From the NCBI GenBank assembly GCA_947040495.1, contig CAMRBQ010000008.1:1-64000 (forward strand): a DNA stretch of 64,000 nucleotides, in the 5' to 3' direction. This DNA is from an uncultured Spirochaetia bacterium (GTDB taxonomy: Bacteria; Spirochaetota; Brachyspiria; Brachyspirales; Brachyspiraceae). This document shows, piece after piece, positions 1 to 64,000 of the stretch (within the stretch, counting starts at the first letter, position 1; each line of letters opens with the position of its first letter). The notes under the pieces were generated by a model, which worked only from the letters and a program-made list of their open reading frames with translations, did no database searches and was not told the DNA's origin. Both the position numbers and the translations under genes were made by a program.

Positions 1-91
1 TATGACATCATAGCATAGACAGAAGATTGCCTTAGCAGATATATTTACTATAATATTTTCCACAAAATCCCTCTACCATTGTACATAAAAA

Positions 92-126
92 CCTTATGTT
101 GATAATATAACATTACTAACATAAGG
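92..126. promoter_or_regulatory. Inverted repeat, possible operator
   Basis: CCTTATGTT at 92-100 is matched exactly by its reverse complement AACATAAGG at 118-126, with 17 bases between. There is no run of T after it, so a terminator is unlikely. It lies about 240 bases upstream of a ROK-family repressor gene, where an autoregulatory operator would be expected. The operator role is an inference. Confidence 0.3.
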
Positions 127-143
127 CAGTATAGTCAAAAAAT

Positions 144-157
144 ATTGACAAGTCAAT
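144..157. promoter_or_regulatory. Palindrome ATTGAC-AA-GTCAAT, possible operator
   Basis: A 6+6 palindrome with a 2-base centre that also contains a TTGACA-like hexamer (145-150). An operator overlapping a -35 box would suit repression by the ROK protein encoded just downstream. No matching -10 box is obvious at the right distance, so this stays tentative. Confidence 0.25.
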
Positions 158-361
158 ACATTAAATTAAAAAATCAACAGAAGCTCAATATATTTAAAAA
201 ATACAAAAAAACTTGATAAATCAAAAATTATAGACTATACTTTTATTATAATCAATCATTACCAACATACTTTAATTCAGATAAAATGAGTGTTGCGAAG
301 TTTAAAATTACATAGTATAGTAAAAATCATTGCAAAATATTAAAAGCAAAAAGGTATATTT

Positions 362-1549
362 GTGAAGAATAAAATGAATGTTTCTGCTATTCGAAGAGGA
401 AATCAAGAAATGATTTTAAGAGAATTGCATATGGTAGATAAAACTTCTCGTACAGAATTGGCTAATAAATTGAATTTGAGCAAACCCGCAATTTCTGATA
501 ATTTGGTATCTTTGCTTAAATGTGGAATCATTAAAGAAGCGGGAGAAGAGAAGCCTACACAAAATGGAGGAAGGCGTCTTCAAATACTCAAGTTTAATCA
601 TCAATATTGTTATATCATAGCCATTGATTTAAATTATAAGGTCCCAATTTTTGTATTAAGCGATTTGAAAAATAATATAAAGCATGAATTTGAAATTAAA
701 GTTTCTGATATGGTAAATGAAGAAGTACAAATATCTATTATTGAACATGGAATTCACTTATTATTAAATGCAGGTGGTGTTAGTAAAAAAGAAGTGTTTT
801 GTATTGCTATCGCAAGCCCTGGAGTTTTTGATGAGGATGGAAAATTAGTTTCTAGTAATCCACGATTTACAGGCATAGATTGGAATAAATTTAATTTTAA
901 AGAAAGGTTAACTAAAGTTTTTGGGATTAAAATTATTATAATGAATGATATTAATGCAGCTGGTTTAGGTGAATGGTTGAGCGAACCTCAAACGCAAAAC
1001 TTTCTTTTAATTAGCTGTGGTAATGGCATAGGATCTAGCTTAATTCTTGATGGAATGTTATATGAAGGTAGAAATAAAACTGTCGGAGAAATTTATAATT
1101 ATGTGGATATGCAAAAAAGCAAAAATGGTAAAACCTTAGAAGAAAATATCTGTATACAATCTTTAATTGAAAAATGTAAAAAAAGCATGATAAATGGTTC
1201 CAAAACATGCATAAAACTTGAAGAAAATGAATCTCTAGATTTTGAAACTATTAGTCTAGCATATATGCAAGAAGATAAAATGGTTTGTAATATTGTGAAA
1301 GAAATTTGTGATGAATTATGCATAATGATTTGTAATTATGTAAATTTTATCCCAGTAGAAAAAGTTATATTATGCGGAGACTATGTAATATTTGGAGAGA
1401 TGTTTAAACAACGATTTGAACATAAATTTTCAAAGTATTGTCATACTGCCCCTAAAATTGTAGTATCATCTGCTGACAAACATAATGGTATTTATGGCGT
1501 ATTGTCAAGAGCAAGGGATTTACTATTTAAAGAAATTGTTGCATCGTAA
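362..1549 (+). CDS. ROK-family transcriptional regulator (NagC/XylR type)
   Basis: A 395-residue protein with an N-terminal winged helix-turn-helix (about residues 12-60, segment SRTELANKLNLSKPAISDNL) followed by a ROK sugar-kinase-like domain. The ROK phosphate-binding loop is degenerate, and the usual Cys-rich zinc motif (CxCGxxGC) is absent where NYVDMQKSKNGK is found, so this is a regulator and not a kinase. It probably senses a sugar or amino sugar. It starts the cluster for sialic-acid-type catabolism and likely controls it. The GTG start at 362 is preferred because AAGG lies 7 bases upstream; an ATG four codons later (374) is the alternative. Confidence 0.85.
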   Translation: MKNKMNVSAIRRGNQEMILRELHMVDKTSRTELANKLNLSKPAISDNLVSLLKCGIIKEAGEEKPTQNGGRRLQILKFNHQYCYIIAIDLNYKVPIFVLSDLKNNIKHEFEIKVSDMVNEEVQISIIEHGIHLLLNAGGVSKKEVFCIAIASPGVFDEDGKLVSSNPRFTGIDWNKFNFKERLTKVFGIKIIIMNDINAAGLGEWLSEPQTQNFLLISCGNGIGSSLILDGMLYEGRNKTVGEIYNYVDMQKSKNGKTLEENICIQSLIEKCKKSMINGSKTCIKLEENESLDFETISLAYMQEDKMVCNIVKEICDELCIMICNYVNFIPVEKVILCGDYVIFGEMFKQRFEHKFSKYCHTAPKIVVSSADKHNGIYGVLSRARDLLFKEIVAS

Positions 1550-1588
1550 ATTAGATTTTAATTTCATAAGTTTGAATTAAGATAAATA

Positions 1589-1630
1589 AAAGAAGGTCTA
1601 AAAGAGCTTTATGTTGGTGGAAGCACAGGA
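1589..1630 (+). pseudogene. Remnant of a second N-acetylneuraminate lyase gene
   Basis: This short stretch reads KEGLKELYVGGSTG in one frame. That matches the phosphate/carboxylate-binding segment EEGVKGLYVGGSSG of the complete lyase encoded at 3566-4486. The nucleotide match is imperfect, with mostly silent or conservative differences, so this looks like an old paralogous fragment and not a recent copy. No start codon or flanking lyase sequence remains. It lies between the regulator gene and the transporter gene, and probably marks where a gene was lost or replaced. Confidence 0.5.
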
Positions 1631-1646
1631 AAGAATAAAAGAATAA

Positions 1647-2558
1647 ATGAATAATGATTATTTTATTAGAATTTCATACATAATATTAATGGGCATTGGA
1701 TTTCCTATTATGAGATTTATGAGTATACATTTTGAAACTTTAAATAATAATGCTGTAAGATTTATTTCAGGAGGGATATTATTTATTTTAATTTGCTTAT
1801 TTAAATTCAGAGCAGAATTTAAAAAAATTTTAAAAGAACCCATTTTAATTTTTAAATTATTATTGTTATCTATATTTATGACTGGGAATATGTATTTTTT
1901 TATAAATGGATTAAAAAACACCTCAGCATTAACTGGAAGTCTATTCGTGATTTTAGCTATGCCTCTGGCTATAGTTATGGCATCTATTTTTTACAGGGAT
2001 GAAAGGAAAATAATAAAAAAGAAAAATTTTTACTTGGGAAGTTTTTTAGCAATTATGGGTTCTTTAATTTTTATTTTTTATGGAAATGAAAATAGTAATA
2101 ATACTGATTTTTTAAAAGGCTCAATGTTTTTAGGAACTGCTATTTTCATCCAATCTATTCAAAACTTATTAGTAAAAAATGTTGCCAAAAAATTACATGC
2201 AATTATTATTAGTGCTTCTACTGCTACTTTATCTGGAATGATTTATCTTATTTTAGCTACTCATACAAGAACAATAATTCAATTAAAAGAAGTTGGAACT
2301 GGTTTATTGATAGGTCTTGGTCTTGCAGGCATTTATGGTATGTTAACAGGTATGTTAATGGCATTTTATATCGTTCAAAAACAAGGTATTATCGTGTTTA
2401 ATCTTATTCAATTAATAATTCCTTTGTCAACTGCTGTTGTTGGATATTTTGCACTTGGAGAAAAAATAAATTTTCATCAAGGAATAGGTGCTCTTATTGT
2501 TATTGGTGGAAGTATTATTGCTTTAAAAAAGTTAGAGAGGGTGAAAAATAATGTATAA
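1647..2558 (+). CDS. EamA/DMT-superfamily transporter
   Basis: A 303-residue, very hydrophobic protein that looks like two EamA repeats of five membrane helices each, the usual size for the drug/metabolite transporter superfamily. It is predicted to sit in the inner membrane. The following oxidoreductase gene starts inside its last codons (8-base overlap at 2551-2558), so the two are translationally coupled. Because the neighbours handle a sialic-acid-like compound, uptake or exchange of that sugar or a derivative is a reasonable inference, but the family does not fix the substrate. The start ATG has only a weak upstream purine stretch. Confidence 0.8.
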   Translation: MNNDYFIRISYIILMGIGFPIMRFMSIHFETLNNNAVRFISGGILFILICLFKFRAEFKKILKEPILIFKLLLLSIFMTGNMYFFINGLKNTSALTGSLFVILAMPLAIVMASIFYRDERKIIKKKNFYLGSFLAIMGSLIFIFYGNENSNNTDFLKGSMFLGTAIFIQSIQNLLVKNVAKKLHAIIISASTATLSGMIYLILATHTRTIIQLKEVGTGLLIGLGLAGIYGMLTGMLMAFYIVQKQGIIVFNLIQLIIPLSTAVVGYFALGEKINFHQGIGALIVIGGSIIALKKLERVKNNV

Positions 2559-3492
2559 AGTTGGAATCATAGGATTAGGTCAAATAGCATACCATATAGA
2601 TAAAACAAAAATAACAAGTATATGTGATATTAACTATGATTTAGTAGAAGAAATAAAAAAAGATTGTGATATTTCTAAAGGTTATATTAATTATGAAAAA
2701 ATGCTAGAAGAAAATAATTTTGATATTATAAGTATTTGCCCCCCTATCCAAACTCATTTTGATATTATAAAAAAATGTATCGAAACTGGAGTTAAAGCAA
2801 TATTTTGTGAAAAGACTATTTCCTATTCTTTAGAAGAAGCCAATCAAATAATAGAATTACGTAAAAAAAATAACGTTGTTTTAGGAGTAAATTATATTTT
2901 ACGTTGGGATAATTTAAACAAAGAAATAAAAGAACTAATTGATACTGGAGTAATTGGAAAAATATATACGATTGTTGGTTATGGTGCTACGGCATTGCAT
3001 ACAAGTACAAGTCATCTTATTGATTTGATGGTTTACTTTAGTAATAATGCTACTCCTTTGTAGATTGTGGGAGAGAAACAAGAAGATTTTATTAGAATTG
3101 TGCATGGAGAAAAGGATTATGGAGGAATAGGGACTATAAAGTTTAGTACAGGAGTAATAGCTTTTATAAAAGGAACTAGTCTCTCACCTTTTAAATATAT
3201 GCTTGAATTGGATATTTTTGGAGAAAATGGTAGAATCAAGTTATACGATAATGGTTTAAGTTATAATTTATATCAATATTCTAAAGAAATTAATACAATT
3301 GGTTCGAATTATGAAGGTTTAAAATTAATAAAAACTAAAACTAAAGACACCGAGAATGAGAGAATGATTGAAGCTATTTTAGATATTATCAATTGTATGG
3401 AAAATGGTGGGCAACCACTTGCAAATGCTGAAACTTCAATAATTTCTATAAAAATTATTGAAGGAATAAAAACGTCTAGTAATATGTACTAA
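2551..3492 (+). pseudogene. Gfo/Idh/MocA oxidoreductase, interrupted by an in-frame TAG
   Basis: Reading one frame from 2551 to 3492 gives a full-length (313-codon) NAD(P)-dependent sugar oxidoreductase. It has an N-terminal Rossmann motif GIIGLGQIA, the catalytic-lysine segment FCEKT (normally EKP) near residue 92, and a SHLIDLM helix before the C-terminal domain. Codon 171 is TAG (3061-3063), and the reading resumes in the same frame at ATT GTG GGA. A CAG-to-TAG change would explain it. Family members include the oxidoreductase that opens 2,7-anhydro-N-acetylneuraminate, which would suit this cluster. It could be a true pseudogene, a sequencing error or a readthrough site. Confidence 0.8.
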
Positions 3493-3535
3493 CTTTATAA
3501 TAAAGAGGAATTATTTTATTATCTATTTTCAAAGA

Positions 3536-3544
3536 TGTTATAAT
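3536..3544 (+). promoter_or_regulatory. Extended -10 element upstream of the lyase gene
   Basis: TGTTATAAT fits an extended -10 box (TG-n-TATAAT), about 22 bases before the lyase start codon. A convincing -35 hexamer is not visible, which extended -10 promoters can tolerate. It would let the lyase and the downstream genes be transcribed independently of the disrupted oxidoreductase gene. Confidence 0.35.
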
Positions 3545-3565
3545 TAAAATTTCAAGGAGTTTCTT

Positions 3566-4486
3566 ATGTCAGATTTAAACAAATACAAAAATGTATTTCC
3601 AGCTTTCTATGCTTGTTATGATGATCAGGGTAATGTTTCGGGAGAACGTATCCAACAATTAGTAAATTTTTATATCGAAGAAGGTGTCAAAGGGCTTTAT
3701 GTTGGAGGCAGTTCGGGAGAATGTATCTATCAAACGTTAGATGAAAGAAAGTGCGTTTTAGAAAATGTTATGAAAGCTGCCAAAGGTAAATTAACTATTA
3801 TTGCCCATATAGGTGCACCCAATACTAGAGATAGCGTGCTTCTTGCCTTGCATGCAAAAGAGCACGGTGTTGATGCTTTGTCTTCTATTCCACCTATTTA
3901 TTTCCCGCTATCTGATTCTTCAGTAGAGTCCTATTGGACAGAAATGGCAACAGCAACAGATTTAGATTTCTTTATCTATAATATCCCTCAACTAACAAAT
4001 TATAATCTCTCAACTACAGTTTATCAAAACCTTCTCAAACTACCTCAAGTAATTGGTGTCAAAAATTCTTCTATGCCTGTATTAGATATTATGCTTAGAA
4101 AAATGCAGGCTACAAAAGAAGTGATTGTCTTTAATGGTCCTGATGAACAATATCTTGGTGGGCGTATTATGGGAGCCGATGGAGGAATAGGTGGAACTTA
4201 TGGTGTTATGCCTAAGCTTTTCTTGAAATTAGAAGAATTATATACAAAAAGAGAATTAGAAAAAGCACAAGAATTACAACAAAAAATCAATGAAATTATT
4301 GGATGTTTAACAAGTTTTTCAGCTCATATGTATTCTGTTGTAAAAGCTATTCTTAAACTAAAAGGCATTAATGTAGGAACAGGTCGTCCACCTCTTAAAT
4401 CTGTAGAACCACAAGATATTGATAAAATAAAAGAAGTAAGCAACCTTATTGATGAAACAATGAAAACATTTTGTAATGAGATATAG
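3566..4486 (+). CDS. nanA: N-acetylneuraminate lyase (DHDPS superfamily)
   Basis: A 306-residue TIM-barrel class I aldolase. The carboxylate-binding motif GGSSGE (47-52), the catalytic tyrosine in FIYNIP (Tyr138) and the Schiff-base lysine in GVKNSS (Lys166) are all present. The YNIPQLTNYN context is closer to sialic-acid lyases than to dihydrodipicolinate synthases. It would cleave N-acetylneuraminate to N-acetylmannosamine and pyruvate in the cytoplasm. AAGGAG lies 7-8 bases before the ATG. The YhcH-like gene follows 12 bases later. Another DHDPS-superfamily aldolase activity cannot be excluded. Confidence 0.82.
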   Translation: MSDLNKYKNVFPAFYACYDDQGNVSGERIQQLVNFYIEEGVKGLYVGGSSGECIYQTLDERKCVLENVMKAAKGKLTIIAHIGAPNTRDSVLLALHAKEHGVDALSSIPPIYFPLSDSSVESYWTEMATATDLDFFIYNIPQLTNYNLSTTVYQNLLKLPQVIGVKNSSMPVLDIMLRKMQATKEVIVFNGPDEQYLGGRIMGADGGIGGTYGVMPKLFLKLEELYTKRELEKAQELQQKINEIIGCLTSFSAHMYSVVKAILKLKGINVGTGRPPLKSVEPQDIDKIKEVSNLIDETMKTFCNEI

Positions 4487-4498
4487 GAGTAAATAAAA

Positions 4499-4948
4499 AT
4501 GGTATATACAAATATTAATTCTATACAAATTAAAGAATACTCTGGAATATTAAAAAAATCTTTAGAATATATGCTTGCCAATCAAAAATTATTTGAAACA
4601 CAAGAAGCAGGAAAATATGAGGTAGACCCTAGTTTTTTCTATATGATACAAGAGTATTCTTCTAAAGAAGAGGCCGTTTGGGAATCTCATAAAAAGTATT
4701 TAGATATTCAGTTTATTATTAGCGGTGAAGAAATAATAGAAGTCTCTGATATTAATCATGTAAAATCCATAGGTAATTATGATGATGAAAAAGATTTTTG
4801 TGCATTTGAAGGAGAAACTCAATTAACTGTTACAATGAATCCTGGAGACCTCACAATATTTTATCCAGAAGATGTACATAAACCGGGATTAAAAACGAAA
4901 AAAGGTTCTATACCAGTTAGAAAATGTTTGTTTAAAATTAAAATTTAA
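4499..4948 (+). CDS. YhcH/YjgK/YiaL family protein (NanQ-like)
   Basis: A 149-residue protein of the DUF386 cupin-like family. The family motifs are visible: WESHKKYLDIQ near residues 60-70 and a metal-site-like segment IFYPEDVHKPG near 120-130. E. coli YhcH (NanQ) belongs to this family and is linked to anomerisation of N-acetylneuraminate or its lyase products. Its place directly after the lyase gene, with a 12-base gap and GGAG before the start, supports that role here. The precise substrate is inferred from context. Confidence 0.8.
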   Translation: MVYTNINSIQIKEYSGILKKSLEYMLANQKLFETQEAGKYEVDPSFFYMIQEYSSKEEAVWESHKKYLDIQFIISGEEIIEVSDINHVKSIGNYDDEKDFCAFEGETQLTVTMNPGDLTIFYPEDVHKPGLKTKKGSIPVRKCLFKIKI

Positions 4949-4961
4949 ATAATTAAAATTC

Positions 4962-5002
4962 AAATAATACCTCCTAACTCTATAGTATGGGGGTATTATT
5001 TA
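4962..5002. terminator. Hairpin after the nanQ-like gene
   Basis: AATAATACC-T-CC on the left (from 4963) pairs with GG-G-GGTATTATT on the right (to about 5000), giving a near-perfect stem of about 12 bp with one mismatch and a loop of about 15 bases. It is followed by a T-rich but not pure T stretch. It would separate the lyase/YhcH genes from the esterase gene, either as a terminator or as an attenuator. Confidence 0.5.
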
Positions 5003-5027
5003 TTAAAAATACGCCAGTGAGGTATTT

Positions 5028-5843
5028 ATGCAAATTTTTGAACATAGTTTTAATGCTCAAAAAGAGCTTAAACGAAATATTACAGTACGAATAGCATTAC
5101 CTGATAACTATTCAAAAGATGAAACAATTCCTTTTATGCTTTTTCATGACGCACAAAATTTTTTCGATGTTTGGCAAGCACCAGAAACAAAAACTGGTAC
5201 TTTAACAATGCTAGATAATCTTTTTAAAGAAGGATTACAGCCTTTTGCTCTAGTTGGTATTGATACTTGGCAGGATAGAACATATTTAGAGCGTTTCACA
5301 GATTTTTCTCCATGGCAATCTAGCTCACTCTTTCAATATATTCCAGGCTGGACAGATGTCGCAGTATCTTCTGCGGGAGGAAGGGGTGATATTTATGCTG
5401 ATTTTATTATACAAGATATTATTCCCTCTATAGAAAAAAAATATTCCATAGGTGGAAGTGCAAAAATGAGAGGTATAGGTGGTTCTTCTATGGCAGCAAT
5501 GGCAAGTATTTATATAGGAACAAAATATAATACTATTTTTTCTCGTTTTGGATTTATGTCTCCTGCTTTATGGTGCTTCAAAGATGAATTCACACAATAC
5601 ATTTCTACAATTGAACCTTTTAAAAAATATGATCGTATTTATATGGATATAGGAAGAAAAGAAACAAGTGATGTCACTTATAAAGATTTTGAAAAAATAT
5701 ATTTAGAAGGTGCTGATATAATTTATCAATTGCTTAAAGAAAAATCTCAAAACATTCTTTACTATATTGAGGAAGAAGGAGAACATAATATGCTTTCTAT
5801 AAGAAGACGACTTCCTATGATGTTTCGTTATTTATGGGAATAA
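5028..5843 (+). CDS. Alpha/beta-hydrolase esterase (esterase D / enterochelin esterase-like)
   Basis: A 271-residue protein of the putative esterase family. It shows the FHDAQNFFD segment near 39-47, a nucleophile elbow GGSSMAA (151-157, Ser154 most likely catalytic) and a late histidine in GEHN (His253) that would complete the triad. There is no signal peptide, so it should be cytoplasmic. Its position at the end of the sialic-acid-type cluster suggests removal of acyl groups from a modified sialic acid, but this is context only. GAGG lies 6-7 bases before the ATG. It is followed by a hairpin and then convergent lolD. Confidence 0.7.
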   Translation: MQIFEHSFNAQKELKRNITVRIALPDNYSKDETIPFMLFHDAQNFFDVWQAPETKTGTLTMLDNLFKEGLQPFALVGIDTWQDRTYLERFTDFSPWQSSSLFQYIPGWTDVAVSSAGGRGDIYADFIIQDIIPSIEKKYSIGGSAKMRGIGGSSMAAMASIYIGTKYNTIFSRFGFMSPALWCFKDEFTQYISTIEPFKKYDRIYMDIGRKETSDVTYKDFEKIYLEGADIIYQLLKEKSQNILYYIEEEGEHNMLSIRRRLPMMFRYLWE

Positions 5844-5856
5844 TCTTGTAAGCAAT

Positions 5857-5891
5857 ATTGTAAAATAGCGAGGCTTTTTTCGCATTACAAT
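5857..5891. terminator. Hairpin between the convergent esterase and lolD genes
   Basis: ATTGTAA (5857-5863) pairs with TTACAAT (5885-5891), with an inner GCGA/TCGC stem and a T-run in the loop region. It lies in the gap between two converging genes, where a bidirectional terminator is expected. The T tract is not in the classic position after the stem, so efficiency is uncertain. Confidence 0.4.
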
Positions 5892-6007
5892 TATAGCATT
5901 AGGAAAGACCATATAGTTATAATAAAAGTCAATTTTTAAATTAAATATAGTGTATAATTTTTTGCAGCAAATATTAGAATTTCACTTAACAAGAATTAAT
6001 AGAATGC

Positions 6008-6691
6008 TTATTGCAAAATATTGCCCGATTCCATTCTAAGTGTTCTATTTGCATATTCCGCGATAGAATGAGAATGAGTAACTATTATAAGAGTAGCATT
6101 TCTTTCTTTTGTAAGCGTCCATAAAATCTCTTGTATTAAAACAGCATTTTTTTTGTCGAGATTCCCAGTAGGCTCATCGGCTAATATTATTTCTGGCTCA
6201 TTAATTAAAGCACGAGCAATGGCAACCCTCTGTGCCTCCCCTCCTGATAATTCACCTATCTTATGATTTATCCTATCTGCTATACCCACCCTCTCGAGCA
6301 AATAAGTAGATTTTTCTTTAGCCAATTTTTTATCATATTTATTTATTAAAAACGGTATCATCACATTTTCAAGTGCTGTAAATTCATTTAAGAGATTATG
6401 AAATTGGAAAATATATCCTATCATCGTATTTCTAAATATAGCAAGTTCAGTCTCTTTCATCTTATGTATTTTTTTATCTCTAATGTCAATACTACCATTT
6501 GTAGCATCATCAATGCCACCAATAATATTTAACAAAGTAGTTTTACCACTACCACTTTCACCCATAATCGAAACTATTTCATTTTTATATATACTTAAAT
6601 TAATAGCATTAAGGACTCTAACTGTAGGAGGACCCTTATATGTTTTGTCCAATTTTTTTATATCTATAATAATTTTTTTATTTTCATTCAT
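6008..6691 (-). CDS. lolD: Lipoprotein-releasing ABC transporter ATP-binding protein
   Basis: A 227-residue ABC ATPase. Walker A GESGSGKT is at 44-51, the Q-loop glutamine at 96, the signature LSGGE at 148-152, and Walker B IILADEP at 168-174 followed by TGNLD. This is the LolD/MacB subfamily pattern. It follows the permease gene with a 19-base gap, so the two form a lolC/E-lolD operon that would extract lipoproteins from the inner membrane for outer-membrane delivery. A MacB-type or FtsE-like role is less likely because the neighbouring permease has LolC/E features. Confidence 0.85.
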   Translation of the reverse strand: MNENKKIIIDIKKLDKTYKGPPTVRVLNAINLSIYKNEIVSIMGESGSGKTTLLNIIGGIDDATNGSIDIRDKKIHKMKETELAIFRNTMIGYIFQFHNLLNEFTALENVMIPFLINKYDKKLAKEKSTYLLERVGIADRINHKIGELSGGEAQRVAIARALINEPEIILADEPTGNLDKKNAVLIQEILWTLTKERNATLIIVTHSHSIAEYANRTLRMESGNILQ

Positions 6692-6710
6692 AAATTATAA
6701 CCATATATAT

Positions 6711-8024
6711 TTACTCATAACGCAATACCAAAGCAGGTTTATATTTGGTTGCCATATAAGCGGGCACTATAGCAAATATAACAGACAACAAAAATGATGA
6801 AACTGCCACAAGGATTATTTGACTAGGATATAGTATCGTAGGCAATCCGCCACTTATATAATAAATATCTTCTGGGAAAAACTCTGGTATATGTGGAATT
6901 AGAATAGTGTCACTAAAAATACTAGGAAGAAAAAATATAATATTCACAAAAAATTGCAGTACAATTCTAACTATTTCCAAAACCTCATTTACATGGATAG
7001 CCAAAAATATCCCCGACAATACCCCAAGTATCGTACCAATTAAACCTATGATTGTGCCCTCGAGGAAAAATATCTTTGCAATATTTGAAGGACGCATTCC
7101 AAGTGTTTTTATAATAGCAATATCACGCCTCTTATCTTTAACAAAAATTATCTGTGTTGATGCAATATTAAGCGATGCCACTAAAATAATAAAAAACAAT
7201 ATTAATGTAAGCATGGTTTTTTCTGTACGCAGGGCATTGAAAAAATTCCTATCAAATAACATCCAAGGCATAACATTATATTGTTTATCTGTTTGCTGAT
7301 TCAAATCCATAGCAATTCTATCAGCCTTATAAAAATCATCAAGTTTTATAGCAACACCACTTACAGCACCACTATAGCCCGCCATTTCTCTCGCCAAATG
7401 AAGTGAAGTTATAATAACTTTGCTATCATATTCATAGTAGCCCGTTTTATAAATACCCGATATAGTAAGCGTTTTTTTTGAAGGCTTAAATCCAACCTCA
7501 AATGAACCAGCCGCTGTAATAACATCAATAGTATCGCCTATTTGAAGGGCATAATTATGTGCCATTTCACTGCCTATAACAACATTTGAATATGAGCTAC
7601 TCAGGTCAGCCGAGCCTTCTACAAAATCAAAGTATTTTATATAATCTTTATCTCTAGTAAAAACTTGCTCATCCAATGCCATAACATTAATAAGCATTGT
7701 AAATGTATAAGTACGCATAATAGCAGGCATCGCGATATATTCATGCACGCTTGTAACACTTTTGCCAGTTTTTGCAATATCCATTATTTCCTTATAATCA
7801 TAAAGAGGCTCATCACCATATGCAGACACATTTATATGAGCACGCATACCAAGTATTTTATCTCTAATATCCTCTTGAAAGCCATTCATAACCGAAAGTA
7901 CAGTTATCATAACCATGTTGCCAACTAAAATACCAAATATACATAAAAAGGTGATAACAGATACAAAAGAAACTTTACGTTTAGCCATTAAATATCTAAG
8001 ACCAAGCATAAGTTCTAGTCGCAT
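6711..8024 (-). CDS. Lipoprotein-releasing ABC transporter permease, LolC/LolE family
   Basis: A 437-residue permease with one N-terminal membrane helix (about 20-45, with GILVGNMVMITVLSVMNGF), a large periplasmic MacB-like domain (about 50-270), and three C-terminal helices separated by a long loop. The start MRLELMLGLRYL and the MNGFQ segment are typical of LolC/E. Only one such permease is present, so the complex may be a homodimer. AAAGGTGAT precedes the start. The gene lies 49 bases after rpoC on the same strand and may be cotranscribed with it. Confidence 0.85.
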   Translation of the reverse strand: MRLELMLGLRYLMAKRKVSFVSVITFLCIFGILVGNMVMITVLSVMNGFQEDIRDKILGMRAHINVSAYGDEPLYDYKEIMDIAKTGKSVTSVHEYIAMPAIMRTYTFTMLINVMALDEQVFTRDKDYIKYFDFVEGSADLSSSYSNVVIGSEMAHNYALQIGDTIDVITAAGSFEVGFKPSKKTLTISGIYKTGYYEYDSKVIITSLHLAREMAGYSGAVSGVAIKLDDFYKADRIAMDLNQQTDKQYNVMPWMLFDRNFFNALRTEKTMLTLILFFIILVASLNIASTQIIFVKDKRRDIAIIKTLGMRPSNIAKIFFLEGTIIGLIGTILGVLSGIFLAIHVNEVLEIVRIVLQFFVNIIFFLPSIFSDTILIPHIPEFFPEDIYYISGGLPTILYPSQIILVAVSSFLLSVIFAIVPAYMATKYKPALVLRYE

Positions 8025-8072
8025 CAGCTATCACCTTTGTTACTTTTTATAATTATCGAACAATAGAGATTC

Positions 8073-11000
8073 TTAAACAGTTATCTGAATAATATCTTCT
8101 GGAATCTCTTCTTCTCTACTATCCTCTCTTTCGTAAATATCACCAATCTTGTTTTTAAATACTTTTATAGTACTGTAAGGTTTTATCCCTGTTCCAGCTG
8201 GGATGAGATGCCCTATAATAACATTCTCTTTTAATCCCTGTAAAGTATCTACTTTGCTCTTTATCGCAGCATTTGTAAGAACCTTTGTTGTCTCTTGGAA
8301 ACTCGCAGAAGATATAAAACTCTCTGTATTCAAAGCAGCCTTAGTAAGACCGAGTAATACAGTAGTACATTTTGCAGGAGAACCACCAGCGTCCATATAA
8401 CGTTGATTTTCTTGAGCATATTCATATCTATCAACATATTGACCAACAATATATTTTGTATCCCCAGGAGATGTAACTTCAACACGACGTAACATCTGTC
8501 TAATAATTAGAGCAAAATGTTTATCATTAATAGGTACACCCTGCAATCTATAAACTTCTTGTATTTCATCAAGTAAGTATTTTTGTAGCTCAATCTCACC
8601 TTTAATCTCAAGAATATCATGAGGATTTATTTTTCCCTCACATAATTGAGTACCACCTTTTACAACATCGCCATTTCTAACGAGAGAAAACTTACCCATA
8701 GGTATAAGATGCTTTTCAACATCACCAAACTCATTTATAATATGGACAACTTTTTTACCTTTAATATTACCCATAATCTCAATAGTACCACCAATACGGG
8801 CAACAATAGCAGGGTCTTTTGGTTTCTGTGCCTCAAGTAGCTCAGTAACACGTGGAAGTCCCCCAGTAATATCACGACTTTTTTGCTGCATACGTATAGT
8901 TTTTGCGATAACCTCTCCAGCATGTACCTTCGCACCATTCTCTACAGAGATATGAGCTCCATTTGGGATATCACTTTCAAATACATTTTCATCATCGCCA
9001 ATAATAAGTATCTTAGGCTGTAGCTTTTCATCTTTAAATTCTTGAATAACCTTTGTTGTATTACCAGTGTTTTCATCTCGCTCTTCAACCATTGTACGAC
9101 CAAGAACAATATCCTGATAACGAACAATACCAGATTTTTCTGCGATGATAGGCTCATTATAGGCATCAAAACGGGCAATAATAACATTAGAATCAATATA
9201 CGTATGCGGGTCTACAAAGAATATAGAACCTACTTTTATCTGAATAGTATGGTCAGCACCTGTAAGGATAATATCATTACCATCCTCGGTAAATTTAACA
9301 GTAGAGAAATGTGTGGCTTTTATTTCATTGCCATCTTTATCGTATCCCAATACCTCTCCAATTAATATCTTATGTCCATGTGCGACCTTTACATCAGTAA
9401 TATCATTCAAATTATATCTGGCATAAACACGACGAAGAACCATCATACCCTTTCGAGCAACAATACGAGCATTTGTATTTGGGTCTATAACATAATCTGG
9501 TAAATCTTCAATATATACAGGATAACTAATTTTAACTTCATTTTCTTCAACTGTTTTTGAAGCAGTACCACCAATGTGGAATGTACGCATTGTCAGCTGA
9601 GTACCAGGTTGTCCAATACTTTGAGCCGCAATGATACCAACAGATTCCCCAACAGCAACAAGATTACCAGTGGCAAGGTTTCTACCATAACATTTTTGAC
9701 AAACACCAGTTCTACTATCACAAGTTAGAACATGACGGATATCAATTTCTTCAATACCCGCAAAATCTATCTTATCAGCAATATCATCTGTAATCTCAGT
9801 ATTTGCCTCACAAATGATTTCACCTGTATTTCTATTAACAACACGCTGTCTTGTGAAGAATCCAATAATACGATTACGTAATGGCTCAATAATCTCATCA
9901 CCACTTTTAATAGGAGCCATCTTCACAGCACGTGTAGTTTCACAATCTGGTTCAGAAACGACAACACCAATAGCAACATCAACAAGACGCCTTGTAAGAT
10001 ATCCCGCACTAGCCGTTTTTAAAGCAGTATCAGCAAGACCTTTACGTGCACCATGCGTTGAAATAAAGTATTCTTGAACAGTAAGCCCTTCTTTAAAGTT
10101 TGAAATAATAGGGAGCTCAATAATTTCACCAGAAGGTGTCGCCATAAGACCACGCATTCCAGCCAACTGCCTTATCTGCTGCTTACTACCACGGGCACCA
10201 CTGTCTGCCATAATATATACAGGATTAAATCCATCTTGGTCTTCACGTAAATTATTCATCATCTCATCAGCTATTCTTTCATTTACAGATGTCCATAAAT
10301 CGATAACCTTTTGACTACGCTCTTCATTAGTTATATAACCTTCCATATACTGATGATGTATACTTTCAACTTCTTTATTAGCCCTAGCAATTTCTTCTTT
10401 TTTCATTTCTGGAACAACAATATCGTCAAGAGATATAGTTGAACCAAACATTGTCGCACTTTTATATCCAAGTGCTTTAATATTATCAAGCATGACAACA
10501 GTTTGATAACTACCAAAACGAAGATAAATTAGATTAATAAACTGGGCGAGTGATTTACTATCAAAAGACCTATTCTGATATTCAAAATCTTCTGGAATAA
10601 TCTCATTAAACATTACTCTACCAATAGATGTTTCAACTAGTTCTTCAATGCCATCTTTGGATTTCATAGCAACCCTTATTCTGGCTTGAAGTTCTACAAT
10701 ACCACTATCATAGGCTAAAAGTGCATCCTTACAAGAAGAAAATACTTTGTTTTCACCCTTTACCCCAGTACGTAATCTTGTTAGATAACTTATACCCAAA
10801 ACTATATCCTGTGTAGGATTAACAATAGGTTCACCATTAGCAGGATTTAGCAAATTATGAGGGGCAAGCATAAGTGTCCAAGCCTCAATTTGGGCTTCAG
10901 CACTCAATGGAGTATGAACTGCCATCTGATCCCCGTCAAAGTCAGCATTATAAGCATGACATACAAGGGGATGTAGTTGTATAGCTTTGCCTTCGATTAA

Positions 11001-12284
11001 AACAGGTTCAAATGCCTGAATACCTAATCTATGTAATGTTGGAGCACGGTTCAATAATATAGGATGCTCTTTTACAATTTCATCAAGCACACCCCATACT
11101 TCAGCAGCTCCCTCTTCGACAAGGCGTTTGGCACTTTTTATATTATGAGCACTATTCATCTCAACAAGTTTTTTCATAATGAAAGGCTTGAATAACTCTA
11201 TAGCCATTTTTTTTGGTAGCCCACATTGATGCATTTTCAATTTTGGTCCAGCAACAATAACAGAACGACCAGAATAGTCGACACGCTTACCGAGTAAGTT
11301 TTGTCTAAATCTACCTTGTTTTCCTTTAAGCATATCAGATAATGATTTTAAAGGACGATTGCCCGGCCCTTTTACAACTTTCTTACGTCTACTATTATCA
11401 AATAAAGCATCAACAGATTCTTGAAGCATTCTCTTTTCATTTCTAATGATAATATCTGGTGCTCTAAGCTGCAAAAGTCTTTTTAATCTTATATTTCTAT
11501 TTATTACACGACGGTATAAATCATTTAAATCACTTGTAGCAAATCTACCGCCATCAAGTTGTACCATCGGGCGTAATTCTGGTGGTATTACAGGTATTGC
11601 ATCCATAATCATCCACTCAGGCTTATTATTACTAACCATAAAGTCTTCAAATATTTCAAGGCGTTTACGTAGCCTTCTATCACTTTTTTGACCCTTTTTT
11701 ATCATATCACTACGGAGCTTTTGTATTTCATCTTCCATATTAAGGTCTCTAAGCATATCTCTAATGCCTTCTGCCCCAATACTAATACGTATCTCTTCTT
11801 CATACTGATCTAAATAATCAAAATATTCTTCTTCGGTAAGTAAATCACCCTTAGCGAGTGTACTAGGACCTGGGTCTATAACTACATATCTTTCAAAATA
11901 AAGAACACTTCTGATGCTTGCCATAGACATATTCAAAAGCAAACCTATTCTTGAAGGGGTATTTCTATAATACCAAATATGTGCAACAGGGGCTGCAAGT
12001 TCGATATGCCCCATTCTCTCTCTACGAACCTTAAAATGTGTAACTTCTACACCACATTTATCACAAACTACACCCTTATATCTGATACTTTTGAACTTTC
12101 CACAATAACATTCATATTCTTTTGTAGTTCCAAATATCCTTTCACAAAATAAGCCCTCACGTTCAGGGCGTAATGTTCTATAATTAATAGTCTCTGGTTT
12201 TTTTACTTCGCCATAGCTCCAATCTCTAATGATATCAGCGCTTGCCAAACTTATTCTAAGTTGCTCAAAACTAGTATATTGCAT
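8073..12284 (-). CDS. rpoC: DNA-directed RNA polymerase subunit beta'
   Basis: A 1403-residue, full-length beta' subunit. The N-terminal zinc site [19 protein letters not shown] (about 58-77), the catalytic magnesium motif [12 protein letters not shown] near residues 445-456, and the second zinc cluster ([11 protein letters not shown]) are all intact. The bridge-helix and trigger-loop region with [12 protein letters not shown] is also present. It follows rpoB with a gap of about 50 bases and has a strong AAAGGTGG ribosome-binding site. It is part of the core transcription operon. Confidence 0.98.
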
Positions 12285-12335
12285 ATATCCACCTTTTTTA
12301 TAATAAAAAAATTGTAGTTATCAGAAAAATATTTA

Positions 12336-15300
12336 TTATTTAAAAATTTTGCTCGTCAATGGTTTTTTATTTTTCTGTCTAGCTTCTTTTTCTGTAGTTG
12401 GAAGCTGTACTCCTTGGTCATCATGAATTGTAAAGTTAAGTCCAAGCCCACGAAGTTCTTGCATCAAAACGTTAAAACTTTCTGGTATACCTGGTGTAGA
12501 TACAATCTCACCTTTTACAATAGCTTCATATATCTTGGCACGACCAACCATATCATCTGATTTTACAGTTAAGAATTCTTGTAAAAGGTTCGCAGCACCA
12601 TAAGCTTCAAGTGCCCATACCTCCATTTCTCCAAGCCTCTGTCCACCAAACTGTGCTTTACCACCCAAAGGCTGTTGTGTTACAAGAGAATAAGGACCTG
12701 TACTTCTAGCATGTACTTTATCTTCAACCAAGTGGTCAAGTTTTATCATGTACATATATCCAACAGATACCTTGCCTTTTAATGCCTCTCCCGTTCTTCC
12801 GTCAAATAATGTAACCTTTCCACCTTCAGGAATGCCCGCAGCTTCAACTGTCTTTTTAAGCATTTCCTCTTTAGGGCCTTCAAATACAGGACAAGCAAAC
12901 TTCAATCCCATCTTATGTCCTGCCCAACCCAAAAGCATCTCAATAACCTGACCGATATTCATCCTTGAAGGAACACCAAGTGGATTAAGACATATATCTA
13001 CAGGAGTACCATCAGGAAGATAAGGCATATCTTCTATATCCATAATTCTAGCGACAACCCCTTTGTTTCCATGTCGCCCAGCCATTTTATCGCCTTCTTG
13101 AATCTTGCTTTTTTTGGCTACAAATATTTTCACAACTTCTTCGACACCGGGTTTAAGCTCATCACCATTTTCACGGCTATAAACTCTAACATCAATAACA
13201 GTTCCACCTTTACCATGCGGCACTCTCAAAGATGTATCTTTTACATCACGTGCTTTCTCTCCAAATATAGAATGTAGCAATCTATATTCTGGTGTGATTT
13301 CAGTTTCACCTTTTGGTGTTATTTTACCAACAAGTATATCACCAGCACGAACCTTGGCACCAACCCTAACAATACCACGTTCATCAAGATTTCTAAAAGC
13401 ATCTTCAGGAACATTTGGTATATCACGTGTAATATTTTCTCTATCAAGTTTTGTTTCACGTGCTTCAACTTCAAATTCTTCTATATGTATAGAAGTAAAT
13501 ACATCATCTTGAACGATTCTTCTACTTAATAATATCGCATCCTCAAAATTATAACCATCAAAAATCATAAATGCTGTAAGGACATTTCTACCAAGTGCTA
13601 AATCACCGCCATCTGTTGCAGGACCATCAGCTAATAAATCACCAGCATTTACATTATCGCCTTCATTGACAATAGGTATTTGATGGAAATTGGTATCCTG
13701 ATTTGTTCTTTGATATTTTATAAGTTCATATACATCTTTATCATCTTTACTTTCAGGCTTACTTGGTTTTATAACAATAGTATTATGGGTAACTTTTGTA
13801 ATAACACCAGCACGCTTTGCATGCACAGTTATGCCCATACCAGCCTGACATACCCTAGACTCTACACCAGTACCAACTATTGGTGCTTTTGGAAATAATA
13901 ATGGTACACCCTGACGTTGCATATTACTACCCATCAAAGCACGGTTCGCATCATCATGCTCTAAGAAAGGTATAAGTGCACTAGAAAGTGAAACTATCTG
14001 TTGTGGAGAAACATCCATATATTGCACTTCGCTAGGCTCTGTATATGGAAATGCTGCTCTATAACGAGTAGGGATTAAACTATCTTTAAATTTACCATCT
14101 TTATCTATTTCGGCATTAGCATCTGCTATATGGAAACGCTCTTCATCATGAGCTGTTAAATATTCTATTTTATCAGTTACAGCACCATTTTCTACTTTAC
14201 GATATGGAGTCTCTAAAAAACCATATCTATTCACACGAGAATACATGGCAAGTGAAACAATAAGACCAATATTCTGACCTTCTGGTGTTTCAATAGGACA
14301 TACCTTACCATAATGAGTATGGTGAACATCCCTAACCTCAAAGCCCGCTCTATCACGAGATAAACCACCTGGCCCCAAAGCATTTAATCTTCTCTTATGT
14401 GTTATCTCAGAAAGTGGATTTGTTTGGTCCATAAACTGTGATAATTGACTTGTTCCAAAAAATTCTTTTATCGCTGCTTGAACAAGTTTGGTACTTATTA
14501 GAGATTGAGGAGTGATAGAATCTATTTGGTCTTGCATTTGCATTTGCATACGCTCTTTTGCCATTCTCTCTATCTTTGCAAAACCAGATTTAATCTGATT
14601 GGCAAGTAGCTCGCCTATCCCTCTAACACGTCTATTACCAAGATGGTCTATATCATCAACCATCTCTTCATTTATAAAAACTTTTATAAGGAAACGTATA
14701 CTCTCAACAATATCTTTAACACGAAGTAATCTATTGCCTTCATCTTCGCTAAAATTTAATCTCTTATTTATTTTATACCTACCAACCTCACCCAAATCAT
14801 AAAGTTTTGCATCAAAAAGTTGGTCATTAAAATATCTCACAACATTTTCAATCATGGCAGGTTCACCAGCACGAACAACGCTATGTATTTTTATACATGC
14901 ATCTTGCTGATTTTCCGAAACATCTTTATCTAAAGTATTTATAATTGTTACATTATTTTTCAAATCTTCAAGGTCTAGCAAAACAATTTCTTTTAAATCA
15001 ATATTGATAAGACGTTCAGCTATTGTATTATTTATAAGTTCACCCGGGCTAAGTATAATCTCTTCAGGGTTTTCAGTATCATATACAGTAAATAGAACAC
15101 GCCTTCCTATAAGTTTTTCTTTTTTACCGTCATCATCTAATTTGGCAAGTTCAACTGTTTCTGTTTTATAAAAAAGCTGCAATATATCTTCATTATTTTC
15201 GATACCAATCGCACGAAGGATAACAGTTACAGGCAATTTCTTTTTCCTGTCTATCCTTACATACATAATATCTTTTTTTGTATCAAGCTCAAATTCAAGC

Positions 15301-15893
15301 CAAGTGCCTCTATCTGGTATTATTTTACCGACATATATAGCATCTTTCTCGCTTCTATTAAATACAACACCAGGGGAACGATGTATTTGCGATACAACAA
15401 CACGCTCAGCACCATTGACAATAAAAGTACCACGTGCTGTCATAGCAGGTATATCGCCAACAAAAATATCTTGTTCGATTATACGCTCTGGGTCTTTTAC
15501 AATTATTTGTACTTTTATTTTGAAAGGATAGGCATAAGTTTTATCACGTCTACGTGCCTCTCTCTCTGTCATTTTAGGCTCGCCTATAGAATACGATATA
15601 AACTCTAATTGCATTTTTTCATTACTTGAAATAATAGGAAAAAGTGCTGTAATTACCTGCTGTAATCCTGCATTTTTTCTTTTTTCAGGCGGTGTTAATC
15701 TCTGCAAAAAAGCCTCATAAGAATCTTTCTGTATTGCAAGTAAATCAGGTGGTTCAAACAATGACGACGACTTAGAAAACGTAACACGACCATTCTCTAT
15801 TTTGAAATCTTTGGAAAAAATTTCCCCTCTCTCTAGATGTATTTTATTATCCACAGTAATCCCTTCGTTATTTTCATTATACTGAGTGCTCAT
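12336..15893 (-). CDS. rpoB: DNA-directed RNA polymerase subunit beta
   Basis: A 1185-residue, full-length beta subunit. The rifampicin-resistance region reads SQLSQFMDQTNPLSEITHK followed by RRLNALGPGG. Asn504 (codon AAT at 14382-14384) occupies the place of E. coli Ser531, the change known in spirochaetes that are naturally rifampicin-resistant. The C-terminal segments that contact beta' (for example GGQRLGEMEVWALEAYGA) are intact. A stem-loop in the rplL-rpoB spacer lies about 50 bases upstream of the start. Confidence 0.98.
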   Translation of the reverse strand: MSTQYNENNEGITVDNKIHLERGEIFSKDFKIENGRVTFSKSSSLFEPPDLLAIQKDSYEAFLQRLTPPEKRKNAGLQQVITALFPIISSNEKMQLEFISYSIGEPKMTEREARRRDKTYAYPFKIKVQIIVKDPERIIEQDIFVGDIPAMTARGTFIVNGAERVVVSQIHRSPGVVFNRSEKDAIYVGKIIPDRGTWLEFELDTKKDIMYVRIDRKKKLPVTVILRAIGIENNEDILQLFYKTETVELAKLDDDGKKEKLIGRRVLFTVYDTENPEEIILSPGELINNTIAERLINIDLKEIVLLDLEDLKNNVTIINTLDKDVSENQQDACIKIHSVVRAGEPAMIENVVRYFNDQLFDAKLYDLGEVGRYKINKRLNFSEDEGNRLLRVKDIVESIRFLIKVFINEEMVDDIDHLGNRRVRGIGELLANQIKSGFAKIERMAKERMQMQMQDQIDSITPQSLISTKLVQAAIKEFFGTSQLSQFMDQTNPLSEITHKRRLNALGPGGLSRDRAGFEVRDVHHTHYGKVCPIETPEGQNIGLIVSLAMYSRVNRYGFLETPYRKVENGAVTDKIEYLTAHDEERFHIADANAEIDKDGKFKDSLIPTRYRAAFPYTEPSEVQYMDVSPQQIVSLSSALIPFLEHDDANRALMGSNMQRQGVPLLFPKAPIVGTGVESRVCQAGMGITVHAKRAGVITKVTHNTIVIKPSKPESKDDKDVYELIKYQRTNQDTNFHQIPIVNEGDNVNAGDLLADGPATDGGDLALGRNVLTAFMIFDGYNFEDAILLSRRIVQDDVFTSIHIEEFEVEARETKLDRENITRDIPNVPEDAFRNLDERGIVRVGAKVRAGDILVGKITPKGETEITPEYRLLHSIFGEKARDVKDTSLRVPHGKGGTVIDVRVYSRENGDELKPGVEEVVKIFVAKKSKIQEGDKMAGRHGNKGVVARIMDIEDMPYLPDGTPVDICLNPLGVPSRMNIGQVIEMLLGWAGHKMGLKFACPVFEGPKEEMLKKTVEAAGIPEGGKVTLFDGRTGEALKGKVSVGYMYMIKLDHLVEDKVHARSTGPYSLVTQQPLGGKAQFGGQRLGEMEVWALEAYGAANLLQEFLTVKSDDMVGRAKIYEAIVKGEIVSTPGIPESFNVLMQELRGLGLNFTIHDDQGVQLPTTEKEARQKNKKPLTSKIFK

Positions 15894-15941
15894 TATTTAC
15901 AACCCCATATATATAAAATTAGAAAACTCTAAACCTTAGAA

Positions 15942-15977
15942 TATGGAAGACGATAGAACCTACTATCCCCTTCCATA
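15942..15977 (-). promoter_or_regulatory. Stem-loop in the rplL-rpoB spacer
   Basis: TATGGAAG (15942-15949) pairs perfectly with CTTCCATA (15970-15977), and an inner GATAG/CTATC stem (15952-15956 with 15963-15967) extends it across a small internal loop. It is transcribed between rplL and rpoB, where other bacteria have an attenuator and an RNase III processing site that set the ratio of ribosomal protein to polymerase. No T tract follows, so processing is as likely as attenuation. Confidence 0.55.
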
Positions 15978-16028
15978 CTAATTAAGTCTATAATCGTATG
16001 ACACGACTTATATGTTATTTGTAAAAAA

Positions 16029-16409
16029 TTATTTAACTTCAACCTTTCCGCCAGCCGTCTCAAGTTGTTTTTTGATTGCTTCGGCTTCTTCTTTATTAAC
16101 GCCTTCTTTAATTGTAGAACCACCAGCTTCAACAGCATCTTTAGCTTCTTTTAATGATAAGCCAGTGATAGATTTCACTTCTTTAATAACGTTAATCTTT
16201 TTAGAATCATCAAAGCTAACAAGTACAACAGTAAATTCTGTTTTTTCTTCTTCAGCTGAAGCATCTCCGCCAGCCGGGGCTGCTGCTGCTGCCACTGCTA
16301 CTGCTGCTGTTACATTAAATCTTTCTTTGATAGCTTCTACCAATTCATAAAGTTCAATAACTTTCATTTCTTCTATTTCTTTCAAAAAATCTTCTTTATT
16401 CATAGCCAT
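16029..16409 (-). CDS. rplL: Large-subunit ribosomal protein L7/L12
   Basis: A 126-residue stalk protein. It has the N-terminal dimerisation helices, an alanine/glycine-rich hinge (about 36-52, [14 protein letters not shown]), and the conserved C-terminal factor-binding domain with [19 protein letters not shown]. It forms dimers on L10 and recruits translation GTPases. It follows rplJ with a 32-base gap and has an AAGGAG-type ribosome-binding site. Confidence 0.97.
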
Positions 16410-16441
16410 AATTCTTATTCTCCTTGTTTTTTACATATGTT

Positions 16442-16960
16442 TTATGCAGGTTTTTTATCTTTTACCGCTTCAAGAATATAAGGCAGGTCTGATATAATAC
16501 TTTGACCTGTCGATACAAAACTTGATATCGGTGCTTCCAATACAGTAACAAGCATTGAAAGTAATACTTCTTTTGAAGGTATCTTTGCTACTTTTTCTAC
16601 ATAAGAAGCTGATAATAAATCAGAATCCATGTAGCCGCCTTTTATTATTATTTTATTATTTTTTTTGGCAGCTTCACTTATAACCTTCGCTACTGATGGC
16701 ATATCCTCATTAGCAAATATAATTGCTGTAGGCTCTATCAGCATATTCTCATCAATCTCTCGCCCATCTTCTTTAAGTGCTATATTGATAAGATTATTCT
16801 TAGTTATTCTCATAACACCATTGCTCTTGCCTATCTCCACACGGAGAGCAGCAATATCATTGGCTGTTATACCTCGATAATCTATAAATACAAGACCATT
16901 AGAGTTATCAATACACTCTTTTAAAACATGAACTTCTTCTATATTCTTTTTACTAGGCAT
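16442..16960 (-). CDS. rplJ: Large-subunit ribosomal protein L10
   Basis: A 172-residue stalk base protein. The N-terminal RNA-binding domain (segment GLVFIDYRGITANDIAALR, then RITKNNLINIAL) and a C-terminal helix for L7/L12 dimers are present. It lies between rplA and rplL in the standard rplKAJL order. The 97-base spacer before it carries a 10-bp hairpin that could be part of an L10-type autoregulatory leader. Confidence 0.96.
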   Translation of the reverse strand: MPSKKNIEEVHVLKECIDNSNGLVFIDYRGITANDIAALRVEIGKSNGVMRITKNNLINIALKEDGREIDENMLIEPTAIIFANEDMPSVAKVISEAAKKNNKIIIKGGYMDSDLLSASYVEKVAKIPSKEVLLSMLVTVLEAPISSFVSTGQSIISDLPYILEAVKDKKPA

Positions 16961-17009
16961 ATTTACCTCACCATAATCTATAATAATAAATATTTTATAA
17001 CATTAGTAT

Positions 17010-17035
17010 ATTATTCATGGGAACACATAAATAAT
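17010..17035 (-). promoter_or_regulatory. Hairpin in the rplA-rplJ spacer, possible L10 leader
   Basis: ATTATTCATG (17010-17019) and CATAAATAAT (17026-17035) form a 10-bp stem with one G-U wobble in the RNA and a 6-base loop. It precedes the rplJ start by about 50 bases in the transcript. The position fits the L10(L12)4 autoregulatory leader found upstream of rplJ in many bacteria, but the kink-turn signature was not recognised, so this is tentative. Confidence 0.35.
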
Positions 17036-17057
17036 CATATAATGGATAAATATTTTA

Positions 17058-17759
17058 TTAGCCTTTTACTTTTTTATGATCGACTTTAATACCAACACCC
17101 ATAGTTGAAGTTACACCTATAGATTTGACATATTCACCTTTTAAATCGCTTGGCTTTTTCCTTATTATCTCATTGTAGAAAACCACAAAATTTTGAGACA
17201 ATTTTTCAGCATCCATAGATGCCTTACCAATACCAATTCTAACAATCCCATTTTTATCAGCACGGAATTCTACTCGCCCGCCTTTAAAACTTTTAACAGC
17301 TGCTGCTATATCAGTAGTAACTGTTCCCGTTTTTGGGTTTGGCATAAGCCCTTTTCTACCAAGTATTTGACCAAGTTTACTGACTTCTTTCATTAAATCT
17401 GGAGTAGCAATAGCCACATCAAAATCAGTAAATCCGCCCTTAATACGCTCAATCAAATCAGCACCGCCAACAAAAGCTGCTCCAGCCTCTTTCGCCTCAG
17501 TTGCTTTCTCGCCCTGTGCAAACACCGCCACAATACGTTCTTTACCAAATGTATTAGGAAACGACAGAGTATCTCTTATCGTATGCTTTGGAAGAATATC
17601 AAGATCAATAGTAACTTCTACAGTCTCATCAAACTTCGCTTTAGCATTTTCCTTGGCAAGACTTACAGCCTCTTTAAAAGGATATAACTTACCTCTTTCA
17701 ACATTTGATTGAATCGCCTTGTAACGCTTGCCGCCTAATTTTTTTCCTTTGGTTGCCAT
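17058..17759 (-). CDS. rplA: Large-subunit ribosomal protein L1
   Basis: A 233-residue L1 protein. It begins MATKGKKLGGKRYKA and contains the two-domain L1 fold with conserved segments VAVFAQG, the LGRKGLMPNPKTGTV loop (about 131-146) and a C-terminal TMGVGIKVD. It binds 23S rRNA at the E-site stalk and its own mRNA. It sits 28 bases after rplK. Confidence 0.97.
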   Translation of the reverse strand: MATKGKKLGGKRYKAIQSNVERGKLYPFKEAVSLAKENAKAKFDETVEVTIDLDILPKHTIRDTLSFPNTFGKERIVAVFAQGEKATEAKEAGAAFVGGADLIERIKGGFTDFDVAIATPDLMKEVSKLGQILGRKGLMPNPKTGTVTTDIAAAVKSFKGGRVEFRADKNGIVRIGIGKASMDAEKLSQNFVVFYNEIIRKKPSDLKGEYVKSIGVTSTMGVGIKVDHKKVKG

Positions 17760-17787
17760 ATTTTTGCATCCTTTTTACAAACGTTTT

Positions 17788-18213
17788 TTATTTTTCAATC
17801 TCCACACCCATAGCACGAGCCGAGCCCGCTATAACTTTTTTCGCAGCCTCTATATCATTTGCTGAAAGGTATTCTAATTTCTCTTTTGCAAGTTCCTCAA
17901 GCTGAACTTTCGTCATAGTAGCGACTTTAGTTTTGTTTGGTTCACTAGAGCCTTTTGCTAGACCAAGTTTTTGCTTAATCATAACCGAAGTAGGCGTCCC
18001 TTTAGTAACAAATGTATATGATTTATCTTCATAAACTGTGATAAGTGTGTTTAATAATTGACCCTTAAATTTCGCCGTTTTAGCATTAAAATCCTTTATA
18101 AATACAGGGATTTGAACCTGTTTTTGCCCAAGTGCTGGACCTAATGGTGGGGCTGGCGTTGCCTCTCCTGCAGGTATTCTCAATTTCAGTACTCCAACTA
18201 TTCTTTTTGCCAT
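17788..18213 (-). CDS. rplK: Large-subunit ribosomal protein L11
   Basis: A 141-residue L11 protein with the proline-rich N-terminal domain (KLRIPAGEATPAPPLGPALG, residues 11-30) and the C-terminal RNA-binding domain ending in GSARAMGVEIEK. It forms the GTPase-associated centre. It follows nusG by 39 bases in the standard secE-nusG-rplKAJL order. Confidence 0.97.
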   Translation of the reverse strand: MAKRIVGVLKLRIPAGEATPAPPLGPALGQKQVQIPVFIKDFNAKTAKFKGQLLNTLITVYEDKSYTFVTKGTPTSVMIKQKLGLAKGSSEPNKTKVATMTKVQLEELAKEKLEYLSANDIEAAKKVIAGSARAMGVEIEK

Positions 18214-18252
18214 TTTTTTTAAACCCTCTTAAATTATAATAATTCTAATTCT

Positions 18253-18879
18253 TTATACCTTAGAAACCTTGGTAAAGTCCATTTCCGCAGGCGTACTCCT
18301 ACCAAAAATCTCTATAACAACAGTAACTTTACCTTTATCCGCATTTATATTATCTATCAAACCGACAAGCCCATTAAACGGACCATCAATAACTTTAACT
18401 TTCTCTCCGACTTCAAACTCAAGCCTAACGAGATCAGAAATATCACTTTTCTTTTTGTCACTATCTTTATCTTGAAAAATACGAGCAACATCACTATTAG
18501 TCAAAGCAGCAGGAACTATACGCCCCTCCTCTTTTGTCGTAGCATGACTACCAACAAAACTAGCTACACCACTTGTCTTTTGAACCAATGTCCATGCAGC
18601 ATCATTCATAACCATTTTCACAAGTACATAACCCGGGTAAAACCGCTCTTCTTTTACGATTTTCTTCCCACCTCTTACAAGCTTTATTGTTTCAGATGGA
18701 ATATATACCTCATTAACAAATTCAGTCATACCAGCTTCTAAAGCACGCTTTTCGATACGCTCTTTAACCTTATTCTCATAGCCAGACTGAGTATTAACTA
18801 TATACCATTTATAATCCAAAGCACTATCAGAAGCGCCATCATTTTGGTTATCAATATCAGTTGTCATATTATCTTCCAT
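18253..18879 (-). CDS. nusG: Transcription termination/antitermination factor NusG
   Basis: About 208 residues. It has a short acidic N-terminal extension, the NGN domain (KWYIVNTQSGYENKVKERIE to about residue 115) and a C-terminal KOW domain starting GEKVKVIDGPFNGLVG. NusG links RNA polymerase to ribosomes or Rho. The ATG at 18879 is preferred over the upstream TTG at 18891, because AAAGGA (18893-18898) is 13 bases before the ATG but only 1 base before the TTG. Confidence 0.95.
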   Translation of the reverse strand: MEDNMTTDIDNQNDGASDSALDYKWYIVNTQSGYENKVKERIEKRALEAGMTEFVNEVYIPSETIKLVRGGKKIVKEERFYPGYVLVKMVMNDAAWTLVQKTSGVASFVGSHATTKEEGRIVPAALTNSDVARIFQDKDSDKKKSDISDLVRLEFEVGEKVKVIDGPFNGLVGLIDNINADKGKVTVVIEIFGRSTPAEMDFTKVSKV

Positions 18880-18904
18880 AAAAAAATACAAATCCTTTCA
18901 AAAA

Positions 18905-19222
18905 TCATCTATTGTAACGGTTTTTCCTAACATAACGTATCGCAAAAAACACTACAAACAAAAACACTATAACCAAAGCAACAACCAGAGTCATCTTAGA
19001 CGAAAACAAAATAGCGACCAAATCACCTTCTAAAAGAATTCTTGTCAAGAAAGTAATAACATAATCTACAACGCCGAGCACCAAAGAAACAATAGCCAAA
19101 AGCGCTATAACAACAATTGTTTTCAAAAACACTTCATCACGCGTAGGCCATACACTCCGCTCAAAGAGCTCTTTCCATATTTCTTTTATAGAATCTAGCA
19201 TCTTAATCTTTCTTTTCGCCAT
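18905..19222 (-). CDS. secE: Preprotein translocase subunit SecE, with a second membrane helix
   Basis: A 105-residue protein. The amphipathic SecE segment KEIWKELFERSVWPTRDEVF (about 13-32) is followed by a membrane helix (about 33-60), as in typical one-helix bacterial SecE. Here a second hydrophobic segment (about 76-98) is added, with a basic RKNRYNR tail. The cytoplasmic clamp motif W-P-T-R-D-E identifies the family clearly. It lies directly upstream of nusG, the near-universal arrangement, and downstream of tRNA-Trp. Confidence 0.92.
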   Translation of the reverse strand: MAKRKIKMLDSIKEIWKELFERSVWPTRDEVFLKTIVVIALLAIVSLVLGVVDYVITFLTRILLEGDLVAILFSSKMTLVVALVIVFLFVVFFAIRYVRKNRYNR

Positions 19223-19254
19223 AAAACCATCCCTCTTTACAAAACATATTAAAT

Positions 19255-19328
19255 CAGGTCAGACAGGAATCGAACCCGCAACACCCGGTTTTGGAGACCG
19301 GTACTCTACCAAATTGAGCTACTGACCC
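19255..19328 (-). tRNA. tRNA-Trp (anticodon CCA)
   Basis: A full cloverleaf can be drawn on the minus strand. The acceptor stem is GGGTCAG with CTGACCT (first pair G-U), the D-stem GCTC/GAGT, the anticodon stem CCGGT/ACCGG with loop CTCCAAA giving anticodon CCA, and the T-arm has loop TTCGAAT. The discriminator base is G, as expected for tRNA-Trp, and the 3' CCA is not encoded. It is embedded between rpmG and secE, a common arrangement. Confidence 0.93.
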
Positions 19329-19341
19329 CTATTAAATAAAA

Positions 19342-19518
19342 CTAACGAGCAACCTTTATCTCTTTATGAAGGGTATGCTTTTTGTCAAATTTACAATACT
19401 TTTGAAGCTCTATCTTCTCTGGAACATTCTGCTTGTTCTTTGTTGTTGTATAATTTTTTCTCTTACACTCAGTACATTGTAAATGTATAGTCTCTGTTTT
19501 TAACTTTGAAGTTGCCAT
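19342..19518 (-). CDS. rpmG: Large-subunit ribosomal protein L33
   Basis: A 58-residue protein reading [20 protein letters not shown] from its start and ending [12 protein letters not shown], clearly L33. The first zinc knuckle Cys15-x2-Cys18 is intact, but the second is YCKFD, with only Cys42, so the four-cysteine site is incomplete. It is the first gene of the rpmG-tRNA-secE-nusG-rplKAJL-rpoBC transcription unit. A TATGGAGA ribosome-binding site precedes it. Confidence 0.93.
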
Positions 19519-19608
19519 AATTTATCTCCATATATAGAATAACTACATAATTATTTATTCGGAAAAAATGTACTATTAGAAGCAAATATAGTAACATTAG
19601 AGTTAATC

Positions 19609-19636
19609 ATTATATTCTATTTTTTTCTTTTGTCAA
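19609..19636 (-). promoter_or_regulatory. Promoter of the rpmG-secE-nusG-rplKAJL-rpoBC unit
   Basis: On the minus strand there is a perfect TTGACA (19631-19636), a 16-base spacer, and a perfect TATAAT (19609-19614). Transcription would start near 19602 and leave a leader of about 84 bases before rpmG. It is the best sigma-70 type promoter in the window, as expected for ribosomal and polymerase genes. Confidence 0.75.
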
Positions 19637-19769
19637 GGGCAAAACAATAGAAAATTACACTACGTTAAGACGATATTATAAACGATATAATAGGAAAATA
19701 AAATATGCTAAATAATTATACTTTATAGACTATCTGTAGATTTTATATATTATAGATTGATTTATAAAA

Positions 19770-19798
19770 TTGTTTGTTCTATACTATAATACTATAAT
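19770..19798 (+). promoter_or_regulatory. Promoter of the TfoX_C-like gene
   Basis: TTGTTT (19770-19775), a 17-base spacer and TATAAT (19793-19798). The predicted transcript would begin near 19805 and reach the AAAGGA ribosome-binding site and ATG at 19821 almost at once. This supports the start at 19821 over the earlier in-frame ATG at 19770. Confidence 0.55.
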
Positions 19799-19820
19799 AG
19801 AAATTAAAGGATGCAATTTC

Positions 19821-20075
19821 ATGATAAAACTAACTTCTATGACAAATATTGGTAAAGAAATGGAAAAAAAACTTAAATCAATTGACATTTTCTCTGCAGA
19901 AGATTTAATACAAGTAGGTAGTAAAGAAGCTTTCTCTCGTTTGAAAAAGCGATATTCAAATATTTGTTTGGTTCACTTATATACACTTCAAGGGGCAATT
20001 GATAATATTGAACAAAATCAACTCTCATCTGAAGTCAAAAGCAGCTTGAAAATATTTAATGATAGCCTGAAATGA
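19821..20075 (+). CDS. TfoX C-terminal-domain protein
   Basis: An 84-residue protein matching the stand-alone TfoX/Sxy C-terminal domain. It opens with a helix-hairpin-helix-like segment (LTSMTNIGKEMEKKLKSI), followed by DIFSAEDLIQVGSKEAFSRL and CLVHLYTLQGAI. In gamma-proteobacteria full TfoX regulates competence. Lone C-terminal domains are widespread and of unknown role. The N-terminal domain is absent, and the gene has its own promoter and ribosome-binding site, so it is probably a genuine small gene and not a fragment. Confidence 0.65.
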   Translation: MIKLTSMTNIGKEMEKKLKSIDIFSAEDLIQVGSKEAFSRLKKRYSNICLVHLYTLQGAIDNIEQNQLSSEVKSSLKIFNDSLK

Positions 20076-20151
20076 AAAACATATGCATATAACAACAGTA
20101 TTGATATTTTTCCGAGAGTTATTTTATTATTTATAATAAAGGAAATATTTT

Positions 20152-20457
20152 ATGAACAAAAAGATTATTGAAGTGGTTACATTCCAAGTTAAAAACGATG
20201 TATCCGAAGAACAACTTTTGAAACTATCTCATGCTTTTGAGCTGGCATTAAAATGTGAGGCTCGTGGATTCATAAAACGCTCACTCACAAAACATTGCAC
20301 ACAAGATAATAAGTGGGTAGAATTAATTTGGTGGAACTCTATGGAAGATGCACAGGCAGCATTAGAAAAGATGCCGCCAACAATTGAATTCCAAGAGTAT
20401 TCTTCCGCATTAGAAGAAGAAGGGTCTGAAATATTCTATCTAGAAGAAAAGGGATAA
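20152..20457 (+). CDS. Small ABM/dimeric alpha-beta barrel-like protein
   Basis: A 101-residue soluble protein resembling the antibiotic-biosynthesis-monooxygenase (dimeric alpha-beta barrel) fold. It has a beta strand EVVTFQVKNDV, a helix SEEQLLKLSHAFE, GFIKRSLTKH and VELIWWNSMEDAQAALEKM. No catalytic residues can be assigned from sequence. TAAAGGAAA precedes the ATG. The function is unknown and the family call rests on the overall pattern. Confidence 0.5.
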   Translation: MNKKIIEVVTFQVKNDVSEEQLLKLSHAFELALKCEARGFIKRSLTKHCTQDNKWVELIWWNSMEDAQAALEKMPPTIEFQEYSSALEEEGSEIFYLEEKG

Positions 20458-20469
20458 AAGCATACAATA

Positions 20470-21603
20470 TTAATGGCTAAACTCCAAAATATAATGCCTA
20501 ATCGCCTCATCAGGATAAACATCTTTCTCATCGCCATATAATATAGCACTCATTATATCAGCCTGAGCCTTACAAACCATAGAGTTATAATAACAATCTT
20601 TTTGAGAATAATCAGCATAACCCGCGCCCGCCTCGCCACGCTCATGCCATTTCTTAGCTTCTCTAAGCATTTTTTCATATTCACTTTAGCTAGAAGTATT
20701 TTCAAAATATTTATCAATTTTATCATAATCAATAAATCTTACAATTTTTTCGCCAAACTCAAATAGATATTCGGGCTACTCATCCAATGCATTGAACTCT
20801 TTGTATAATTATGAATTTTTACATTTTCCCAATCATCCGTATCCGCTTTATCAGGGTGCGTTTTTGAGATTAAAAAATTATTATAAGTGTTCTTGTGTTC
20901 ATCTTTTATTATAAAATTAGTTTGCCCTCTATCAGCAGTTTTTCTAATGTCATCCAAAGGCAGAGGTATGCCGCCTGATGTAACATTATCCATTTTATAA
21001 TAAAAGCCTTGGCTAGTTTTCGCCCAAGCAGGCTCAAGTGCTTTTGGTGTAATAGGGGTTGCATATCTAGGCCTATCTTTATCATAATAATTAAACGCAT
21101 TATCGTGATTATATTCATGAGATTTCTTGAAATTTGCTTTATTATCTAGTTGCCAATTTATTCCATCAGTTGTCGACCAAATATCATCATATTTATGTCT
21201 TGTATAGCTAGTCCATCTACCACCACAATCTGGATGAATATGCATTCCATTATCAGCACCATCTGATATAAAAAGCCTATCTCCATCTTTTGACAAACTG
21301 ACATCAAATGACTGATTGCCATGATCAGTTCTTTCTCCCCATTCAGGTGTTATTATTTCCCAATTGCCATTTACCGTTCCATCTTTATTTTTATGTATTC
21401 TTTTATATGTCGTCTCTGTTAAAGAATATGGACCCACACTGGCAGATCTACTACCTAAAGGCTTCTTTTCATTAAAATATTCAGTTCACTTAACACATAG
21501 TAGTAGTCTTTAAAAATATTATATTAGCACTCATAGTAAGTCCAAGCCTTTTTTGCCAACTGTCGCTTTCGCCACCAGCTGCAACAGGCTTTGGTAAATA
21601 CAT
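20470..21603 (-). pseudogene. Decayed gene of unknown function (several frame breaks)
   Basis: One gene of about 375 codons seems to run from ATG 21603 (preceded by AAGGAAG) to 20470, but it is broken. The first part, MYLPKPVAAGGESDSWQKRL onward, stops after 38 codons. The main part (about 21490-20739) is in another frame. Near 20745-20790 the sense moves to a third segment, LFEFGEKIVRFIDYDKID, which meets a TAA at 20686-20688. The tail then continues SEYEKMLREAKKWHERGEAG to 20470. The body has sialidase-like Asp-box echoes (STTDGINW). No family is recognised with confidence. Confidence 0.6.
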
Positions 21604-21646
21604 TAAAATTTCTTCCTTGAGAGAGAGGTGGATTAGACATATAACT

Positions 21647-22051
21647 TTATTTTATTTTTACTAAATTATCTGTATATACATATCTATAAATAGATTTTAT
21701 TAAGTCTGTGTATGGATATTTTTCACCATACTCTTCGGAGCGTGCATAACTAGTTGTATCTCCATATGCTATATGTCCATTAGAACTAGATGTTTGATGA
21801 TACCATATTTTGTTCTCTTCAATTATTAGATTATCATTATTATAAAAATACCATAAGTTATTATTCATATTTTGATCTATTATTGAAATATCTTTTTCAT
21901 CATTGAGCCTTATTAAAGACTTGCTCGACCTTTTATTTAATGTTTTTGTAGTTGGTTCATAGTGATAAATGTTGTCAACCAAGACATGCCATTTGCCTTG
22001 ATATATAAAGCGTTTGCAAAATCCTCCAAATACTACATTATCAGTGGGCAT
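21647..22051 (-). CDS. Hypothetical protein, possibly 5'-truncated
   Basis: A 134-residue protein rich in Asn, Tyr and Lys, with no signal peptide and no recognised domain. A central block reads NNNLWYFYNNDNLIIEENKI and the C-terminus YTDLIKSIYRYVYTDNLVKIK. An in-frame TAG lies a few codons before the ATG and no good ribosome-binding site is visible, so the gene may have lost its 5' part. It sits beside a decayed gene and a truncated ruvX copy, in keeping with a rearranged zone. Confidence 0.35.
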   Translation of the reverse strand: MPTDNVVFGGFCKRFIYQGKWHVLVDNIYHYEPTTKTLNKRSSKSLIRLNDEKDISIIDQNMNNNLWYFYNNDNLIIEENKIWYHQTSSSNGHIAYGDTTSYARSEEYGEKYPYTDLIKSIYRYVYTDNLVKIK

Positions 22052-22134
22052 GTACTGGCTCTATATCAATATATATATTTATATTAGGTATAAAATAAAG
22101 TAATACAAATATATGTCAAGAAGAAAGCATCATC

Positions 22135-22366
22135 AATTTTATATCTTCAAATATATACAATTGACTTTAATATGCTATAATCTTCAAATAAAATTTAATC
22201 GATAAAATAATAATTTATGATACTCTCAGTAGATTTTGGAAGAAAAAGAACAGGTACTTCTATACTTGACTATGAAATAGAAATATCATCCTTAAATAAA
22301 CCCATAGAAGAAAGCAATATTGATACTGTTGTATTTAAGATTCCCTATCCAACAAAGGCATGGTAA
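22135..22366 (+). repeat. Partial duplicate of the ruvX upstream region and 5' end
   Basis: Bases 22135 to about 22345 match 24255 to about 24505, including the non-coding upstream stretch with its extended -10 box TGC-TATAAT. The match is close to base-for-base over roughly the first 130 bases. Inside the coding part the upstream copy lacks 48 bases (16 codons) at a short GAAA repeat and then diverges. Together with intact ruvX it forms a direct repeat that flanks the small-gene cassette between. Confidence 0.8.
22217..22366 (+). pseudogene. Truncated ruvX copy
   Basis: The reading frame starts MILSVDFGRKRTGTSILDYE, the same as the intact RuvX protein encoded at 24337 except for minor changes. 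It jumps over 16 codons to EESNIDTVVF, and then loses similarity and stops at TAA 22364-22366 after 49 codons. The RNase H-like catalytic core is incomplete, so no resolvase activity is expected. Its upstream region, including the extended -10 promoter, is preserved and may drive the genes that follow. Confidence 0.8.
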
Positions 22367-22468
22367 GCAAAAATATATATTTATATCAATATACATAAAG
22401 AAGGGTTAGTTTTAAAAAATAATATATTGGAGTTATAGATTAATATAGAATATTTTGATAAGATAGAA

Positions 22469-22735
22469 TTGTATTTTAATAATAATTTTAAAAATATAGA
22501 AGCTATGGTAAAAAAGACATTATCTAAATCTGTTAAGCAAGTTGCAACAAAAGGGATTATGTACTCAGTAGAACCGTTTGAGAATGAGTTTCAATATGGT
22601 AAAAGAACATCAAAAAAAATATTGCCAGAAATTGCTCCTCTAGATGATTGCTACCAAGTGCATTTTGATGAACAAGACAGAATTATAGCAGTAGATATGG
22701 CATCAGAATTTTTATCTAAACCTAATAAAATATAA
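22469..22735 (+). CDS. Small hypothetical protein in the ruvX-flanked cassette
   Basis: An 88-residue soluble protein of no recognised family. It has a basic N-terminal helix (VKKTLSKSVKQVATKG) and a C-terminal segment CYQVHFDEQDRIIAVDM. The TTG start has no ribosome-binding site. The frame stays open upstream to an ATT at 22439-22441, which sits 6 bases after a good GGAG (22429-22432), so the gene may use or have lost a start there. The DUF4279 gene follows after 13 bases. Immunity-like cargo is possible from context only. Confidence 0.45.
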   Translation: MYFNNNFKNIEAMVKKTLSKSVKQVATKGIMYSVEPFENEFQYGKRTSKKILPEIAPLDDCYQVHFDEQDRIIAVDMASEFLSKPNKI

Positions 22736-22748
22736 GAGGCGGATTAAA

Positions 22749-23162
22749 TTGAAAGAATCTAATAAATGTTATACATATTTCAAGATAACAGGAAAATTTA
22801 AACCAGATGATATTTCAGATATATTGAAGCTAACACCAACAAAACAATGGAATATTGATGATACTCGAAAAAATAACACAAGATATGATTTTTCACTATG
22901 GGAATTTGGTAGATGTGATACTTATGATGTCTTTGTAGAAAAACAAATGATGAAAACAATTAAACCACTTACTAGTAAAATAAACGAATTATGCAAGATC
23001 AAAGAAATGTATGATGCCTATTTTACATTAGAAATTGTCCCATCACTTTATGTGGGGGAAATAAATCCTTGCCTTGCACCAAATAAAGATGTCATAAAGT
23101 TTTGCTATGAGACGGATACGAATATAGATATTGATTTATATCTTTTTGATTCAACGAAGTAG
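22749..23162 (+). CDS. DUF4279 family protein
   Basis: A 137-residue protein with the DUF4279 pattern. It has an N-terminal YFKITGKFKPDDISDILKLT strand-helix, PTKQWNIDD, a central SLWEFGRCDTYDV and a C-terminal NIDIDLYLFD. Members are often small stand-alone cytoplasmic proteins in polymorphic-toxin immunity arrays, but no biochemical role is known. It starts with TTG, preceded by GAGGCGG at a good distance. It is the second gene of a small operon inside the ruvX-flanked cassette. Confidence 0.65.
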   Translation: MKESNKCYTYFKITGKFKPDDISDILKLTPTKQWNIDDTRKNNTRYDFSLWEFGRCDTYDVFVEKQMMKTIKPLTSKINELCKIKEMYDAYFTLEIVPSLYVGEINPCLAPNKDVIKFCYETDTNIDIDLYLFDSTK

Positions 23163-23370
23163 AGTCTATTATAACTATTGTGCACAGCCCCAAAAATGAC
23201 CTATGATGCATAAAATTCACTTTGTTTTTAATGACTAAATTCATATATTATCGCTTGATTTACGGAATAGTTTGCTATATGGTATATAATAATTGTTACT
23301 TTAATAATTCTACCGCTCTTGATTTTTTCTTGTTCATATAAAAACTATATTTTACAAAAAGAGGCATATT
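23163..23370. other. AT-rich gap between two cassette genes
   Basis: Nothing was recognised here apart from an AT-rich promoter-like stretch around 23265-23290 containing TATAAT. The gap is large compared with the spacing between the two preceding genes, so the next gene is probably transcribed separately. Confidence 0.3.
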
Positions 23371-23709
23371 ATGGCAATAGATGGAGTTGGGATTATAGAT
23401 AGTGATTGTGCTCATGATGTGTATAACCCAATAATGGAAATGTATCATTTAGGACAATCCATAGAAAGTATTAGAAACAACATGGATGCATTTAAACCCA
23501 ATTTTATATACAGCCAATTGGAACATGAGATATTTATCACAACATATGCTTTGGCTATGTGGGAAATTGGCGGTCTTACAAATGAACAATTAGAGAAAGT
23601 AAAATGCATTGTATCTAAAGGGGTGAGTAAACTATGGAATGAAATAGACAAAAATGAGCAAGCAGACCGTCAAAAAATTCTTAATAAATTCCTCAAAAAA
23701 ATAGAATAG
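23371..23709 (+). CDS. DUF4259-like small protein
   Basis: A 112-residue acidic protein whose start MAIDGVGIIDSDCAHDV resembles the DUF4259 signature (G-x-GIF-x-ND-x-A-x-D). The rest is helical, with EHEIFITTYALAMWEIGGLT and a lysine-rich C-terminus. DUF4259 proteins are also common among immunity-type neighbours of polymorphic toxins. AGAGG lies 6-7 bases before the ATG. The family call is moderate, since the match is to the N-terminal motif. Confidence 0.5.
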   Translation: MAIDGVGIIDSDCAHDVYNPIMEMYHLGQSIESIRNNMDAFKPNFIYSQLEHEIFITTYALAMWEIGGLTNEQLEKVKCIVSKGVSKLWNEIDKNEQADRQKILNKFLKKIE

Positions 23710-23778
23710 CCTAATCTCAAGATAAAGAAGCGAAAAAATTATAAAAAAAAGATAGATTTATTTTTCAATGCTGAAGAA

Positions 23779-24174
23779 GTGTATATTATCCAATTTGAAG
23801 AAAATAAGACATATGGAGCGGTTATTCTCATCATGACATTTCAAGAAGATAGGACGCTCTATTATGGATTTGCTGAAATAATATTACGTTCAAAAACAAA
23901 ACCAACATTAGAAGATATTTTACAATGTAGCATCCATGCAAGAATCAATATTGGATTTGACAGCATAAGAATAGTGAGCCACAAAAATCTATCAACATAT
24001 AAGCAAAAATTTGAAAAAATAGGTGCCTTAAAAATTAAAGATATTAACCGTAAATTTGGTACCCAAGACGGTGCAACATATAACACATTTGAAAAGTTCT
24101 GCGATATGTGGAATGATAATGGCGGGCGAAGAAACAAGAAAAAAATTCGTGAATTAAAGGCTTTATTAGAATAG
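23779..24174 (+). CDS. Hypothetical protein of the cassette
   Basis: A 131-residue basic, soluble protein of unknown family. It opens YIIQFEENKTYGAVILIMTF, has FGTQDGATYNTFEKFCDMWN near the C-terminus, and ends with a lysine/arginine-rich helix. The GTG start lacks a ribosome-binding site. The frame is open back to the stop codon of the preceding gene (23707-23709) without any ATG, so the true start may be lost or non-standard. It could be another immunity-like protein. Confidence 0.4.
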   Translation: MYIIQFEENKTYGAVILIMTFQEDRTLYYGFAEIILRSKTKPTLEDILQCSIHARINIGFDSIRIVSHKNLSTYKQKFEKIGALKIKDINRKFGTQDGATYNTFEKFCDMWNDNGGRRNKKKIRELKALLE

Positions 24175-24336
24175 CTATTAATTAATTATTCGGGCATAAA
24201 AAACAAGCATTGCAGGCAACACCTCAAAATCTTAAACAAAACTAATCCATAATAAATTTTATATCTTTAAATATATACAATTGACTTAAATATGCTATAA
24301 TCTTCAAATAAAATTTAATCGATAAAATAATAATTT

Positions 24337-24774
24337 ATGATACTCTCAGTAGATTTTGGAAGAAAAAGAACAGGCACTGCTATACTTGACTATGAAGTAA
24401 AAATACCATTCCCACATAAACTCATAGAAGAAACTAATGCTCGCAAAATAAAACGACAACTAATGGACATCATAAAAGAAAGCAATATTGATACTGTTGT
24501 ATTTGGGCTACCACTATCTGACAAAGGCGAGGAAAGCCTATGGTGTTTAGAGATAAGACAATTTGCAGAGTGGCTAACAAAGAGTGTTAATGTAAATATT
24601 ATATTTGTCAATGAATATGCAACCTCAAAAGAAGCAGATACTATACTTAAAGGAAAAAAGAAGAGTGTAAAAAAAACTAGTAGAGATTTAATTGCAGCCG
24701 TTTTAATCCTTGAAACTTTTATATATTTAGAAGAATTGGAAAAAAGCAAAAACAACTATAACGAAAACACTTAA
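24337..24774 (+). CDS. ruvX: Putative pre-16S rRNA nuclease / Holliday-junction resolvase-like RuvX (YqgF)
   Basis: A 145-residue protein of the YqgF RNase H-like family. It begins with the metal-binding strand MILSVDFGRKRTGTAILDY (Asp6) and contains VVFGLPLSDKGEESLWC (about 54-70), VNEYATSKEA (about 96-105), and a C-terminal SRDLIAAVLILE with the last acidic ligand. YqgF trims the 16S rRNA 5' end and is essential in many bacteria. A truncated second copy lies at 22217-22366. An extended -10 promoter (TGC-TATAAT) sits about 40 bases upstream. Confidence 0.88.
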   Translation: MILSVDFGRKRTGTAILDYEVKIPFPHKLIEETNARKIKRQLMDIIKESNIDTVVFGLPLSDKGEESLWCLEIRQFAEWLTKSVNVNIIFVNEYATSKEADTILKGKKKSVKKTSRDLIAAVLILETFIYLEELEKSKNNYNENT

Positions 24775-24868
24775 GAATTATAGGTAATCTGTCGATATTT
24801 TCTTATAATCTCATTATATTAAAGTATATTAGAGTGCAATAAAATGTATAAATTTATTTGGAATGATA

Positions 24869-26059
24869 ATGTTATATAAACAAATAAACGTCCTTATAAT
24901 AGACGATTCTAAAACAATATGTAATTCTATAAAGCATATAATAGAACAAAATGAAATGATAAAAGTAGTCGATTTTGCCCATGATGGAAAAGATGGCTAT
25001 AAAAAAATAGTAGAACATAAACCAGATATCATAATATTAGATATAAATATGCCTGTAATGGATGGGCTTTCACTTCTACAATTTTTGCGAAGGCAAGATG
25101 TTTGGGTGAAATCTATAATACTAAGTAGCCTAACAACATCGGGAAGTAGAACAACTATAAAAGCATTAAATTTAGGTGCGTTAGATTTTGTACATAAACC
25201 AGAAACAGGCTTCAATAGTATAGCTGACGAATTAATAGATAAAATTATAAAACTATCTACTATAAATACATCGAGTATAAGTAAATATATTTCTCCAATG
25301 ACAGAAGATGAAATTGATTTTGAAAAAACAGCTATATATAAAGATTTAGCCAATATACAAAAAGATAATAATAAAAATGAGAGCAAAAAATCAGCATTAG
25401 ACAGAAGTTTATATGCAAAACCAACAAATGTAAGTAGCATAGAATATCTAAAAAATAAAATACCAGATGATTTTATAAAACCAAAACTTATAGTAATCGG
25501 TGTATCAACAGGCGGACCTAAGGCTTTGCATATGATTATCCCTACTATACCAAAGACATTTCCATTACCAATACTTATAGCACAACATATGCCAGAAGGC
25601 TTCACATTGCAATTGGCATCTTCTATTAATAATATCTCTGAAGTAGAAGTAAAAGAAGCAGTCAATGGAGAAATCATTAAAGCGGGCACAGTATATATAG
25701 CACCAGGTAGAAGGCAAATGGGCATTGAAGTTAGTACACTTAGGGACATATCAATAAATGTCACTGAAAATATTCATGGGCTAGACCAAGCACCATCTAT
25801 AAACTACCTATTTGATTCTGTAGAAAAGAATATCGCATCTTCTGCAATAGCTGTTTTAATGACAGGGATGGGCTCAGATGGCGCAAAATCACTTTTAAAA
25901 CTACATCAAAAACATGCCCTCACCATAGCCCAAGATAAAGAAAGCTCTACTGTATTTGGAATGCCGCGTGTTGCTATTGAACTCGGTGCTGCCAAAGTTG
26001 TATTAAAATTAGAAGATATCATACCTTTTATACAAGAGGTTCTAAAAAAAGTTAGATGA
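24869..26059 (+). CDS. cheB: Chemotaxis methylesterase/glutamine deamidase CheB
   Basis: About 396 residues. An N-terminal response-regulator receiver domain has the DD pair near 12-13 and phospho-acceptor Asp58 in ILDINMPVMDG. A long linker (about 125-205) leads to the CheB methylesterase domain with catalytic Ser213 in GVSTGGPKAL, His240 in AQHMPEG, and Asp337 in MTGMGSDGA. It removes methyl groups from chemoreceptors. TTTGGA lies 6 bases before the ATG at 24869, favouring it over the ATG two codons earlier. The following lipoprotein gene overlaps its stop codon (ATGA). Confidence 0.93.
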   Translation: MLYKQINVLIIDDSKTICNSIKHIIEQNEMIKVVDFAHDGKDGYKKIVEHKPDIIILDINMPVMDGLSLLQFLRRQDVWVKSIILSSLTTSGSRTTIKALNLGALDFVHKPETGFNSIADELIDKIIKLSTINTSSISKYISPMTEDEIDFEKTAIYKDLANIQKDNNKNESKKSALDRSLYAKPTNVSSIEYLKNKIPDDFIKPKLIVIGVSTGGPKALHMIIPTIPKTFPLPILIAQHMPEGFTLQLASSINNISEVEVKEAVNGEIIKAGTVYIAPGRRQMGIEVSTLRDISINVTENIHGLDQAPSINYLFDSVEKNIASSAIAVLMTGMGSDGAKSLLKLHQKHALTIAQDKESSTVFGMPRVAIELGAAKVVLKLEDIIPFIQEVLKKVR

Positions 26060-26568
26060 TAAAGAATACTACAAAAAATTTTATAATATCTTTTGCCTGC
26101 ACCATTTTATGTTTTTCTATATCATGCTCTTCTAATGAAATGAATATACAAAAAAAATTATTTAAATTTGAACAAAAACTTACATCTATTATCAAAAGTC
26201 ATGATACAGTTGAGTTTTTCAATATATTTCTAGAAGCAAGCGATACAAATGAAGAAGAGTTATCTTCATTAAAAGATATGTCTTTTATATATGAGTTTAA
26301 ACCAGAATATATAAAAAGGTCGATAGAAAAAAAGACTGCCATATATGGCAGGATATTTTCAAGCAATGAAAAATCAATAGCCTCGTTCTTGCCAAATGAT
26401 GGAAACTATGATGTAGATATCACAATGCGTTCATATAAAGATAATTATATAGCAGATATAAAATATGGTACTATCGATGACTATAAAGAAGTATATTCGA
26501 TAGAATTTGTTTTAATATATAATAAAGGCGAATGGAAAATACTTACAATAAACTTTTTTGAGATATAA
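26056..26568 (+). CDS. Predicted lipoprotein
   Basis: A 170-residue protein with an N-terminal signal (residues 1-24) ending in a lipobox-like SISC, so it is probably lipid-anchored at Cys24. The mature part is acidic and basic mixed and has no recognised domain. Its ATG overlaps the cheB stop (ATGA, 26056-26059), and the next lipoprotein gene begins 2 bases after its own stop, so the three genes form a tight operon. Confidence 0.65.
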   Translation: MIKNTTKNFIISFACTILCFSISCSSNEMNIQKKLFKFEQKLTSIIKSHDTVEFFNIFLEASDTNEEELSSLKDMSFIYEFKPEYIKRSIEKKTAIYGRIFSSNEKSIASFLPNDGNYDVDITMRSYKDNYIADIKYGTIDDYKEVYSIEFVLIYNKGEWKILTINFFEI

Positions 26569-26570
26569 TT

Positions 26571-26996
26571 ATGCGTTTACGTCTATATTTATTTATAATT
26601 TTACTAATATCAATGCTACTATTTAATTCATGCATAAAAGATAGATATTCTATGAGAAAGGATATGCTATTAGTATTTTATGGCAAGATGCATCATGCTC
26701 TGATAAAAGATAATAAAAAATGGTTTGAAAAAAACTTTTATGAAAACAAAGTAGAAAAAATAAATAAAGATATACTATTTAAAAATGATGATAGCTTGAA
26801 AAACTTTGTCATTAAAGATAGTAATAAAGAACATTCTATAACATTTAAATATAGCTCTGGTTTTGATAGCTTGTCTAGCCATTTAGGGGCAGCTGCTATA
26901 ATAATACGCAACAACAAATTTCCCGAAAAATATTATTATATAAGATTATTTTATGATGATAAACAAAAAAACTGGTTTATAGACGAGATTCTTTAA
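26571..26996 (+). CDS. Predicted lipoprotein
   Basis: A 141-residue protein with a hydrophobic N-terminus (RLYLFIILLISMLLF) and lipobox FNSC around residue 21, so it is likely a lipoprotein. It resembles the preceding lipoprotein in size and in having a charged N-terminal helix after the cysteine, and the two may be old paralogues. Function unknown. It ends 25 bases before the convergent pncB gene. Confidence 0.6.
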   Translation: MRLRLYLFIILLISMLLFNSCIKDRYSMRKDMLLVFYGKMHHALIKDNKKWFEKNFYENKVEKINKDILFKNDDSLKNFVIKDSNKEHSITFKYSSGFDSLSSHLGAAAIIIRNNKFPEKYYYIRLFYDDKQKNWFIDEIL

Positions 26997-27021
26997 GCCC
27001 ACTATAATTATATTAAAAAAA

Positions 27022-28257
27022 TCACTTTATAGTCTTTTTTAAGTATTCTAAGAAATCATTGTCCACGCATATCTGCTTGCCAATATCATCAGATATTTTA
27101 GCAACAGGTCTATCATTAACCTGCTCAAGTTTTATAACAATATTAAGTGGATTTAGAATAGGCGAAAAATCATTTGTGAGATGAGTTCCAATACCAAAAG
27201 ATATTCTAGCCTTTTTATTAAATGTTTTATATATATTAAACGCCTTTTCAAAATCAAGACTATCACTATAAAGTAGCATTTTGGTTCTTGGGTCTATACG
27301 TAAATCTTTATAATGCTCTAATATTTTATGACCCCATACAATAGGATCGCCTGAATCATGGCGTACACCATCATATAACTTCGCAAAATAAAGATCAAAA
27401 TCATTTATAAACTTATCACTGCCTAGAGTATCTGTCAAAGCAATACCCAAATCTCCACGATATTCATTTACCCATGATTGAAGCATGTATTTTTGGCTCT
27501 CAGCAAGCTGCACCCCGGGTAAAGCCTGCCCTATTTGATAGTATTCATGGGCATTCGTACCAACAGAAAGTATATCATGTTTTTTGGCAAAGTAGACATT
27601 GCTTGTGCCCATAAAAATGCCGTCATCTATATTTTCATACAATATGCTAACAACTCTATCATGCCAAGTATGAGAAAAACGCCTTCTTGTACCAAAATCT
27701 GAAAACTTAAATCCAAAAAACTCTAAATCGCAATCTCCTACTTCTTTTTTCACATAGTCATTATAAAAATTATTTATGTTTTTTATTTTTTCTTTTAATT
27801 TATTTTCACCATGCTCATATATTTTTTCGATATCAACTTTAATATTTTTTATAGAATGCTTATAATATACCTCACTAACAATCGCAAGTATAGGTATTTC
27901 CCAAAGTATAGTTTGATACCAAGGACCTTCTATTTTTATAATAAGCTGCCCTTTATCAAATACTATATTTATATGCTCTAGCAGTGGTCTATATAATTTA
28001 AGGAATTCTATATAATCTTTTTTTATGAATCTTAAAGAAGCAATGTAGTTTAACTCATCTTCTGTAAATCTTAATTTACAAAAAGCATCTACATGATAAC
28101 AAAAATCATCATGCATTTCCATAGTCCAATCTAACACTTTTCTGCTTTTAAAAACATACTTAACCCATACATCAGAAAATTGTCTTAAAGCACATTGCTG
28201 CATTGTAAACTTATATAAGTCAGTATCGAGCAATGATGTTATAATTGCCTTGTTCAT
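27022..28257 (-). CDS. pncB: Nicotinate phosphoribosyltransferase
   Basis: About 411 residues of the PncB family. The N-terminal SLLDTDLYKFTMQQ, the phosphorylated-histidine neighbourhood FSDFGTRRRFSHTWHD (about 200-215), TDTLGSD and the RHDSGDP motif (about 310-317) are all visible. It converts nicotinate and PRPP to nicotinate mononucleotide in NAD salvage. The ATG at 28257 is preferred over the GTG at 28269, because AGGG lies about 13 bases before the former and only 1 base before the latter. The gene is monocistronic and divergent from the macrodomain gene. Confidence 0.92.
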   Translation of the reverse strand: MNKAIITSLLDTDLYKFTMQQCALRQFSDVWVKYVFKSRKVLDWTMEMHDDFCYHVDAFCKLRFTEDELNYIASLRFIKKDYIEFLKLYRPLLEHINIVFDKGQLIIKIEGPWYQTILWEIPILAIVSEVYYKHSIKNIKVDIEKIYEHGENKLKEKIKNINNFYNDYVKKEVGDCDLEFFGFKFSDFGTRRRFSHTWHDRVVSILYENIDDGIFMGTSNVYFAKKHDILSVGTNAHEYYQIGQALPGVQLAESQKYMLQSWVNEYRGDLGIALTDTLGSDKFINDFDLYFAKLYDGVRHDSGDPIVWGHKILEHYKDLRIDPRTKMLLYSDSLDFEKAFNIYKTFNKKARISFGIGTHLTNDFSPILNPLNIVIKLEQVNDRPVAKISDDIGKQICVDNDFLEYLKKTIK

Positions 28258-28467
28258 CACTATAATCACACCCTATAATTATAAAATTATATTGAAAGTA
28301 TAACAAGTAAAATTATTATAGCAAGTCAAATACAATATTTAATACTTTATTAATTAAAACTAAGCTCATATCCAAACTCATGTTGTATACTTTATATAGT
28401 TTTTTTTTATTAATCTTAAATTATACTTAGATTAATTAATTTATAGTTTAGCTATACTGGGGGCGAT

Positions 28468-29229
28468 GTGAACAATCAATTAGATTTATTAATTTCATAT
28501 TTATTAGAAGAAAGAAAAGAAACTATGATATTAAGCAAAAATGATGAAGAAAATTTTAAGCTATTTCGTACATTAATAAATATAAGAAAACCTATTCATA
28601 TGGAAGATAGTTTTTTGAAAATCCAAGATACATTTTTAAAAAATGAACTACAAAAAAAAGGTATTACAAAATTAGAAGACCTAGAGCCAATAGCCAAAAA
28701 TATATATCTTTGGCAAGGCGATATTACTACATTAGAGATTGATGCTATTGTAAACTCATCTGATGAAACGCTTTTAGGCTGTTTTTATCCTTGTCATGAT
28801 TGTGTAAATAATGCCATACATACATATGCGGGCATACAGCTACGCCTTAAATGTAAAAATATCATGGATAAGCAAGGACATCTTGAATCTGTGGGCGGTG
28901 CTAAGGTTACCAATTCTTATAATCTAGCATCAGAGTATATAATACATACTGTTGGGCCTAATATAGAAGATAAACTTTATGATGATGATATAGAAGAACT
29001 TAAAATATGCTATAAATCTTGCCTCAATATATCTAAAAATTATGAAATAAAAAATATCGCATTCCCATGTATAAGTACAGGAGACAGCCGTTTCCCAAAT
29101 ACAATAGCCTCTGAGATAGCTATAAAAGAAGTGCTCTCATTCCAAAAGAAAAATGATATAAATGTAGTATTTAATGTATTTAATAATGAAGACTATAAAA
29201 TATATTCTGATTTGCTACAATCTATATAA
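28468..29229 (+). CDS. Zinc-type macrodomain protein (protein-ADP-ribose hydrolase)
   Basis: A 253-residue protein. After a helical N-terminal region (1-75) comes a macrodomain beginning IYLWQGDITTLEIDAIVN. It has the zinc-type signature LLGCFYPCHDC (Cys105, His110, Cys112) and NAIHTYAGIQLRLKC, then FPCISTGDSRFP near the end. This is the class seen with SirTM ADP-ribosyltransferases, where it removes ADP-ribose from target proteins. The usual catalytic-loop NAAN is replaced by NSSD here. No SirTM or lipoate-ligase partner is present nearby. It has a GTG start after GGGGG. Confidence 0.88.
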   Translation: MNNQLDLLISYLLEERKETMILSKNDEENFKLFRTLINIRKPIHMEDSFLKIQDTFLKNELQKKGITKLEDLEPIAKNIYLWQGDITTLEIDAIVNSSDETLLGCFYPCHDCVNNAIHTYAGIQLRLKCKNIMDKQGHLESVGGAKVTNSYNLASEYIIHTVGPNIEDKLYDDDIEELKICYKSCLNISKNYEIKNIAFPCISTGDSRFPNTIASEIAIKEVLSFQKKNDINVVFNVFNNEDYKIYSDLLQSI

Positions 29230-29305
29230 AAAAATTTATACATTAATATAATTATAAAGATAAATCATTTGACAAAATATTTTTTTTAATATAAAAAATA
29301 GACAT

Positions 29306-30310
29306 ATGTTAATATTAGGTATAGACACTTCCTGCGATGATACATCTATCTCTATTGTAGAGAATGGCAAAAATGTAATTATATCATTACTAAGCTCGCA
29401 AACAGATATACATAAAAAATATAGCGGTGTAGTCCCAGAGCTTGCTGCAAGGGCACATCTTGAAATAATTTTATATTTAGTTGATGAAGCATTAAAGTCA
29501 TCAAGCCTATCCCTACGAAATATTGATGCCATCGCTGTCACAAATAGACCGGGTCTTATAGGCTCTCTACTTGTTGGTGTCGGGCTTGCTAAGGGATTAT
29601 CATTTGCTACACAAAAGCCTATCATACCAGTAGAGCATATAGCCTCTCATATATATTCTGTACATCTTACAAATGAATTAGCATTTCCATATATAGCACT
29701 TGTTGTATCAGGTGGTCATACAATTATAACAAAGGTTTTAGATAATGGTATATATGAAATAATTGGCACAACATTAGATGATGCTGTTGGCGAGGCTTAT
29801 GATAAAATAGCCAAACATTTAAATCTTGGTTATCCCGGTGGTCCTGTGATAGATAGACTTGCAAAGAATGGTGAGGATAATGCAATAGAATATCCTATAA
29901 TTTTATTATCTGCCGAAAATAAATATAATTTTTCATATAGTGGATTAAAGACAGCCGCTATATATCATACAGATAAATATATCAAAAAAGGCAAAATTGC
30001 TACAAATGAAAATATTGCCTTGGCATTTCAAAAAAGTGCTATAGAGCCTTTATATCAAAAGGTACTACTCTATTCAAAAGAATCTCATATAAATAAAGTA
30101 TCAATCTCCGGTGGTGTTGCTGCCAATAGTTATCTTAGAGAAAAATTTTCAAACTCATCAGATTTTGAATGCTGTATGCCAGAATTAAAATACACAACAG
30201 ATAATGCTGCAATGGTTGCAGGTCTTGGATACCATTTATTTGACAAGCATAAAACTTTTGATTATAGTTTTGATTGCTTTTCTCGTGTGCTAAAAAAATA
30301 TAAAAAGTAA
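29306..30310 (+). CDS. tsaD: tRNA N6-adenosine threonylcarbamoyltransferase TsaD
   Basis: A 334-residue protein of the Kae1/TsaD/Gcp family. It starts MLILGIDTSCDDTSISIVEN, carries the metal-binding pair His111 and His115 in VEHIASHIYSVH, nucleotide-binding segments VVSGGHT, KTAAIYH and SGGVAANSYLR, and the late Asp in YTTDNAAMVAGLG. It transfers the threonylcarbamoyl group to A37 of ANN-decoding tRNAs, and full length is preserved. No tsaB, tsaE or tsaC is nearby. Confidence 0.95.
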   Translation: MLILGIDTSCDDTSISIVENGKNVIISLLSSQTDIHKKYSGVVPELAARAHLEIILYLVDEALKSSSLSLRNIDAIAVTNRPGLIGSLLVGVGLAKGLSFATQKPIIPVEHIASHIYSVHLTNELAFPYIALVVSGGHTIITKVLDNGIYEIIGTTLDDAVGEAYDKIAKHLNLGYPGGPVIDRLAKNGEDNAIEYPIILLSAENKYNFSYSGLKTAAIYHTDKYIKKGKIATNENIALAFQKSAIEPLYQKVLLYSKESHINKVSISGGVAANSYLREKFSNSSDFECCMPELKYTTDNAAMVAGLGYHLFDKHKTFDYSFDCFSRVLKKYKK

Positions 30311-30357
30311 ACATATTATATTTTATATTTATTGCACAACATCTATCTTAGTAGCAA

Positions 30358-30386
30358 TTGTAAATTTATTGAATTAAGTCTATAAT
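30358..30386 (+). promoter_or_regulatory. Promoter of yajQ
   Basis: TTGTAA (30358-30363), a 17-base spacer and TATAAT (30381-30386), about 32 bases upstream of the yajQ start codon. A clear sigma-70 type layout. It probably also drives rpiB and the RadC-like gene downstream. Confidence 0.6.
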
Positions 30387-30418
30387 AAAAATAATAATTT
30401 TTAAGAGGTATTAAAAAA

Positions 30419-30916
30419 ATGGCAAAGGATTCATCATTTGATATTGTATCAGAAGTCGACATGCAAGTAATAGACGACTGTATCAATGTAACAAAAAAAG
30501 AAATATCAAATAGGTTTGACCTTAAATCTTTAGATATAGTATTAGATTTTAACAGAGAAGAAAAAACTATAACTATATCAACAACTGATGATTTTTCTCT
30601 AAGTCAAGTCAAAGAAGTTTTATTTCAAAAGATGATCAAAAGAGAACTTAGTATGAAATGTCTTACCGTAAAGAAAAAAGAACAGGCAACAGGCGGTACT
30701 GTAAGAGAAATCAATGATATAGTAAATGGAATAGACAAAGAACTTGCTAAAACTATAACAAAAGACATACGAAATATGAAACTAAGAGTTACAGCCTCTA
30801 TACAAGAAGAAAAGATACGAGTTGCTGGGTCAAAAAGAGATGACTTACAAGAAGTTATTAATATGATAAAAGAAAAAGACTATACCATCCCTTTACAATT
30901 TATAAATTATAGATAG
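30419..30916 (+). CDS. yajQ: YajQ family nucleotide-binding protein
   Basis: A 165-residue protein of the YajQ (UPF0234) family, with the typical start [28 protein letters not shown] and a C-terminal [15 protein letters not shown]...PLQFINYR. The family binds nucleotides, and in Xanthomonas a member binds cyclic di-GMP as a transcription co-regulator. The GAGG ribosome-binding site is 9 bases before the ATG. It is followed by rpiB. Confidence 0.92.
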
Positions 30917-30953
30917 TAATTAAATATTAATATAATACCTAAGGATATATAAT

Positions 30954-31382
30954 ATGACTATTGTACTAGGTGCTGACCATGGTGGTTTTCAATTAAAAGA
31001 AAAAGTAAAAGAACATCTTTCAAAAAATAATATTGATATTATTGATGTGGGTGCATACAACGAAGATAGCGTTGATTATCCTGATATAGCAATGCAACTG
31101 GCAAAGACATTTGAAGAAAAAAAATGTGATTATATATTTGCTTTTTGTGGAACAGGTATCGGTATATCAATAGCACTTAACAAAATAGAAAATATATATG
31201 CTGCTTTGATATATAATAAAGAAACAGCAATACTAGCAAAAGAGCATAATAATGCTAATGCCATAGTTATGGGTGGTAGACAATTATCTACAGAGACTGC
31301 CATAGAAATGGTGGATGCTTTTCTAGCAGCAAATGTACTAGACGAACAGCATGCTAGAAGACGGAAAAAGATTGGTTACTAA
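30954..31382 (+). CDS. rpiB: Ribose-5-phosphate isomerase B
   Basis: A 142-residue RpiB/LacA/LacB family enzyme. It starts MTIVLGADHGGFQLKEKVKE, with Asp8-His9 at the phosphate site and catalytic Cys65 in CGTGIGISIALNK. RpiB interconverts ribulose 5-phosphate and ribose 5-phosphate. An allose-6-phosphate or galactose-6-phosphate isomerase is the main alternative. The stop is two bases before the RadC-like gene, so they are cotranscribed. Confidence 0.92.
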   Translation: MTIVLGADHGGFQLKEKVKEHLSKNNIDIIDVGAYNEDSVDYPDIAMQLAKTFEEKKCDYIFAFCGTGIGISIALNKIENIYAALIYNKETAILAKEHNNANAIVMGGRQLSTETAIEMVDAFLAANVLDEQHARRRKKIGY

Positions 31383-31384
31383 TT

Positions 31385-32077
31385 ATGAATCATAATACAA
31401 GCAATACCAACAAAATGCCAATACTTGCTATTAGAAGCCTTGAGAATGAACGTATTAAAATTGAAAAAATAGAAGATTATTATAAAGCATTTTTACATCT
31501 CCTCAAAACCGAAGATACTATTTTGCATAACAAAGAACATTGTTGGATTATGGGTGTCGATGAATATGGATATTCTAATTGCATTTATATTGTAGCACTT
31601 GGTGGCTCTAATATGGTTGATGCCTCAGCGACTGATATTTTTCAGCTTGCTTTGATTAAGAGTTCCAAAAGTGTGATACTTGCTCATAATCATACGCATG
31701 ATGGTATATTAAACCCATCCGAAGAAGATATACTATTTACGAATAGGGTTTATCATATGGCAAGAATTATCGGGCTTGTTCTTCATGACCATATAATTTT
31801 TTCGAGCAAAAGCCTTGTAAGCGAAATCCCATTTTACTATAGTTTTCATGAAAAAAATATGATGGGATTTTTTGAACAAGATATTAGCTATAGAGCTGTT
31901 GAAGATGTTCGCCATATTTTGGATGCTGAAAAAGAAGATTATGCTGAAAGTCAAATTCTCAATTTAATAAAGGCGATGATTCTTAAAAATATTAATATAG
32001 ATGACATTGCTGAAATGACAAAACTTAGTAAAAAAAAGATAAAAAAAATAAAAGATAGTTTAACTAAGCCCCTTTAA
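31385..32077 (+). CDS. RadC-like JAMM-domain protein with a helix-turn-helix tail
   Basis: A 230-residue protein. The JAB/MPN+ metalloprotease-like core has a JAMM motif HNHTHDGILNPSEED (His101, His103, Ser112, Asp115), as in RadC. The usual N-terminal helix-hairpin-helix of RadC is missing and the spacing between the second His and the Ser is one residue longer than normal. The last 45 residues (about 188-230) look like an added helix-turn-helix (ILKNINIDDIAEMTKLSKK). The function of RadC-type proteins is not settled. The gene ends at the edge of the palindromic element 32079-32180. Confidence 0.75.
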   Translation: MNHNTSNTNKMPILAIRSLENERIKIEKIEDYYKAFLHLLKTEDTILHNKEHCWIMGVDEYGYSNCIYIVALGGSNMVDASATDIFQLALIKSSKSVILAHNHTHDGILNPSEEDILFTNRVYHMARIIGLVLHDHIIFSSKSLVSEIPFYYSFHEKNMMGFFEQDISYRAVEDVRHILDAEKEDYAESQILNLIKAMILKNINIDDIAEMTKLSKKKIKKIKDSLTKPL

Positions 32078-32078
32078 A

Positions 32079-32180
32079 CACTGACTTAAGTTGCACTATT
32101 TAATGCAATTTAAAATATAAATATATTTATGCATTAGACAAACTAATAATATATGCAACTAAAACCCACCGCGGTGGCTA
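32079..32180. repeat. Palindromic element between convergent radC-like and mraY genes
   Basis: The left end at 32079-32095 (CACTG-ACTTAAGTTGCA) is a shortened version of the 23-base arm seen at 52302-52324. An AT-rich core follows, with AAATATAAATATATTTA and ATTAGACAA. The right side holds TGCAACT (32154-32160) and the GC-rich palindrome CCACCGCGGTGG (32166-32177), then the TAG stop codon of mraY (minus strand, 32178-32180). One of three related elements in the window, all between convergent genes. Confidence 0.7.
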
Positions 32181-33326
32181 GCGTATCTTTAGGGAAGCAA
32201 GACTGATGATAGCGAGTATTATCCCCACTATATAAAATCTCACCACAACTTGAGTTTCTTTCCAGCCTTTCATTTCAAAATGATGATGAAGCGGTGACAT
32301 TAAAAAAACACGCTTTTTGAAAAGTTTGTATGAAGCAACTTGTATGATAACACTACCCGCCTCAGCCACATAAACACCCGCTATCAAAATAAGAAGCAAC
32401 TCATGTTTTAGAAATAAAGCAACTATACCAAGTACGCCGCCTAATGAAAGACTGCCCACATCGCCCATAAATACTTCAGCAGGATGTGCATTATACCAAA
32501 GAAATCCAAGTGAAGCTCCTATTAATGCCCCAAGAAAAACAGTCATCTCACCTGCATTATTAATATATGGAATTTTTAAATATGCTGATATAAATGAATG
32601 CCCTGATACATATGAAATTAAAGCCAATGCTATTGACATAATTATAAGAAGCCCTATCGCAAGACCGTCAAGGCCGTCAGCTAAATTTACAGCATTACTC
32701 ATACTTATAACAACAAACATAGCAAATGGTACATAAAGCAAATGTAGATTTATTGATAGCATCCCAAAAAAAGGTACAAATATATGCGATGTATCTATAC
32801 TACTAGCACGTACTCCTTCAAACATACCATTAGTAGCATTTGGTGTTAAGAGCATCATAAAAATTGAATTATCATAGGCATATAAATATATACCAACAAT
32901 ACCACCTATAATTGCTTGAATAAATATCTTATACCAACCATTCAATCCCTTTGTATTTTTTTTTACAACTTTTAAATAATCATCCAAAAAACCAACAATC
33001 CCCAAAGCAAGTAAAGATATTATTAGTAAAATTATTTTTGCGTCATCAAGTCTACCCCATAACAAAATACTAAACAAAATAGAAAATATTATAAAAACAC
33101 CACCCATTGTAGGTGTGCCTTGCTTTACACGATGAGTGGAAGGTCCATCATTTCTTATAATTTGCCCGAAGCTTAATTTCTTTAAAAATCTTATTACAAA
33201 AGGACCAATTAAAAGTGTTAGTATCAAAGCCGTACCAACAGCACCGGCCGTCCTAAATGTTATATATCTAAATATATTGAAAGCCGAAAAATATTCCCTT
33301 AATGGAAATAAAAAATAATATAACAT
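32178..33326 (-). CDS. mraY: Phospho-N-acetylmuramoyl-pentapeptide transferase MraY
   Basis: A 382-residue multi-pass membrane enzyme. The conserved SFGQIIRNDGPSTHRVKQGT, the Asp pair in FLDDYLKVVKKNTKGL (about 115-120) and NLADGLDGLAIG are present. The His-rich SPLHHHFEMKGWKE segment near 350 is also intact. It makes lipid I in peptidoglycan synthesis. The ATG at 33326 (MLYYFLFPL) follows AAAGGGA by 6-7 bases and is preferred over an upstream TTG. It is the last gene of a ThiD2-like/hisH/mraY run, outside any dcw cluster. Confidence 0.95.
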   Translation of the reverse strand: MLYYFLFPLREYFSAFNIFRYITFRTAGAVGTALILTLLIGPFVIRFLKKLSFGQIIRNDGPSTHRVKQGTPTMGGVFIIFSILFSILLWGRLDDAKIILLIISLLALGIVGFLDDYLKVVKKNTKGLNGWYKIFIQAIIGGIVGIYLYAYDNSIFMMLLTPNATNGMFEGVRASSIDTSHIFVPFFGMLSINLHLLYVPFAMFVVISMSNAVNLADGLDGLAIGLLIIMSIALALISYVSGHSFISAYLKIPYINNAGEMTVFLGALIGASLGFLWYNAHPAEVFMGDVGSLSLGGVLGIVALFLKHELLLILIAGVYVAEAGSVIIQVASYKLFKKRVFLMSPLHHHFEMKGWKETQVVVRFYIVGIILAIISLASLKIR

Positions 33327-33360
33327 TATAAATCCCTTTATTATCAAAAATAATATTTAA

Positions 33361-33969
33361 TTATAAACTACAAAAATTCTCTATAAATTTCAATCCAACA
33401 TTAGAGCTTTTTTCAGGATGAAATTGTACGCCATATACATTATCTTGATATACAGATGATGTAAAACCATAACCATAATCTGTAGTGCTTAGAATATATC
33501 TATCAGCAACATTTATATGATAGCTATGAACAAAATAAAACATACTATTATTTTCAATGCCCTTAAATAATGGACAGGTGCTATCGGTAACAGCAACATT
33601 ATTCCAACCAATATGTGGTATTTTCAAATTAATAGAACTATCAAATTTATTCACACTACTGCCTTTAATTATATCAAGCCCTTGATATTCCCCATCTTCA
33701 TAACTAATTGAAGCAAGTAGCTGCATCCCCAAACATATCCCAAGAATAGGCTTGTTTGTTGCTATTTCATTTTTTATAATCTCATCAAGATTATTTTTTT
33801 TTAACAACGCTATAGCATCACAAAATGCTCCAACACCAGGTAGTATTAAATGTGAGGCATTTTTTATATCGCTTTCATTGTTACTGACAATAACATCCTT
33901 ACCAATATATTTACAAGATTTTTCTACACTTCTTATATTGCCCACACCATAATCTACAATAACCACCAT
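33361..33969 (-). CDS. hisH: Imidazole glycerol phosphate synthase glutaminase subunit HisH
   Basis: A 202-residue class I glutamine amidotransferase. Catalytic Cys79 in ILGICLGMQLL and the dyad His184/Glu186 in GVQFHPEKSS are intact, and the N-terminal DYGVGNIRSVEK is typical of HisH. It supplies ammonia to HisF. No hisF or other his gene is in the window, so a separate his locus, or a HisH-HisF-like role in surface-sugar amidation, is possible. It sits 15 bases after the ThiD2-like gene and 34 bases before mraY. Confidence 0.88.
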   Translation of the reverse strand: MVVIVDYGVGNIRSVEKSCKYIGKDVIVSNNESDIKNASHLILPGVGAFCDAIALLKKNNLDEIIKNEIATNKPILGICLGMQLLASISYEDGEYQGLDIIKGSSVNKFDSSINLKIPHIGWNNVAVTDSTCPLFKGIENNSMFYFVHSYHINVADRYILSTTDYGYGFTSSVYQDNVYGVQFHPEKSSNVGLKFIENFCSL

Positions 33970-33984
33970 AAGACTATATTCCCT

Positions 33985-34413
33985 TTACTTGTTTTTAATC
34001 CCCTCACAATTGCTACCATTTATAATTAGAATAGTATTTTTTTCAAGTGTATAAAGATTAAAACGTATATATTTTGCCTTTTCGCTTTTATCTAATTGCC
34101 CTATTATCTTAAACGCTTCTTCTAATACCCTCGCAGCCTCTTGAGCCCTTAGGAAATTTGCTTTCACTATAGAATACATATCTACTCTAATATTTTCGCC
34201 ATCTACTACATTTTTAATACCAACATCGCTATCACTTTGCCGAGATTGCAACAAATCAATCTCTATCCCTGATAAAAAACACTCTATACTATGACGCATT
34301 TTTTTAAAATCATAAAACAACTGTGTATCATCATATTCAAAACGTAGAATATCTTCTAGTACACGGATCGCCTCTCGAAGTCTATTAATATTTGCATCTA
34401 TAGTACGGTACAT
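33985..34413 (-). CDS. ThiD2-like stand-alone domain protein
   Basis: A 142-residue helical protein. Its start YRTIDANINRLREAIRVLED matches the ThiD2 domain normally fused to the N-terminus of thiamine-phosphate synthase (ThiE) in some bacteria. It continues with KKMRHSIECF and FLRAQEAARVLEEAFK. ThiD2 has been proposed to act as hydroxymethylpyrimidine kinase. Here it stands alone, without ThiE. It heads a three-gene run with hisH and mraY that has no obvious common pathway. Confidence 0.6.
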   Translation of the reverse strand: MYRTIDANINRLREAIRVLEDILRFEYDDTQLFYDFKKMRHSIECFLSGIEIDLLQSRQSDSDVGIKNVVDGENIRVDMYSIVKANFLRAQEAARVLEEAFKIIGQLDKSEKAKYIRFNLYTLEKNTILIINGSNCEGIKNK

Positions 34414-34498
34414 AATTTTGACATTGTATATTAATTAATATAGAGTTGCAAGTTCTTTGAAAATTGTTATTGTTGAAAGATACTATAATATTTTTAAA

Positions 34499-35278
34499 TT
34501 ATTCACCAAGCTTAAAACCTATGCCAAGATTAAATCCAAATGTAGCCCATTCTGTTGTAAGAAATCTAAAGGGTTTTTCTGGAGAGAATTGAGCTTTCCT
34601 TAGTGGGTATAAGGTAGCATATACTTCGGGTAGAAGATAAACAAGATCACCTGTCTTAATAACACCGCCAAATGAAAAATATACCCCGAAAACAGACATA
34701 GATTTTTGAGGGACTTCTATATAATTAAGAGATTCGTCTACAGTATACTGTTTTCCAACACCATTAACAGCCAAACTAAAAGCAGGGCCTACCCCAAACC
34801 AAACAGGACCAACATAAAATTTGAAGAAAGGATTTATGTCTACATAATGCATAAGTGTTTTTTTACCACCAACTGATTCAACTATAGAATCATAAACATC
34901 TGGTTGTGTTTCATGTACACCTGCAAATACAACATTATATAAACTATATGTTAGATTAAGCTGTATACCAAAATTTCTAAAAAATGGCATCTCTAAAAGC
35001 AAGCCGCCTCTAAAAGATATCCCTTCTAAATATGTGACACCTAATGTAACACCAGCCTTTGGACCTAATTCGAAAAAAGACCTGTTCTTTTTTATTTTAT
35101 ATTGACTAGATTTTTCAGACTTTTCATTTCCTGAAATATTTGGATCTAATCTATCTTCAAAATCATTTGGATATGGTTTGACATAGCTATCTCTATCATA
35201 TATATAATCCTGTGCAAAAACAGTATTAGAAAGTATAAGAGATACAGAAAATATAAATATCAATGCCATTTTTTTCAT
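34499..35278 (-). CDS. Outer-membrane beta-barrel protein
   Basis: A 259-residue protein with a signal peptide (MKKMALIFIFSVSLILSNTVFA, cleavage near 22-23) and then a Lys/Asp-rich stretch. From about residue 65 there are alternating strands rich in Gly and aromatics (GPKAGVTLGVTYLEGISF, FFRNFGIQLNLTYSLYN, GFNLGIGFKL). It looks like a small outer-membrane barrel of the OmpA/porin-like type. The function is unknown. It stands as a single gene. Confidence 0.65.
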   Translation of the reverse strand: MKKMALIFIFSVSLILSNTVFAQDYIYDRDSYVKPYPNDFEDRLDPNISGNEKSEKSSQYKIKKNRSFFELGPKAGVTLGVTYLEGISFRGGLLLEMPFFRNFGIQLNLTYSLYNVVFAGVHETQPDVYDSIVESVGGKKTLMHYVDINPFFKFYVGPVWFGVGPAFSLAVNGVGKQYTVDESLNYIEVPQKSMSVFGVYFSFGGVIKTGDLVYLLPEVYATLYPLRKAQFSPEKPFRFLTTEWATFGFNLGIGFKLGE

Positions 35279-35452
35279 AAGTAAATATATCCAAATAAAT
35301 ACAAGTTCACTATTATAATCGGCTCTTTAATATATAATATGAAATTAAATCTATATAAATAATATATAATATAGATTATATTAAAATTACAAAAAAAAAC
35401 AACTTAATATTTATTTTCGCTATATCAACATTAAAATATAAGAACAATTACA

Positions 35453-35884
35453 CTAAAAATGTACTGATAAACACTCTTCGATAGAATCTTTTTTTAAATC
35501 ATTTAAAATATCATGAGTTTCATATGCTTTTATGCTAGAATCTTCGGTCTTATTTTTTTTATCGAGATACTGTATATCCGAGGCTAATATATATACTTTT
35601 TGTTTTTTTTCACCCAACTTAGAGAGATATGAGTCTTGCCTAAGCTGTCCTGTCAATAATATATGCCTTCCCTTTCTAAGATGTAATGCAAATTTATCTG
35701 CCAAATACCCCCATGCTACAACATTAAAAAATGACACCTCATTTTTGAAGCCTTTATTTGTATAATAATATCTATTATTCGCTATAGAAAATTTACAAAG
35801 CGATTTCCCCTTCTCTGTTTTTATTATAGCAGGATCCATAGTTAACCTGCCCTCTATGATTAGAATATTTGTATTTGCTGACAT
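35453..35884 (-). CDS. ssb: Single-stranded DNA-binding protein (variant C-terminus)
   Basis: A 143-residue protein with an OB-fold SSB domain (about 5-110): ILIIEGRLTMDPAI, KGKSLCKFSIANNR, SFFNVVAWGYLADKFALHLRKG and GQLRQDSYL. The acidic C-terminal tip (DDDIPF type) that recruits partner proteins in most bacterial SSBs is absent, and the protein ends IEECLSVHF. It may be a second, specialised SSB. GAGGG precedes the start. Confidence 0.85.
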   Translation of the reverse strand: MSANTNILIIEGRLTMDPAIIKTEKGKSLCKFSIANNRYYYTNKGFKNEVSFFNVVAWGYLADKFALHLRKGRHILLTGQLRQDSYLSKLGEKKQKVYILASDIQYLDKKNKTEDSSIKAYETHDILNDLKKDSIEECLSVHF

Positions 35885-36113
35885 AAAACTACCCTCTCAA
35901 TAATATTTTTTCTATTACAAATATATGTTAAACAAATAAAATATAATAATCTTCATAGATAAATTAATTTTTTTAATAATATATTAAATTTAAAGATAGA
36001 TATTCAGATTAAGAAAGTACATGCTTTTATCCGAAAATAAATATATAAAAAATAATAGTTTTATTTATTAATAAAGCCATTGAGATATATTAAAATAAAT
36101 TAGGGAAAATATT

Positions 36114-37241
36114 ATGATTATAAAAAACTACTGCTATATAATAATAAGCATTCTACTATCGACTTCTATACTATTTGGTCAATCCAAAAGAGAAAATGGA
36201 CTACTAGACAATTTTTTGACAGCATCAAAAGAAGGAGATATTAAAACTGTAAGGGATTTAATAAATAATGAAAATATTAACCTCTTTATAAATGAAGGCA
36301 ATAATAATGGACAAACAGCCTTAATGCTAGCCTCTATGGAAGGCAATATAAAAATAGTAAATCTACTTTTATATGCAAAGGCGAATACAGATACCACTTC
36401 AAATAATGGCATGACAGCATTAATGTATGCTATAAATAATGGATATATTGATATAGCAAGGTCTCTTCTATCACAAAATGCAAATCCAAATATACGTATA
36501 GATAGTGGTCCTACTGCACTTATTCAAGCTAGCGGTAGAGGATACTATTCTATAGTTGAAATGTTACTAAATGTTGGGGCGAATCCACAGATGTATGGTC
36601 GATATATAAAAGATGAAGACAATATTTTTTATGATGTAACACCGCTTATGATAGCCTCATACAATAATCATTTTTTTATCTGCGATTTACTTATGGGAAA
36701 TGGGGCATTGCTAGAGCCTTTAAATGAATATGGGGATAATGCACTTTTATATGCTGTCGGTATGGAAAATAATGAGGTTGCATTAAAATTAATAGATAAT
36801 AATATTAATATCGATATAATAGGCACTTTTCAATCTTATAAAAATATAACACCACTTGCCCTGTCTTCTGCATTAGGCAATTATGAAATCAACCAAAAAC
36901 TACTAACACTTACAACGGATATCGATAAAAAAATGTTTGAAGGCAAAACAGCATTAATATGGGCTATAATAGGGAACAATTTTGATATTGTAAAATCTAT
37001 ACTAGAAAAAAATCCAAATATAAATGCAAAAGATAGTAGTGGGAAAACCTCTTTAATGTATGCTTCAGAGATTGGCAATGTAAAAATAGTTAATCTTTTA
37101 ATTGAAAATAATGCAACAATAGATATACTAGATAATATGTCTAGAACTGCTCTCTCTTATGCGATGGAATATGGCAACACTGATGTTGTGAGAATATTAA
37201 GTGAAAAAACATTAGAGATGAAAAGTATAAATAAAAAATAA
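36114..37241 (+). CDS. Ankyrin-repeat protein with signal peptide
   Basis: A 375-residue protein with an N-terminal hydrophobic segment (about 1-22, ending near FGQS) followed by roughly nine ankyrin repeats, for example NGQTALMLASMEGNIKIVNLL (71 onward) and SGKTSLMYASEIGNVKIVNLL. It is probably exported or periplasmic and would mediate protein binding. Ankyrin families are expanded in Brachyspira. It is followed by the B3/4 gene after 16 bases. Confidence 0.8.
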   Translation: MIIKNYCYIIISILLSTSILFGQSKRENGLLDNFLTASKEGDIKTVRDLINNENINLFINEGNNNGQTALMLASMEGNIKIVNLLLYAKANTDTTSNNGMTALMYAINNGYIDIARSLLSQNANPNIRIDSGPTALIQASGRGYYSIVEMLLNVGANPQMYGRYIKDEDNIFYDVTPLMIASYNNHFFICDLLMGNGALLEPLNEYGDNALLYAVGMENNEVALKLIDNNINIDIIGTFQSYKNITPLALSSALGNYEINQKLLTLTTDIDKKMFEGKTALIWAIIGNNFDIVKSILEKNPNINAKDSSGKTSLMYASEIGNVKIVNLLIENNATIDILDNMSRTALSYAMEYGNTDVVRILSEKTLEMKSINKK

Positions 37242-37257
37242 TATTAGGTTTAAAATT

Positions 37258-37965
37258 ATGAAATTTTTTGTATCCGATGATGTATTTAAAAAACTGCCTG
37301 AAGTTTGTTTTGCTCTAATTGCTGCAAAGGGTATTGATAATAAAAATATAAATGATGATATTAAAAGCATACTCGATAATCAAATTTCAAAAACGCATGA
37401 ATATTTTAAAGATAAAAATATAAAAGAATATAACAATATTGCTTGTTATAGAGAGGCTTTTCAAATCCTTAATATAAACCCAAATAAATTTATGTGTTCT
37501 ATAGAGGCACTCGTTAGCCGCGTTGTAAAAAAGAACTCGCTGCCTAGCATTAATTCTATTGTAGATTTAGTTAATATAATATCTTTGAAATATACCTTGC
37601 CTATGGGCGCTCATGATATACTACCTTTTAGCGATGATATTTGTATAAGATTTTCAAAAGACAGCGACATATTTTCGCCTATTGGCGAGGATGAAGTAGA
37701 ATATATGCCAAGTGATGAATTAGTTTATGCCTCTTCCAATCATATTCTAACTAGGCGATGGATATGGCGACAAAGCGAAATAGATAAAATAACAGAAAAA
37801 TCTTCATCAATATTATTCCCTATTGACGGATTTAAAAATAAAAATTATGCTGAACTTCTCAAAGCAAAAGATGAACTCGAAAGTAATATAAAAAAATATT
37901 TTAATGTGGAAACTATAAGTACAATATTAGACAAAGATAATAGAGAGTTTGATATTTCACTTTAA
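37258..37965 (+). CDS. B3/4-domain protein
   Basis: A 235-residue protein resembling the B3/B4 tRNA-binding domain family of phenylalanyl-tRNA synthetase beta subunits. It has ACYREAFQILNINPNKF, SIEALVSRVVKKNSLPSINSIVDLVNIISLKYTLPMGAHD and the late GF...ELLKAKDELESNIKKYFN. Stand-alone versions may edit mischarged tRNAs. It is likely cotranscribed with the ankyrin gene, with no obvious functional link. Confidence 0.75.
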   Translation: MKFFVSDDVFKKLPEVCFALIAAKGIDNKNINDDIKSILDNQISKTHEYFKDKNIKEYNNIACYREAFQILNINPNKFMCSIEALVSRVVKKNSLPSINSIVDLVNIISLKYTLPMGAHDILPFSDDICIRFSKDSDIFSPIGEDEVEYMPSDELVYASSNHILTRRWIWRQSEIDKITEKSSSILFPIDGFKNKNYAELLKAKDELESNIKKYFNVETISTILDKDNREFDISL

Positions 37966-37996
37966 TTTATAATGTTAAATAGAAATTGATTTCCCG

Positions 37997-38662
37997 TTAT
38001 AGATTTTCTTCATAAAAATCTAAAAATATCTCTACAAAATCATCGCCAACAACAGGCTGCCCATCTATCACAGCACTTGCAACATAAAACTCATCACTAT
38101 AAGAAGGTATAAATTGGTCGCCATACTTTTGCTTGAATTCTTCATCACCTATTAGTATAAAAGTTACACCATAATGCGAACCATCATAATCGGCTTCAAT
38201 AATAACCAAAGGCATATTATTACCACTTCTATAAGCAGTATATTCAACATTTTTAAATACAACTTCAAACATATCATAAACTGTAGTATCAGGATAATCA
38301 TTCAATGAGGCGTTTTGTACCACTTCTATATATTGTAATGAACTTGCAAGGTCTAAAGTCCCATCTGTCGCAGTCTCTGTTTCTTTCTCTTCATCTTTAT
38401 TAACGCCTATTAGAGAACCTAGTTTATCTATAGCTTGATGAGCACCCACTCTAATCACAGTTTTAACCGCCACTACAAGAAGTATCATCAAAATAAAAGA
38501 CAAAATAGGGGCTATAAAGCGGGATACAACTTTGTTTTTTGTTTTATTAGTAGTGTTTTGAACATTGCCAAGACCGCTCATATCTTGTTTAATTGTAGCA
38601 CCGCAGCCATCACAAAATCTAGCATTATCCATAATCTGTTTCCCACATTTTTTACAAACCAT
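37997..38662 (-). CDS. Zinc-ribbon protein with a membrane anchor
   Basis: About 221 residues. The N-terminal zinc ribbon has CxxC pairs in MVCKKCGKQI and RFCDGCGA (residues 3-6 and 17-20). A membrane helix (about 46-65, ISFILMILLVVAVKTV type) follows, then a C-terminal region with no clear family call. The ATG at 38662 is chosen because GGGG lies 8 bases upstream, while the earlier in-frame ATG has no such site. Function unknown. It follows moxR on the same strand. Confidence 0.7.
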   Translation of the reverse strand: MVCKKCGKQIMDNARFCDGCGATIKQDMSGLGNVQNTTNKTKNKVVSRFIAPILSFILMILLVVAVKTVIRVGAHQAIDKLGSLIGVNKDEEKETETATDGTLDLASSLQYIEVVQNASLNDYPDTTVYDMFEVVFKNVEYTAYRSGNNMPLVIIEADYDGSHYGVTFILIGDEEFKQKYGDQFIPSYSDEFYVASAVIDGQPVVGDDFVEIFLDFYEENL

Positions 38663-38771
38663 TATAATTACCCCAATATCTATACATTTATAAGAAGCCG
38701 ATTCTATACAATCTATAAGAAATGTCAATATTTTAATAAAATAAATTATACGGTAATAGAAGTAAAAAGTA

Positions 38772-39764
38772 TTAAGGGACTTCTATTTGATTTATTATTT
38801 TTGTAATAATCGCATCACTTGTTATACTTTCAGCTTCAGCCTCATAGCTAAGTGATATTCTATGGCGGAGTGTTCGATGTAAAATTGAGCGAATATCATC
38901 AGGCATCACAAAACCACGGCCATTTAATATAGCATTAGCTTGTGCACCTTTTGTAATATATATACCCGCACGAGGCGATGCCCCATATTCAATAAAATCT
39001 TCAGGTAGTTTATATTTAGCCATATTACGTGTGGCATCCACTATATTTACAATATAATCGATAAGCCTATCTTCGATATAAACATCATGCACATATTTTC
39101 TTATTGTCTTTATATTTTCTAATGCACAAACAGGATTTATGGTATTACGTTCTGAAGATATATTTCTTTTTATAATCTCAGTCTCTTCTTCCTTTGAAGG
39201 ATAGTTTACAATTACTTTTAGCATAAATCTATCAACTTGTGCCTCAGGCAATGGATATGTACCCTCTTGCTCTATTGGGTTTTGTGTTGCGAGCACCAAA
39301 AATACATCGGGCAAACTATGAGTGGTATCACCTATTGTAACTTGATGCTCTTGCATGGCTTCAAGCAATGCCGATTGTACTTTGGCAGGGCTTCTATTTA
39401 TCTCATCAGCTAATATTATATTTGCAAATATAGGGCCTTTTTTTGGCGTGAACGAACTTGTTTTCATATCATATATTTCAGTTCCAATAATATCAGCAGG
39501 CAATAAATCTGGTGTAAATTGTAGCCTTTTAAATGAAGCCTCTATAGCATTAGATAAAGAGCTTATAGTTAAAGTTTTAGCAAGACCTGGCACCCCTTCA
39601 AGTAAAACATGCCCATCGCACATAAGACCTATAAGCAGGCTATCTATCATACTACCTTGAGCGACAATCACCTTAGAAAGCTCTTGTTTTATATTATCAA
39701 AAACTACTTTTTCTTTTTTTATTTCTTCTGTTAATTCTGTAACATTAGCTGAGTTTATATCCAT
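38772..39764 (-). CDS. MoxR-family AAA+ ATPase
   Basis: A 330-residue AAA+ protein. Walker A EGVPGLAKT spans 56-64, Walker B IILADEINRSPAKVQSALLEAM lies around 115-135, and sensor 1 VLATQNPIEQEGTYPLPEAQ follows. MoxR ATPases act as chaperones with VWA-domain partners. No DUF58 or VWA gene is adjacent, although a BatD-like gene lies at 56830. A TTGACA-16-TATACT promoter is visible upstream. Confidence 0.9.
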   Translation of the reverse strand: MDINSANVTELTEEIKKEKVVFDNIKQELSKVIVAQGSMIDSLLIGLMCDGHVLLEGVPGLAKTLTISSLSNAIEASFKRLQFTPDLLPADIIGTEIYDMKTSSFTPKKGPIFANIILADEINRSPAKVQSALLEAMQEHQVTIGDTTHSLPDVFLVLATQNPIEQEGTYPLPEAQVDRFMLKVIVNYPSKEEETEIIKRNISSERNTINPVCALENIKTIRKYVHDVYIEDRLIDYIVNIVDATRNMAKYKLPEDFIEYGASPRAGIYITKGAQANAILNGRGFVMPDDIRSILHRTLRHRISLSYEAEAESITSDAIITKIINQIEVP

Positions 39765-39814
39765 AGTTTATAAAAACCTTTTTAAATTTTTCTCTAGTTT
39801 AATTTTATTTAGAC

Positions 39815-39842
39815 AGTATAATCATAATTATTTTTTTGTCAA
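39815..39842 (-). promoter_or_regulatory. Promoter of the moxR gene
   Basis: On the minus strand TTGACA (39837-39842), a 16-base spacer and TATACT (39815-39820). Transcription would begin about 40 bases before the moxR start codon, with no other gene between. Confidence 0.55.
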
Positions 39843-40036
39843 ACCATCGCAGATAGTACTTACCACAGAAATCATACAACGATTTAATAACAACTTCAGT
39901 AAGCAAATAACACTATGTCAATCATAACAGTAGCAAAAATTATTTTCTATATTATAATCAACTCATTAAAATCATATTCAATGAGTTAATGTAGTTATTC
40001 TAAATTATAAAAATTTATTTTAGCAAGAGAGTTATT

Positions 40037-40619
40037 ATGCAAAAAGATGATTTATGTAATAAGGCTTATGATTTCTATTATGAAGGCAATGACGAGAAAG
40101 CATTAAAATATTTTAATAAAGCTATAGAGTTAGACAAAGAAGATAGCGTTCTTTATTTTGGGAAATTTTTATGTTTAAAACAACTTTCTCATGATGATGA
40201 AGCTATACAATGCCTTAGTAAAGTAGATATAAAAAGTATTGAAAAAACAATAGAAGAAGTTTTAGATATTCAAGAATATTTTAATTGTGGTGATTATGAA
40301 GGGGCACTATTTGTTTGCAATATAAAACTAATTCTTTATCCTGATGATATAGAATATTATCATATAAAGTCTTATATTTTATTTGAGCTTGAAAAATATG
40401 AAGAGGCTATAAATGTATGTAATGAAATATTTTGATAAACTTATTAAACTAAGTTCTATTTTTGGCAGAGATGCATATTATTATAAATCTGAAATTTCAC
40501 ATAAAATGGGGAAAAATGAAGAGGGTCTAAAAAATATTGACAAAGTAATTGAATTAGATTCTAATTATGCATCCGCCCATATTTTAAAAGAGGCCTTAAT
40601 TAAAAGTATAGATGATTAA
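40037..40619 (+). pseudogene. TPR-repeat protein, frameshifted
   Basis: A tetratricopeptide-repeat protein of about 193 codons. The first frame (AYDFYYEGNDEKALKYFNKA, then two to three more repeats) ends at TGA after EEAINVCNEIF at 40435. The next frame continues with FDKLIKLSSIFGRDAYYYKS and a final TPR to 40619. Removing one T from the TTTT at about 40431-40434 restores one long frame (NEIFDKLIKL). It could be a recent pseudogene, phase-variable homopolymer slippage or a sequencing error. Confidence 0.75.
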
Positions 40620-40620
40620 T

Positions 40621-40706
40621 TAGCATAACCAAAGATTTTCTCTATGAGATATAATACTATGTTAGACAAATTCTATAATGTGCAACTTAAGCCACAGCCA
40701 GTGCTA
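40621..40706. repeat. Palindromic element between convergent TPR and phosphohexomutase genes
   Basis: The right arm at 40681-40703 (TGCAACTTAAG...CCAGTG) is the reverse complement of the arm at 52302-52324, with 22 of 23 bases matching. It leads directly into the TAG stop of the minus-strand gene (40704-40706). The core shares GTTAGACAAA with the element at 32079-32180. The left arm is eroded and its limit is uncertain. Confidence 0.6.
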
Positions 40707-42068
40707 GGAATAACTTTTTATAATGGCACTAATGCTTTCTACTTTTTCATTTAATAAAGCATCATTTTTTGCCTCGACAACAAGCCTAAGATATGGCTCT
40801 GTATTACTCATTCTTATATTAAACCAATAGTCGGCAAACTCGATACGATATCCATCAAAGTCGTATATTTTCGAGGGCTTTTCATCACCACTTGTAAATA
40901 CTTCTTTAACTTTTTCCATAGCCTCAACTTTATTTTCAATACGAAAATTTAATTCACCACTATTAGAATATAAAGTAATACTATCTAAAAATTCTGATAA
41001 TTTTTTGCCTTGCTTTTTCAAATCATCAATAATATTCAAACATAATATCGCAGCAAGTATAGCAGAATCACAATTAAAGAATTCTTTGAAATAATAATGT
41101 CCCGCAAGCTCCCCACCAAATATAGCATTTATTTCAGGAAGCTTCGCCTTAGCAAAGACATGCCCCACTTTCCATATATGTGGAATACCGCCATTTTTTT
41201 CAACAAATTCATAAACAGATTTAGATGAACGTATATCCATTAATATATTCATCGACTTTTCTTTTTCCAAATAATGTTTGGCAATAACAGCTATCATCAT
41301 ATCGGGTGGCACGAAACGGGCTTTGTCATCGATAAATATTACTCTATCAGCATCGCCATCAAATATAACACCAATATCACTACCATTTTTCTTTACAAGT
41401 TCTTTTAATTGCTCACAATTTTTTTCATCGAGAGGATTAGGCTCATGGGCAGGGAATGTGCCATCAAGGAAGTCATTTATATAATGAACTTCTTTGCCAC
41501 TGCCTATATGTGTAGAAAATATATCCTTGATAAATAGATTAGCCATACCATTAGAATTATCACATGATATATTCAAATCCCAAGTTTTTGCAAAATTAGA
41601 TTGGAATGCAATATATTCTTTGCTCTTGTCAAAGTCAATTATTTTTCCTTTAGTAGCACATTCTGGTATAGATTTATTTTCATTTACCATTTTTTCAAGT
41701 TGAGCAAGACCAGTATCATAACCAACAGGTTTTGCAAGTTCCCTTGAAATTTTCATACCATTGTATTCTTTTGAATTATGGCTTGCTGTAATTTGAACAG
41801 AGCCATCAAAACCAAAACTTGCTGTAGCATAATAAACATATGGGGTTGTTGCAAGTCCTAAATTATAAACATCACAACCAGAATCTGTTATCCCTTTTGA
41901 AAGGCTTTCAAATACTTCATCAGAAGATAGTCTTATATCTCTACCAATAAGTATTTTTTTTGCTTCAAGTAGTATAGGCAAATATCGACCAACTTTATAA
42001 GCTAGTTCTTTATCAAAACCTTTCTCATTATAAATACCTCTAATATCATATGCTTTAAATACTGACAT
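40704..42068 (-). CDS. Phosphomannomutase/phosphoglucomutase
   Basis: A 454-residue alpha-D-phosphohexomutase. The phospho-serine loop TASHNSKEYNGMK (Ser96), the metal-binding loop DGDADRVIF (about 238-246), and the C-terminal phosphate-binding RMSNTEPYLRL are present. The length matches the ManB/AlgC class that converts hexose 6-phosphates to 1-phosphates for surface sugars. It is single-standing, with its stop codon at the border of a palindromic element. Confidence 0.9.
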   Translation of the reverse strand: MSVFKAYDIRGIYNEKGFDKELAYKVGRYLPILLEAKKILIGRDIRLSSDEVFESLSKGITDSGCDVYNLGLATTPYVYYATASFGFDGSVQITASHNSKEYNGMKISRELAKPVGYDTGLAQLEKMVNENKSIPECATKGKIIDFDKSKEYIAFQSNFAKTWDLNISCDNSNGMANLFIKDIFSTHIGSGKEVHYINDFLDGTFPAHEPNPLDEKNCEQLKELVKKNGSDIGVIFDGDADRVIFIDDKARFVPPDMMIAVIAKHYLEKEKSMNILMDIRSSKSVYEFVEKNGGIPHIWKVGHVFAKAKLPEINAIFGGELAGHYYFKEFFNCDSAILAAILCLNIIDDLKKQGKKLSEFLDSITLYSNSGELNFRIENKVEAMEKVKEVFTSGDEKPSKIYDFDGYRIEFADYWFNIRMSNTEPYLRLVVEAKNDALLNEKVESISAIIKSYS

Positions 42069-42113
42069 AATAAAATAACCCTTTTTTTTATTTTTATAAA
42101 AACCTAACTTATG

Positions 42114-42497
42114 TTACAGCTTACTATTTTTATTTTTTCTATTATCTATCATTTGTATGATAGTCATTGTTTTTTCATGCAAATTATTTGTGCAATCAGA
42201 AAAATACTGTCTTTGCTCATCATTTTCAAACTCTTTACGATGAAGCATATCAGCGATATTAAGAGCAGCAAGTGTAAGTACCATCTTATCATTAAAATAT
42301 GGATTAGCTTCTTTGATTAATTTGACTGTCTCATCAATATAGCCTGAAATATTTTCTAAGTATTCTTTACTTACATCTGTAATCTTCAAAGATATATCTT
42401 GATCAAATATTTTCACAGATACAAAATTGTTTTCTACAAATTCATTATTTGAACCATCTTGGTTTTGTTCTATATTTTCTATATTTTCATTTTCCAT
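42114..42497 (-). CDS. zapA: ZapA-like cell-division protein
   Basis: A 127-residue protein with an acidic N-terminal tail. The ZapA fold is seen in VSVKIFDQDISLKITDVSKE (ZapA beta-hairpin), YLENISGYIDETVKLIKEANP and MVLTLAALNIADMLHRKE, followed by a C-terminal coiled coil. ZapA bundles FtsZ filaments at midcell. It lies 24 bases after a coiled-coil protein gene on the same strand. Confidence 0.85.
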   Translation of the reverse strand: MENENIENIEQNQDGSNNEFVENNFVSVKIFDQDISLKITDVSKEYLENISGYIDETVKLIKEANPYFNDKMVLTLAALNIADMLHRKEFENDEQRQYFSDCTNNLHEKTMTIIQMIDNRKNKNSKL

Positions 42498-42521
42498 AAG
42501 TTGTCATAATATATTTTTATT

Positions 42522-43190
42522 TTATTTTGTTTCATCATCAAAAAGAAAATCATTTGTATCATCTTCATTTAAAATATACTCATCTTCTAAATATGAATCT
42601 TCAGTACTTGACACATCATGATTTTCGCTAGAAATTTCCTTATCCCAGTTATCATCTCTTGCCAAAGAAAATGGATCTTCATTCTCATCAACATCAATTA
42701 TATCACTTGAATTTGAATTCTCTATTCTATGTTTTTGATTATTATCAACTACATTTTGTTCATTATGTTTTTGATTATTATCAACTACATTTTGTTCATT
42801 ATGTTTGTGGTTATTATCCACTGCATTGTGTTCATTATGTTTTTGATTATTTTGGTTTTCTATTTTTTTTTCAGACGTATTTATATCATTATTTGTACTT
42901 AGAGCATTCGCTAAATTGTTTTTCATAGCAATCTCTATACCATTTATAATATTTTGTAATCTATCATGATTCACAGCGCTTACAAAGGCAGTTTTTTCAT
43001 CCTCTACCTTTTTATTCACATCTTTCAAAGCATCAATTTCTTTTTCTTTTTCATCTAATATCTTTTGCAGATTTTCAATTCTATCAACAAGTTCCACTAT
43101 CTGATCTTCAAAATATACTATAATCTCTTTAGTTTTGTTTTCAATTCTATCCAAGTCGCTCTCTAATACTTTTATTTCATCGCAGGACAT
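42522..43190 (-). CDS. Coiled-coil protein with a 12-residue tandem repeat
   Basis: A 222-residue acidic protein. The N-terminal half (about 1-80) is a coiled coil (LDRIENKTKEIIVYFEDQIVEL, EKEIDALKDVNKKVEDEKTAF). The middle holds three tandem copies of a 12-residue unit (HNEQNVVDNNQK), encoded by 36-bp DNA repeats, and the C-terminus is Asp/Glu-rich. It precedes zapA in the same operon, so a ZapB-like or other division-linked role is plausible. No homologue is recognised. Confidence 0.55.
   Translation of the reverse strand: MSCDEIKVLESDLDRIENKTKEIIVYFEDQIVELVDRIENLQKILDEKEKEIDALKDVNKKVEDEKTAFVSAVNHDRLQNIINGIEIAMKNNLANALSTNNDINTSEKKIENQNNQKHNEHNAVDNNHKHNEQNVVDNNQKHNEQNVVDNNQKHRIENSNSSDIIDVDENEDPFSLARDDNWDKEISSENHDVSSTEDSYLEDEYILNEDDTNDFLFDDETK
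42728..42835. repeat. 36-bp tandem repeat (three units) inside the coiled-coil gene
   Basis: Units at 42728-42763, 42764-42799 and 42800-42835, the first two identical and the third slightly diverged, with a partial fourth after 42836. The period is a multiple of three, so copy-number change would keep the reading frame and vary the length of the linker region. Confidence 0.85.
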
Positions 43191-43326
43191 CTATTAAACT
43201 CCCATTTATCTATCGAAGAATAGTATAATAAAAACTTTACTATGTCAACTTCTAATAGTAGAGATTTTTTATAATTGACTTTTATTATAATTTCATTACA
43301 ATAAGCCAGAAAGTTGGTGAAAAAAT

Positions 43327-44868
43327 ATGCTAAATACATTTGAAAATAAACTAAAAAATATATGGTTTAGATACACTTTAATAGCCGCTATAGTTACAAT
43401 GTTTATGACGAACTGCTTGTTTACCCTATTGGGTAGCGGTTTGTACATAAGAGATTTTCAGATATATGTAAATGTTGCTCAATCTATGGATAGCGGACTT
43501 GTTTTATATAAAAATGCAATTGATACAAAAAATATGGGGTTTTTCTTTTTCGTTTTTGGAATATACAAAATCTATAAATTATTTTTTACAGATATGTCTT
43601 ACTTTTACGTATTTACAAATATTGTATTATATTTGATTTATATAATAACAGCATTTTTAAGTTATAATATTGTCTACTCTTTGTATAAAAAACACGTGCA
43701 ATCTTTTTGTTATTCTATTTTTACTATTTTATTTTTTGCTTTAATTCATCATGCTTGGTTTTTAAATCAACCACAATTCTCACTTGTTTTTGCTTTAATA
43801 TTAACTTTACTCATAATACAAAAAGAAGAAAATTTTAACTTCAAAGACTATTTTATTTATGGAATTATCTTAGGAATAACTGTTTCAACAGCCAGTCCAT
43901 ATATAGGACTAACATTAATAATCCCTATTTTGGCATATAAAGACGATAAAAATATTTTATCTATAATTAAAAAATCTATTATCGCTTTCATTGGTTTCTT
44001 ACTACCATTAGTTCCATTCTTTATATATTTTTTAAAAAATGATGCTCTATCAGACTGGTGGTATATAAATTTCACATTTGCAGCTTCATATAATATCAAC
44101 GATGGTAGTATAGTTCAATTTTTTGGCATTTATCCAATAGAGGCATTTTTAGGTACTATTATGACCCATGGTAAGAACATGGGAAAATACCCTATAGGAA
44201 TATTTACATTTTTTGTCTATGGAGTATGGATATATTTAATTAAAATAAAAGCAATAAAGCATATAAAAACAATAAGTAAACCTAAACAAATCTTACTCAT
44301 AATAGCTATACTTGCTTTTATATCAAGGCTTATACTTATTAGAAACTCCCCTTCATATCACCATTACTTCATTTCATTTATGATATATTTATTGCCGCTT
44401 TGTATAGAATTATATAATAAAGAAAAAAGAAACAACAGGCTTGAATATAATATTACGATTATGATGCTAATTATATCTACGTTTGCAATAATATTTCCAG
44501 TATACCTTGCTGGCAATAATGTAACTTATGATAAAAAGACAGCAGCTATAATTAAAAACAATACCGATAAAAAAACAGAATTTATAGTAATAAATTCTGG
44601 AAAATATTCTTTTTCAACCGATTGGAAATCTCTTTATTATAATTTTTATGATGATGATGTAGCTAGTATTATAAATAAATATAGCCCCGAGGTAGTATTT
44701 ATTGTTCCATATAACTTAGAGAATAATCATTTTAAAGATGAATTCTTAAGATTGTATCAGTGGATTTCGGGAGAAATGTATATAAGAATTGATATGTTAG
44801 ATACATGGAACTTAGAAAATTTAGAGATAGATGATGAAAATCCTATAAAACCATTGTTCAAATTGTAA
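43327..44868 (+). CDS. Polytopic membrane protein, glycosyltransferase-39/GT-C-like
   Basis: A 513-residue protein with about ten membrane segments from about residue 15 to 400 and a soluble C-terminal part. Near the N-terminus GSGLYIRDFQIYVNVAQSMDSGLVLYKN followed by IDTKNMGFFFF is like the first loop of GT-C sugar transferases, which contains an acidic catalytic residue, and LYKNAID-TK resembles LYxDxxDxKGP. It would use a lipid-linked sugar donor. The call is by topology and loop resemblance only. Divergent from the coiled-coil/zapA operon. Confidence 0.5.
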   Translation: MLNTFENKLKNIWFRYTLIAAIVTMFMTNCLFTLLGSGLYIRDFQIYVNVAQSMDSGLVLYKNAIDTKNMGFFFFVFGIYKIYKLFFTDMSYFYVFTNIVLYLIYIITAFLSYNIVYSLYKKHVQSFCYSIFTILFFALIHHAWFLNQPQFSLVFALILTLLIIQKEENFNFKDYFIYGIILGITVSTASPYIGLTLIIPILAYKDDKNILSIIKKSIIAFIGFLLPLVPFFIYFLKNDALSDWWYINFTFAASYNINDGSIVQFFGIYPIEAFLGTIMTHGKNMGKYPIGIFTFFVYGVWIYLIKIKAIKHIKTISKPKQILLIIAILAFISRLILIRNSPSYHHYFISFMIYLLPLCIELYNKEKRNNRLEYNITIMMLIISTFAIIFPVYLAGNNVTYDKKTAAIIKNNTDKKTEFIVINSGKYSFSTDWKSLYYNFYDDDVASIINKYSPEVVFIVPYNLENNHFKDEFLRLYQWISGEMYIRIDMLDTWNLENLEIDDENPIKPLFKL

Positions 44869-44896
44869 TAATAACATAATTCAAATATTGCTTATT

Positions 44897-47800
44897 TTAA
44901 TCTAAATCTTCAGATAAACTATATGACTTTATACATATTTTTTCTCTTGGACATATACTACAACCATCTTTTGTTGGATGATAGTTGATAATTCCCTTAG
45001 AGATTTTATCGAATATAGGATTCAAACTGTCTCTCAAATTATCTAATAAAATATTTATTTTTTCTGTTTCATTATACTCTATAAAATAATCATTATTTTT
45101 TTCGCTTAATTGATTGTAGCCAATATATGCCATAGATATATTATTTTTTTCAAAATCAAATTTTTTATTATTTATAATATAATCTAGATAAAACATAAGC
45201 TGCGGATGCTCTGTATTGATTGCTTCTATATTATTTTTTGGTGGGAATTTTTTCACCTTAGGTTTATAATCTATAATCCTTATTCCATCTATATCTTTAT
45301 ATGAATTATCTTTATAGTGTAAATCTATCCTATCGATACGCCCATTTATTTTAATATTTATATCGCCATTATTATATATGCTATAATCATAAAAAGCCTC
45401 TTCAAAATATGAAGGTATATAAAGATGATTTTCAAAATCTGCCCTTTGTCTCTCTTTGTTAATAAATATATTCATCTTATAATCTAGTTCTTCTTTTATT
45501 GATTGTATATCAAATTTGCTTTCATCTATTAATAGATACTTTTCATCTATAGTATTGTTTATAGTATTAGTAAGTATTTTATTATATTCGCTTGCGTCTT
45601 TTATTTTAAAAATATTATGATTAAATTTTTCTTTGATAGACTTTAAAAAATTATGAAAAACTTCATGATAAATTATACCAATATCAGAATAGTTAATACC
45701 AATCTCATTTATTTTTAATTGTTCATCTCTAAATAATTTTATATGCAAAAAATATTGCGGGCATATTATTATATTTAATATATCTGTAACAGACAAGCCC
45801 TTGTCCAAAAAATATTTTATTAGAAACAAAGCCTCTTCTTCTTTTGGAACTTCTAAAATATCGCTGCCCCTTTTTTTTATGGAGCTTATAATATTTTTAA
45901 TATCTAAATATGTATTTCTCAATATTATATTTTTATCATTGCTATCTTCATCTTTGTCATAAAAGAAAAAAGACATCATCGCATCATTATCATTTGTTGT
46001 GTCTTTCATTTTTTGTATATAATATTCTTGATATATTAAACCATACTCCACTAAATTATTAAAATTAAATTCTGCCAATGTTTTTTTATAAAAAATCTCT
46101 TCGATAAAACTATGTGCTAAATTTATACTACCATTTTCATCTTTATAAGGCAGCGATAAATATATAGAAGCATTTTTATGTATGGAAGATGATATGATAT
46201 TTGCAATCAAAGCCATAGCCTCATATTGCGATTGGTCTTTACTTGCAAAAAGCGGATAGTCATATTTATTATTTATCTCTTCTCTTTTTTTATCATCTAA
46301 GAAAAAACTATTAGAGCCACGAGATAAAAAACTATTATCAAAACCAAATATAAAAATATATTCATAATCATGATAGCGAGTATCGTATAATGTAGATATT
46401 GTAATGCCACGTTCATTTTTATGATAAATCGGTATATATTCCTTTCGCATCATTTCATTGAGCATAGCAAAAAAGTTTAATTTTATACTTCCTCTCTCTG
46501 ATACAGAAATGATATCATCATCAAAAGAGAGTTCATTTATTTTTTTGATAAAAAGAGCAAGGGCAATATTATCCCTTTGGTATATATTTTTTTTATAAGT
46601 AGAATCTATAATATCATCATCATCGCTATTATTATTTATCTCTATAGTTTTATCTATATTTACATATTCTAGCAACTCTAAATAATTTTTGCCTATATCC
46701 TTAAATGATTTCAAAGACATAAGAGCATATATTTTATCCAAAAAATTAATTAAACTTTCAGATATTTTTTCATGCTCATCATTATCTTTTGATTTATATG
46801 CTAGCCTTGCATGCAATTTTTGATAGTCCATACTAGGATATAAATGTAGTGCTGATTTATCATAAATAATTTTTCGTATATAACGATAGTCAATATTCTC
46901 TAGGCTTATATATGGAGAAGATAAAATATTTGCAAGCCTATTAATATCCACATCAACTGTAGTATCTTTATTAATTTTAATCACTGAAAATAGAGATGCA
47001 AGGATAACAATAATAGGGATATTCCATAATGGCTCCCCTCGCCTTTCAACAAAATCAATATTCATCTTACTACACATATCGATAACTCTTGTATGGTAGC
47101 ATTCACTATTATCAAACATTATACATATCGAATATGATGGAACTTTTTTATCTTTTATAAGCGAGTACACATAAGAGCAAACATTTTTTATTTCATTTGA
47201 ACTACCAAAACCCGCCATAAAATATATATTTTCATAATCAAGTTTTTTATCAGTATCATAATCTACAAATATAGATTTCATTATTTCATTATTATTTGTA
47301 TTTTGAGATTTTATATTAAAATTAAAAATACTTGTGTCTACATATTCTGTATTATAACTGCTTTCAAAATGACGCAATATATCTTTACTATATGGCAAAA
47401 CATGTTCTATATTTATATTATAGCCTCTACCTATGGCATCGAGCAAAATACTATAACGCATATTTATAATATCAAATCCATGAAGTATAATATTTTTATA
47501 AAATAGTTTTTCAGAGAATATATTATCACCTTTAGAAAGTTTCTCTATCAAAATATTATAAAACATATTCTCATCAATCATATTATTAGAATGCATTAAG
47601 TTCTTATAATAGCCTATTATTTCTATATACAATCTTGATATATCAGAATCTAGTAACTCATTGATTTCTTTTTGAGGCTTTATGCTATACACCAAAGATA
47701 TCTCTTCATAAAATATATATAGCTCATTTACAAATTCATTTTTTGTAATAATGTTTTTAAATTTTATATTTTTATTTTCGCTTAAATATAATTTACAGGC

Positions 47801-48004
47801 TTCTTTGAGAATATATGTAGTTTCATAGACACCTATAATTTTGCTCTCTATAGAAATCTCACATACACTTAATAGCGTTCTATATAAATAATATATTGTT
47901 TTTATATTTGTAGTTTCGAGTATATCATTATTATTATATTCGTTAAATATTCTATCCCTCGAATAGGGCGTTGGTATAAGTACTAATGTATTGTTGTTAA
48001 TCAT
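44897..48004 (-). CDS. PD-(D/E)XK nuclease family protein, AddB/RexB-like
   Basis: A 1035-residue protein. The C-terminal part has a RecB-type nuclease with the GRIDRIDLHY and IRIIDYKPK motifs, and a 4Fe-4S cluster built from one upstream Cys (NIIICPQYF) and the C-terminal CSICPREKIC (C-x2-C-x5-C), as in AddB. The N-terminus lacks a Walker A GxxxxGK, so the helicase-like part is probably inactive for ATP, as in RexB. It would pair with AddA/RexA for double-strand-break resection, but no addA is nearby. Divergent from trpS. Confidence 0.75.
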   Translation of the reverse strand: MINNNTLVLIPTPYSRDRIFNEYNNNDILETTNIKTIYYLYRTLLSVCEISIESKIIGVYETTYILKEACKLYLSENKNIKFKNIITKNEFVNELYIFYEEISLVYSIKPQKEINELLDSDISRLYIEIIGYYKNLMHSNNMIDENMFYNILIEKLSKGDNIFSEKLFYKNIILHGFDIINMRYSILLDAIGRGYNINIEHVLPYSKDILRHFESSYNTEYVDTSIFNFNIKSQNTNNNEIMKSIFVDYDTDKKLDYENIYFMAGFGSSNEIKNVCSYVYSLIKDKKVPSYSICIMFDNSECYHTRVIDMCSKMNIDFVERRGEPLWNIPIIVILASLFSVIKINKDTTVDVDINRLANILSSPYISLENIDYRYIRKIIYDKSALHLYPSMDYQKLHARLAYKSKDNDEHEKISESLINFLDKIYALMSLKSFKDIGKNYLELLEYVNIDKTIEINNNSDDDDIIDSTYKKNIYQRDNIALALFIKKINELSFDDDIISVSERGSIKLNFFAMLNEMMRKEYIPIYHKNERGITISTLYDTRYHDYEYIFIFGFDNSFLSRGSNSFFLDDKKREEINNKYDYPLFASKDQSQYEAMALIANIISSSIHKNASIYLSLPYKDENGSINLAHSFIEEIFYKKTLAEFNFNNLVEYGLIYQEYYIQKMKDTTNDNDAMMSFFFYDKDEDSNDKNIILRNTYLDIKNIISSIKKRGSDILEVPKEEEALFLIKYFLDKGLSVTDILNIIICPQYFLHIKLFRDEQLKINEIGINYSDIGIIYHEVFHNFLKSIKEKFNHNIFKIKDASEYNKILTNTINNTIDEKYLLIDESKFDIQSIKEELDYKMNIFINKERQRADFENHLYIPSYFEEAFYDYSIYNNGDINIKINGRIDRIDLHYKDNSYKDIDGIRIIDYKPKVKKFPPKNNIEAINTEHPQLMFYLDYIINNKKFDFEKNNISMAYIGYNQLSEKNNDYFIEYNETEKINILLDNLRDSLNPIFDKISKGIINYHPTKDGCSICPREKICIKSYSLSEDLD

Positions 48005-48201
48005 TGTTACATATTATATTAAACTTTATTTAATTTTTATACAAGATTTCAATTTAGTTTCATAAGCGTTTCAATGTTATAAATATGAAAGTAGATAAAG
48101 TGCATATTATACTAAATATTGTTGCAAAAAACTATAAATAAGATTATATAGTATGTATAAATTAAGTATTGTACAGAAAAATAACTGGGGAATAACTTAT
48201 C

Positions 48202-49197
48202 ATGACCAAAAAAATAATGCTCAGTGGAATACAACCTACAGGCGAACTTCATATTGGTAACTATTTGGGCGCTATAAAAAACTGGGTATCATTATTTGAA
48301 AAATATTATGGCTATTTTATCGTAGTAGATTATCATGCTATAACAATCGAATATGATGTATCTGTGATGCAAAAACGAATTATAGAGGCTGCTATCGAAT
48401 ATCTAGCATGTGGGCTTACTCCCGATAAATGTAGTATATTCATTCAATCACATGTGCCCGCTCATACAGAACTCGCTTGGATATTTAATTCAGTTATACC
48501 CGTGGCAGAATTAGAGAGAATGACGCAGTATAAAGATAAATCAAAAAATAATGAAACTAACATTAATGCAGGACTGCTTACATATCCAGCCCTTATGGCT
48601 TCAGATATACTACTCTATCAACCCCATGCAGTACCAGTGGGTGAAGACCAAGCACAACATCTTGAACTAACAAGGATGATTGCAAGAAAGTTTAATGCTC
48701 GATATGGAGAATATTTTATAGAGCCAGATACAATTCATAGCAATGTCCCTAGAATATTAGGTCTTGATGGACAAAGAAAAATGAGTAAATCCCTACAAAA
48801 TCATATATCTCTAAGAATGACAGATAAAGAAACAGAAACTGCTATTCTAAGAAAGGGTGTAACTGATTTAAATAGAAAATTAAAAACAGATAAAGGCAAT
48901 CCTGATATATGCAATATGTATAAATGGCATACTATATTTTCAAGCGAGGATGAGCAAAAAGAATGTGCCCAATCTTGTAGAAATGCCTCAATAGGATGTG
49001 TCGATTGTAAACGTATATTAGTCAAAAATATAAATAATGAATTATCACCTATCAGAGAAAAAATAAATGAACTAGAAAATAATAAAGATTATGTTTATGA
49101 TGTACTCTCTGACGGTGCTAAAAAAGCAAATGAAATTGCAAGTAGCATTCTTAACGGAGCAAAAGAAAAGATGGGACTTCTATCTCATCGAGAGTAG
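48202..49197 (+). CDS. trpS: Tryptophanyl-tRNA synthetase
   Basis: A 331-residue class I aminoacyl-tRNA synthetase. The HIGH-type motif is HIGN (17-20) in MLSGIQPTGELHIGNYLGA, and the KMSKS motif is at 193-197. GEDQAQHLELTR is characteristic of TrpS. The gene is close to the end of its family's size range. The only tRNA in this window is its substrate, tRNA-Trp, at 19255. The GT2 gene starts 9 bases after its stop, so they are probably cotranscribed. Confidence 0.95.
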   Translation: MTKKIMLSGIQPTGELHIGNYLGAIKNWVSLFEKYYGYFIVVDYHAITIEYDVSVMQKRIIEAAIEYLACGLTPDKCSIFIQSHVPAHTELAWIFNSVIPVAELERMTQYKDKSKNNETNINAGLLTYPALMASDILLYQPHAVPVGEDQAQHLELTRMIARKFNARYGEYFIEPDTIHSNVPRILGLDGQRKMSKSLQNHISLRMTDKETETAILRKGVTDLNRKLKTDKGNPDICNMYKWHTIFSSEDEQKECAQSCRNASIGCVDCKRILVKNINNELSPIREKINELENNKDYVYDVLSDGAKKANEIASSILNGAKEKMGLLSHRE

Positions 49198-49206
49198 TTT
49201 TATATT

Positions 49207-50979
49207 ATGAAAGTAATCAATGAAAAGGTATCAATACTTCTTCCCATTTATAATATGGGTTCAACAATTGAAGAACATGTAAGATTTCTTATAGATTCTA
49301 TAAAAAAAATTATGCCTAATTATGAAATAATACTTTCAAACGATGGCAGTCACGATAACACACTTCCGATTATAAAAAAAATAGAAAAAAATTATGATAA
49401 TATAATTGTTGTAAACACTGATATAAACCAAGGTAAAGGGCATGCATTAAAACGTGCCTTTGAATATTCTAGTGGGAGATATATTGTTTTTTGTGATGCG
49501 GATATGGAACTGCCCCCCTCTCAGTTATCTAATTTTTTTGACATAATGGAAAATGAAAAAGCAGATATAGTTATAGGCTCAAAGCGTCACCCATTATCTA
49601 GCTTGAAATATTCACGAATTAGAAGAACTATATCTTTTATCTATTTTATGTTTGTCAAGATTATGTTTAAGCTACCTATACGTGATACACAGACAGGCTT
49701 GAAATTATTCAAACGAGAGGCATTAGAGGGTGTATTTGCCCGTATATTAGTCAAAGCATTTGCATATGACCTCGAAGTATTAATCGCCGCATATACAAAT
49801 GGATTCAAAATAGCACAAGCCCCTATAATATTAAATGCCAATAGGCATAATGGTTTTATCCATATTCATGTTTTATACAAAACTTTTATAGATACAATAG
49901 CTATATTTTATAGGCTTAGATTTCTAAAATTCTATAAACATCTTTTAAATGTTCGTAAAAGTGAACCACTTATAAGTATTATCATACCACTAAAAAAAAT
50001 GAATGACTATATTATAGAATGTACTAGCTGGGTATTGAAACAAACCTATAGCAATTTTGAACTCATAATACTACCCGATGAATATAATGGCGAACTAAAT
50101 AATAATGCTATGTTCTTAGATAAAAGAATAATTATAAAAGAAACTGGGAAAGAAAGCCCCGCTATTAAAAGGCATATAGGAACCACTATAGCAAAAGGTA
50201 ATATATTTGCATTTATTGACGATGATACATACCCCGAAGTAAATTGGCTTCAAAATGCTATATCTACCTTCGACAATAAAAATATATCTGCTATAGGTGG
50301 AGTAGCTGTCACCGCACAAGATGATAGTTTTTTTCAAATGATTAGTGGGCTGGTATATGCAAATTTCATGACTTCTGCCAAACATACATTACGCTATAGC
50401 CCAAAATCCGTTCAATATGTAGACGATTATCCTAGCTGCAATTTTATTATAAAACGAGAATTATACTTTAAATCTGGTGGGTTTAACTCAAATTTTTACC
50501 CTGGTGAAGATACTATTTTATGTAATAATATCATAAAACTTGGAGAAAAAATATTATATACCCCCGATGTTTTGGTATATCATCATAGACGCAAACTGTT
50601 CTTCGCACATTTCAAACAAATCTCAGGATATGGTTGGCATAGAGGGCTCTTTGTAAAAAGAATCGGTGGCAACTCTCTAAAACTATCATATTTTATACCA
50701 AGCTTATTCGTAATATACATAATGTTTTTATTTACATTGCCATTATATTATCCAAGTATTATCTCTAATTTTGAAGGCAGCATATCAAACAATACTTTAA
50801 ACATAATAAAGATACTACCATTCGTGCCTTTATTACTATATAATGCATTATTGCTTATATCATGGATATCTATACTTGCCCCTATAAAGGGCTTTTTCAT
50901 GTGCATTGGTATATTTTTAACACATATAGTATATGGCTTTTCATTTATAAAGGGATTTTTTTCTAAAAACAAAGACTAA
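49207..50979 (+). CDS. Double glycosyltransferase-2 membrane protein
   Basis: A 590-residue protein with two GT2 domains in tandem. The first (about 5-235) has ILLPIYNMGSTIEEH, SNDGSHDNT and the DAD-like FCDADMELPPSQ, as in dolichol-phosphate-type synthases. The second (about 258-480) has ISIIIPLKKMNDYI, AFIDDDTYPEVNWLQ and an acidic metal loop. Three to four membrane helices end the protein. It would build cell-surface glycans or glycolipids. It follows trpS by 9 bases. Confidence 0.75.
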   Translation: MKVINEKVSILLPIYNMGSTIEEHVRFLIDSIKKIMPNYEIILSNDGSHDNTLPIIKKIEKNYDNIIVVNTDINQGKGHALKRAFEYSSGRYIVFCDADMELPPSQLSNFFDIMENEKADIVIGSKRHPLSSLKYSRIRRTISFIYFMFVKIMFKLPIRDTQTGLKLFKREALEGVFARILVKAFAYDLEVLIAAYTNGFKIAQAPIILNANRHNGFIHIHVLYKTFIDTIAIFYRLRFLKFYKHLLNVRKSEPLISIIIPLKKMNDYIIECTSWVLKQTYSNFELIILPDEYNGELNNNAMFLDKRIIIKETGKESPAIKRHIGTTIAKGNIFAFIDDDTYPEVNWLQNAISTFDNKNISAIGGVAVTAQDDSFFQMISGLVYANFMTSAKHTLRYSPKSVQYVDDYPSCNFIIKRELYFKSGGFNSNFYPGEDTILCNNIIKLGEKILYTPDVLVYHHRRKLFFAHFKQISGYGWHRGLFVKRIGGNSLKLSYFIPSLFVIYIMFLFTLPLYYPSIISNFEGSISNNTLNIIKILPFVPLLLYNALLLISWISILAPIKGFFMCIGIFLTHIVYGFSFIKGFFSKNKD

Positions 50980-51130
50980 ATATAATAGTCATGCCAAATA
51001 TGACCAAAATATTTATATATTCAAATAATTAAAGTATTTTTTTTATATTTTATATAAAAAACTTGATATATGTAAAAAATTGCATACCATTAATGTATGT
51101 GAATAATAAATTTTTATGAGGAGTAATAAT

Positions 51131-52279
51131 ATGTCACGATTTATTTTGAACGAAACTAGCTATTTTGGAATAGGTATAAGAACTGAACTCGCCACAGAAA
51201 TGAAAACTAGAAAATATAAAAAAGCATTACTTGTTAGCGACAAAGTTCTTACAGAATGCGGTGTTTTATCTAAAGTGAAAAAAGTCCTCGATGATAATAA
51301 TATTGTATATTCTGAATTTTTGGATGCCAAGCAAAATCCAACAATCAAAAATTGTCATGATGGTATTGAGGCATTTAAATCTTCTGGAGCAGATTGTATT
51401 ATTGCCGTTGGTGGTGGTTCTGTTATTGATGTTGCTAAGGCTATTGGTATAGTAATAAATAATCCAGAATTTCATGATATAAAATCACTTGAAGGTGTCG
51501 CCCCAACACATACAAAGTCTGTACCTATTATTGCTTTACCGACAACATGTGGAACCGCAGCAGAAGTAACTATAAATTATGTTATAATAGATGAAAGCGT
51601 AAATAGAAAAATGGTATGTGTAGACCCAAAGGATATACCACTTGTAGCCATTGTAGACCCTGAGCTTATGACATCGATGCCTAATGCCCTAATAGCAGCG
51701 ACTGGAATGGATGCCCTTACACATGCTATTGAAGGATATATTACAAAAGGTGCACATCCTATTTCAGACATGTTTGAATTAAAATCTATTAATCTTATTG
51801 CAAAACATCTTCGAGGGGCAGTCAAAGATAAAAACATGATTGACCTTGAGGCTATGAGTATTGCACAATATGTTGCTGGAATGGGTTTCAGTAATGTTGG
51901 TCTTGGTATTGTACACTCTATGGCTCATCCACTCGGTGCTATTTTTGATATACCCCATGGTGTTGCCAATGCTATACTTTTACCTAATGTTATGGAATTT
52001 AACATGAGTTCATCTATAGACAAATATGCTGAGATTGCTTGTGCTATGGGCGAATATATTAGAGATATATCAAAAGAAGAAGCCGCAAAAATAGCTGTAG
52101 AAGCCGTCAGAAAACTTTCAAAAGATGTAGGTATACCACAATCATTAAAAGATATAAATATAAAAGAGAGTGATTTACCTAGATTGGCAAAAGATGCTCT
52201 CAAAGATGTATGTACTGGTGGAAACCCAAAAGATGTAAATGAAAATGATATACTAGAAATATACAAAAAAACATATTAG
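51131..52279 (+). CDS. fucO: Lactaldehyde reductase / iron-containing 1,2-propanediol dehydrogenase
   Basis: A 382-residue class III alcohol dehydrogenase. The length and sequence are very close to E. coli FucO, including FILNET at the N-terminus, GGGSVID (94-100) for nucleotide binding, and the metal ligands Asp194, His198, His262 and His276 in the expected spacing. It reduces lactaldehyde from fucose or rhamnose breakdown. GAGGAG lies 7 bases before the ATG at 51131, which is preferred over the upstream ATG. Confidence 0.85.
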   Translation: MSRFILNETSYFGIGIRTELATEMKTRKYKKALLVSDKVLTECGVLSKVKKVLDDNNIVYSEFLDAKQNPTIKNCHDGIEAFKSSGADCIIAVGGGSVIDVAKAIGIVINNPEFHDIKSLEGVAPTHTKSVPIIALPTTCGTAAEVTINYVIIDESVNRKMVCVDPKDIPLVAIVDPELMTSMPNALIAATGMDALTHAIEGYITKGAHPISDMFELKSINLIAKHLRGAVKDKNMIDLEAMSIAQYVAGMGFSNVGLGIVHSMAHPLGAIFDIPHGVANAILLPNVMEFNMSSSIDKYAEIACAMGEYIRDISKEEAAKIAVEAVRKLSKDVGIPQSLKDINIKESDLPRLAKDALKDVCTGGNPKDVNENDILEIYKKTY

Positions 52280-52301
52280 TTTATACTACTTGCCGTAGAA
52301 A

Positions 52302-52427
52302 CACTGGCTGTAGCTTAAGTTGCATGTTGTAAAGCTATCTAAAATATAAATATATTTAAATGTTAGCATACATTACAATGTGTAACTTAAGCGTAGGCAG
52401 TACCAACTTAAGTGTACACAGTAGCTA
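52302..52427. repeat. Palindromic element between convergent fucO and UPF0210 genes
   Basis: The left arm at 52302-52324 begins CACTGGC and ends AAGTTGCA. It matches, inverted, the arm at 40681-40703 in 22 of 23 bases. The core has AAATATAAATATATTTAA, as in the element at 32079-32180. The right side carries two arm copies in tandem, TAACTTAAGCGTAGGCAGT and AACTTAAGTGTACACAGTAG, and ends at the TAG stop of the minus-strand gene (52425-52427). Confidence 0.7.
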
Positions 52428-53795
52428 GTTATTGTAGCTTTGTATAGGAGCGGGTATTCTTCCACCACGTTTGATGAAAGCCTTGCTTGAATTTGTATGA
52501 AGTTTTGCTATATAGCCATATCCCAAAAGCCCACCATAATCGACAAAATCACCAACTTTTTTGCCATGTACAGGGATTATCCTAACAGCAGTCGTTTTTC
52601 TATTTATAACACCTATAGCACATTCATCTGCAATAATGGCTGAAAGTGTCGAAGCCTCTGTATCGCCAGGGACAAAAATCATATCAAGACCAACAGAACA
52701 TATAGCGGTTAATGCCTCAAGTTTATCAATAGTCATCGCATTATCACGAACAGCAGTAACCATTTTTTCATCTTCACTCACAGGAATAAATGCCCCCGAA
52801 AGTCCACCTACCCTACTACTTGCCATAATTCCACCCTTCTTTATAGCATCTGTAAGAATATATAATGCAGCCGTTGTTCCATGAGTTCCCGCCCTTTCAA
52901 GCCCCATGAGCTCCAATATTTCAGCAACACTATCGCCTCGAGCAGTAGTTGGTGCAAGCGAAAGGTCTACAATATTAAATGGTATCCCCATAGCATTGGC
53001 AACCTCATGCCCAATAAGCTCCCCTGCACGGGTAATTTTAAATGATATTTTTTTTATCTCATTAGCAAGCGAAGTAAAATCAGCAACTTCCATTTTTTCT
53101 AATAGACCACGAACAACTCCAGGCCCACTAATTCCAACAGAGATACCACTATCTCCCTCAGATTCTCCAAAGAAAGAGCCTGCCATAAATGGATTATCAC
53201 TGACAGCATTAGCAAAAGCAACAAATTTCGCACATCCAATAGAACCAACATCTCTTGTATTATATGATATATCTTTTATTACATCTCCAATTATAGCTAT
53301 AGCATCCATATTTATACCGCTTTTTGTAGCAGCAACATTCACAGAAGAACAAAGCCTTTTCGTTTCGGTAAGTACAAGTGGAAGCGATTTTATTAGAGCA
53401 AGTTCATTATCGGTATAGTTTTTATCAACTATTGCAGAATATCCCCCAATAAAATCAACACCGCATTCAATAGAAGCTTCATCCAATGCCCTAGCAATTA
53501 TTAAAAAATCTTCAGCACTCCTTATATTACACCCTTCAGTTATAGTAGATATAGGTGTCGTAGAAATACGTTTATTCGCCACGGGAATACCATATTTAAA
53601 ACTTATTTTATCTACAGTTTCTTTGAGATTTTTGGCTTTATCTATAATTTTATTTTTAACTTTTTTGGCGACTACATTTATATCACTATCACAACAGTCC
53701 TTTAAATTAAGCCCCAATGTTACAGTACGTATATCAAGAGACTGTGTATCAATCATTTTTATCGTCTCTAAAATCTCATTTATATCTATACTCAT
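52425..53795 (-). CDS. UPF0210 (DUF711/PFL) family protein
   Basis: A 456-residue protein of the UPF0210 family, with [21 protein letters not shown] near the start, [27 protein letters not shown] (about 225-237), and a C-terminal [19 protein letters not shown]-type glycyl-radical-like GGLLGYGY. The function is unknown. Members resemble glycyl radical enzymes in fold, but no activase is nearby. The stop codon is inside a palindromic element. It is not in an operon with the flagellar genes. Confidence 0.82.
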
Positions 53796-53853
53796 TATAT
53801 CTACCTGTATCTATCTTATATTTCAAATCATTTGCAGTATATATCATCAAAAT

Positions 53854-53888
53854 AAAAAAAGGTAGCCTACAATAATATAGTCTACCTT
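53854..53888 (-). terminator. Intrinsic terminator of the fliLMY operon
   Basis: On the minus strand a stem AAGGTAG/CTACCTT (7 bp) with an inner CTA/TAG extension and a short loop is followed by a run of seven T. It lies about 29 bases after the fliY stop. This is the clearest rho-independent terminator in the window and shows that such terminators are used in this organism. Confidence 0.85.
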
Positions 53889-53916
53889 ATAAAAATTTTA
53901 TAATTTTATTTTTTAG

Positions 53917-54957
53917 TTAGAAAGGCTTTGTTCCAAATCTATCCATAGGATTAATAATATCTGTTACACGAACACCGAAGTTTTCATCGATAACAACAAC
54001 CTCGCCTTTAGCAATCAATTTACCATTAACCAATAAATCAACAGGCTCGCCAGCCAATTTTTGTAGTTTAATAATAGAACCTTCGCCTAGACTTAGAATA
54101 TTTCTTATAGTCATAGTCGCACGCCCGAGTTCTACAGTAAGGCTCATGGTAACATCCATCAGTAGCCCGATATTACCAGTACCTTGAACATCTGCTGCTG
54201 CTGAAAGATTACCAAAATCGGCATGTTGTATGCCCACTTGTGGAGCACCTGATGAAGATGCACCGCCGCCTGCAGTATTTTGATTATTTGCTACAGGGCT
54301 TGACTTTGGATTAGTCATCGCAATTATAGAATTAATCATATTAGAATCAAAAGCAAATATAAATGGAGAATCTTCTATAGAATCTTCTATAGTCATCTTC
54401 GCCTCTACTATGGCAATTTTTCCGTCTATATTTATATCACTAACATCATTTACAACATGTGTGTCAGTTGGCATATTATTAAAATTTGATGCATATTTAC
54501 TAGTTATGGCACTATTAGAAACCCCTGTCATCTGAGAGAAAGCTTCATTCAAAACTTCAGCGACCATATCTGTCAATTCAGTTTCTTCCTGTCCCATCAT
54601 AAGAGTAGATATAGCTACAGCATCTTTTTCAGTAATATAATAATATGTATTACCTTGCAAAGCACCAGTGTAGCCCGCTTGTGATTCAACATATTTGCCA
54701 CCACCAGTAAGCGATTTTTTTAATGCTTCAGAATCACCTATAGTCAAACCAGTAAAACTGATAGTAGCATTTTTAGTCGATATAGAGGATAAAGAAAATG
54801 ACTGATTATCTGTGATAATTTTGGCTACTTCTATTAAATTTTTCTTTTGAGCATCTGTAATATCAGAACCACCAGATGATTCCAATTCTCCAAATGCCTG
54901 ATTAGCTCCCTGTAACAAAGCTTCAATTTCGTCTTGTGATAATGCTCCGTCGCCCAT
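53917..54957 (-). CDS. fliY: Flagellar motor switch phosphatase FliY
   Basis: A 346-residue protein. It starts with the FliM-like motif MGDGALSQDEIEALLQG, carries a CheC-like region (about 40-215) with AEVLNEAFSQMTGVSNSA, and ends with a FliN domain (about 260-346, LLMDVTMSLTVELGRATMTIR and IIKLQKLAGEPVDLLVNGK). It is a switch protein that also dephosphorylates CheY-P. It follows fliM after 3 bases. The CheC catalytic Glu/Asn pair appears present but was not aligned residue by residue. Confidence 0.92.
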   Translation of the reverse strand: MGDGALSQDEIEALLQGANQAFGELESSGGSDITDAQKKNLIEVAKIITDNQSFSLSSISTKNATISFTGLTIGDSEALKKSLTGGGKYVESQAGYTGALQGNTYYYITEKDAVAISTLMMGQEETELTDMVAEVLNEAFSQMTGVSNSAITSKYASNFNNMPTDTHVVNDVSDINIDGKIAIVEAKMTIEDSIEDSPFIFAFDSNMINSIIAMTNPKSSPVANNQNTAGGGASSSGAPQVGIQHADFGNLSAAADVQGTGNIGLLMDVTMSLTVELGRATMTIRNILSLGEGSIIKLQKLAGEPVDLLVNGKLIAKGEVVVIDENFGVRVTDIINPMDRFGTKPF

Positions 54958-54960
54958 TTT

Positions 54961-55992
54961 TTAATCCTCCTCTTTTAATAAATCTTCTTCGGTAATATCT
55001 GCCTCGCCTTCTATTAAATCAGTTATTTGAACAGCCATGTTATTACCTGATATACCTGGTCTACAAATAAATTTCTTTTTATTTCCAATTTTTAATGTAA
55101 CAGTATCTGTTATCTTTGTATCAACTAACTTTACAACATCACCTTTTTTTAAGTTTACAATATTGTCAAGTGATGTAGTTATCTCGCCAAGTTCTGCCGA
55201 CACCTCTACAAAAATATTTTGAAGTTTATCTTTAAATATTTTAAGGTTCTCACTAGTATTACCCCTTCTTACAGAAGCATACCAATATGTTGCCGAAAAC
55301 TTAGATATAATAGGCTCTATTGTTATATAGGGAATACAAAAATTCATCATCCCCTCAACATCGGCAACTTTCGTTTCAAGTGTTATAAGAACAACCATGT
55401 CATTTGGATGCACCATCTGAGCAAACTGTGGATTTGTTTCTATAGAACCCAATCTCGGTCTTAGGTCTATTACATTATTCCATGCCTCTCGTAAATTACC
55501 CAATATCCTTACAATAATCCCTTCAATGACCGATATCTCAATATCAGTAAGCTCTCTATTAATGTTCTTGGCATTCTCACCTTGACCACCAAATAATCTA
55601 TCAATAATTGTAAATGTAATGGAAGGATCTATCTCTAGTATAGCACTGCCCTTAAGTGGGTCCATACTAATTATGGCTAATGTACTAGGATTACTTACAC
55701 TACGTATAAACTCTTCATATGTAAGCTGATCTACACTTGCAACGTGAACACCTACCAATGTTCTAAGCTGTGCTGACAAAGATGTTGTCGTAACACGAGC
55801 AAAGTTTTCATGCATCATCTGTAATGTTCTAATCTGGTCCTTTGAAAACTTATCGGGGCGTTTAAAATCGTACATCTTTATCTTACGATTTTCTACCTCA
55901 ACTTTTTTTGTATCGATATTATCAATACTTTCACCCGAGGATATCGCATTTAAAAGAGCATCTATTTCACTTTGTGATAATACTTCTGTCAT
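54961..55992 (-). CDS. fliM: Flagellar motor switch protein FliM
   Basis: A 343-residue protein. It has the N-terminal CheY-binding motif VLSQSEIDALLNAI (4-17), the middle CheC-like domain, and the C-terminal SpoA/FliN-like domain (about 245-330, IVNLKKGDVVKLVDT). It connects chemotaxis to the C-ring of the periplasmic flagella. It lies between fliL and fliY in the same operon. Confidence 0.95.
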   Translation of the reverse strand: MTEVLSQSEIDALLNAISSGESIDNIDTKKVEVENRKIKMYDFKRPDKFSKDQIRTLQMMHENFARVTTTSLSAQLRTLVGVHVASVDQLTYEEFIRSVSNPSTLAIISMDPLKGSAILEIDPSITFTIIDRLFGGQGENAKNINRELTDIEISVIEGIIVRILGNLREAWNNVIDLRPRLGSIETNPQFAQMVHPNDMVVLITLETKVADVEGMMNFCIPYITIEPIISKFSATYWYASVRRGNTSENLKIFKDKLQNIFVEVSAELGEITTSLDNIVNLKKGDVVKLVDTKITDTVTLKIGNKKKFICRPGISGNNMAVQITDLIEGEADITEEDLLKEED

Positions 55993-56039
55993 GTTTTACA
56001 CAGCCTTCTTAATAACTTTGACTTTAAGATAAACAACTT

Positions 56040-56588
56040 CTAATTTACAATGAAATTATCAAATAAAACTTCGTCTATCTGACCATTTTTTAATTGATTA
56101 TTTATTTCCCTTCTTATGTCCTCTTTCAAACGATTTTTTCCGTCTACAGTACGCACGACATCATATGGATAGGTACTTATAATATCAGCTACTCTATCAC
56201 GTAAAATTAGATACCTTTCAGGTAACTCAGCCAACAAACCCTTAGGGTTTTCAGTATATGTTAGATTTAAAGTAACACGTACAAACCTTGGAGCATCCAA
56301 ATCAGATGTAGTCTGACTAAACTCACCAAGCGAATAGTAATTCGGCGGCTCGCTTTTTACCATATCATCTGTAATGCCAGCAGCTACGGCGCCAGTTTTA
56401 GAAACACTTGTAGAAACAAAAACAGCCACAAAGCCTGCAACTAAAGCAACTACCACTATTAAAAGTACAGTTGTTAGTATTTTTACAATAGCTGGGCTTA
56501 ATGTTAGCTTCTTCTTTTCCTTAGGTTTTCCTTCATCCTCTTCACCTTCTTCGTCTTCTAATTCATCTAAATTTTCATCTTCACCCAT
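56040..56588 (-). CDS. fliL: Flagellar basal-body-associated protein FliL
   Basis: A 182-residue protein. An acidic N-terminal cytoplasmic part (MGEDENLDELEDEEG) is followed by one membrane helix (about 36-60), a hinge, and a periplasmic FliL domain with LSLTYTENPKGLLAELPERY-type strand and a C-terminal DEVLFDNFIVN. It is near the stator and modulates torque. It heads the fliL-fliM-fliY operon. The gap to fliM is 47 bases. Confidence 0.9.
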   Translation of the reverse strand: MGEDENLDELEDEEGEEDEGKPKEKKKLTLSPAIVKILTTVLLIVVVALVAGFVAVFVSTSVSKTGAVAAGITDDMVKSEPPNYYSLGEFSQTTSDLDAPRFVRVTLNLTYTENPKGLLAELPERYLILRDRVADIISTYPYDVVRTVDGKNRLKEDIRREINNQLKNGQIDEVLFDNFIVN

Positions 56589-56795
56589 AATTTATCCTCA
56601 CAATGTTAAAACAATATTTCTAAGTTTATCATTTGATTACAAAAAGTCAATATTTATGTTAACTAATAGTAAATAATAGATAACCTTAGAATTTTTATAA
56701 AATACTTGCTCTATATTTTTCGGTATTATCAATTTTAGCATTAGTATTTTTACAATTAAAACTATATTTTTTTATTATGTAAACAATATATAAAT

Positions 56796-56823
56796 TTGCA
56801 TAAAAATATAGCACTGGTATAAT
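56796..56823 (+). promoter_or_regulatory. Promoter predicted to give a leaderless BatD-like mRNA
   Basis: TTGCAT (56796-56801), a 16-base spacer and a perfect TATAAT (56818-56823). The usual start point, about 7 bases further on, falls on the ATG at 56830 itself. No ribosome-binding site lies before that ATG. Both observations point to a leaderless transcript, but a different start codon downstream would weaken this. Confidence 0.5.
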
Positions 56824-56829
56824 AAAGCA

Positions 56830-57837
56830 ATGAGAAGAATATATCTAAGCAAATCATATATAATAAAACTATCTATAGTAATGATTATATATTTTATATT
56901 AAATATAGCCCCCCTGGTCGCTAAACAAAATAAACAAAACATTACACCTACTATAGAAATGCTTTCTTCTATAAACACAATGGAAGCATATATTGGACAA
57001 TATATAAACTATCAGGTAACTATAAAAACAACAGGAAATATAAAATACGCTTTTAATGATATAAAATTCCTATATACAGAAGATGAAATGAGAATTATAT
57101 CTTCAGAAACCAATATAAAAAACAAAAAAGACTATACGCAAACAATATACAAATATAAAATTGCATTTTATAATCATGGCATTTATGATATGCCTAGTTT
57201 TTCTATAGAACACTTTGAAAATGAAAAGCAAACAATTTTATCAAATACACAAATATATGTATCTATAAAACAATTTTCAGACGGGCAATATTTACCTACA
57301 ATAAAAAATAATGAACATATAAATATACCTTGGTATGTATTTATTATAATAATAGCAATTATTATTTTTATAATTATAGGTATAATTCTAATACTATTTT
57401 TGATTAAAAAAAGAGATTCTTTAAATGTATTAAAAGTATATGAACCCGAAGATATAGAGGCATTAAAAGAATTAGGTATATTAGAAAATAAAATTGGATT
57501 AAACCAAATTTCACTTCTAGAATACTATTTTATACTAACACAAATATTTCGTAAATATCTTACAAGTAGATTTGAACTACCTATACTTGAAATGACTACA
57601 GATGATATTAGACGGCATATGTCATCGAGGATATTACCAAACTATAAAAATATTTTAATTTTTTTAAGTCACTCAGATTTTATAAAGTTTTCAAAGCTAC
57701 AATCTGACAAAAAAAAATGTATGGATGATATGAGATTTTGTGAAGCATATATAAAAAAATATGGACGAAAAAAAGAAGAAGAAAAAGAAGGAGAAAATAA
57801 TGAAAGTAAACATTCTAACAAAAAAAGGAACAAATAA
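56830..57837 (+). CDS. BatD-like membrane protein
   Basis: A 335-residue protein. After a signal-like N-terminal helix (about 13-35) comes a periplasmic beta-sandwich region of the BatD/DUF4381 type (EAYIGQYINYQVTIKTTG and the NHGIYDMPSFSIEHF strand), then a membrane helix (about 178-202), and a cytoplasmic C-terminal domain (LPILEMTTDDIRRHMSSR...HSDFIKFSKLQ). BatD proteins occur with MoxR and VWA-domain BatA/B. Those genes are not adjacent here. The C-terminal end overlaps the following phosphatase gene by 38 bases. Confidence 0.65.
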   Translation: MRRIYLSKSYIIKLSIVMIIYFILNIAPLVAKQNKQNITPTIEMLSSINTMEAYIGQYINYQVTIKTTGNIKYAFNDIKFLYTEDEMRIISSETNIKNKKDYTQTIYKYKIAFYNHGIYDMPSFSIEHFENEKQTILSNTQIYVSIKQFSDGQYLPTIKNNEHINIPWYVFIIIIAIIIFIIIGIILILFLIKKRDSLNVLKVYEPEDIEALKELGILENKIGLNQISLLEYYFILTQIFRKYLTSRFELPILEMTTDDIRRHMSSRILPNYKNILIFLSHSDFIKFSKLQSDKKKCMDDMRFCEAYIKKYGRKKEEEKEGENNESKHSNKKRNK

Positions 57838-58525
57838 AAAATCAAATACAGATTGTCTTTTGTTTGTATCTGAAGGGACACAGAGTAACCCTGTAATTAT
57901 AGATTCTCAGGATTTCTATTCACATTACCTAGATGTAGATTCATCATTCTTGGCTGTAATGTCGGATGGAATGGGCGGAGATGCTTCGGCTACTATGGCT
58001 TCCAAAACAGTAGTTCAAGTATTTCAAGAGCATTTTCATAAATTAATAAACACAATAAGCGAACAAGAAATCATGTATACTATATCAGACTTGTTTGTAC
58101 GTGTTGAACTTGCTATTGCCAAAGAAAGTAATGAAAACAAAGATTATATAGGGGCATCGGCAGGGCTTGCTGGGATTTTATATAATGAGGCTGTGGGATT
58201 TTTTGTTTTTAATTCAGGCGATGTCAGGGTATATAAAAAAGATATGGAAGGCGAAATTGCATCTATTACAAAAGACCATGTGTATAATGATGTAGTTGAA
58301 AACTTTGCAGGCGGTGGTGGTAGACATTATATATCTACAGTCGGGGCTATAAGGAAAATACCAACATATCATTTTATAGCAACACAAGGATTTTATGATA
58401 ACGTTTCTAATCAAGATATAGAAAAAATATTAGAAAATAATGATAGCCAAATCGTTATAAATGAAATAAAAGATAAATCAGAGAACATGCCAAATAATTC
58501 TAGCATTATTCATATACTCTATTAA
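57800..58525 (+). CDS. PP2C-type protein phosphatase
   Basis: A 241-residue serine/threonine phosphatase. SNTDCLLFV, the metal motif AVMSDGMGGDASATMA (about 53-68), NSGDVRVYK and the late VSNQDI (Asp) are all visible. It starts with AAGGAG 6 bases before the ATG at 57800, inside the last 38 bases of the BatD-like gene, so the two are translationally coupled. It would dephosphorylate a protein substrate. Confidence 0.85.
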   Translation: MKVNILTKKGTNKKSNTDCLLFVSEGTQSNPVIIDSQDFYSHYLDVDSSFLAVMSDGMGGDASATMASKTVVQVFQEHFHKLINTISEQEIMYTISDLFVRVELAIAKESNENKDYIGASAGLAGILYNEAVGFFVFNSGDVRVYKKDMEGEIASITKDHVYNDVVENFAGGGGRHYISTVGAIRKIPTYHFIATQGFYDNVSNQDIEKILENNDSQIVINEIKDKSENMPNNSSIIHILY

Positions 58526-58577
58526 TATTGAAATATTTAACCCTAATCTATTCCGTCAATGTTATGCTAAAGATACA

Positions 58578-59543
58578 TCAATAAACAATATTAGGGAAAA
58601 TTGTTTTTAATTCACTGTAAATTTCTTTTTGCATTTTTAATGTTTCATTGACAACAGATGAAAGATATTCTTGTTTTGAACAATAGACGTCAAACCCATT
58701 TGATAAATAGGAATACAAAATACCTCTCGAAGAATTAACAATTGCCCCTAATCCATCGGGATTAAAACAAGGCATAATATCTTTAACGCAAGCTCCTTGT
58801 GCCCCATATCCGGGAACCAAAAAAATACTTGAGGGCATAATTTTTCTTAATTTTATTGCATCTTCAGGATAAGTAGCCCCAACAACAGCACCTATAGATG
58901 AATAGCCTTTCTCGCCTATACACTTTTTAGCATTACTAAAAATATTATCAGCAATATTTTCAGAAATAGATTTTCCATTACTACTAACAACATCTTGTAT
59001 TTCTCCAGAACTTGGATTAGATGTTTTAACAAGCACAAATATACCCTTCCCATTTATAACACATTCATTCATAAAAGGCATTAGACTTTCACTTCCTAAG
59101 TACGGACTAACTGTTAAAAAATCCACGTCAAATGAACTAATAAAAGAGCCGTCTAGCATTTCCACTTTACCTAAATGCCCGTCCGCATAGGCTTGTGCAG
59201 TATTACCAATATCATTGCGTTTAGCATCTTCAACCACAATTAAGCCCTTTGCTTTGGCATACATAACTGTTCTTTCAAATGCGATAACACCTTGTGAACC
59301 ATATTTCTCATAAAAAGCCATTTGTGGTTTAACAGCAGGAGCTATATCACAAATACTATCTATAATATCTTTGTTATAATTATAAATCATTTCTGAAACT
59401 TGTTCAAACTTATTTGAAGATGAACGAACATCTATTTTGTAACATAGTGGTATCTTTTTTATGTCAGGGTCTAACCCTACTACTATAGGATTTTTTGTTT
59501 TAATAATTTTCTCAATAAGTTTATCTGAAGCATTTTGTTTCAT
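58578..59543 (-). CDS. pyrF: Orotidine 5'-phosphate decarboxylase (type 2)
   Basis: A 321-residue protein of the longer, type-2 PyrF family. PIVVGLDPDIKKIP is at the start, and the catalytic region is GLIVVEDAKRNDIGNTAQAYADG (about 105-127, with the Asp-Lys-Asp charge network). VPGYGAQGACVKD and IVNSSRGILY follow. It makes UMP from OMP. No other pyr genes are nearby. Confidence 0.92.
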   Translation of the reverse strand: MKQNASDKLIEKIIKTKNPIVVGLDPDIKKIPLCYKIDVRSSSNKFEQVSEMIYNYNKDIIDSICDIAPAVKPQMAFYEKYGSQGVIAFERTVMYAKAKGLIVVEDAKRNDIGNTAQAYADGHLGKVEMLDGSFISSFDVDFLTVSPYLGSESLMPFMNECVINGKGIFVLVKTSNPSSGEIQDVVSSNGKSISENIADNIFSNAKKCIGEKGYSSIGAVVGATYPEDAIKLRKIMPSSIFLVPGYGAQGACVKDIMPCFNPDGLGAIVNSSRGILYSYLSNGFDVYCSKQEYLSSVVNETLKMQKEIYSELKTIFPNIVY

Positions 59544-59633
59544 AATTCAACCAATCATTTTGATAAAAATAGCAACTCGTAAATTCACATTATGAACAAT
59601 ACCTAGTAGAATTAGTAGAGCAGACAAAAATAG

Positions 59634-60953
59634 TTAAACTTTTTTCACAACTATTTTATTACCTTGAACTAAAATAACCTTAACTTCAATATCTTTATCT
59701 ATAAATCCACCATCACTTATAGCATCATAACGTTTGCCATCTATCTCTATTATGCCCGCAGGCCTAAGCAATGTCGAAGTCTTACACACCCTATCTAAAA
59801 TATGCTCATACGAAACACTCGAATGATATGTAGATGTATCATCAGCAAGGGCAATTTTTTTAAACACAGATGACTTTGGAAGAAAAGATAGAGAGGCAAC
59901 AATAAGTACAGTTGTTACAATAACCGATGAAAGAACAACAGTTAAAGCAGTTTCTATATTGCTTATATCAAATGCCAAAAGTAGCCCAGCGATAATAGAT
60001 ATTATACCAAATATACCCGCTATACCAAAGCCCGGTATAACAAAAATTTCAAGCAGCAATAATAAAATACCAAGTGCAAATATGGCAGGGGCTATCCATG
60101 TAAATCCACCAACACTAAATTGTGCTATAAAATAAATTCCAAAACATATTACAGCAACAGCACCGGGGATGGCAAAGCCGGGTGTTCTTATTTCTAAATA
60201 AAGAGAAAACAAACCAAGTGCAAGTATGATAGAAAGAAATGCTGGGTTTAACATAAAACGTGTTAGAGTATCATATTTATTCTCTCTAATATTTATAATT
60301 TCTGCATCTTTTATATCTTGTAATTTTAATATATCAGAAATATTTTTTGCTGCCCCACTACTTATACCAAGTTCAATTGCCTCTTCCGAAGTGAGTGTAA
60401 GTAATGTTTTATTATCTAAATTTATTCCATCATCTTTTTTGGTCAAAACAATATTTTCATCAACCATAGCCTCAGCAATATTTGCATTATAGCCATTAGC
60501 CTCTGCCGCAGAACGCATCGCAGCCCTCATAGCACTGACTGTTTTTTCATCCGCTTTTTTTATTCCCTCTCCTGTCATAAGCACAGGCGTTACAGCACCG
60601 ATAAGTGAACCATCTGCCATATAAATATTTTGAGCACTTAATGCTATCAAAGCACCCGCAGATATAGCATTTTTATTTATAAATACAACTGTAGGTATTT
60701 CACTATCTAATAATATATTTTTTATATTTAGGGCATCAGAAACTGCCCCCCCCGGTGTGTCTAGTTCTAATATTATTAAAGAGGCATTCTCTTCTTCAGC
60801 CTTTTCAAAAGCACGCCTAATATATCCAGAATACCAGCGGTCAACCTCTTTAAACTCTAGCTTATCTATAACAAATACTTTCTCTTGACCTAGCACATTA
60901 AATGAGATAGAAAAAAATATTAATAAACATAAAATAAAATATTGTCGTTTCAT
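59634..60953 (-). CDS. NfeD-family membrane serine protease
   Basis: A 439-residue protein. A signal peptide (1-22) is followed by a ClpP-like serine protease domain (LELDTPGGAVSDA, then NAISAGALIALSA with nucleophile Ser98, and a later lysine), four to five membrane helices (about 235-345), and a C-terminal NfeD OB-fold (about 380-439). It is associated with membrane quality control. It lies 5 bases after the preceding hypothetical gene in the same operon. Confidence 0.88.
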   Translation of the reverse strand: MKRQYFILCLLIFFSISFNVLGQEKVFVIDKLEFKEVDRWYSGYIRRAFEKAEEENASLIILELDTPGGAVSDALNIKNILLDSEIPTVVFINKNAISAGALIALSAQNIYMADGSLIGAVTPVLMTGEGIKKADEKTVSAMRAAMRSAAEANGYNANIAEAMVDENIVLTKKDDGINLDNKTLLTLTSEEAIELGISSGAAKNISDILKLQDIKDAEIINIRENKYDTLTRFMLNPAFLSIILALGLFSLYLEIRTPGFAIPGAVAVICFGIYFIAQFSVGGFTWIAPAIFALGILLLLLEIFVIPGFGIAGIFGIISIIAGLLLAFDISNIETALTVVLSSVIVTTVLIVASLSFLPKSSVFKKIALADDTSTYHSSVSYEHILDRVCKTSTLLRPAGIIEIDGKRYDAISDGGFIDKDIEVKVILVQGNKIVVKKV

Positions 60954-60958
60954 AAAAA

Positions 60959-62089
60959 TTACATATCCACCTTTAATATATTTAACTTATAAAAAATAGG
61001 CATTTTTATATTAAAAATTCTTTTTAGTATAAACAAGATAAAGCCTATTGTTATACCAATAATAGCAAAACTAACACTAGATACACTCAATGAAAATAAT
61101 ATTTGCATAAAAGATAATAACACAAGAGGTATATATACATTAGATAAAAATGCTGTCATGAGAATAAAAAATGGGATTAAAAAATACCATTCACTGACAA
61201 AGAACATCTTTCCAGAAGTTGATAATAAAGACATATATGGAACCTGAAGTAAAGAAATATAATGAACTATTGAAATTATAGCAAATAACATAAAAGAAAC
61301 CGAATATGCCCTGTCTTTTGGAACAAAATAACTAGCCATAGCAAATAGCAGAAAAAATGTTGGTATCAAAGGGTTGGTCGTAAATACAATGAGATAAAAA
61401 AGTATTATTTCTACGATAAAAAATGGTATCATAAGTAAACAATTTTTCTTTATCGATGAGAAACCAAATAATGTTGCAATCATAAACTTAGCTATTGGTG
61501 GATATTCGCTACCCTCTTTTAAGCGTTTAAAATAACCTATAATAAAAAGCGAAATAACATTTAAAAATAGATATGGTGGAAAAAGATGATATATAGAAAA
61601 AGCATCGCCTGTAGTAAAATTCATGTCATCAATATTTGCAAATCCTTTGTCCCCCTTAGTATCTACATTGAGCGTTATGTATTCCTCATGAGTAATATTT
61701 GTTATCGATACATTCGCTCCAACATAAAGTAAATGCACAATCGCTATACCCCTGCCTGCATTTTTTATTTCTATAGGGGCAGTAATAGTACCATTTTCAT
61801 CAGTTGCTTCCATGAATGAAGTCGCATCATTTTCAAATATAAATATATCTGGGGTCGCAGAAACAAAACGTACAAGCCTATTAACAAGTGGTATATCACG
61901 CCTTAATATTGTCATTTCAAGTATATCTGTTGGTATACTATCATTAGTATTATTTTTTTTAGTAGCATTATTAGTTATAACTATGTTTTTTTCTTTTTCA
62001 AAAATATAAGTATACTCTGTTTGATTCTGAGCATATAGGCTAAACTGTAAAGCAAAAACAAATATAAAAAAATAAAATGCATTTCTCAT
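60959..62089 (-). CDS. Hypothetical membrane protein
   Basis: About 376 residues. A signal peptide (1-20) leads to a periplasmic beta-rich region (about 21-165), then a series of membrane helices (about 170-350). No known family was recognised. The ATG at 62089 (MRNAFYFFIF) is preferred over the TTG at 62107, because GGAG lies about 12 bases upstream of the ATG and directly on the TTG. It is cotranscribed with the NfeD-type gene. Confidence 0.55.
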   Translation of the reverse strand: MRNAFYFFIFVFALQFSLYAQNQTEYTYIFEKEKNIVITNNATKKNNTNDSIPTDILEMTILRRDIPLVNRLVRFVSATPDIFIFENDATSFMEATDENGTITAPIEIKNAGRGIAIVHLLYVGANVSITNITHEEYITLNVDTKGDKGFANIDDMNFTTGDAFSIYHLFPPYLFLNVISLFIIGYFKRLKEGSEYPPIAKFMIATLFGFSSIKKNCLLMIPFFIVEIILFYLIVFTTNPLIPTFFLLFAMASYFVPKDRAYSVSFMLFAIISIVHYISLLQVPYMSLLSTSGKMFFVSEWYFLIPFFILMTAFLSNVYIPLVLLSFMQILFSLSVSSVSFAIIGITIGFILFILKRIFNIKMPIFYKLNILKVDM

Positions 62090-62232
62090 GTACAAGCAAT
62101 TCTCCAAATATTTAAAATTTTAATATTAATCTACATTAGGTAATTATATATAACAATTTTCTTTATGTAAAGGTTGTCCCATATTGTATTCTATAAAACC
62201 AAAATGATTATTTTAATAATGGAATGCTCTCA

Positions 62233-62763
62233 TTAACTCTCATGGGAGATATTAAAAATCTCTTTATTTTTGTTAAAATAAATAACCAATAACTCATCTG
62301 TATATTCGCTGTTAAAACTTAAATCCATTATAAATGCTTGTTCATTTAATTTTTTATCTATATAACTTCCAAATCTTTTTATTAGTAAAAAGTCAGTCAT
62401 TCTTTCAAGAGTAATATTCACAACATCTTGAGTACCAAGTAAATTTTTCAAAGTTTCAATATCAAATTCATCCCTATGAAATTCTAAAAAATAACAAAGG
62501 ATATGCTCTTCAGAATCAGTAGCTGATTGCTCCGTTTTCTTCAAAAGCAATGCTTTTAAATATTTAATTGTATTTTCTTTTAATGCATCAATATCATCAA
62601 GAAATGTAGATACCAGTTCCATTGCTTGTGTACTTGCTGTCAAATCTTCTGTTACATCAAAATTAAAGGGCAATCCAAGTTCTCCCTCGCCAACCCAAAT
62701 CTCTTCTCCCTTATTGTATGATACTTCAGGAAATTTCTTACTATTTAATAACATATCAGCCAC
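62233..62763 (-). CDS. Hypothetical soluble protein
   Basis: A 176-residue acidic protein without signal or membrane segment. It has MLLNSKKFPEVSYNKGEEIW at the N-terminus, a helix-rich middle, and a C-terminal DLSFNSEYTDELLVIYFNKN. It may belong to a DUF2004-like family of small cytosolic proteins, but this is weak. The gap to the M16 protease gene is only 23 bases, so it follows it in the same operon. Confidence 0.45.
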   Translation of the reverse strand: MADMLLNSKKFPEVSYNKGEEIWVGEGELGLPFNFDVTEDLTASTQAMELVSTFLDDIDALKENTIKYLKALLLKKTEQSATDSEEHILCYFLEFHRDEFDIETLKNLLGTQDVVNITLERMTDFLLIKRFGSYIDKKLNEQAFIMDLSFNSEYTDELLVIYFNKNKEIFNISHES

Positions 62764-62786
62764 TCCTTTTTTATAAAAATAATATA

Positions 62787-64000
62787 TTAGTTTAATTTTA
62801 ATTTTTCAGATATAGCATTCGTTATATCTATAGCGCCTTTTGGTCCAATAGTTGATAAAAATAATTTCCTATTAGAAAATATTGTATCTATCATATTATT
62901 TGTATCATCCAAATCAATTTTCATAATAGACTTATAAATTTTATGAAGTGGTATATGTTTTGAATAATAATACTCATGCTTTACATTTTTATTCATTAGA
63001 AAATCTGTACTCATTTTATTAAAAGCAAGTGTGCCTATTTGCATCTGCTTTGCTTCTTCCATTTCTGTTTTTGTAATTTTATTTTTTATAAGTATTTCTA
63101 TTTCTTTATATACACTTTCAATTGTTTGTGCATAATAAGCGAGACTAGTTGAACCATGTATTTCAAATGTCCCTGTATTTACAAATGTTGAATTAGAACT
63201 ATAAATATTATAACATAATCCTTGCTTTTCTCTTAGGTTTTGAAAAAGCCTTGATGATGAGCTACTACCAAGTACATCATTTATAATATTAATATTTGGA
63301 TTATATTTATACCCAGCTTTAAATGTTGGTAACATCAAAGAAAAATACACCTGATTTAAATCAAGATTTTCACTAGACCTTGTAGCATAATTAAATGACA
63401 AATCATCCCATGTAGTTTTTTGCTTTTTCTTTAATTTTAATTTTGATAATTTTTTTCCCACAACGTCAAAATCAAAGTTCCCCGCTATTGATATTATAAA
63501 GTTAGATGCATTAAACTTTTCTTTATAATAGGAATACGTTTCATCCCTTTTTATATTTTTTATATTTTTTATAGTGCCCGCAATAGGCAAAGCCATACCA
63601 GTCCCTTTGTAAGCTTTTTCAAAAAATTGCTGTCCTATTCTCTCTTCAGGCATATCATTTGCCATTTTTATTTCTTCTATTATAACACGCTTTTCTCTTT
63701 CAACCTCTTCTTTATCAAAAACAGAATTATCTATTATATCTATTAATATATTAAATGCCCTATCTATTTCTGATGATATTATACTTATATAAAACGCTGT
63801 AAAATTTCTCGAAGTAAAGGCATTAAATATACCACCAACACCTTCTATCTCTTTTATAAGGCGATAGGCGTCTATTTTTTTTGTACCTTTAAATAACATA
63901 TGCTCTATAAAATGTGTATAACCATTAGTCTCTTTTGATTCGTCAGCACTACCTGTTGTAAACCAAAAGCCTAATGTAACAGTATCAAGGGATGCTATTC
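62787..64000 (-). CDS. M16-family zinc peptidase (5' end beyond the window)
   Basis: The gene reads to the right edge of the window, so its start is not visible. The zinc-binding motif HFIEH (63900-63914) is followed by the N-terminal M16 region, the distal EREKRVIIEEIKM segment with the third ligand, and a C-terminal M16_C domain (VYFSLMLPTF, SSSSRLFQNLREKQGLCYNI). This is the processing peptidase/pitrilysin-like family seen in bacterial secreted or cytosolic peptidases. The reading frame is intact as far as it can be seen. Confidence 0.88.
   Translation of the reverse strand, partial: IASLDTVTLGFWFTTGSADESKETNGYTHFIEHMLFKGTKKIDAYRLIKEIEGVGGIFNAFTSRNFTAFYISIISSEIDRAFNILIDIIDNSVFDKEEVEREKRVIIEEIKMANDMPEERIGQQFFEKAYKGTGMALPIAGTIKNIKNIKRDETYSYYKEKFNASNFIISIAGNFDFDVVGKKLSKLKLKKKQKTTWDDLSFNYATRSSENLDLNQVYFSLMLPTFKAGYKYNPNINIINDVLGSSSSSRLFQNLREKQGLCYNIYSSNSTFVNTGTFEIHGSTSLAYYAQTIESVYKEIEILIKNKITKTEMEEAKQMQIGTLAFNKMSTDFLMNKNVKHEYYYSKHIPLHKIYKSIMKIDLDDTNNMIDTIFSNRKLFLSTIGPKGAIDITNAISEKLKLN

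Follow-up and report, generated by a model that had tools for sequence, protein, structure and literature searches.

The 5' end of ruvX, together with about 89 bases before its start, is present twice in the window (the whole stretch of 64,000 nucleotides analysed), 2,120 bases apart, with a few small genes between the copies (Table 1). How did this arrangement arise, and does it act as a unit? An earlier note on this DNA had described a broken and an intact ruvX 2.1 kb apart. The alignment confirmed both copies and corrected the extent of the broken one from 22135-22366 to 22128-22363. For comparison we used 28 other genomes of the family and 391 other genomes of the phylum, none of the same species or genus. 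The flanks of ruvX were compared in 20 of the 28 family genomes, and all neighbourhood counts below rest on these 20.

Table 1. Features of the ruvX locus and the region upstream of it
Feature	Positions	Strand	Basis or remark
Decayed paralogue of 503-aa lipoprotein gene	20470-22051	-	DNA match to intact copy G000:C2:297-1808 (G000 is this genome); ORF; tblastn
Left copy of the ruvX upstream region; extended -10, TATAAT at 22176-22181	22128-22216	+	4/89 bases differ from 24248-24336
ruvX pseudogene, 5' part only, with 48-nt in-frame and 1-nt deletions, stop after 49 codons	22217-22366	+	Alignment; homology ends at about 22363
c1, 88 aa from TTG 22469 or longer from ATT 22439 (about 88-97 aa)	22439-22735	+	ORF; no relative
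c2, intact DUF4279 gene, 137 aa, TTG start	22749-23162	+	Pfam PF14106, E 7.9e-17
c3, 5' portion of a gene interrupted by TAG 23707-23709	23371-23709	+	Same frame as c4; unbroken in relatives
c4, second part of the c3 gene; first listed restart codon GTG 23779	23731-24174	+	Same frame as c3
Upstream region of intact ruvX, extended -10 at 24296-24301	24248-24336	+	Alignment; promoter scan
Intact ruvX, 145 aa	24337-24774	+	Pfam RuvX, E 3.3e-28

A truncated and an intact copy of ruvX

The left copy, a fragment of 236 nt, aligns to 24248-24543 with 20 differences over 232 aligned bases and is truncated at its 3' end. The alignment consists of a block of 180 nt with 14 differences (22128-22307 and 24248-24427), a second block in which 4 of 37 bases differ (22308-22344 and 24476-24512), and, after the 1-nt deletion, a third of 15 nt with 2 differences; the 48 nt missing from the left copy correspond to 24428-24475. 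The alignment scored 352, compared with a best score of 72 in 200 mononucleotide shuffles, while on neither side, upstream of 22128 or past about 22363, did homology rise above the level of dinucleotide shuffles. No other family of direct repeats in the window reaches 60 nt, and a search of the genome itself with the repeated DNA returned matches at those two places only. We considered and rejected the possibility that the left copy is a full-length ruvX in decay: the 3' extension scored 31.5 against shuffle maxima of 40-52, a value equalled or exceeded by 32, 42 and 167 of 500 shuffles under three settings and by 556 of 1,000 under a fourth.

The function of ruvX is supplied by the intact copy, which is 63-75% identical to ruvX of the 28 relatives. 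The open reading frame of the left copy has a weak Pfam RuvX match (E 0.024, below the cut-off) and, because conserved codons have been lost, it is a dead gene. Each of the 16 coding differences between the copies was scored against ruvX of all 28 family genomes. At 10 of them, the base of the intact copy occurs in at least 27 of the 28 relatives and that of the fragment in at most one. At site 22277 it is the fragment that has the common base (27/28), at site 22342 the fragment's base occurs in 18 of the 28 relatives and the intact copy's in none, and the other four differences give a mixed pattern. On these counts, most of the change between the copies, though not all of it, is in the fragment.

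The genes between the copies

The DNA between the copies had been read as four small genes; we count three, since c3 and c4 are a single gene split by the TAG. They lie in a common frame here, and in five other genomes (G048, G167, G287, G338 and G367) they form one unbroken frame of 207-327 aa. Alignment with three of these five runs through the TAG, with matching residues on either side; in G367 the frame itself ends early, at 207 aa. Relatives of c3 were found in 7 and of c4 in 6 of the 391 other phylum genomes, and both occur in the five just named, all of f19, a different family of the phylum. Unless a restart or readthrough is used, the gene is broken.

Relatives of c2 occur in 3 of the 391 genomes, the best being in G001 (63% identity, same family) and G347 (54%, family f19). 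Among the 28 other family genomes, DUF4279 is found in one, at another place. In G001, two nearly identical 427-aa lipoprotein genes, presumably of the sugar-binding type, stand in tandem beside the DUF4279 gene (L088 4733-7474). By its Pfam match, which clears the cut-off by a wide margin, c2 belongs to the DUF4279 family. A Salmonella paper (PMC13304343) links domains of this family to the immunity proteins that accompany polymorphic toxins, and c2 may still make an immunity-type protein. It has seven plasmid matches, all below 60% identity; in the three of these regions that were examined, no polymorphic toxin is annotated beside the match, and one of the three has an adjoining PemK/MazF-type toxin gene.

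For c1, a Shine-Dalgarno-like GGAG ends 6 nt before ATT 22439, so placed that the ordinary start may have been lost, or the TTG further in may be used. No relative of c1 was found in the 391 phylum genomes and no match in Pfam; c1, c3 and c4 are all absent from the 28 other family genomes. Searches of NCBIfam, PADLOC, PHROGs and PDB gave nothing convincing for any of c1 to c4, viral contigs gave one weak match for c3 and none for c1, c2 or c4, and plasmids gave none for c1, c3 or c4. Single-sequence structure models had a mean pLDDT of 43.3 for c2 and 49.5 for c3 and were not used. With open reading frames of at least 40 aa listed, the Pfam matches of c1 to c4 include no integrase, recombinase or transposase and no restriction or modification domain, and PADLOC had no match to them. 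The GC content of the cargo, 0.286, is close to the 0.304 of the window, so the cargo is not marked as foreign by its composition.

The surroundings of ruvX here and in relatives

All 28 other family genomes have a single ruvX match, and in the 20 examined its flanks are other than here. The same two-copy arrangement and cargo, had all relatives carried it, was to have counted against the earlier note's reading; it is in fact absent from them. A gene for a U32 peptidase lies upstream of ruvX in 20/20 relatives and directly so in 17; in the other three (L040, L047 and L050) other genes intervene, without a ruvX fragment. The suggestion that ruvX is a general anchor of variable small genes thus found no support. 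In L040 and L050 (genomes G002 and G006) the genes that separate ruvX from the U32-peptidase gene belong to one and the same pair of families and are encoded on the opposite strand, a second and unrelated insertion at this junction. A ruvX scan of genome contigs returned one distant match only, and among the paper titles listed for ruvX/yqgF duplication none describes a locus of this kind.

In this genome the U32-peptidase gene is on another contig (G000:C87:4078-5415), with no ruvX after it, and tsaD, which adjoins ruvX in G001 and G003, is 4.5 kb away. On the strength of these two separations, either ruvX has moved in this lineage or its surroundings have been rebuilt. A derivation of the ruvX promoter region from the sequence behind the genome's own U32-peptidase gene was rejected, as 711 of 1,000 shuffles scored as well.

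Upstream of the fragment, on the minus strand, lie the remains of a gene whose intact 503-aa paralogue we take, from its leader sequence, to be a lipoprotein. By tblastn, amino acids 50-143, 226-428 and 418-503 are found in frames -1, -3 and -2, and two stretches are missing. The minus-strand reading frames here were considered as a toxin and rejected, being pieces of this lipoprotein. The stretch 20470-22051, which the coordinates of the earlier note leave out, is part of the same degraded zone as the ruvX fragment and the cargo: from 20470 to 24240 the DNA is degraded throughout, as seen in the decayed lipoprotein and in the split c3/c4. Just upstream of the zone, 19821-20075 encodes a protein of 84 aa that has a TfoX C-terminal domain (Pfam E 1.3e-18). 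Between c2 and c3, the gap sequence 23240-23293 resembles the sequence upstream of that gene (19742-19798) with a score of 41, the best of 60 shuffles reaching 39; the two are perhaps a common promoter-like stretch.

Origin of the locus

On balance, with a confidence that goes only a little past the halfway mark, we read the locus as an insertion scar particular to this lineage: incoming DNA entered, a long stretch of the target was duplicated, and decay followed. The incoming DNA would have carried a ruvX 5' end beside orphan, probably immunity-type genes and would have recombined with the resident ruvX, either by a single crossover of a circle or by one-sided homology with illegitimate joining. 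In the product, the resident 5' fragment would have come first, then the cargo and then a complete ruvX. This last would have kept the function, leaving the left copy free to decay, and the cargo would have decayed too, c3/c4 by a stop codon and c1 perhaps by loss of its start, so that only c2 is plainly intact. In its favour, the copies match over the ruvX upstream region (85/89 bases) and are then followed by different DNA, the intact copy has the base of the relatives at 10 of the 16 coding differences, the 28 other family genomes have one ruvX each, and the cargo is patchy in the phylum, as the counts above show. A plain tandem duplication, which had also been proposed, does not fit, because different DNA follows each copy and nothing after 22363 rises above shuffles. 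Against the insertion, neither an empty-site strain nor a donor turned up, the genomes compared including none of the same genus; the Pfam matches of the cargo contain no integrase or transposase, and its GC content does not set it apart. The nearest relative of c2, moreover, is in the same family, which allows inheritance and loss. If the family is Brachyspiraceae, a candidate vehicle would be VSH-1, a gene-transfer agent that transfers random fragments of 7.5 kb there (PMC3163572). Excerpts from the literature offer precedents both for homology-facilitated illegitimate recombination (PMC5361080) and for insertion with long target duplication (PMC1643837, PMC3031569, PMC3154945).

The main rival to a one-step insertion is a stepwise history. 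Here the 5' end of ruvX would have been partially duplicated on the spot, template switching being one way, and the cargo would have arrived independently of this, in a zone that is poor in genes and decaying. The degradation of the whole of 20470-24240 speaks for it, as does the parting of ruvX from its U32-peptidase gene and from tsaD, since this implies that the neighbourhood was rearranged more than once. However, it needs two events where one suffices, and the cargo is bracketed by the repeat; we regard it as possible, at a good deal less than even probability. The insertion, on our preferred reading, lies in a stretch that was already unstable and decaying. An artefact of assembly in a metagenome-derived contig is the least probable account that we considered. 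The genome is 96.6% complete in 165 contigs and an exact repeat of 86 nt can mislead short-read assemblers, but the copies are told apart by 20 of 232 positions and by deletions, and must therefore be two real sequences.

That exact repeat is the longest identical run between the copies (22169-22254), which begins at the -10 box, extends as far as the 13th codon and includes the first 38 coding bases. A run of 86 nt was reached in 142 of 100,000 permutations of the 20 differences over the 232 positions, an optimistic figure because the statistic was picked post hoc. The run sits oddly with simple decay and may reflect selection on promoter and start, gene conversion or chance. The extended -10 is repeated, as the earlier note had seen (TG.TATAAT in both copies, ending at 22181 and 24301), and the cassette may share the ruvX promoter. 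The ruvX fragment might even owe its retention to a role of its promoter and start region in driving c1 and c2; the identical run, and the lack of any terminator-like site on the + strand from 20000 to 25000, would agree with this. Gene conversion or chance would produce such a run too, however, a broken leader of 49 codons would come first in translation, and c3/c4 is broken. Promoter calls are also weak here, because 41 promoter-like sites were found where shuffles lead one to expect 35.4. We think such a capture unlikely. Still more doubtful is its fuller form, in which the fragment survives as the captured promoter and start of translation of orphan immunity genes, with the intact ruvX serving as the gene-conversion template that refreshes the 86-nt region while the rest decays.

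Comparison with known systems

As a unit, the locus probably does little. It is a compact example of small orphan genes settling next to a core gene with no mobile element in evidence, and it shows what remains once a duplicated target and its cargo decay. What the earlier note saw of the two copies, the unusual cargo and the repeated extended -10 stands; its gene count, in which a nonsense-split gene was read as two, had to be corrected; ruvX as a general anchor found no support, and a plain tandem duplication does not fit. DUF4279 and the c3/c4 family appear here in a further context, with no toxin gene alongside. For scans of this kind, the lesson is that cargo between a broken and an intact copy of a gene is not necessarily a system.

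Some integrative elements insert at the end of a host gene and rebuild it in doing so. They likewise leave a truncated old copy and a complete new copy around their cargo, whereas the cargo here has no integrase match. Another parallel is found in the insertions with long target duplication in Helicobacter pylori (Nobusato et al. 2000, as cited in PMC1643837, PMC3031569 and PMC3154945), where, in the passages that describe them, cargo also lies between long direct repeats of host sequence with no evident transposase. In those passages the cargo frequently, though not of necessity, consists of restriction-modification genes and two strains are compared; here the cargo comprises the DUF4279 gene c2, the split c3/c4 and the orphan ORF c1, decay has affected the left repeat, and the locus is known from one genome. 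Orphan immunity genes, as portrayed in parts of papers on the Vibrio cholerae T6SS arrays (PMC5361080) and on the Bacteroidales (PMC12247911), are similarly small immunity-type genes without an adjacent toxin, patchy among relatives. In contrast to those arrays, no secretion or toxin gene lies alongside here, one of the three genes is in a family called immunity-associated, and two of the three look damaged; in place of several intact immunity genes in a row there are a split c3/c4 and a c1 without a family or an ordinary start. On the best reading this is an ordinary insertion scar and not a system of a new kind; the pattern is known, its cargo new.

Follow-up and report, generated by a model that had tools for sequence, protein, structure and literature searches.

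Hairpin-tipped arms at stop codons and around RadC-like genes: a probable family of small inverted-repeat mobile elements in a Brachyspiraceae genome

The window, by which we mean the whole 64,000-nt stretch of DNA that was analysed, contains three gaps between converging genes that carry related sequence (Table 1). Copy A lies between genes for an Fe-alcohol dehydrogenase and a UPF0210/DUF711 protein, copy B between a TPR gene and a phosphohexomutase gene, and copy C between a RadC-like gene and mraY. The arm model described below detected six significant arms in the window: three in copy A, one in copy B and two in copy C. A preliminary description had presented the three gaps as related palindromes; the relationship extends to all of them, but the 52.3-kb copy consists of three arms, and in the 40.6-kb copy just one arm is well preserved. 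The sequence likenesses given in that description were reproduced. Positions 52302-52324 and the reverse complement of 40681-40703 are identical at 22 of 23 positions, the core AAATATAAATATATTTA is common to 32079-32180 and 52302-52427, and RTTAGACAAA is present in both the 32-kb and the 40-kb copy. A C precedes the TAG at the element border in all three minus-strand genes (mraY, phosphohexomutase and UPF0210/DUF711).

Table 1. Positions of the arms, cores and bordering features of the three copies in the window
Feature	Position	Strand	Evidence or remark
Copy A arm; tip CACTGGCTGTAG, then CTTAAGTTGCATGTTGTAAAGCTA	52302..52337	+	arm model R1, E 2.5e-11
Copy A core, AT-rich, TCTAAAATATAAATATATTTAAATGTTAGC	52338..52367	.	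sequence; common to copy C
Copy A arm, tip GTACTGCCTAC	52368..52403	-	arm model R1, E 1.7e-13
Copy A truncated tandem arm, tip CTACTGTGTAC + CTTAAGTTG; abuts UPF0210 stop codon	52404..52424	-	arm model R1, E 0.0022
Additional tip-like mini-hairpin CTAC-TTGCC-GTAG, outside copy A	52286..52298	.	sequence; 6 nt past stop of + strand Fe-alcohol dehydrogenase gene
TAG stop codon of UPF0210/DUF711 gene, 0 nt from copy A (AAC TAG / CTACTG)	52425..52427	-	
Copy B arm, tip CACTGGCTGTG; abuts phosphohexomutase stop codon (TCC TAG / CACTGG)	40668..40703	-	arm model R1, E 5.5e-13
Copy B decayed rest, core with GTTAGACAAA	40620..40667	.	second arm not recognisable (arm model)
Copy C arm, tip shortened; 1 nt past stop codon of RadC-like gene	32079..32108	+	arm model R1, E 6.6e-06
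Copy C core, AT-rich	32109..32140	.	sequence
Copy C arm, tip CCACCGCGGTGG; abuts mraY stop codon (CGC TAG)	32141..32177	-	arm model R1 hit at 32141-32174, E 0.00045
RadC-like JAB-domain gene with Rpn-type C-terminal tail, 230 aa	31385..32077	+	Pfam RadC E 8.5e-20; TIGR01784 tail E 0.0068; 1 of ~23 genome paralogues

Next to copy B, the TPR frame stops at 40435 and is followed by a 68-codon open stretch (40436-40619) that runs to a TAA at 40617-40619 and is possibly the frameshifted end of the TPR gene. Elsewhere in the window, a 36-nt tandem repeat in three copies lies within a minus-strand reading frame (42728-42851), and a 202-nt direct repeat with 90% identity occurs at 22117-22318 and 24237-24438, 2.1 kb apart.

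Each arm is a unit of approximately 36-45 nt that consists of a 12-nt mini-hairpin tip, the sequence CTTAAGTTGCAC and an AT-rich inner part. The word CTTAAGTTGCA, with up to one mismatch, occurs 100 times in the whole genome versus 5 times for the reversed control, and between 8 and 38 times in each of 24 genomes of the same family. Searching the 2.55-Mb genome with a covariance model of 36 positions and a 4-bp tip revealed 143 arms at E<=1, of which 128 were used and grouped into 83 sites; this count is a lower bound, because the assembly is a draft of 165 contigs and copies at contig ends are lost. By its word count and arm-model E-values, the repeat in the window is not a chance occurrence. 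The sites comprise 26 single minus arms, 23 single plus arms, 16 simple inward pairs and a remainder of tandem or mixed arrangements. Overall, arms occur singly, as inward pairs around an AT-rich core (the palindromes), in tandem, or approximately 0.9 kb apart around one gene. A genome-wide search that might have left the window copies isolated thus found many more of them, placed non-randomly at gene ends. With the same arm model, 17 loci from sister genera gave no significant arm.

Literature searches for earlier descriptions of these elements yielded no paper. An Rfam search of the window at the gathering threshold matched only a tRNA elsewhere in the window, and no known RNA family at the elements. 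Spread by viruses was also considered and set aside, since the two IMG/VR matches were in GC-rich phage DNA (52-58% G+C) and were judged to be chance.

The arms are seated with precision. Among 107 outer arm ends, 58 face an oncoming ORF (>=60 codons) that stops within 100 nt, and in 32 of these 58 the stop codon is found at -1 to +3 nt from the tip, whereas an even distribution of stops across the 100 nt would give approximately 3; a random-position control was also made. The 32 abutting stops are TAG (17), TAA (14) and TGA (1), and 19 are preceded by C. CTAR was found at 18 of the 32, compared with 15.7% of 223 ORF ends (p=1.7e-7), and CTAG at 13 of the 32, compared with 7.6% (p=2.5e-7); both comparisons are conservative, since the 223 ORF ends include the element sites themselves. 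YTAR was found at 25 of the 32 (38% in the background, p=4.9e-6). On a simple reading of these sequences, the target would be YTAR, most often CTAG. The left and right flanks of an element rarely match exactly, although CTAR and CTAG flanks are frequent. Of the 83 sites, 72 could be classified by gap orientation, and these are convergent in 27 cases, codirectional in 34 and divergent in 11, whereas the 190 other gaps in the same regions include 26 convergent, 127 codirectional and 37 divergent ones. The placement in convergent gaps that had been proposed from the window is therefore an enrichment (27/72 versus 26/190) and not a restriction.

The mini-hairpin tip, located upstream of CTTAAG, exists in many sequence versions, including CTAC-TGC-GTAG, GTAC-TGC-GTAC, GTAC-TAC-GTAC, CAC-TGGCT-GTG, GACAT-GC-ATGTC, GACAC-GCG-GTGTC and CCACC-GC-GGTGG. 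A perfect tip stem of >=4 bp is present in 42% of 86 unique arms versus 4.9% of shuffled ones (the highest of 200 shuffles reached 11.6%), and the covariation score of the tip in 52 arms was 0.511 versus 0.169 after shuffling (0/500 shuffles), figures to be read with the caveat that kinship alone can make sequences beat shuffles without any structure. Slid registers scored at most 0.269, and all four tip pairs vary on both sides among the 52 arms. Because slid registers score lower and the stem sequences are varied, we argue for a maintained structure, in which the tip sequence changes while its pairing is kept. A second version of the arm end, TTTTCCTAGTTGCACATT, stands in place of the tip and CTTAAG on the 5' sides of L078, L079, L081 and L086, upstream of RadC genes.

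Pairing between the arms of one copy gave a different picture. In 20 inward pairs, the complementarity of the left arm to its own right arm did not exceed that to right arms from other copies (p=0.53 for the whole arm, p=0.84 for the tip and p=0.13 for the inner part). The palindrome therefore resembles a single end sequence present twice, in the manner of terminal inverted repeats. RNAalifold found no consensus structure in a gapped alignment of full palindromes. Compared with shuffled sequences, folding was clearly better for the plus strands of copy A (z -3.1) and copy C, but not for copy B or for the minus strand of either A or C.

These results bear on three readings that the preliminary description had offered, namely a bidirectional terminator, a repeated mRNA 3'-end structure and a MITE-like repeat that targets CTAG. 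Selection of the palindromes as bidirectional terminators or 3'-end structures would agree with their placement behind stop codons, the enrichment in convergent gaps and the folding of the plus strand of copy A. However, a GC-rich stem with a T run, as in Rho-independent terminators, was not found within 51800-52900, the region scanned around copy A, and the two structural readings also conflict with the lack of long-stem pairing within copies, with copy B and the minus strands of A and C folding no better than shuffled sequences, and with the many copies made up of single arms. We consider this explanation improbable. The MITE-like reading is the best fit of the three given the frequencies of CTAR (18/32) and CTAG (13/32) at the borders; the mobility of the element is inferred, and it may duplicate its target site.

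The RadC-like gene beside copy C belongs to an expanded group. PF04002 has 25 matches in the genome, 23 of which are RadC-like JAB genes with an Rpn-type tail, or fragments thereof; in sister genera, two matches were found in each genome of one genus and eight and five in two genomes of another. An arm site lies within 700 nt of 13 of the 23 expanded genes, where 1.3 would be expected (Poisson p=2e-9), and 8 of the 12 pairs of neighbouring arm sites less than 2 kb apart enclose a RadC gene. One RadC gene lies between inward arms, spaced approximately 0.75-0.85 kb apart, at contigs C1, C7 (twice), C23, C37 and C64, with related layouts at C52 and C85, and inward arms at contig C61 surround a lipoprotein gene instead. 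In several copies, the 3' arm begins at the RadC stop codon and finishes approximately 41 nt downstream. DNA homology between paralogues spans approximately -180 to +42 nt around the gene and ceases at the arm ends, as would be seen in a unit bounded by its ends. About half of the paralogues (approximately ten) have no recognisable arm, and the sister-genus RadC/Rpn-tail genes lack arms, which means that the gene can occur apart from the arms.

Over their last ~100 nt, RadC/Rpn-tail paralogues are often far more alike than in the rest of the gene (C34/C7: L075, L079, L083), with 91.6% identity over the last 95 nt between L079 and L083, suggesting that the tail and the 3' arm may be exchanged as a module. 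At C52:10168-11163 (L063, L069), a RadC gene is flanked by direct repeats of the tail end and arm, as if it had entered an earlier copy at its 3' arm. A small contig (C144:2856-3494, L087) encodes a RadC/Rpn-tail protein identical over 160 residues to one at G001:C110 in another genus; this identity suggests recent transfer or contamination of one assembly. The module-like tails and the C52 repeats, together with the mixing of tips between both arms of one element, could be taken to mean that the arms are cassette-like 3' modules that were passed between the 3' ends of genes through homologous recombination or gene conversion rather than by transposition. Most sites, however, lie beside unrelated host genes without shared homology, and the abutment to stop codons and the CTAR enrichment imply a short target. 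We regard such spread as unlikely to account for the family.

Searches for an enzyme that could move the arms were negative within their scope. The Y1 transposase (PF01797) had no match in the genome, although five control genomes gave matches, and no DDE_Tnp_1 transposase (IS4/IS5-type) was found. An IS3/IS150 origin of the arms had been hinted at by a loose similarity of the tips and a truncated orfA located at C1:56513, and it was rejected because the IS3 remnants of this genome end in TGGAATGGCAAGGC...GTCCAC and carry no arms. These remnants are sixteen decayed fragments, many at contig ends (C72, C22, C41 and others; L032-L047). A known transposase with the same ends was therefore absent from the three groups checked (Y1, DDE_Tnp_1 and IS3 remnants). 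Comparisons with relatives yielded no empty site: the UPF0210/DUF711 gene at copy A (52425-53795) has no match in seven relatives of the same family, and so may have been acquired horizontally, and at copy C mraY is present in relatives, but the neighbouring window genes are absent from the flanks examined, which are not syntenic.

The RadC/Rpn-tail protein was examined both as a candidate enzyme and as a passenger. In its AlphaFold model (mean pLDDT 73.5), a RadC fold that matches 2qlc is followed by a three-helix tail as a distinct part. The tail matches the end of the Rpn family (TIGR01784 positions 220-273) and the small RpnA protein, a separately translated antitoxin domain (PDB 7th0, E 1.7e-4). 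Most paralogues retain the JAB metal motif, and several lack its histidines. Full-length homologues were not found on plasmids or phages, where the matches were to the JAB domain and none covered 80%.

One possibility is that this protein itself mobilises the arms, in a REPtron-like arrangement with a JAB-domain protein in place of the Y1 transposase and the hairpin-tipped arms as its substrate. It is the sole gene found repeatedly inside arm-bounded units, its metal motif is mostly kept, and neither Y1_Tnp nor DDE_Tnp_1 was detected in a genome whose IS3 remnants have different ends. The armless genes of the sister genera, the motif histidines lost in several paralogues and the lipoprotein gene at C61 all argue against this role, and we know of no JAB protein that carries out strand transfer. 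We therefore consider a mobilising role for the protein rather unlikely. The armless paralogues, the lost motif residues and the C61 gene raise the possibility that the RadC/Rpn-tail genes are cargo only, Rpn-like toxin/antitoxin or defence genes that would hitch-hike on arms moved by an undetected recombinase, and to this we give an even chance. The match to the antitoxin domain of RpnA favours it, as do the four-residue repeats in the tail, which resemble those described for RpnS, and the report that Rpn genes are mobile without being transposases (PMC10327210); the searches took in Y1, DDE_Tnp_1 and IS3 only among many transposase families. Conversely, an internal RpnS-type start for a separate tail protein is clear in one copy only, and those searches produced no candidate recombinase.

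The family resembles several known systems. Like GTAG-type REP/REPtron (RAYT) systems, it consists of short hairpin units 3' of genes, arranged as singles, head-to-head pairs and clusters, with ends that touch stop codons and one gene family flanked by repeats; GTAG REPs often supply the flanking TAG (PMC3733652). The stem-loop that defines REPs, 20-40 nt long and bearing an unpaired GTAG (or CGTC) on one side, is not found here; instead, GTAG forms part of the tip stem, where GTAC or GTG can take its place. The gene flanked by the arms is RadC-like, and the genome has no Y1/RAYT transposase. The unpaired GTAG and the Y1 transposase, both missing here, are defining features of REP systems. With MITEs such as RUP, Correia and ERIC, the palindromes share a length of approximately 100 bp, terminal inverted repeats, the lack of genes, an intergenic location and a high copy number, but an insertion sequence with matching ends was not found among the IS3 remnants and DDE_Tnp_1 searches, and the covarying hairpin tips set them apart. 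The target of IS5-type MITEs is YTAR, which agrees with 25 of the 32 abutting stops here, whereas the DDE_Tnp_1 transposase of that type is absent. Integron attC cassettes are marked by GTTRRRY/RYYYAAC core sites and an integron integrase; the conserved GTTGCAC of our arms does not fit GTTRRRY. The element family would thus appear to work like REPs or MITEs, and we put its membership in either no more firmly than resemblance.

The protein shows a similar mixture of features. It shares with the Rpn nuclease family a C-terminal three-helix tail with four-residue repeats and a multi-copy expansion, but its N-terminal domain is RadC/JAB and not PD-(D/E)XK. Rpn genes have been reported without flanking inverted repeats (PMC10327210), whereas several of the RadC/Rpn-tail genes described here do have them. 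With RadC-family JAB proteins, for which a role as nucleic-acid processor has been proposed (PMC5512222), it shares the domain match and the fold; it differs in lacking the canonical RadC N-terminal region, in its Rpn-type tail and in being present in approximately 23 copies instead of one.

Taken together, the three elements in the window are probably members of a single dispersed family of small mobile elements with inverted repeats, whose ends are recognised by a recombinase and which insert at YTAR/CTAG; we put the probability of this reading at roughly two in three. Under this proposal, a recombinase dependent on the tip hairpin would recognise the arms as ends, and the absence of special complementarity between the arms of a copy fits two independent recognition ends. 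New copies would insert at YTAR/CTAG and persist at sites that form a stop codon, since insertion there leaves the gene whole; where two converging genes have a CTAG in common, duplication of the site would let each keep its stop. The short palindromes would be non-autonomous forms of the ~0.9-kb RadC-bearing unit, or would be mobilised together with it. A further step, that the family is a mobile element of a new class, whose hairpin-tipped arms are recognised and inserted at stop codons by a RadC-type JAB protein carrying an Rpn-type DNA-binding tail, is in our view quite doubtful.

RadC proteins are widespread and recur on mobile DNA, and their function is unknown. With approximately 23 RadC copies in one genome, many of them between inverted arms with structured tips, the question of the RadC substrate becomes directly testable. 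The defined arm ends contrast with the reported lack of such ends in Rpn genes, and the precise position of the arms directly after stop codons shows how a putatively mobile element can spread through a dense genome without damage to genes. If the involvement of the protein proved true, RadC would gain its first defined biochemical role, and a mobilising role would be categorically new.
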